IMG/VR virus record: IMGVR_UViG_3300018426_000204
Location: 1-20,731 of that record
Direction: 5' to 3' (one strand)
DNA: 20,731 nucleotides
Source of the DNA: a virus
This document shows positions 1 to 20,731 of the stretch, piece by piece. Within the stretch, counting starts at the first letter, position 1. Each line of letters begins with the position of its first letter. Made by a program: the position numbers and the translations under genes. Below the pieces are notes generated by a model. It was given only the letters and a program-made list of their open reading frames with translations, had not been told where the DNA came from and did not search any database.

Positions 1-2223
1 ATAATTTCCGTCTTCGGCAATATTAATCGCAGATTCATATAGAGTCTTTACACGATCTATTGGCTGTTCATCTGCATTAAATACTTTTTGTATTTTTCTG
101 ACAGTTTCTACGGCTTCAGGATTTAAGTACTCTTCAGCAACATCTTCAGCAATTGCTGCTACTTCTGTTACCATTGGTTCATCTAGTACACCATTGTTTT
201 CCATTGCAAATGCTGCTGCTTCTTCAGGATTATTGTACAAACCTATTAATTCTCCTGTTTCAGCATCAGATACTGGATACATAATAGATGGAGCAGATCG
301 TCTTTCTTCATCAGCATTACCTGCAGCGATAGATGCGTCGAGAGTGTTGACAAATTGTTGATATTCTGTTGGGTTTAACATATCTTCTGCATATTCTTTG
401 AGTGTCATGCCTTTTGCTTCCATCATCTCAGCATCTATAGCTTTTAATTCTTCTTCGCTATTAATATTATCTGCTACATATAACATTGCATTCTCATCAT
501 CATCAATGATACCAGAAGATTTTAAAGCTATATCTGTAAGTGAAGCATCTGCTCCAAACTTTTCTTCTATTCCTTCTCTTGATTCTATTTTATCTTCACC
601 TGAAAAATACTCAAAAGAAGACTTAAAGAATTCAGCATATGAATCAACAATCTTTTGCAATTCTTGTTTACCTGATTCTACAATCTTTTTTCCTAATTCA
701 GCCATTGTTGTTTTCTTACCTAAGAAAAAGTAATCGTAGATAGCTTCAACAATATTATCAGCACCAATTATCTTATAAACATCTTCGCCATACAATACAC
801 CCATTACAACACCCAAAACTGTACCAACAAGATTACCAAAAACAGGTAAAACGAAAGTGCCGATCAAATTTCCTACTGCAGTAAAAATAATTGTAGTTAT
901 CCATGTACCGCCAATCAATCCCACAATATCATTAATGTTTTTCTTCATACGAGTATGAAATTCTGCTTCAGTGATACTATTAAACATAAACGCCATCAAA
1001 CCATCTATCATACTATCGATAATTTCAAATATAATAAGATATTTGAGTGGTTTTGCAAGAAATCCTTTAAAGAATTTTATCATAAACTTAGGTAATTTAC
1101 TAATAGCTGATGTAACTTTTGCTACTGCTGGTCCTACTACACTAGAAACACCTGAGAAAAATCCAGCAATTGCTCTAATAGGTGCTATAAATGCTCGGGC
1201 AACTGGATTTGCTGTTAAAACTTGAGATAATTTACCAAGAGTAGTAGCTGCTTTTTGATAAGCGGATTGTGCTGTACTACTGACTGCGCTCATTTTCTGT
1301 ACAAACGTTGCTGATTTGGCAGAAATTGTATTTGCTACAGCCTGAAAACCCTTTCTTACATTGAGCCCAGCGGTTCCTAAAGCAACAGTGAGCGCGGCAT
1401 ATTTTTCTTCAATCCCTTCAAGGAAAGATAGATCATCTATCGTATCTCCTATTGTTTCTTCATTCCCTTCTTGACTATCGGCAAAAGCGCTAGCCACACC
1501 AGCAAAACCAAGAGTAATTGCTGGTACTAACCATTTAGCTAGAAAACCACCTACTGCAACGCCTGCAACTTTACCACTTTTTCGAAAAACACTGTCTTCT
1601 TTTTTCTCTACGTCTTCTTCGTCGCGACGCCTTTCGTTATCACGTTTAGTTTTTTCATTTTGTTTGACTACAGAATTAATAGAATCAGTAAGTGCTTGAA
1701 GTGCTTTAATTTGAGATGACAGCGCGCCTACACTATTTGATATAGCCTGTATTTCTGTGCCTTCAGGTACAACAAATTCTGAGAGTACGGAAGTACGATC
1801 GTCGTCAAAATATCCTTCGACAATTGGTGCAGTTTTAATTAGACTGTGAGTCTTAATAGGTCGAGTAACAGTTAGATCAACTCTTTCTGCTACTTTGCCT
1901 AAAATAATATCTTCAGGTACGATATTTGGTAGCATTATAATAGGATCTGCAACAGCTGTTTCTACATTCGATTGTTTTTCAACAGTAGAACCTATGCTCG
2001 TCGGTTGACCCGCTTCTGCAGTTGTATTTTTTCCCGAAATAGCACTCGCCGCTGTAGCTGCGGTTCCTGCAGCTGTTATTTTACCCAAAGCTCCTTTTGC
2101 ACGGCTCGCTGCTTTAGAAAATCCACTTGATACTTTGCTCAAGCCCGCGGCTGATCGTTTCCGCGAAGCTTTCAGTATTTTTTGTGTTATTCTAGCTATT
2201 CCAGTTACTAATTTCGCTGCCAT
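1..2223 (-). CDS. Large hydrophobic tail protein, probable tape measure (gp29-like role); 3' end outside window
   Basis: The reading frame is open from the ATG at 2223 to the window edge (741 codons, no stop seen), so the C-terminus is missing. The N-terminus is basic and Ala/Ser-rich (residues about 1-60). A charged, probably coiled-coil stretch follows at about 180-216. There are two long hydrophobic blocks, at about 217-245 and 432-477, the second very Gly/Val/Ile-rich. The visible C-terminal third (about 520-741) is acidic and Glu/Ala-rich. Large size, helical and Ala-rich composition and internal hydrophobic segments are typical of tape measure proteins, which set tail length and are injected with the DNA. 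Its place directly behind gp26 and a small ORF linked by a likely frameshift is the usual tape-measure position. No enzymatic motif was recognised. Start: AAGG lies just upstream of the ATG, and the gene overlaps the preceding small ORF by 32 bases. It could instead be another hub-associated structural protein. Confidence 0.6.
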   Translation of the reverse strand, partial: MAAKLVTGIARITQKILKASRKRSAAGLSKVSSGFSKAASRAKGALGKITAAGTAATAASAISGKNTTAEAGQPTSIGSTVEKQSNVETAVADPIIMLPNIVPEDIILGKVAERVDLTVTRPIKTHSLIKTAPIVEGYFDDDRTSVLSEFVVPEGTEIQAISNSVGALSSQIKALQALTDSINSVVKQNEKTKRDNERRRDEEDVEKKEDSVFRKSGKVAGVAVGGFLAKWLVPAITLGFAGVASAFADSQEGNEETIGDTIDDLSFLEGIEEKYAALTVALGTAGLNVRKGFQAVANTISAKSATFVQKMSAVSSTAQSAYQKAATTLGKLSQVLTANPVARAFIAPIRAIAGFFSGVSSVVGPAVAKVTSAISKLPKFMIKFFKGFLAKPLKYLIIFEIIDSMIDGLMAFMFNSITEAEFHTRMKKNINDIVGLIGGTWITTIIFTAVGNLIGTFVLPVFGNLVGTVLGVVMGVLYGEDVYKIIGADNIVEAIYDYFFLGKKTTMAELGKKIVESGKQELQKIVDSYAEFFKSSFEYFSGEDKIESREGIEEKFGADASLTDIALKSSGIIDDDENAMLYVADNINSEEELKAIDAEMMEAKGMTLKEYAEDMLNPTEYQQFVNTLDASIAAGNADEERRSAPSIMYPVSDAETGELIGLYNNPEEAAAFAMENNGVLDEPMVTEVAAIAEDVAEEYLNPEAVETVRKIQKVFNADEQPIDRVKTLYESAINIAEDGNY

Positions 2224-2371
2224 TACCTTGTTTCTCTTTGTTGATCTTCTCTAAAATCATATCAACGTATACTTCCCTTTCGAAAGGGATCATCTCGTTC
2301 AACTCTGTTAGTGTGAAGTTGTGATACTGAGTTACGTCAAAGTTTAACTTATAATGATTATAGAGCGTCAT
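2192..2371 (-). CDS. Small gp51-position ORF; probably the -1 frameshift extension of gp26
   Basis: This frame encodes 59 residues if read from the ATG at 2371. It is also the -1 continuation of gp26 and is open back through the U run at 2395-2389. Read as a fusion it adds 65 residues to gp26 residue 233, giving a 298-residue protein that ends at TAG 2194-2192, inside the downstream large gene. The product is mostly helical in appearance, with acidic and basic residues mixed (motifs NFDVTQYHN, LTELNEMIPFERE, ending KEKQGNGSEIS). The standalone ATG is six bases beyond the gp26 stop and has only a poor ribosome binding site (GAG four bases before). Expression by frameshifting or reinitiation therefore looks more likely than independent initiation. 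T4 has gp51 (hub assembly factor) in this position, but T4 gp51 is much longer and I cannot show homology. Confidence 0.6.
   Translation of the reverse strand: MTLYNHYKLNFDVTQYHNFTLTELNEMIPFEREVYVDMILEKINKEKQGNGSEISNWNS
2274..2289. repeat. 16-base perfect palindrome upstream of the tape-measure start
   Basis: TCCCTTTCGAAAGGGA is a perfect palindrome inside the small ORF, about 50 bases before the ATG at 2223. As RNA it could form a compact hairpin with a UCGA loop. A role in controlling initiation of the downstream gene is only a guess. It lies in coding sequence (residues IPFERE), so it may be incidental. Confidence 0.4.
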
Positions 2372-2380
2372 ATAACTCAG
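2327..2380 (-). promoter_or_regulatory. Inverted repeat downstream of the slippery run: candidate frameshift-stimulating RNA stem
   Basis: On the coding strand, CTGAGTTA (2380-2373) is perfectly complementary to TAACTCAG (2334-2327). The 38-base loop itself contains a small AT palindrome, TATAATCATTATA (2362-2350). The 5' arm starts 8 bases after the slippery heptamer, inside the 5-9 base spacing usual for -1 stimulators, and contains the gp26 stop codon. Stability is only moderate (8 pairs, long loop). Whether a pseudoknot forms cannot be told by eye. Confidence 0.5.
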
Positions 2381-3087
2381 CCCAACGTAAAAAAATCGTC
2401 TAGATCCCTAAACACAACCCTTTTTTCTTTCTTATTACTATTAGTATAAGTAACTACGTGTTCGATTTGTGGTGACGTCTCAAAGAATTTTTGAATCTGA
2501 TTGTATGCATCGATCGGCAAACTTTCTAAAAAATCTTTTTTATCTTTATCGGATTCTTGTTTCCAAAGATATACTTCCTCATTATCAAAAATTTGATCGA
2601 TACATGCGTTAATCGTAATATCAGTAACTTCCGATAAACTTTGTTTTGATGATAATTCATCAGAAATTTTTGGTGTAGGATATTTTAAAATAAGACCTAC
2701 ATCATCAGTGATCATCACCTTCGTAGAATGATCTTCAGGAAAATTTACTTTGACATCGTAGAGATCAAGTTCTAGGTCATATGTAATTCCATCATCGCTA
2801 TCTTCTACTTTAAACTTGACAATGTTACCGACAGACACTGCTCTGATTTGTATGAAGATAAATTCCATATCAAAAATAGGAATTTTATTTACGTCAAATC
2901 CTTCTGTCAATACACAATTATTGATGATAGCTTTGATAGCGTTATAGATATCGATCCTTTCGCCAGATTCTTTCGCTGTCAATAATATCTTTTCTTCTTT
3001 GACCAAAAAAGGTCTAAAAATAATTTCTTCTTTACTCGACGGTAATTCTAAAGAAAACGTCGGAGTATCAATTTTTGGTAATGCCAT
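2377..3087 (-). CDS. 26: Baseplate hub assembly protein gp26 (T4 baseplate protein family)
   Basis: The 236-residue protein is slightly longer than T4 gp26 (208). It is acidic and rich in Ile/Asp/Lys, and resembles the T4 base plate protein family that contains gp26. The N-terminal segment is MALPKIDTPTFSLELPSS followed by a conserved-looking IIFRPFLVKEEKILL block (about 23-37). The C-terminus ends in DLDDFFTLG, where the two Phe codons form a slippery run. In T4, gp26 acts in hub assembly but is not abundant in the mature particle. That fits a chaperone-like role, and the neighbouring frameshift signal strengthens the comparison with tail assembly chaperones (inference). Start: AGGATGAC lies upstream of the ATG at 3087, and the gap to the preceding gene is 4 bases. 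Family assignment is from sequence memory, not a search. Confidence 0.75.
   Translation of the reverse strand: MALPKIDTPTFSLELPSSKEEIIFRPFLVKEEKILLTAKESGERIDIYNAIKAIINNCVLTEGFDVNKIPIFDMEFIFIQIRAVSVGNIVKFKVEDSDDGITYDLELDLYDVKVNFPEDHSTKVMITDDVGLILKYPTPKISDELSSKQSLSEVTDITINACIDQIFDNEEVYLWKQESDKDKKDFLESLPIDAYNQIQKFFETSPQIEHVVTYTNSNKKEKRVVFRDLDDFFTLG
2389..2395 (-). other. Putative -1 ribosomal frameshift slippery site (U UUU UUU)
   Basis: Seven consecutive T lie on the coding strand of gp26, phased GAT TTT TTT ACG. This fits the X XXY YYZ rule for tandem -1 slippage, because both tRNA-Phe can re-pair perfectly after the shift. It occurs three codons before the gp26 stop (TGA at 2379-2377). After slippage, translation continues in the frame of the ORF ending at 2192. 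A stem begins 8 bases downstream. Confidence 0.6.
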
Positions 3088-3091
3088 AATG

Positions 3092-3610
3092 TCATCCTAC
3101 TATTTTAAATTTTGTATATTTGTAACTCACTGAAAATCTAGCCAATTCATCGCTCGAGCCCCATGAAAGATTCAGCGGCTCAACACTCATTGGAAAAATT
3201 TCTTCGAGGTTATATGTTTTTACTGTTCTACCTTGCCTATTATAAACGTATATCTCCATTCTTGCGACATAATCGTTATAATATTTTGCGCCCATTTTCG
3301 TATCAGGCATATCGACAATTTTATCTGCCCAATCTTTAAATTGACGAAGTAATTCACCCTTATCATCAATAGTATGTATAACCGAGATCTCTTGCGGATT
3401 AAATCGGTATGGTATGTTATACATTTTACCATTCCCATATGGGGAATAATTATCGACAGACAACCAAGAAATACCAGGTGCTGTAATAGATTCGGCTCTT
3501 ATCATGATATCCTGATATGTAACTGGAGATCCATATATCGCTACCTTATACATACTAGCAGGTAGATTTTCTTTGACTTTAGATTTCCAGCTGTCTACAT
3601 TAAAAGACAT
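3092..3610 (-). CDS. Tail-tube-fold protein (gp19-like; possibly in the gp54 tube-initiator role)
   Basis: The protein has 172 residues, close to the T4 tail tube protein gp19 (163). The C-terminal half matches the gp19 pattern: a basic strand at about 124-134 (RQGRTVKTYNLE), then IFPMSVEPLNLSW (138-150; compare gp19 LWPTNVGELQLDW), then DELARFSVSYKY (154-165; compare the final gp19 strand). The central LLRQFKDWADKI (87-98) matches the gp19 helix region. Tube monomers polymerise through this fold, and gp48 and gp54 of T4 carry related domains. Because it lies between a gp2-like gene and gp26 rather than beside a sheath gene, I infer a tube-initiating or hub-proximal ring rather than the main tube protein, but the main tube cannot be excluded. 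Its start follows the previous stop by one base (TAAAATG), implying translational coupling. Confidence 0.65.
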   Translation of the reverse strand: MSFNVDSWKSKVKENLPASMYKVAIYGSPVTYQDIMIRAESITAPGISWLSVDNYSPYGNGKMYNIPYRFNPQEISVIHTIDDKGELLRQFKDWADKIVDMPDTKMGAKYYNDYVARMEIYVYNRQGRTVKTYNLEEIFPMSVEPLNLSWGSSDELARFSVSYKYTKFKIVG

Positions 3611-3611
3611 T

Positions 3612-4214
3612 TTATGCTCTCTGTATTATTTTTTTAGAATCTCTCCACACTTGTGCTGACTTACCCTTTCTAAATCTTTGAGTAGGCAGCATCAGCGCTA
3701 TATCCCATTCGTCGTACGGAATCCAAAGAAAACGAGATCTTACTTGTGAATTGAGATAGCGCTTAACGGTGGGCCTAAAGTATTTATATCTTGCAATAGA
3801 ATTTAGCAGACCATAATTTAATCTAAGCTTTTTAGATTCGCGAACAGTATCATTTCTTTCTATTGCGTATAATCTATCCATCAATCTTGCACGAAATACT
3901 GGAGGCAGATAATGCAAGTTCATACCGAGAAAACCATCTCTATATCTATCTAATACAAAAATAAGAGGAAATTGATCATAATATGGCAAAGTGTCTTTTC
4001 CTTTCGGATCATAAAAGAACATATACATACGACCGATATCGAGCTCAGTCATTTTGTTGTATGTACGGGCTCTATTTCTTAATTCTCTACGAGTATTAAC
4101 AGTCCTTATTGATTGAGCTTTGTCGCGATACCAATCACGCGCTTCTTCGCTGCCGACTTCAATGCCTTCTGCTTTACCTTCATCAGCAATCTTCTGAAAG
4201 ATATATGTTGCCAT
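3612..4214 (-). CDS. 2: gp2-like DNA end protector / head-completion protein
   Basis: The 200-residue, strongly basic protein is rich in Arg and Tyr. Landmarks are ELDIGRMYMFFYDP (57-70), LPYYDQFPLIFVLDRY (76-91) and DGFLGMNLHYLPP (93-105), which I associate with the T4 gp2/gp64 DNA end protector family. T4 gp2 binds the ends of packaged DNA and shields them from host RecBCD after injection. The basic C-terminus would suit DNA contact. The start is taken at 4214, not an upstream ATG at 4262, because the ATG at 4214 overlaps the gp4 stop as TAATG, as at other junctions here, and the extra 16 residues would come from the gp4 coding region. T4 also has genes 2 and 4 side by side. T4 gp2 is longer (about 274 residues). 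The assignment rests on recalled motifs. Confidence 0.6.
   Translation of the reverse strand: MATYIFQKIADEGKAEGIEVGSEEARDWYRDKAQSIRTVNTRRELRNRARTYNKMTELDIGRMYMFFYDPKGKDTLPYYDQFPLIFVLDRYRDGFLGMNLHYLPPVFRARLMDRLYAIERNDTVRESKKLRLNYGLLNSIARYKYFRPTVKRYLNSQVRSRFLWIPYDEWDIALMLPTQRFRKGKSAQVWRDSKKIIQRA
3781..3788 (-). promoter_or_regulatory. Possible internal late promoter TATAAATA inside the gp2-like gene
   Basis: The coding strand reads TATAAATACTTT, an exact match to the T4 late promoter core, about 170 bases upstream of the tube-fold gene. It could give extra expression of the tube protein and gp26. In DNA this AT-rich a few exact 8-mers are expected by chance, so position alone is weak evidence. 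Confidence 0.25.
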
Positions 4215-4660
4215 TAGATTATGCTTCCTAATTCTTTTTCGGTCAGGATAGTAAATTCCCAACCTCTTTCTTCACAATATTTATTAGCTGCTTTCCATTT
4301 TGAAGAATTTATACCCCAAGTGCGAACTTCATATAAATACTTCTTAGTAAGTTTTCTTTGCGCGGTTGGTTCTACGGTTTCATGATAAGGTTTGATTTCT
4401 ACTACGACCGTATCTAGTTTTCCCTCGCGATTAACTTTTTTGACCCAGAAATCTGGAAAATATCGGTGTACACGTCCATCGATTGGAGAGCGATATGGTA
4501 TTGCAAGTTCTTCGCTCGCCCATTGTTTGACTTCACTGTGGTTATCAAGATACATCATGAAGTTTAATTCCCAGCGACTCCTATAAATAATATTAGTTGG
4601 ATCGCCGCGATATTTACTGGGATTTTTAGGCTTAAAGACGCCTTTATAAGTCTTACTCAT
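4214..4660 (-). CDS. 4: Head completion nuclease gp4
   Basis: The 148-residue protein matches T4 gp4 in length (150). It carries a PD-(D/E)XK nuclease-like set of residues: RSRWELNF with E31, RYFPDFWV with D70, and VVVEIKPY with E88 and K90, followed by a WEFTILTE strand (134-141). This arrangement also occurs in TnsA-like nucleases. T4 gp4 (also called gp50/4) is needed to make filled heads competent for tail joining and has been reported to have nuclease activity. All apparent catalytic positions are intact. It is the first gene of the left operon. No Shine-Dalgarno is visible before the ATG (AATAAGCGTATG), and a late-promoter box ends five bases upstream, so its mRNA may be leaderless. The next Met is residue 35, after the first motif, so this start is firm. 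Confidence 0.88.
   Translation of the reverse strand: MSKTYKGVFKPKNPSKYRGDPTNIIYRSRWELNFMMYLDNHSEVKQWASEELAIPYRSPIDGRVHRYFPDFWVKKVNREGKLDTVVVEIKPYHETVEPTAQRKLTKKYLYEVRTWGINSSKWKAANKYCEERGWEFTILTEKELGSII
4582..4589 (+). promoter_or_regulatory. Candidate late promoter for the right operon, inside gp4 (antisense)
   Basis: This is an exact TATAAATA on the plus strand. Transcription would begin at about 4595, giving an 85-90 base leader before the gp48 start and running antisense across the first part of gp4. It is the nearest plus-strand match upstream of gp48; another exact copy is at 4332-4339. The 22-base divergent gap itself has no plus-strand match. Confidence 0.4.
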
Positions 4661-4665
4661 ACGCT

Positions 4666-4673
4666 TATTTATA
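4666..4673 (-). promoter_or_regulatory. Late promoter TATAAATA for the left operon
   Basis: An exact T4 late-promoter core on the minus strand sits in the only divergent gap. The box ends five bases before the gp4 ATG, so the expected start point falls on or within a base or two of that ATG. The box overlaps the gp48 ribosome binding site on the other strand. Confidence 0.6.
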
Positions 4674-4677
4674 GGAA
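4672..4677 (+). promoter_or_regulatory. Ribosome binding site of gp48
   Basis: TAGGAA lies 5-6 bases before the ATG at 4683 and fixes that start. It shares bases with the minus-strand late-promoter box at 4673-4666. Confidence 0.65.
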
Positions 4678-4682
4678 ATAAA

Positions 4683-5906
4683 ATGGCTCAAAATGACACA
4701 TCAATTAATGCACTTGGTCCTATAGCTGCTCAATTAAAAACTAATCTTTCTGCACTAGAAAAAGCACAAATTAATTCCATCAGAAATTTGGGTGGAGGAT
4801 TAAGTGGACAAGCTGGTGTTATTAATGGAGATGTAAGTGGCGCGGTGTCGAGGATTAATTCTACTCAGCGTTCTATGATGGAATTGGGTGCAGATATATC
4901 TGCAAAAATGGAAAAGGCTGGAGCTATACAAAAAACAGCTGAACAAGCTTTGCGACCAGGTATTATTTCTACAGTTAACGAAAGAAATAGATTACATGAA
5001 AGATTTCCAACGACTCAAAAAGATTTGAGAATAGCAGCAAATAGAAATCCTAGCAATTTTAAAAAGAATCCTAAAGAGCTTATCAAAGAATCAAAAGATA
5101 GATTATTGGGAGAAGCCGATTTTAATTATTTTGGTGAAATGTATCCAATGGATTTGAAAGAAAATGCAGCTGCGTATGTAGAATTACATTTTCAACAATA
5201 TTCAAGAACAGATGCATTTACTGAAGGAAAAGTTAGTGGCGATAAGAAATTTTGGTTGCCTGTACCAGAAAATCTTTCAATTGGATATAATGTAAAATAC
5301 GAAGAGCGAGATACTGGAATTTTGGGTGAGATTCTTCAAAGTAAATCTGGTAGAGATGCAGTAAAAAATATTGCGGCTGGAGATTTTCAAGCTTTAGGAG
5401 ATCAAATATCTGCTGCTAGCGGAGAAGATATATCAAATGCAATGTCACAAGTCGCCAATAGAGCGGCATTCGCAGCTCTTAACTCTGCTAGTGAAACTGT
5501 TGGAGGATTGGCTGGCCAGATCAAAGGATCTATTCCTAATCCGCATCCCACTATTTTCTTCAAAGGTTTAGATCTTAGAGAATTTACTTGGACATGGAAG
5601 TTTGTACCTAGATCTGAAGCAGAAGCTACAAAATTAACACAAATATTAAGAGACATTAGACGATTAATTTTGCCAGAATCTAAAGACGGATTTTTAAAAT
5701 ATCCTTATCTTTTGAAACCAGCTGTATTAAGTGATGCAGATCCTCTAGATATTTACGGTAAATTTAAAAAATCGGCTGTAAAACAATTCCTTATTAATTA
5801 TACCGGCGAAGGAACATCAGCATTTTTCTATGATGGCAATCCTGTTGCAATTAATTGTCAAATGACTTTCCAAGAAGTAGAAATGTACACGGTGGCAGAC
5901 GCATAA
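4683..5906 (+). CDS. 48: Baseplate tail tube cap gp48
   Basis: The protein has 407 residues; T4 gp48 has 364. The N-terminal 130 residues look helical and Ala/Asn-rich. A middle part (about 155-200) contains a strand-rich block with FWLPVPENLSIGYNVKYEER. An Ala/Ser/Gly-rich linker (about 215-280) precedes the conserved C-terminal domain: PNPHPTIFFKGLDLREF (286-302), then WTWKFVPRSEAEA (303-315), a helix with ILRDIRRLILPE, and a final INCQMTFQEVEMYT. That domain is the tube-like fold of T4 gp48, which sits on the hub, nucleates the tail tube and helps start the sheath. T4 gp54 is related, so a gp54 label is possible, but length and position before gp53 favour gp48. It is the first gene of the right operon and its stop overlaps the gp53 start (TAATG). 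Confidence 0.78.
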   Translation: MAQNDTSINALGPIAAQLKTNLSALEKAQINSIRNLGGGLSGQAGVINGDVSGAVSRINSTQRSMMELGADISAKMEKAGAIQKTAEQALRPGIISTVNERNRLHERFPTTQKDLRIAANRNPSNFKKNPKELIKESKDRLLGEADFNYFGEMYPMDLKENAAAYVELHFQQYSRTDAFTEGKVSGDKKFWLPVPENLSIGYNVKYEERDTGILGEILQSKSGRDAVKNIAAGDFQALGDQISAASGEDISNAMSQVANRAAFAALNSASETVGGLAGQIKGSIPNPHPTIFFKGLDLREFTWTWKFVPRSEAEATKLTQILRDIRRLILPESKDGFLKYPYLLKPAVLSDADPLDIYGKFKKSAVKQFLINYTGEGTSAFFYDGNPVAINCQMTFQEVEMYTVADA

Positions 5907-6790
5907 TGACAGCTAGAAATCAATATTTTAAAAAATTTCCTATCACTACGTATCGTGGTGTACCATCTCTTAATATTATGAAAAGAGTAGACTTCAATAC
6001 AAATGTAAAAAACTTTTACACCGCCTTCTATTCATTTGACGTAGAAACTGGAGAAAGAATAGAAACAATCGCGCATGATTATTACGATGATGTAGATTTA
6101 GATTGGCTCATATATCACGCTAATGATATTGTCGATCCTTATTATGACGTGCCTTTGAATTATGATGATTTACAGAATAAAATCAAAGAAAAATATGGCA
6201 GTGTAGAAAAAGCTAAAAAGAAAACATATTTGTATAGGACAAATTATGATGGTGATTTAACTATTATTCCAGTAGAAGGTCAATTTGGATATCATGCCTT
6301 GCCAGCCGGAAAGAAAAAATATTGGGATCCAGTCTATAACAATGTCACATTAGTTGGTTATCAGCGTAGTCAAGAAGATATATACGCTACGACAAATATG
6401 ATAATCTCTTTTAGTAATGCCACAGAAACTACAACTAATTTTACTGTAGATGAAATGGTGGAGTTTACATCTGGTAGCAAGTCTGGTTCAGCGACAGTTT
6501 CTTTTGCTAATAGCTCGTATACTGTGCTTAGACATATCGATGGAGATTGGAGTACTATGACTAGTAATTTTGACGTAGTAGGTGACGACAGTGGAGCTAC
6601 TGCTACATTTGATTATTCGACTTATAAGAAAATAAAAGATATAATTCCAGTCGTTGAACAAGTATATTTTACTAAGTATTCGTTTTATGATTTTGAGGAA
6701 AAACTTAATGATCAAAAACAACAAATATCTTTAGTAGATAGAAATTATGCAGATAGTCTTAACGAGCAATTAAATAAATTGATGAAGTAG
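5906..6790 (+). CDS. 53: Baseplate wedge protein gp53 with an inserted beta module
   Basis: The protein has 294 residues; T4 gp53 has 196. The wedge domain is clear: DWLIYHANDIVDPYYD (about 67-82; compare T4 WVLLMCNDNYDPYYG), then KIKEKYGSVE, KKYWDPV, and a C-terminal DFEEKLNDQKQQISLVDR (compare T4 YEAAVLENEKLRQIKII). Between these, residues about 165-238 are a Ser/Thr/Gly-rich segment absent from T4 (FTVDEMVEFTSGSKSGSATV), similar in style to modules in the gp7-like, gp8 and gp10-position proteins. gp53 joins wedges into the hexagonal baseplate around the hub. The start at 5906 overlaps the gp48 stop as TAATG. An in-frame ATG at 5855 would add 17 residues from inside gp48 and is rejected. 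Confidence 0.85.
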   Translation: MTARNQYFKKFPITTYRGVPSLNIMKRVDFNTNVKNFYTAFYSFDVETGERIETIAHDYYDDVDLDWLIYHANDIVDPYYDVPLNYDDLQNKIKEKYGSVEKAKKKTYLYRTNYDGDLTIIPVEGQFGYHALPAGKKKYWDPVYNNVTLVGYQRSQEDIYATTNMIISFSNATETTTNFTVDEMVEFTSGSKSGSATVSFANSSYTVLRHIDGDWSTMTSNFDVVGDDSGATATFDYSTYKKIKDIIPVVEQVYFTKYSFYDFEEKLNDQKQQISLVDRNYADSLNEQLNKLMK

Positions 6791-6797
6791 GTACAAA

Positions 6798-8081
6798 ATG
6801 TCCGGACCAATAGATGCAGGTGACGTTGAAATAGTTGGAAATGAAATTTTGCTCTCTACCTTTAATGGAGGTAACAGACTTAATATCTATCCTCAAGTAA
6901 AAAGTTTTGATATTTATCAATCTCTTGATAACTATACACTTACTGCAGATTTTTATATCGCTGAAGGTATAGATCTCGTTAATAAATTTCCTCTCGGCGG
7001 AGAAGAATTTATCCAAATTACTTTTAGAACACCATCACGAGACACCCAATCTTATGTATTTTTTGTAGAAAGTGTACAGGGTATGAAAACAAATGATCAA
7101 GCCAATATGCGGTCGTATATGTTGCGTTGTTGTACAGTAGATTTTCTATTAAATTCAACGACTATTTTTTCAAAACGTTATAAAAATGAAAATTACGATG
7201 ACGCATTAAAAACTGTGTTAACAAAAGATATGCGCGCATCAACTGTCTTACAAACGAATGAATCAACTAAAGGAAAGTTTGATTACGTTGTTAATAATAT
7301 GAGACCATTCCAAGTAATCAATTTGATTAAAGAAAGAGCTGTATCTACAAATTTTAAATCATCATTATTTGTATTTTATGAGGATGATAAAGGCTATCAT
7401 TTTCAGACAATAGAAAAATTGATCAAAGAAAGAAAAGGTGGAGCAAAAGGAAAATCTTTTTCATACGATACTGCAAACAGAGCTGAAGATACGGGCAAAA
7501 GTATTAATGTAAGAAATATATTAGCATACGAAACCGTGGCTCAAGGTTCTGCAATTAAAAAAGTGACAGCTGGAGCGATAAGAAATCAAGTAAGAGAATT
7601 TGATTTGCACCGTGGTACATATTTTAAAAAAAATGAATATGTAAATCTAACTGATCATGGTCAATATGAAAAAACAGGTGATGAAGAAACATTTGATTTT
7701 AATAGCGCTGATTATAACACATTTGCTAGTAAGTTTCCTGGTTCAAGTCGTATGGCTATAAAAGATGCCACTCGACCAGAAATGGAACATAATAATAATA
7801 TACATTTACAACGACCATTTCGCGAAAGAATGTTTCAATATGGTTTAAGAATTAGAGTATATGGTGATACTAGTATTCGGGTCGGCGATATCATCGAATT
7901 AAAATTTCCAGAAATTGCTGGTTTGACAGATGGTTTAGGTAAACAGGGTGAAGTATTTTCCGGAAATTATATTATCACTAATCTGAAGCACCGCTGTGAT
8001 CAGCGTATGAACAATAAATTTGAACACTATATGGTAATGGACGTAGCTAAACCGAATCAATTCGGTAAGTCGCTCGGGTAA
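6798..8081 (+). CDS. 27: Baseplate hub protein gp27
   Basis: The protein has 427 residues; T4 gp27 has 391. It begins MSGPIDAGDVEIVGNEILL and shows the beta-rich hub pattern, with a VKSFDIYQSLDNYTLTADFY strand pair (34-53), VFFVESVQGMK (71-81) and a late IRVGDIIELKFPE (about 360-372) of the kind found in phage hub proteins. gp27 trimers form the central cup of the baseplate and bind the gp5 spike. It lies immediately before gp5 (4-base gap), so the two partners are encoded together, unlike T4, where genes 5 and 27 are far apart. The start is supported by TAGGTAC seven bases before the ATG. No start-codon ambiguity was seen. Confidence 0.75.
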   Translation: MSGPIDAGDVEIVGNEILLSTFNGGNRLNIYPQVKSFDIYQSLDNYTLTADFYIAEGIDLVNKFPLGGEEFIQITFRTPSRDTQSYVFFVESVQGMKTNDQANMRSYMLRCCTVDFLLNSTTIFSKRYKNENYDDALKTVLTKDMRASTVLQTNESTKGKFDYVVNNMRPFQVINLIKERAVSTNFKSSLFVFYEDDKGYHFQTIEKLIKERKGGAKGKSFSYDTANRAEDTGKSINVRNILAYETVAQGSAIKKVTAGAIRNQVREFDLHRGTYFKKNEYVNLTDHGQYEKTGDEETFDFNSADYNTFASKFPGSSRMAIKDATRPEMEHNNNIHLQRPFRERMFQYGLRIRVYGDTSIRVGDIIELKFPEIAGLTDGLGKQGEVFSGNYIITNLKHRCDQRMNNKFEHYMVMDVAKPNQFGKSLG

Positions 8082-8085
8082 AATT

Positions 8086-10116
8086 ATGGCATACTATAAT
8101 ATAGGAGATTCTTTCAAGTGGTTTATGGCTCGAGTTGTCGAGATAGATCCAAAAGAAGATCCACAAAACATGAGATATTTAGGTCGTGTAAAAATTAGAG
8201 TTTTACATGACCAAACTGGTGAATTAGGCAAAACTGTCAAAACTTTGGGTATAAAAGACAGTGACTTATTGTGGGCGTGGCCAATTTCTTCTATACAGTC
8301 AGCGTCTTTGAGCTATAGAAAAATAGCAGAACTTGAAGAATTTGAAACACCATTTTGGATCGACGCGGTTGGTACATCACCAACAGGAATCGCTGTCGGT
8401 ACTTATGTGTTTGGCTTTTATCTCGACGGCCATGAAGGAAACATACCGGTTATCTTTGGTACATATCACAAAGATTCTATGTATCCTGAACCGCCGACTG
8501 AACAAGGACATGAGTTTTTACAAATTAGGGGGCCAGACGGACCTACATTCGAATATCAAGATGTTTCAGCTCTTGCTAAAGGCTGGCATGAAGACAAGAA
8601 GAGAGACACAGCTCTCGATGGTGGTATAGCCCAATCGCTAGAGATGAAAAATGTGACAGCGCCAGGAAAAGGTGGTCAAACATTACCAAAACATCCATAT
8701 CTGATAGGACCACAACAACTCGTCAAACAGCCACCGTCTGATTATGATACACTTTGGCCTCATAACACTGTTCATACGACTAAGTCAGGTCATGCAATTG
8801 AGCTAGACGACACACCAGGACATGAGAGGATACATTGGTGGCATCGATCTGGTTCATATGAAGAAGTATCAAATGGACCAGCAGCGACTAACCGAGACGG
8901 TTTAGAAAAACCATGGCCTGACGCAATGGGTCCTGTTGACTGGCTAGAACCAGCAAATAATCATGATCCTTCGGCTCCTAAAGCTAGTTGGTCGGGAAGA
9001 CGAGTAAGAAAAACAACTGAAAGCGAATATAATTTTGTTTTAGGCAATAAAGAAACATACGTTGGTAGTTCATTAAAATTAGAGATAGCTAAAAATTCTA
9101 CCACGGGTATCGGTGGTAACAAAGTAGAAACAACAGCCAATAATGCTTATATTGCAATTGGTTATTATCCTCGAACAGCAAATAACGATTTAAGTGGTTT
9201 ATCTGCTCGATATCAATTATTAGACATTTACGAAAAAGATGCGGATAAGAGAGACGGAGTAAATAAATTACCCGACAATAATAAGTTTAATTTTTATATT
9301 GATGTAGCGAACAATATGGCTACTTCTGTAGGTTATGTTTGGGATAATTCTAGAGAATTAAAAACAAAGGAAGAAAAAAATTGGTTTTTAGATGTAGCAA
9401 ATAATTGCTCAGTTACAGCAAATAATAATTATTATCTCGCTGTCGGTGTTGGTCATGAGAAAGAAAGGGAAAAACAAGATACAGATCAAACGAACTTTTA
9501 TACTGATGTTGTAAATAATTTAGCTATTACAGTAGGATATAATCCCGATAATTATAGGGTTGTGACAGCTACTGATAAGACTAATTTTTATACTGATGTT
9601 GCAAATAATTTAGCTATCACAGTTGGTTATACAGCAGATAACTATAGAGACATCACAGCTGATGATAACAAAAATTGGTTTTTAGATGTAGCAAATAACT
9701 GTTCAATCGCAACTAAAAATAATTATTATTTGGGTGTAGGCGTTGATCATACAAACGAAAGACAAAAACAATCATCAGACGCAAGTAGTTTGTTTATAGA
9801 TGTAGTCGGAGATATGGCTACAAATGTTGAAAAAAATTCTGTCACACGAATTAAAGGTAATCATACACATAAAGTGTTAGGCAATAGCAGAATGACTGTA
9901 AATTATAGTCTAGACATGGCTGCTATGTCATTAAATATTTCAACGCTGACTGGTACTAAATTTAATAGCGATGTGACGGTAGGTTCTCAAAATGCTAACT
10001 ATAATTTATATGTAAACGGATCGTTAGGCACTTCGAAAGGTGCATCGGGTTCATTTACTACACCGACTGGTAGAACAGTCACGGTTGTCAACGGAATAGT
10101 AACGAGTATCGTATAA
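8086..10116 (+). CDS. 5: Baseplate spike protein gp5 without a lysozyme domain
   Basis: The protein has 676 residues; T4 gp5 has 575. Residues 1-130 form the OB-fold domain (RVVEIDPKEDP, YLGRVKIRVLHDQTGE, GTYVFGFYLDGHEGNIPVIFGTYH). No glycosidase domain like that at T4 174-342 is present, and no Glu/Asp/Thr lysozyme motif was found. Instead, SGHAIELDDTPGHERIHWWH (234-253), typical of spike proteins with an attached beta helix, leads into a long Asn/Val/Gly-rich beta-prism region (about 320-640). This includes about six repeats of the form FY.DVANN.A..VGY..DN.R (about 398-582). The tail end, PTGRTVTVVNGIVTSIV, is a compact beta tip. The trimer pierces the outer membrane. The gene overlaps the next one as TAATG. 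Confidence 0.85.
   Translation: MAYYNIGDSFKWFMARVVEIDPKEDPQNMRYLGRVKIRVLHDQTGELGKTVKTLGIKDSDLLWAWPISSIQSASLSYRKIAELEEFETPFWIDAVGTSPTGIAVGTYVFGFYLDGHEGNIPVIFGTYHKDSMYPEPPTEQGHEFLQIRGPDGPTFEYQDVSALAKGWHEDKKRDTALDGGIAQSLEMKNVTAPGKGGQTLPKHPYLIGPQQLVKQPPSDYDTLWPHNTVHTTKSGHAIELDDTPGHERIHWWHRSGSYEEVSNGPAATNRDGLEKPWPDAMGPVDWLEPANNHDPSAPKASWSGRRVRKTTESEYNFVLGNKETYVGSSLKLEIAKNSTTGIGGNKVETTANNAYIAIGYYPRTANNDLSGLSARYQLLDIYEKDADKRDGVNKLPDNNKFNFYIDVANNMATSVGYVWDNSRELKTKEEKNWFLDVANNCSVTANNNYYLAVGVGHEKEREKQDTDQTNFYTDVVNNLAITVGYNPDNYRVVTATDKTNFYTDVANNLAITVGYTADNYRDITADDNKNWFLDVANNCSIATKNNYYLGVGVDHTNERQKQSSDASSLFIDVVGDMATNVEKNSVTRIKGNHTHKVLGNSRMTVNYSLDMAAMSLNISTLTGTKFNSDVTVGSQNANYNLYVNGSLGTSKGASGSFTTPTGRTVTVVNGIVTSIV
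9280..9830 (+). repeat. Internal tandem repeat array of gp5 (about 30- and 38-residue units)
   Basis: Six units follow one another, each starting with an aromatic residue, then (I/T/L)DV(A/V)NN and a VG or related turn. Two neighbouring units starting at 9497 and 9587 are nearly identical in DNA with an exact 90-base period. A longer unit (NWFLDVANNCS, then NNYYL.VGV) occurs twice, 294 bases apart (9381 and 9675). The order is short, long, short, short, long, degenerate. All keep frame, so the array sets the length of the spike shaft. Confidence 0.8.
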
Positions 10117-10796
10117 TGTCTTTTCAAACAACAGTCGATTCTATCAACGAAATGAAAGCAGAGCTCGAGAGAGCTACTGGTGTAACAACAGTTGAAAACC
10201 CTGATGGTACTACTTCGAGTGTACCAGGTGAATTTAGTTGTGAAAGACTCGAATTATTATTAGACGAACATGTATCAGCGGTCACAGATGTACTCGATGA
10301 AAAAACAGCAGAAATTGCTGAAATAATGTCAAAATATGCACCAATTATGTCTATACCCAGCGATCCTTTAAAAATTATTGGATGGGCTAAAAAGGTAGTG
10401 ACTGGTATGGTCGATCCTCAATTAGCTGCAGCAATTCAATTAGCGATAGAATTAGCTCAACTTGCTGGTGCGTTAGCGGGTCTCGCTTCAGCCGTAGCTA
10501 GCGCTGCTACTCGATTAGCTGATTGTATAGAGAGTGAAATCAGAGGAGCGCTTGACGATATTACAAATAGTTTGATGGAAAACGCAACAAGTTTATATGA
10601 TCAAGCTACATCAATATATGAAGATATTCGAGATGACGCGCTCGATGCATTGGGTTATAATGAACTATTATCTTTATCAGCTGACGTACAAGCACAAATT
10701 GGTGAGCTTGACACAGCACTCGCAGACATAGGCGACGCTACGACAAGTATACAAGATTCTATTGATGATTTAGATGATATTCAAATACCGGCATAA
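10116..10796 (+). CDS. Unknown Ala-rich helical protein between gp5 and gp25
   Basis: I do not recognise a family. The 226-residue, acidic protein has three visible parts. Residues 1-75 are charged and helical (INEMKAELERATG; VLDEKTAEIAEIMSKY). Residues 101-138 form a very Ala/Leu-rich segment, hydrophobic enough to be membrane-active or a buried helical bundle. Residues 139-226 are acidic heptad-like helices ending in TSIQDSIDDLDDIQIPA. There is no signal peptide. The start overlaps the gp5 stop (TAATG), so it is translated with the spike, which suggests a role at the hub or spike, for example filling the hub or assisting gp5 trimers (inference). The stop codon is part of the CATAAATA motif that precedes gp25. 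Confidence 0.8.
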   Translation: MSFQTTVDSINEMKAELERATGVTTVENPDGTTSSVPGEFSCERLELLLDEHVSAVTDVLDEKTAEIAEIMSKYAPIMSIPSDPLKIIGWAKKVVTGMVDPQLAAAIQLAIELAQLAGALAGLASAVASAATRLADCIESEIRGALDDITNSLMENATSLYDQATSIYEDIRDDALDALGYNELLSLSADVQAQIGELDTALADIGDATTSIQDSIDDLDDIQIPA

Positions 10797-10799
10797 ATA
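10792..10799 (+). promoter_or_regulatory. Late-promoter-like CATAAATA upstream of gp25
   Basis: The motif overlaps the TAA stop of the preceding gene and lies about 20 bases before the gp25 ATG, in one of only two plus-operon gaps longer than 20 bases. It differs from the T4 late core in the first base only. A purine-rich stretch (AAAGAGA, 10807-10813) before the ATG can serve as ribosome binding site. Confidence 0.5.
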
Positions 10800-10818
10800 G
10801 TAATTAAAAGAGAAAAAC

Positions 10819-11253
10819 ATGGGCATCAAAACAGCAAAGAAAAATCAAGAGTATGCACTTGTATCTCGTAGCCGAGATATCTACAGCGATTTTAATCATA
10901 TATTTTTGCCTCATCCAAATACAAAACAGATAGCTCGAAAAACAAATGTCGACGCTGTTAAATTGGCTATACGTAATATTGTGTTGACAAATAAATATGA
11001 AAGACTACGGAATCCGGATTTTGGCGGAAATATCAAAAGATATTTGTTTGAGCCAATGACTCGTGATACAGAAGTAGAAATACAATATGACATAAAAGAA
11101 TTAATAGAATTGTATGAGCCACGAGCTCGAGTTTTTGAAGTTATAGCAAACTCTTCTCCCGATGAAAATTCTATAAATGTCAAAATAGTATTTGGTGTTA
11201 TTAATTCTTCACAGCAACAAGAAGTCGACCTCACACTTTATAGAGTAAGATAA
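10819..11253 (+). CDS. 25: Baseplate wedge protein gp25 (GpW/gp25 lysozyme-like family)
   Basis: The protein has 144 residues; T4 gp25 has 132. It contains the family core: AVKLAIRNIVLTNKYERL (47-64), NPDFGGNIKRYLFEP (65-79), and the E100-P101-R102 motif in LYEPRARV, followed by paired C-terminal strands ending in VDLTLYRV. gp25 binds gp6 and gp53 in the inner wedge and is part of the conserved sheath-initiating core of contractile injection systems. Despite the family name, no catalytic role is established for it. It starts a new transcription unit by position (CATAAATA upstream) and is followed after one base by gp6, matching the pairing of these proteins in the particle. Confidence 0.92.
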   Translation: MGIKTAKKNQEYALVSRSRDIYSDFNHIFLPHPNTKQIARKTNVDAVKLAIRNIVLTNKYERLRNPDFGGNIKRYLFEPMTRDTEVEIQYDIKELIELYEPRARVFEVIANSSPDENSINVKIVFGVINSSQQQEVDLTLYRVR

Positions 11254-11254
11254 A

Positions 11255-13000
11255 ATGGCAACTACTAGTAACGACCTTACAACACTCGATTTTGCGGCAA
11301 TAAAACAAAATCTAAAAGAATATTTAAAATCACAAGATATTTTTCAAGATTATGATTTTGAAGGATCAAACATTAATGTTCTTTTAGATGTTCTTGCATA
11401 TAATACAAATTTAAATTCATTTTATTTAAATATGCTTTCTAATGAAATGTTTCTCGATTCTGCTCTTCTCAGAGATTCTATTGTTTCTCATGCAAAAGAA
11501 TTAAATTATGTACCTCGATCGTTTAGATCTGCTACCGCAAAAATCGATATTACGCTAAGAGATAGTTCTGGTTCTGGTGACGTTATCATACCTCGCGGCA
11601 CAACATTTACTGGCACATTGGGTCAGAAAAATTTTACTTTCTCAACTATAGAAAATGTACAAGCTATAGTTAATCCAGATGTCGAGAATGAATTTATAGC
11701 GACAGGAGTAACGATTAAAGAAGGAGATTTTGTTCAAGATACATATGTAACAAACGCGGCCAATCAACCAAGATTTTTAATTACTAATAAAACAGCAGAC
11801 ACAAATAGTATTAGAATTAGTGTAATTGAGGACAATGGTGAAAATGTTATCACGTATGAAAAAAGAGATAGTTTGTTTGGTATTGGCTCCGAAGATCAAA
11901 TATTTTTCTTGCAAGCCGCAGAAAATGATACTTATGAAATACTTTTTGGAGATGGTGTTATTGGTAGACAACCAAAAAATAGTTCTATTGTATTAATAGA
12001 ATATAGAATTTGCAACGGAGAACTACCAAACGGGATAAGAACATTTACTGCTGATAGCGATATTGGTTCAGCATCTGTATTAAATGTTTCCGTAACTGTT
12101 GAAGATGGTTTTGAAAGATCTGCTACTGGTGGTTCTCTTCCAGAAACTCTTGAAGAAATTAAATTTAATGCGCCTCGAGCATTTTCTACACAAGAAAGAG
12201 TAATTACTGCTCAGGATTATGCAACGTTGCTTAAAGCAAAATTTTCAGAGATTAATGACGTTGCTGCATATGGTGGCGAAGAATACGACCCTCCTCAATT
12301 TGGTAGAGTTATTGTTGCAATCGATTTAAAAAATACAGACGTTTTACCTAAGAGCAATCGAGACGAATATGCACGATTTTTGAAAGACAAAAGTCCATTA
12401 TCTTTGCAGCCGGTTTTTGTTACACCGAATTATTCTTATGTGATGATTGATACTACAGTAAAATATAGTATCACACAAACATCATTGGGCATCGATGATA
12501 TGAAAAGCTTGGTTCTAGCTGCAATACGTAATTTTAATTTTAATAATTTAGAATCATTTAATGCTACAATGCGATATAGTAATCTACTCACAGCTATCGA
12601 TAATGCGCAATCTGCAGTATTAAGTAATGATACGAAAATACAAATAGCGAAATACGTACCGATTTCTCCTCTTGTACGCACAAATTATAATATCAAATTT
12701 GATTCACCCATTTCAGCAGTAATAACCGACAATTTCATCTATCAGGGTGTCGATTCTTATATCGGTGATAATGGCAACGGTGTTTTAAATATTATCAAAT
12801 CAAATGGAGAGATAATCGAAGTTGGTTCGGTCGTATATACGACCGGCGTAGTTAGAATCGATGATTTCGAAGTGAGTACAAAAGCCAATTTAAAAGTAAT
12901 AGCTACACCGAGCGGAGCAGATATCGTAGCTAGTAAAAATACCATACTTAGAGTTTTAGATAATGATATTAAAATAACGATTACACAGGTCACTGAGTAA
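11255..13000 (+). CDS. 6: Baseplate wedge protein gp6 (Baseplate J family)
   Basis: The protein has 581 residues; T4 gp6 has 660. The N-terminal region has the family pattern LDFAAIKQNLKEYLKSQDIFQDYDFEGSN spread over residues 8-37, then INVLLDVLAYNTNLNSFY (38-55). A beta domain follows with IIPRGTTFTGTLG (about 106-118) and YEILFGDGVIGRQP (228-241). A further conserved part is AFSTQERVITAQDYATLLKAKF (about 307-328). gp6 forms the continuous ring that ties wedges together around the hub and is the equivalent of P2 gpJ. The gene follows gp25 after one base and overlaps the gp7-like start as TAATG at 13000. Confidence 0.9.
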   Translation: MATTSNDLTTLDFAAIKQNLKEYLKSQDIFQDYDFEGSNINVLLDVLAYNTNLNSFYLNMLSNEMFLDSALLRDSIVSHAKELNYVPRSFRSATAKIDITLRDSSGSGDVIIPRGTTFTGTLGQKNFTFSTIENVQAIVNPDVENEFIATGVTIKEGDFVQDTYVTNAANQPRFLITNKTADTNSIRISVIEDNGENVITYEKRDSLFGIGSEDQIFFLQAAENDTYEILFGDGVIGRQPKNSSIVLIEYRICNGELPNGIRTFTADSDIGSASVLNVSVTVEDGFERSATGGSLPETLEEIKFNAPRAFSTQERVITAQDYATLLKAKFSEINDVAAYGGEEYDPPQFGRVIVAIDLKNTDVLPKSNRDEYARFLKDKSPLSLQPVFVTPNYSYVMIDTTVKYSITQTSLGIDDMKSLVLAAIRNFNFNNLESFNATMRYSNLLTAIDNAQSAVLSNDTKIQIAKYVPISPLVRTNYNIKFDSPISAVITDNFIYQGVDSYIGDNGNGVLNIIKSNGEIIEVGSVVYTTGVVRIDDFEVSTKANLKVIATPSGADIVASKNTILRVLDNDIKITITQVTE

Positions 13001-15954
13001 TGGCTTTAGATATTGAAAAAAATATTAGTCATCTGGTTAAAAACCAGTTTCCTGACTTTTACAAAGAAGAAGGAGAGATGTTTATTCTCTTCGTCAAAGC
13101 TTATTATGAATGGCTTGAAACAAATCAATTCTATGTAGATAGAGATGGCGACGGAATAAAAGAAACTCTAGTACAAAACCCCGCAAATGTATTATATGAA
13201 TCTCGCAGACTTGCAGATTATAGAGATATCGATAATACAATTGACGATTTTATCATCGATTTTAAAAACAAATATCTTCCCAATATACAGTTTAATACTG
13301 CAACTAATAAACGTTTGTTTATTAAAAATGCACTAGAATTTTATAGAGCAAAAGGTACTGAACGTGCTGTTGATTTATTCTTTAAATTAGTTTATGGAAT
13401 CGAAGCTGATGTTTATTATCCTGGAGACGATTTATTTAAGTTGTCAGATAATAGTTATGAAGCTCGTAGATATATCGAGATAGTGCCAAACGAAAAAAAT
13501 GTGCAATTCGTAGGTCAGAATGTATTTGGTAAAACAAGCGGTGCAACAGCTTTTGCAGAAAAACTAGTGAGAACTAGAAAGGGAAGTTTAAATATCGATA
13601 TATTATATCTCGCTGGTTTAGATGGCTCGTTTCAAACTGGTGAACAAATAGAACAAAAATCGCTCGATGGCGCATCAGATCTGAGTAATTTAATTGTTGG
13701 TTCACTATCACGTTATGAAGTTTTAACTTCAACAAAAGATTTTTCAATTGGAGAATTAGTTAAAGTAACTGATGGCCAAGGTAAAAATGCAAAAGGCGTT
13801 GTTTTAGAAACACGAGATGCTGTTGGTATAGTAGAATTTTCTTTTGATGGAGATAAACGTGGTTGGGGTTATGGACCAGATGCTTTAGTTATTGGATCTG
13901 ATAGAGTAATAGAAACAGGTCAAATACATTTTACTAATACAGATTATTATTATCATATAGATCCTTTTAAACAATTTGATATTATAAAACAAGATCTCGC
14001 TGTGATTCTTGTTGACGGAGATGCAAATAATGCTACATCTATCGCCGATCTTGAAATAGGTCAATCGATTTATGCTACAGCAAATGATGATGTAAATGAT
14101 ACAATTGTTTTTGAAGGATTAATCGTAGATAAAAATGAAATTTTCGATCAGATTATAATTAATTTTAATGCTGCCGCTTACACAAATGCAAATACAAATA
14201 TAATTGAAGATGATAACGGCCGTCATTTATTTAGTATAAATGGTTCTAGTAATAATATAACGACTTTTTGGGCAAATAATGCAAGCGGAAATAATCAATT
14301 AATTGCTGTTGAACCCACAACTAATTCCGTATCTGGTATAATCGATGCTTCGATCACAGCAAATGTAATCGGTATATCTAATACATTTACTATTGAATAT
14401 ACACCGGATAATCTTTCAATTATTTCTGGTGGAGATGTATTAGTACAAGAATTGCCTAATACAAATCTCATATATACAACAGTTACAGTCGCGAATACTT
14501 TCTCTAATACAGAAACTAATCGTTATTTTATGAATGTCGTCAGAAAATCCGGCTTTCCTCGAACAGATAGGCCGATGAAAAGATTGATAGATGGCGTTAT
14601 ACTTCCTACTGTAGCGATATCAAATGTTTCAATTGGAGTGATTGACGATGTTGTATCTTTATCAACAGGAAATCCATTTAAAAAATTAGCTAATACGTAT
14701 TCAGCTAATACTCAATTAGGATCATATTTTCCTGGAGGATCTGGTGTAAATAGTTATACATACACAAAAAAGGCTTCATTTATTGGTCCGTCGAATACAC
14801 GTGAAGATACTGTTGATTTGTTTTATTATGAGTCATTAAATTTTGATGGCGAATTAATGAAAATTAACACAGCAAATTTAGAATTAAAAATAGATGAGAC
14901 TGCTTTAATCGACGCAACTAATAGTGGTACGTCAGATTTTACTTATATTGCAAATGGTAATGTAATTGAATATTCTAATACTTCTCTAGAAGCAGCATTA
15001 AATTATACACAAGTTGCTATACCGGCAGGAAGTTTAGAAACAATTGTTACTACAAACCCAGGCGAAGGCTATGGTGCTGATCCTATTTTCATTGTATATG
15101 AGCCTCGAGCTGCACATCTAGAAAGATATGATTATTATATACGGTTTAGATCCGAAGGCGAAGAAAACGATCTACAGAAAAATTTTACTATAGGAGAAAA
15201 AATTACTACGACTGGAAAATTAGCAGAAGCTAGAATTACAGATATTAATCTATTGAGAAGAGAATTGATATGTACTAGATTAAATCTTGCTAATGAATAT
15301 GACGTTGCAAATACTGCAGTAGAAGAAAGCAATTTTCATACTGAAGACGACTTTAGACATGGAGATTTGATCACTGGTTCAATTTCAGGTATTAGTGCTA
15401 TCATCGAAGAAGTTAATGAAATGAGAATGCAACCAAGAACTGGTGTCAACGCTTCTATCAATTCACCTGCACTTTCTGGTTCTGGTTTTGCAACTCATGT
15501 AAATGTGTATGATTCTGGATTTGGTTATTTTGGAAAACGTTTTTCGGTTGTTAGCTCTACATATGTAGATGGTGAACCACTTACTCTTCAATCTTTAGTA
15601 AATAGTAATCGTAATATTACTGCTTACGGTTTTAATGAAATTCATGGCATAGCTCCAGGCAGTCATCCAACTAGAAGATCTTTTCTGAGTTCGGATAAAT
15701 ATCTTCCAGACAATGATTACTATCAAGAATATTCTTATAAAGTCCTTACTGCCTTGCCATTCAGTAAATATAAAAACACTTTAATAGATGTTTTACACTT
15801 AGCTGGTACAAAACCATTTGGTGGATATGTGGGTACTTCAGAAGAAAGTTTGCAGATAGTAGCTGAATCTGATACAACAAATTGGGATATAAAGAATTTT
15901 ACATTATTTGTAAATCAAAACACATTTTATAATGCATCAGCTAATAATGCATAA
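13000..15954 (+). CDS. 7: Large baseplate wedge protein in gp7 position
   Basis: The 984-residue protein is near the size of T4 gp7 (1032) and lies between gp6 and gp8 as gene 7 does in T4. The N-terminal domain (1-155) contains FPDFYKEEGEMFILFVKAYY (17-36), a DRDGDGIKE loop (47-55) that resembles a calcium-binding DxDxDG turn, and ALEFYRAKGTERAVDLFF (about 111-128). The rest is a chain of Ser/Thr/Asn-rich beta modules: FGKTSGATAFAEKL (about 177-190), FSIGELVKVTDGQ (248-260), NPGEGYGADPIFIVY (about 686-700), FTIGEKITTTGKLAEA (729-744) and FRHGDLITGSISGISAI (785-801). The C-terminus is SHPTRRSFLSSDKYLPDNDYYQEYSY followed by about 70 residues. I infer the gp7 role from order and size; direct homology to T4 gp7 is not visible by eye. 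Confidence 0.6.
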   Translation: MALDIEKNISHLVKNQFPDFYKEEGEMFILFVKAYYEWLETNQFYVDRDGDGIKETLVQNPANVLYESRRLADYRDIDNTIDDFIIDFKNKYLPNIQFNTATNKRLFIKNALEFYRAKGTERAVDLFFKLVYGIEADVYYPGDDLFKLSDNSYEARRYIEIVPNEKNVQFVGQNVFGKTSGATAFAEKLVRTRKGSLNIDILYLAGLDGSFQTGEQIEQKSLDGASDLSNLIVGSLSRYEVLTSTKDFSIGELVKVTDGQGKNAKGVVLETRDAVGIVEFSFDGDKRGWGYGPDALVIGSDRVIETGQIHFTNTDYYYHIDPFKQFDIIKQDLAVILVDGDANNATSIADLEIGQSIYATANDDVNDTIVFEGLIVDKNEIFDQIIINFNAAAYTNANTNIIEDDNGRHLFSINGSSNNITTFWANNASGNNQLIAVEPTTNSVSGIIDASITANVIGISNTFTIEYTPDNLSIISGGDVLVQELPNTNLIYTTVTVANTFSNTETNRYFMNVVRKSGFPRTDRPMKRLIDGVILPTVAISNVSIGVIDDVVSLSTGNPFKKLANTYSANTQLGSYFPGGSGVNSYTYTKKASFIGPSNTREDTVDLFYYESLNFDGELMKINTANLELKIDETALIDATNSGTSDFTYIANGNVIEYSNTSLEAALNYTQVAIPAGSLETIVTTNPGEGYGADPIFIVYEPRAAHLERYDYYIRFRSEGEENDLQKNFTIGEKITTTGKLAEARITDINLLRRELICTRLNLANEYDVANTAVEESNFHTEDDFRHGDLITGSISGISAIIEEVNEMRMQPRTGVNASINSPALSGSGFATHVNVYDSGFGYFGKRFSVVSSTYVDGEPLTLQSLVNSNRNITAYGFNEIHGIAPGSHPTRRSFLSSDKYLPDNDYYQEYSYKVLTALPFSKYKNTLIDVLHLAGTKPFGGYVGTSEESLQIVAESDTTNWDIKNFTLFVNQNTFYNASANNA

Positions 15955-15957
15955 ATA
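15950..15957 (+). promoter_or_regulatory. Late-promoter-like CATAAATA upstream of gp8
   Basis: The motif overlaps the TAA stop of the gp7-like gene, the same arrangement as before gp25. A transcript would begin at about 15963, leaving a leader of about 17 bases. The leader lacks an obvious Shine-Dalgarno. Confidence 0.5.
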
Positions 15958-15979
15958 TTAATATTCAACGGTATTTCTA

Positions 15980-18136
15980 ATGGCTAAAAAACTTGTCCCA
16001 ACAACTATCAAGACACACTTGATCGATCAAGTAATCGAGTCTGTTACTGAGGCCTCGAATACTTCTTATTACGCGTTTATGGGTGATCATATCACGGAAG
16101 CTTCTACTATTGAAGAAGTTGATTTTCCGCTTGAAACAGTCAAGACTTTAAATCCGAGTTCATATAGAAATATGATTTTTGGCAAAAGATTGTCTGGTAA
16201 CGATATGAAATTTGTAGTGAATAGACATAACTGGACAGCAAATACTGTTTATGCTATGTATGATGATGAAGATACAGAACTACAATCTAAAAATTTCTAT
16301 GTTGTCGTAGATGAAGATTCATATAAACATGTATATAAATGTTTGAATAACAATAATGGCGTACCTAGTACTGTGCGTCCTCAATTCGAAGATGCTAAAT
16401 ACGATTCTGATCTTTTTGCAAGAGGCGATGATTATTATGAAACTACTGACGGTTATCAGTGGAAATATATGTATAGTATCGACTCTGCTACATTTACTAA
16501 ATTCGCAACACAAAAATACATTCCAGTTACAGCCAATACTGTAGTTGCAGAAAATGCTTCTGAAGGCTCAATTGATGTTATCAAAGTTGTAGACGCAGGT
16601 AGGGGATATAATAATTTTATATCAGGTAAATTCGCGCTAGCGGATTTTAATCGTATCGGTTCAAATTTTTCTGATTACGGATTTACTTCAGCGTCAAAAG
16701 TATACAAAATAGATGGCGCTGCTAAACAAATCAAGAATTTTTATCAAAATAGTATCATCTATCTTACTAGTGGCGTAGGACGTGGTCAATATCAAAAAAT
16801 TATATACTCCGTAGAAATAGAAGCTCTTAATGGTGTTTTTATCGAGCTCGAAGAAAATTTCACTACAATGCCAAATCAAACTACTACATATGAAATATCA
16901 CCTGCAGTACAAATTATAGGCAGCGGAACTGAAACTGTAAACGCAGTAGCGCGTGCAATTGTCGATAGTACTTCAGCTAATACTATTAAGAAAATAGAAA
17001 TGCTCGAAATAGGTAAAAACTATTCATTTGCAACAGCCACGGTTTTAACCGGCGATCCGGATGTCAATACAGGTTTACGACCATTTTCAACAACACCAGC
17101 TGTAATTAGACCTATTTTGTCTCCGCTCGAGGGGCATGGAGCAAATACTGCATTAGAATTAGGTTCAAAACGACTATCAATGTATATGAAATATAATCGT
17201 GATGAATCCGGATTAGTCGATCCTACAAATTCATTTGCTCAATTTGGTATTGTAAGAGATCCTAAATTCGCGAATGTTGCAATATATCATACAGCTATCG
17301 ATAGCAGTTTTAGTGATAATGAAAAAGTATTACAATTCGATGAGATACAAATACAAGGTCTTTTTACAACAAATACTACTTTGGGTGAATTTATCGAATT
17401 ACAAGCAAACGCAACTATGGGTTTTGATACATTCTTACAAAGTGGAGATAAAATACGTGTGCACAATGGCACTGATTCTGAAATTTTAACTGTAGGAACA
17501 GCATCAAATACTACAGCAATTAATTTTACTACTGTTCCAGCAATTGCTACTGGAACGAGTATCACTTGTAATGCACATTTAGTAACTGTTTCTTCAGAAG
17601 CATTTATAAAAAGCACCAGTTTTCCTATGGCTACTGGCGCTGTTCAAGGTATGTTACTCAATAATGCAAAACCTGAATGGCGAAAAGGAAAACAAATATA
17701 TGGAGTCACAACTAAAAATATAGCTACTATTACAGGAATTGATATAAATAGTAGGATAGATGATGACGAAGCCGATTTTAGATTTGCTGATTTTAATCAG
17801 ATGATGAAGATCAATGGAATAGTGACAGTAGGCTCATTCCAACCAAATGAAACCATTACTCAAGGATCTTCTACCGCTAAAATACATTCAGTTGTAGCTA
17901 CTGGTGGTTCTAAATATACTTTGAGCGTAACGAATGTAGTTGGAAAATTCGTCACAAATAGTAATATAACCGGTTTGACTAGTACAGCTGTAATGAATCC
18001 AACAACAGATGCTATAGATATTACACCTGGAGATCTAGATTATAATACCGGATCAATTATCTATCTACAAAATGATATTCCTGTAGATAGAGATGAAAAT
18101 CAATCAGAAGAAATACGTGTAATCTTGGAGTTTTAA
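15980..18136 (+). CDS. 8: Baseplate wedge protein gp8, enlarged
   Basis: The 718-residue protein is about twice T4 gp8 (334). The N-terminal 180 residues follow gp8: a YVVVDEDSYKHVYKCLNNN strand-turn (107-125; T4 has a similar VYRCLD) and DGYQWKYMYSID (157-168; T4 DGYVWEYLFEIP), then KYIPV. The last 30 residues again match: GSIIYLQNDIPVDRDENQSE, then EIRVILEF (T4 GEMIYMENRPPI, then EEINILFTF). Between these, about 190-685, lie added beta modules: VVDAGRGYNNF (about 203-213), EIGKNYSFATATV (about 342-354) and FQPNETITQGSSTAKI (about 620-635). gp8 dimers contact gp6, gp7 and gp10 in the wedge. The extra mass probably projects outwards (inference). Confidence 0.85.
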   Translation: MAKKLVPTTIKTHLIDQVIESVTEASNTSYYAFMGDHITEASTIEEVDFPLETVKTLNPSSYRNMIFGKRLSGNDMKFVVNRHNWTANTVYAMYDDEDTELQSKNFYVVVDEDSYKHVYKCLNNNNGVPSTVRPQFEDAKYDSDLFARGDDYYETTDGYQWKYMYSIDSATFTKFATQKYIPVTANTVVAENASEGSIDVIKVVDAGRGYNNFISGKFALADFNRIGSNFSDYGFTSASKVYKIDGAAKQIKNFYQNSIIYLTSGVGRGQYQKIIYSVEIEALNGVFIELEENFTTMPNQTTTYEISPAVQIIGSGTETVNAVARAIVDSTSANTIKKIEMLEIGKNYSFATATVLTGDPDVNTGLRPFSTTPAVIRPILSPLEGHGANTALELGSKRLSMYMKYNRDESGLVDPTNSFAQFGIVRDPKFANVAIYHTAIDSSFSDNEKVLQFDEIQIQGLFTTNTTLGEFIELQANATMGFDTFLQSGDKIRVHNGTDSEILTVGTASNTTAINFTTVPAIATGTSITCNAHLVTVSSEAFIKSTSFPMATGAVQGMLLNNAKPEWRKGKQIYGVTTKNIATITGIDINSRIDDDEADFRFADFNQMMKINGIVTVGSFQPNETITQGSSTAKIHSVVATGGSKYTLSVTNVVGKFVTNSNITGLTSTAVMNPTTDAIDITPGDLDYNTGSIIYLQNDIPVDRDENQSEEIRVILEF

Positions 18137-18138
18137 GA

Positions 18139-20731
18139 ATGCCTTTCGACACAAACTTAGAAGCTTCTCCTTATTTTGACGATTTCGATAGATCAAAAGA
18201 TTATTATCGAATTTTGTTTAAACCTGCTACTGCAGTACAAGTAAGAGAAGTAAACCAACTACAATCAATTTTGGCTGATCAAGCTGAACAGTTTGGAGAT
18301 CATATTCTTAAAGCTGGCACAATTGTAGATGGCTGCGATTTTAGTTTTAAATCACAAATGGATTATGCTAAAATTCTAGATACTACAGTTAATGGTGAAG
18401 CTGTAGACATCACAAAATTAAACGGACTTTTTGTCAAAGGTCTTTCTAATAAGAAGAGAGCTCAAATATTTCACGTCGAAGATGGTAATGAAGGCGACGG
18501 AATTAATCTTAAAACTCTTTATGTGAACTATACAGATGAGAGAGATACGACATCAGAAAACCAAACTTTTGTTCAAGGTGAAACTTTAGAAGTTTATGCC
18601 ACTGATGATAGACTTTGGGGTTTCAATGTAGTTGGCGGCGGCAACGTTACGGCTTTTTCTAATACTGATGCTATTGCTATTGTTAGCGCGATTGAAATCG
18701 AAGTAGTCGCAGGTGCTTCAAACGACTGGGCAAATAATTTTGTATCTGGAGAACAACTTCAAAACGCTGATGGTACCATCGATGTATTTCTGACTACGGA
18801 CGACGGTACAATAGACGGCGAACCTGCATTCTATGTAGAAACAGAATCAGAAACTGCTATTCTAAGAATTAAGCCTAATCCAGCCAAACAATTTGGCGCT
18901 GGTATTGATGTCAATTCTTGGAATATTCCAGATGGAACTATACTTACATCAGCAACTAGTGCGAATGAGTTCAGAGTTATTAGATCTATTGGCTCAGGCG
19001 CAACGGCTTCAGTATTGACTACTTCTGCTGGTCAAATTAATAAAATTGAAATTTCTACTGGAGGCTCTGAGTACACGACACCGCCACATGTTAGCATCTA
19101 TTCGATAGCAGCTACCCAACAAAATGTTACTGGTCTTCTTATTAATCCTCAAATGTACTATCAAAGAGTACGAATTGCTGATACTGCCAATTTTACTAAT
19201 CCTATCGGTGTTGGCTTTGGAATGTCAATACAATCAGGTAAAATATATCAAAAAGGGCTTTTTCTAAACGTTCTTGCACAATTTACAATGATTGATAAGT
19301 ATTCAAATACTCCAGATGCTATCTCAGTTGGATTTAATAGTACAGAATCTATCGTAAATGTTTTTACAGATGGCACACTCTATGATAATGCAGCTGGTTT
19401 TCTTAATCAATCTGCTCCTGGTGCTGATAGATTAAAATTGACTCCTGTACTTGTCACAAAAACTGAAGCCGAAGCAATAGAAACTGCTGACTTTTTCCCT
19501 ATTGTTAAATTTTCTGAAGGTCGACCTTACGATCAACAAAAAGAAACACAGTATGATAAACTAGGGGATATGATTGCACAAAGAACATATGAGGAATCTG
19601 GAAACTATATTCTAGATCCTTTTGAAGCGACTACATCGTCGGCTTTAGCGATGGCTAATACTAACACTCATTTTAGAGTTGTAATCGATCCTGGTCATGC
19701 GTATATTAATGGATTTAGAATTCAAACCGAACAAAATTTTGCTAAAGAAGTTGAAAAGGGAACTGATACATTTAATCAAACAAATATAGGTACAGATGCT
19801 GCATATGGCAGCTATGTGCGTGTGCATCAATTAGCAGGTGTCCATTCATTTAAAAATAATCAATTAGTCAAATTGCACAGATTAGCTGCTAATTTTATTA
19901 ATAATTACGATTATGATGGTGGTTCAGGAAGTGGAAATACAGTATCTACTGCTACAATGTCCGGTAATGATGAGATTGGAACTGCTAGAATAAGAAGTAT
20001 TACGCACGAAAGAGGAATACAGGGTACAGAAAATGCTGTGTATAGAATTTACCTATACGATATACAGATGAATCCCGGTCGTAGCTTCTCGCTTGTCAGA
20101 TCAATTTACTCTCCTTCAGACAGTGGTTCAGAAGATGGCGTAGCAGATATTTTACGAGATGTTGCTATCAATGTGTTACCCGATTTAAAAAGGGCAGCAG
20201 CAGATGGAAGTACTATCGACTACGCTAATAAAAAAATTGCTGTTTTGCAACAAGCAAAAAGCGAATCTTTAGTATTTAATACTGGTCGACCAGCAAAAGC
20301 TTTTACTAATTTTTCTTACATCTTTAGATCAACAGATGATAATTTATATGCTGATAATAACGGCATAATTTCAGTCCCTTCTGTCAATGGTACACAATAC
20401 ACTTTTCCTTATATAGAATCTCTAAGCGATGCTGAGGAAAATGATCTTATCATTGTACCCACTGGCGATGTACCACTGTCATCAGCTACATACACTGCAG
20501 TTGGATTAACAGTAAACGGCACTAAAGTTACAATTGATAGCTCTACACCTTCTGCTGATGTGACAAATGATTTTCGTGTAGGAGATTGGCTTAAAGATGT
20601 AGATGGAAACGTTTGTCAAATCACGAGTATCATTAGCTCAAATGTATTCAGAATGAGAACAAATAGCGGATTTGGCACGACTACTAGTGGCCAAACGTTT
20701 ACTCGATTCTTCCCGAAAGATATACCCATCG
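18139..20731 (+). CDS. gp10-position structural protein (DUF4815-type N-terminus); 3' end outside window
   Basis: The frame is open from the ATG at 18139 to the window edge (864 complete codons). The start has GGAG eight bases upstream and follows the gp8 stop by two bases. The N-terminus, with ASPYFDDFDRSKDYYRILFK (residues 9-28), AVQVREVNQLQSILADQAEQ (32-51), then FGDHILKAGTIVDGC (52-66), is the DUF4815-type opening found in structural proteins of marine T4-like phages. Further on are beta modules FVSGEQLQNADGTID (about 201-215), IEISTGGSEYTTPPHVSIYS (303-322) and a conserved block with GRPYDQQKETQYDKLGDMIA (about 461-480). Position after gp8 suggests a peripheral wedge or fibre-attachment protein in the gp9/gp10 role, but no direct gp10 homology is visible. 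Confidence 0.72.
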   Translation, partial: MPFDTNLEASPYFDDFDRSKDYYRILFKPATAVQVREVNQLQSILADQAEQFGDHILKAGTIVDGCDFSFKSQMDYAKILDTTVNGEAVDITKLNGLFVKGLSNKKRAQIFHVEDGNEGDGINLKTLYVNYTDERDTTSENQTFVQGETLEVYATDDRLWGFNVVGGGNVTAFSNTDAIAIVSAIEIEVVAGASNDWANNFVSGEQLQNADGTIDVFLTTDDGTIDGEPAFYVETESETAILRIKPNPAKQFGAGIDVNSWNIPDGTILTSATSANEFRVIRSIGSGATASVLTTSAGQINKIEISTGGSEYTTPPHVSIYSIAATQQNVTGLLINPQMYYQRVRIADTANFTNPIGVGFGMSIQSGKIYQKGLFLNVLAQFTMIDKYSNTPDAISVGFNSTESIVNVFTDGTLYDNAAGFLNQSAPGADRLKLTPVLVTKTEAEAIETADFFPIVKFSEGRPYDQQKETQYDKLGDMIAQRTYEESGNYILDPFEATTSSALAMANTNTHFRVVIDPGHAYINGFRIQTEQNFAKEVEKGTDTFNQTNIGTDAAYGSYVRVHQLAGVHSFKNNQLVKLHRLAANFINNYDYDGGSGSGNTVSTATMSGNDEIGTARIRSITHERGIQGTENAVYRIYLYDIQMNPGRSFSLVRSIYSPSDSGSEDGVADILRDVAINVLPDLKRAAADGSTIDYANKKIAVLQQAKSESLVFNTGRPAKAFTNFSYIFRSTDDNLYADNNGIISVPSVNGTQYTFPYIESLSDAEENDLIIVPTGDVPLSSATYTAVGLTVNGTKVTIDSSTPSADVTNDFRVGDWLKDVDGNVCQITSIISSNVFRMRTNSGFGTTTSGQTFTRFFPKDIPI

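Follow-up and report, generated by a model that had tools for sequence, protein, structure and literature searches.

A 2016 review (PMC5009743) describes G-T frameshifting of tail assembly chaperone genes as a conserved property of long-tailed phages, 'except T4'. Vladimirov, Gautam & Davidson (2022, Virology 566:9-15) identified the T4-like tail assembly chaperone genes, as reported in two papers that refer to them: the description of PRFect (PMC10885494) cites their work for a short copy and a long fused copy, and the Adele paper (PMC12846349, 2025) cites it for poly-T -1 signals within T4-like TAC-N genes. The work as cited there indicates that this kind of frameshift, and probably its use by the T4-like chaperone family, has already been published; the statement in the initial annotation that no description was known for gp26 of T4-like phages was incorrect, judging from the poly-T signals that PMC12846349 attributes to Vladimirov et al. 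2022. Our own literature search found no paper joining the baseplate hub assembly catalyst (gp51) with a frameshift, and this prior art emerged via citations only. As regards gp51 itself, the T4 protein is reported to be needed for assembly yet absent from the particle (PMC3004832), and the cyanophage gp51 has been noted to reach ~20% of the length of its counterparts, with the gene 'missing' in Aeromonas phage Aeh1 (Sullivan et al. 2010, PMC3037559).

The DNA analysed here (the window), from a marine T4-like phage, is the whole 20,731-base virus record IMGVR_UViG_3300018426_000204, which is probably a fragment of the virus genome. Its gp26 gene was recognized by profile searches (E 1.9e-53 against PF12322 and 1.7e-60 against phrog_150), and the minus strand reads GAC GAT TTT TTT ACG TTG GGC TGA at the 3' end of the gene, with three codons (ACG TTG GGC) separating a slippery heptamer from the stop. 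The coordinates of the features are collected in Table 1. The description given in the initial annotation held on re-examination: the T7 run stands three codons before the stop in the X_XXY_YYZ phase, the -1 frame is open for 65 codons and terminates at TAG 2194-2192, 32 nt into the next ORF, a perfect 8-base inverted repeat (2380-2373 with 2334-2327) surrounds the gp26 stop as an exact match, and both lengths, recomputed, came to 298 aa for the predicted fused product against 236 aa for gp26. Chance was rejected as the source of the T7 run at the end of gp26, since such runs are rarer than expected in the window (9 observed vs 21).

Table 1. Features of the gp26 locus and its neighbours in the window
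Feature	Position	Strand	Details
gp26 (short chaperone form, TAC-N)	2377-3087	-	236 aa; Pfam T4_baseplate PF12322, phrog_150
Slippery heptamer U_UUU_UUU	2395-2389	-	X_XXY_YYZ phase, codons GAT, TTT, TTT; gp26 F232-F233
gp26 zero-frame stop TGA	2379-2377	-	inside 5' arm of stem
-1 frame after predicted shift, gp51-like C-terminal (T) domain	2192-2395	-	65 codons past FF, plus stop
Candidate small-ORF start ATG	2371-2369	-	in frame, few bases past TGA; not conserved
Stem 5' arm GCUGAGUUA	2381-2373	-	begins 7 nt after heptamer
Stem 3' arm UAACUCAGU	2334-2326	-	paired in 22-27 of 27 relatives at each position
Shine-Dalgarno-like AGGGA	2405-2409	-	~10 nt upstream of heptamer; possible stimulator
Downstream gene, tape measure position	1-2223	-	runs off window; ATG 2223-2221
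Tail tube protein (gp19-like), upstream neighbour	3092-3610	-	phrog_45, E 8e-20

Of the described systems, the TAC-N/TAC-NC pair of Vladimirov et al. 2022, as it is cited, lies closest to this arrangement: the genes are very probably the same, gp26 and gp51, and according to PMC12846349 the short-form gene carries the same kind of poly-T -1 signal. The window represents another, uncultivated member. The predicted mechanism is that of the lambda gpG/gpGT tail-chaperone frameshift (PMC5009743), but the heptamer differs, being U_UUU_UUY in the family of the window, and gp26 is much larger, with only its first ~95 residues resembling a solved chaperone; we liken the two without a claim of sequence similarity. 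The Vandenendeviridae and Andersonviridae (PMC12846349), which are other phage families, likewise have a poly-T -1 site at the 3' end of TAC-N and a -1 domain misannotated as a separate hypothetical gene, although their motif, GTTTTT, is shorter.

The joining of gp26 to a small downstream ORF, as first proposed, was supported by our analysis, but this ORF is not anonymous. The peptide encoded in the -1 frame matched phrog_634 'baseplate hub assembly catalyst' (gp51) in profile searches (E 2.4e-19), and the match of the phrog_150 profile to the window was split between the frames, covering positions 5-235 in the zero frame and 228-278 in the -1 frame. In T4 gp51, residues 1-201 match the gp26 family PF12322 (E 3.9e-52) and residues 147-246 match phrog_634, and on alignment the protein is collinear, end to end, with the gp26 frameshift fusion. 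By sequence similarity, the small ORF after gp26 is identified as the C-terminal domain of gp51. The gp26 of the window is homologous to T4 gp26, whereas the frameshift fusion is homologous to the whole of T4 gp51. In T4 itself, gp26 and gp51 lie on opposite strands as two distinct genes, so that each form, short or long, has its own gene there and no frameshift is involved. In databases, the gp51 domain is either omitted or entered as a gene of its own, a 'baseplate hub assembly catalyst' whose start is arbitrary.

To place the shift site in its family, related gp26 loci were gathered from IMG/VR and from isolates, including finished isolate genomes, and 197 were analysed. At its 3' end, gp26 carries a zero-frame T_TTT_TTY in 174 of them (124 as T6C and 50 as T7); the 23 lacking it are the T4-type phages whose gp51 is fused, Kuttervirus, a single Vibrio phage and a contig that seems to contain an indel. 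Each of the 174 loci has a -1 frame running across the heptamer, and this frame stays open for 155-191 nt beyond the gp26 stop in 166/166 complete sequences. The residue preceding Phe-Phe may be D, S, N or A, yet its codon ends in T in every one of the 174. With codon usage drawn from the same gp26 genes, the probability of such conservation was ~1e-16 when the 43 genes sharing less than 60% identity were considered and ~1e-24 with the 75 sharing less than 80%. Among 63 pairs of relatives, codon 231 was identical in 59/59 and codon 232 in 63/63, and these two codons lie within the strongest synonymous-conservation window of gp26 (z 9.2). These data show a conserved zero-frame X_XXY_YYZ heptamer followed by an open -1 frame under protein-coding selection, and the alignment of relatives that had been suggested as a check gave what a frameshift predicts, namely a conserved heptamer and spacing with synonymous suppression.

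The small ORF could be a separate gene with its own start, or be reached by reinitiation after the gp26 stop. Public annotations list it as such, an ATG lies only a few bases beyond the TGA in the window, and ValKK3 and Cr30 each have an ATG that overlaps the stop of gp26. The relatives that could have favoured this reading, in which the small ORF would keep a start of its own, were sought; instead, 22 of the 42 diverse relatives below 60% identity have no ATG, GTG or TTG in the -1 frame ahead of the conserved core. In a relative 55% identical to the window (L003), the codon corresponding to the window ATG is CTC, while the heptamer and stem are retained. The -1 peptide (FF-x-x-x-L-S-H-N-x-L-E-N-Y-Y...Q-H-H-K-Y-S...E-N-x-x-P-F/W-E-R) is conserved immediately from the shift point, upstream of any start, and separate initiation therefore cannot explain the gp51 domain; it would also leave the invariant third-position T at residue 231 unexplained. 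We consider this explanation very improbable for the locus as a whole, although, given the usable ATG past the stop, some independent or reinitiated translation may occur in the window phage.

Downstream of the heptamer, a G-U pair (2381/2326) extends the perfect 8-bp repeat to a 9-bp stem, whose distance of 7 nt from the heptamer falls within the ~5-9 nt at which a structure is looked for in -1 frameshifting. Across 27 relatives that have T7 and a stop 9 nt later, 89.7% of the cells of this stem were paired, compared with 20-34% in slid controls, and two-sided changes (covariation) were found at five of the nine pairs. Taken alone, the window stem is of unexceptional stability relative to shuffled sequence (z -0.9 to -1.6), and the support for it is comparative rather than energetic. 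In all clades, local folding energy peaks just past the heptamer, and folding there exceeds synonymous-codon nulls, with a mean z of -1.7 where a control stretch gave -0.16. We considered and rejected one RNA structure for the whole family: the T6C clade yields no common fold (alifold 0), so the 9-bp stem is not universal. Other clades fold differently downstream of the heptamer, ValKK3 being one example (z -4.4). In P-SSM2, of the cyanophage clade, a different strong hairpin, AGTATGGCTCA/TGAGTCATACT, was noted by eye ~5 nt past the heptamer (L083 2517-2560; z -3.9).

These observations bear on a further possibility, that the polymerase slips on the T run, giving mixed mRNAs and hence the fusion with no ribosomal frameshifting. 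T runs are able to slip during transcription, and E. coli genes contain fewer T7 runs than expected in every frame, for which slippage is a possible reason (PMC4066793). Against this, most relatives carry T6C, which is a short run, and outlying clades keep an in-phase T_TTY with only four or five T, too short to be expected to slip; a covarying stem, moreover, is expected for ribosomal shifting and superfluous for slippage. We regard transcriptional slippage as slightly less probable again than a separate gp51 gene.

A sequencing or assembly indel splitting a single gp26-gp51 gene, which might be suspected where homopolymers are error-prone, where T4-type phages carry the fused protein in one frame and where a break of this kind is suspected in one Stenotrophomonas contig (L096), can be dismissed as having a negligible probability, as the same arrangement recurs in 174 independently sequenced genes, finished isolate genomes among them. 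The contig L096 itself runs out of frame just past the heptamer in comparison with L095, both matching the query gp26 at 100%, and a sequencing indel in the homopolymer of the slippery site is the probable cause.

We also considered a Shine-Dalgarno-like element upstream of the heptamer. Over the family, such a signal lies 15-16 nt before the heptamer, significantly above synonymous-codon expectation. The AGGGA of the window does not exceed what its amino acid sequence by itself predicts (42nd percentile), and several T7-type relatives have no upstream element of this sort; for these reasons it was not accepted as an established stimulator, and is at most a possible helper of the frameshift.

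Outside the groups with the heptamer, an open -1 gp51-like domain is kept with no heptamer in Kuttervirus (L092, end of gp26 at 2941; L189-L203) and in the Vibrio clade of K469 and K369 (L089, end of gp26 at 2523; L213, at 1566). These phages have an in-phase T_TTY half motif (ATT TTC, CTT TTT or CTT TTC), and its retention suggests that a tetramer may be all that is left of the shift site; among tetramers in E. coli, U_UU.Y ranks second (PMC4066793). K469 used as a query gave no match in viral_contigs. Pseudoalteromonas phage XG4 (L214) has the heptamer T_TTT_TTA together with a gp51-like -1 frame that is open for 188 nt, and a T4-type Proteus phage (L209) has no -1 domain after gp26. In Aeromonas phage Aeh1 (L206 1665-1844), gp51 is an unannotated -1 frame after GAT TTT TTC in gp26, and the same was found in phages 65.2 and LPCS28 (L207 and L208).

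Of the neighbours of gp26, the tail tube gene is recognized by profile similarity; the ORF at 1-2223 gave no PHROG match of its own in profile searches, but is placed like the tape measure gene in HTVC008M and Cr30, and we call it a putative tape measure gene by position only. Elsewhere in the window, a 226-aa ORF at 10116-10796 (+), with gp5-like and gp25-like genes on either side, had no PHROG match. As called, from a TTG, the DNA end protector ORF shares 49 nt (4214-4262) with the head closure gene, and an in-frame ATG farther in is its likelier start.

An AlphaFold2 model of the window gp26 (pLDDT 89) gave no significant match in a plain Foldseek search. For residues 1-95, the best solved matches were 3fgx (Z 8.2), the HK97 tail assembly chaperone 2ob9 (Z 7.8) and YqbN, 3klu (Z 7.2), after which scores dropped to Z 4.7 and then 2.7; 3fgx and 3klu we take to be prophage chaperone-type proteins. 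The model thus suggests, with moderate confidence, an HK97-chaperone-like N-terminal domain, and we infer that gp26 is the tail assembly chaperone of the window phage.

Taken together, the heptamer, its spacing, the synonymous suppression and the start-less relatives support the -1 programmed frameshift predicted from gp26 into the small ORF, and on this comparative sequence evidence its joining of gp26 to the gp51-like domain is the best explanation, with a probability that we put at about 0.93. The frameshift in the window very probably exists and is an ordinary example of its kind. In the scheme that we infer for its occurrence, efficiency, stimulation by the stem and function in assembly, one gene would give two forms of a tail assembly chaperone, as in lambda G/GT. 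Most ribosomes would halt at the TGA and release the 236-residue gp26, and a minority, aided by the stem 7 nt further on, would slip back one base on U_UUU_UUU and read the -1 frame to make the 298-residue protein with a gp51-type C-terminal domain. On the lambda model, the short form would coat the tape measure protein, encoded by the next gene, and the rare long form would recruit tail tube subunits.

What this analysis adds is the scale of the conservation, the covarying stem and the correction of the gp51 annotation; the stem may be unpublished, as may the possible reduction of the heptamer to T_TTY in Kuttervirus and the Vibrio clade. The correction concerns a systematic error, in that public T4-like gp51 entries are a tiny gene with an arbitrary start or, as in Aeh1, missing. 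We think it likely that a poly-U -1 shift with a lineage-specific stem is the usual means of gp26/gp51 expression in nearly all T4-like phages (Kyanoviridae, pelagiphages and several Straboviridae), and that the two-gene layout of T4 is a derived exception. An abundant marine phage group very probably uses the general G/GT chaperone strategy to which a major review made T4 an exception, and the predicted frameshift of most lineages and the two separate genes of T4 form an evolutionary pair.

Follow-up and report, generated by a model that had tools for sequence, protein, structure and literature searches.

The window, a 20,731-base fragment of a virus from IMG/VR, carries a T4-type baseplate cluster, and no RNA families or tRNAs were found within it. 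Six of the seven ORFs scanned gave tail-family matches (tube cap, gp53, 'tail protein', gp5, gp25 and gp6). The ORFs neighbouring gp5 match PF11091, PF11246, PF04965 and PF21379, all above the Pfam cut-offs, together with phrog_230, 232, 261 and 219, which confirms the baseplate-cluster setting of gp5 beside the tube-cap, gp53, gp25 and gp6 genes. The ORF at 6798-8081 matches phrog_350, a family named only 'tail protein', and has no Pfam match above cut-off; at the equivalent position phage phiM12 has a 'tail protein' annotated with a gp27 note. The gene order of phiM12 is gp48-53-'tail protein'-gp5-gp25-gp6, with gp25 separated from both gp5 and gp6 by other genes. Among the cultured matches listed for the gp6 of the window, those of Caulobacter phage Cr30 (39%) and of Sinorhizobium phages (36%) rank highest, and one further cultured record was counted at 60-80% identity outside that list.

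The sequence-only reading had taken the ORF preceding gp25 by one gene for a gp5 homologue, and this assignment holds. The N-terminal OB domain is present (PF06714 Gp5_OB, 32.7 bits against a cut-off of 25), the ORF matches phrog_430 at 3.3e-43, and its PDB matches are the KP1 and T4 gp5 proteins (1.7e-9 to 3.4e-7). PF22178 Gp5_trimer_C scores 21.3 bits, under its cut-off of 30.9. The product is probably the needle protein that a T4-like bacterial virus uses for piercing its host. Pfam at E ≤ 0.1 gives only these two families and thus no lysozyme domain between the OB domain and the shaft; the protein is therefore not classed as a tail lysozyme, and any peptidoglycan-cutting activity would belong to another protein. 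The full-length sequence matched 955 phage records, none of which reached 80% coverage. The features of the gene are collected in Table 1.

Table 1. Features of the gp5-type gene and the gene that follows it (positions in the window)
Feature	Position	Strand	Remarks
gp5-type central spike gene, 676 aa	8086..10116	+	OB domain, linker, repeat shaft, tip
First shaft unit, 73 aa	9073..9291	+	octads (LKLEI onwards) and a long insert; present once; position conserved
Unit A1, 30 aa	9292..9381	+	counterpart FITDVANN... in relatives
Unit B1, 38 aa (A plus one octad)	9382..9495	+	73% DNA identity to B2, lag 294
Unit A2, 30 aa	9496..9585	+	TRF period 90; self-match
Unit A3, 30 aa	9586..9675	+	additional unit between A2 and A3 in L001 and L010/L099
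Unit B2, 38 aa	9676..9789	+	counterpart of the last 38-residue unit of relatives (..NN-Y/F..)
Cap/tip region	9790..10113	+	octads continue, then GSFTTPTGRTVTVVNGIVTSIV; tip types exchanged between relatives
Mainly helical protein after gp5, 226 aa	10116..10796	+	in two exchange pairs of relatives the genes after gp5 change along with the tip

Phased on 'FYxDV', the array reads A1-B1-A2-A3-B2, with unit spacings of 30-38-30-30-38 residues. An A unit has 30 residues (90 nt) and a B unit 38 (114 nt), that is, an A unit plus one 8-residue step (24 nt). The same step is that of the T4 gp5 β-helix motif VxGxxxxx, in the account of it given in PMC4576200. The 8-residue excess of the B units and the sum 90 + 114 + 90 = 294 explain both the pattern of long and short units and the distance of 294 bases at which a longer unit had been seen to recur, which is that between B1 and B2. 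An exact 90-base period had also been claimed and is borne out at 9496-9668 (TRF: period 90, 1.9 copies, score 234). The alternation of long and short units needs amending: both kinds exist, but their true order is A-B-A-A-B. To call the units nearly identical in DNA was too strong, as A2 and A3 match at only 71/90 bases at lag 90 (41/45 in the first 45 nt and 30/45 in the second) and B1 and B2 at 73%. The repeats inside the gp5-type gene are nevertheless real and far above chance: the best in-frame 90-nt self-match of the shaft domain reaches 72/90 (lag 294), while 300 codon shuffles of that domain reach a maximum of 52/90.

A single-chain model of the shaft (26 aligned sequences) has strands of five residues, FYTDV and LAITV, in both A2 and A3, 8 and 22 residues apart, and strands at two of the three octads in B1 and B2. 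Its mean pLDDT is 63.2, with ten-residue means of 70-91 for residues 161-320 and values below 50 for the first ~100 residues. Foldseek found no match at E ≤ 0.001 in the PDB and viral sets (best E 1.8 and 0.051). In a structural alignment with 28 chains, all seven with Z ≥ 2 are central spikes, the best match being T4 gp5 (1wth_A, residues 439-570; Z 4.2 over 115 residues, rmsd 4.9, a weak match). The octad steps are of 8 residues in sequence and partly so in the single-chain model, with PF22178 remaining below its cut-off. The model is compatible with a gp5-type shaft bearing surface inserts, without amounting to proof of one.

It had been proposed that the number of units may vary between strains, and a comparison of relatives (loci numbered L) found neither a constant repeat number nor even divergence between the units. 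The contig of L001 (3300023105_001725) differs from the window at only 4 of 4,080 aligned bases (0/297 upstream, 2/2,031 in the gene and 2/1,755 from the stop codon on), yet between its A2 and A3 stands exactly one additional unit of 90 bases. This unit, at 1798-1887, is preceded by 1.8 kb and followed by 2.3 kb of one and the same contig. Its informative sites are of A2 type at 33-57, of A3 type at 65-77 and again of A2 type at 84-87, and at sites 46 and 48 it has the allele of L002. It is a mosaic of A2 and A3, such as recombination or conversion between units would produce. The second case, L010/L099 (3300020055_000249), has three tandem A units, the extra one agreeing with the A2 of L002 at 89/90 positions; the units flanking it are 99% and 100% of window type, and from A3 on only 4/4,856 bases differ from the window. 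A mosaic origin was also considered for this unit and is weakened by its single-base difference from the A2 of L002, so that it shows the gain of an A2-type unit only. The extra units of the two cases, which are two separate IMG/VR records, have their first 64 bases in common. The unit number of the window recurs in L002 and L003, whose hub parts are 91% and 84% identical to its own in DNA.

In all, the A2-A3 stretch is visible in three near-identical sequences and two of these have the extra unit, a count made on metagenomic assemblies, in which unit number within repeats is open to mis-assembly. L099 begins within the array and lacks one base near its edge, and L098 (99.95% over 6,001 bases) starts in the array and was left out of the unit count. 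Four near-relative contigs end within the gp5 gene, three of them at or inside the array (L004/L018 end there, L010/L099 and L012/L098 start there; the fourth is L014). Ends of this kind would be expected where a variable repeat makes assembly graphs branch; they are too few for a test.

The duplications had also been called recent. This holds for the further unit in L001 and L010/L099 but not for the A2/A3 pair of the window, which is shared by relatives that are 84-91% identical in the hub part; near-identity and recency of that pair are ruled out by the 71/90 match and by its presence in L002 and L003. Compared with 16 more distant proteins, B1 and B2 are mutual best matches and so are A2 and A3, both pairs being lineage-specific copies that predate the split from L003. 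The history that had been imagined, duplication of a block followed by local copying, stands in part. Local copying fits the mosaic in L001; a block copy is compatible with the lag of 294 and with the mutual best matches. Between the window and L002, 33 array codons but only 6 residues differ, and between the window and L003, 58 codons against 10 residues. Differences that are mostly synonymous suggest, on this informal count, that the units themselves are constrained.

Unit number also varies on a wider scale. The first alignment found 79 loci; 55 of them were translated and, with L010, L012 and the window, make up 58 proteins; nine truncated at contig ends were excluded, and the remaining 49 reduce to 38 distinct ones. 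The distinct gp5 relatives range from 262 to 751 residues and the A/B units from none to seven; shafts of 127-154 residues have no insert-bearing unit in 8/8 loci by pattern search. Within the class of relatives whose second unit is of the A1 kind and whose last unit has 38 residues, the number of interior units goes from two to five: two in L019 and L034 (where the finder split two units off phase), three in the window, L016, L017, L021, L025, L028 and L031, four in L001, L022, L024 and L030, and five in L033 and L036.

Conservation was assessed on 43 distinct A-type units of 29-32 residues from 15 of 20 proteins. All 43 have the Arg of the insert, 91% have the closing Asn and 93% the strand pair's second Asn; Gly is found in 43/43 and Asp in 98%. 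The unit finder required [DE][VIL] and Gly, so that the conservation of Gly and of Asp/Glu-Val/Ile, being partly demanded by the pattern, is weaker evidence and only the insert Arg and the closing Asn count as free evidence. A profile of 32 units matched eight of ten records scanned at E ≤ 0.01, always at the gp5 gene and including contigs of 160 and 164 kb, and gave no match in the records of L048 and L066. It finds four A-type units in L001, three each in L002 and L003, and three in L010, whose contig is without the A1 part.

When 48 loci were clustered by the DNA preceding the array, nine clusters of at least two members had units. Total shaft length is constant in five of the nine, three of which hold only sequences 99.8-100% alike; length change is therefore not general. 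In the other four it varies, and outside the clade of the window this variation goes with tip exchange or with divergence. The best DNA identity between units is 0.77-0.91 in this clade and at most 0.67 elsewhere (first 81 nt, phase by pattern); the phase of the cluster unit finder slips in some loci, and the unit numbers were taken from other counts.

The array is also where tips change. For L022 and L032 the alignment runs at 95.9% identity over 4,524 columns and breaks off within the array, at gene base ~1,521 (residue ~507). Past this breakpoint blastn aligns nothing in the tip or in most of the genes that follow it, until similarity returns near the start of gp25 (92.5% over 120 bases and 98.5% over 801 bases). 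L043 and L044 break at residue ~394, again inside the array, and similarity returns at 97.4% over 1,074 bases. In both pairs, otherwise ~95% identical, the tip and the following genes are replaced together. A third pair, L022 and L030 (90.5%), diverges at residue ~544, and beyond this point only a 69.6% match in the next gene precedes the end of the L030 contig.

The ORFs between gp5 and gp25 encode 228 + 246 residues in L022, 328 + 240 + 156 in L032, 306 + 223 + 109 in L043 and 231 + 135 in L044; in the window there is the single 226-residue protein. A protein of 193-328 residues immediately follows gp5 in 21/21 loci (the window and 20 further), a set outside which stand L045, L049 and L063 with shorter ORFs at this place. 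The 226-residue protein, with a mainly helical single-chain model (mean pLDDT 62.6) and weak PHROG tail/tape-measure matches, may be a tip partner or chaperone. The ORFs just before gp25 in L022 (5838-6578), L032 (6900-7370) and L044 (2598-3005) combine beta-repeat-like sequence with a His-Thr-His motif close to the C-terminus, features reminiscent of metal-bearing spike tips; the window is without such an ORF between gp5 and gp25. The gp5 C-termini of L045, L049 and L063 are of the 'APxIDxN' or 'SRIDLN' type, against 'GSFTT..TVTV.NGI.TSI' in the window, which makes at least two kinds of tip in the family.

Unit-number variation and the abrupt exchange of tips inside the array, both observed directly, as are the module anatomy and the mosaic extra unit, lead us to regard the shaft as a recombining module array. 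In the model that we favour, an A unit would consist of two octapeptide strands of a trimeric β-helix and a conserved insert of ~14 residues that would project from the shaft as a surface loop, a B unit having one octad more. Tandem units of similar DNA would let unequal recombination and gene conversion add, remove and blend whole units in frame, while crossovers inside the array would link the conserved hub part to various tips, each with its adjacent genes. That the spike shaft of these T4-like myophages is built of strand-plus-insert modules, and that tandem recombination alters their number, blends them and exchanges tips, we consider probable. The trimeric β-helical fold, the surface position of the inserts and the piercing function in this virus are inferred. 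In T4 gp5, 23 strands take up 100-110 Å (PMC4576200, PMC3004832), and by analogy each A unit, with two strands, would lengthen the spike by ~0.9-1.0 nm. Unit number might set shaft length or suit different envelopes, as the sequence-only reading had it. A bolder version makes the array an evolvable ruler, by which needle reach and tip would be tuned to host envelopes over short time scales, the reach in 30-residue steps by unequal recombination and the tip by crossovers in the same array that swap tip-plus-neighbour cassettes; we hold this to be rather unlikely as it stands.

The variation could also be a neutral by-product, tandem homologous units recombining and small changes of length being tolerated without selective effect. 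Among the 48 clustered loci, whole-unit change with the same tip between near-identical sequences is confined to the clade with the highest DNA identity between units (0.77-0.91; elsewhere 0.67 or less), as this account would have it; against it speak the mostly synonymous codon differences of the array (33/6 and 58/10 for L002 and L003) and the span of none to seven units across the family. We give it somewhat less than an even chance. Slightly less credit goes to a doubtful third account, in which the dosage of loops would count rather than length: the insert (G-W/Y-x-P-..-R-..-D-..-N) would be the functional part, present three-fold per unit along the shaft, and every extra unit would bring further sites at which envelope sugars, a factor in the periplasm or another protein of the baseplate could be bound. 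The insert is indeed conserved across lineages beyond the need of a free linker, in its Arg and closing Asn above all, but Pfam matches no binding domain in gp5, and the unit profile gave four hits against the PDB (E 0.42-1.4), none of them a spike. Gain of a unit adds strands too, so that length and loop number are inseparable in these data. Finally, chimeric assembly of co-existing strains at the repeat might have created the extra unit, given that three tandem 90-nt units are longer than a typical short read, that the contigs of L099, L098 and L004 end at or inside the array and that the extra unit of L010 is an L002-type A2, but this is improbable with the unit found in two separate records that share its first 64 bases, lying deep within one contig in L001, and with differences of two to five interior units among relatives that it does not explain.

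Spike length is usually regarded as a fixed property of a phage. With a recombining module array as the shaft, simple recombination may be enough for the needle to change in length or surface, and hub and tip modules appear to be recombined within the array. Near-identical sequences one spike unit apart would be natural matched variants for testing the part of length or decoration in envelope crossing.

We found no description of unit-number variation in a gp5 shaft in the open PMC literature, outside which most subscription-journal papers lie. Among 50,697 cultured-phage records, no tblastn match at E ≤ 0.1 (low-complexity filter on) was obtained for the shafts of the window, L022 and L043 or for the 226-residue protein, and 47 stretches of bacterial and archaeal genome contigs matched a search pattern, 0/47 encoding a relative. 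In pelagimyophages and cyanomyophages gp5 is reported to diverge much more than VrlC, a divergence put down tentatively to adaptation to the host cell wall (PMC7029224); that account, in its parts on gp5, concerns protein clusters rather than repeat units, unit number or tip exchange. The VgrG spikes of type VI secretion are weak structural matches (PDB 6SK0 and 6SJL, Z 3.5 and 3.4) and are absent from the matches listed in the sequence searches of gp5. The BACON proteins of crAssphage resemble the present case as tandem repeats in a phage tail-associated protein that grow by internal duplication and undergo horizontal exchange (PMC6949934). However, they concern another protein and another domain, with no match in our gp5 at E ≤ 0.1 (Pfam), and the order of their main array is described there as evolutionarily stable, whereas here spike octad modules differ in number.

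The closest known system is T4 gp5 (PDB 1K28, 1WTH), with which, on the features set out in PMC4576200 and PMC3004832, the window spike shares the N-terminal OB domain, the baseplate cluster and a C-terminal region of octad repeats, the 'V-x-N-N' of its units taking the place of the 'V-x-G-N/D' of T4. It departs from T4 gp5 in that Pfam finds no lysozyme domain and in having directly downstream, as the single ORF before gp25 in the 20.7-kb fragment, a gene without a PAAR match in Pfam. Its octads are interrupted after every second or third by the conserved insert of ~14 residues and, unlike in T4 gp5, the number of units so formed differs among near-identical sequences.
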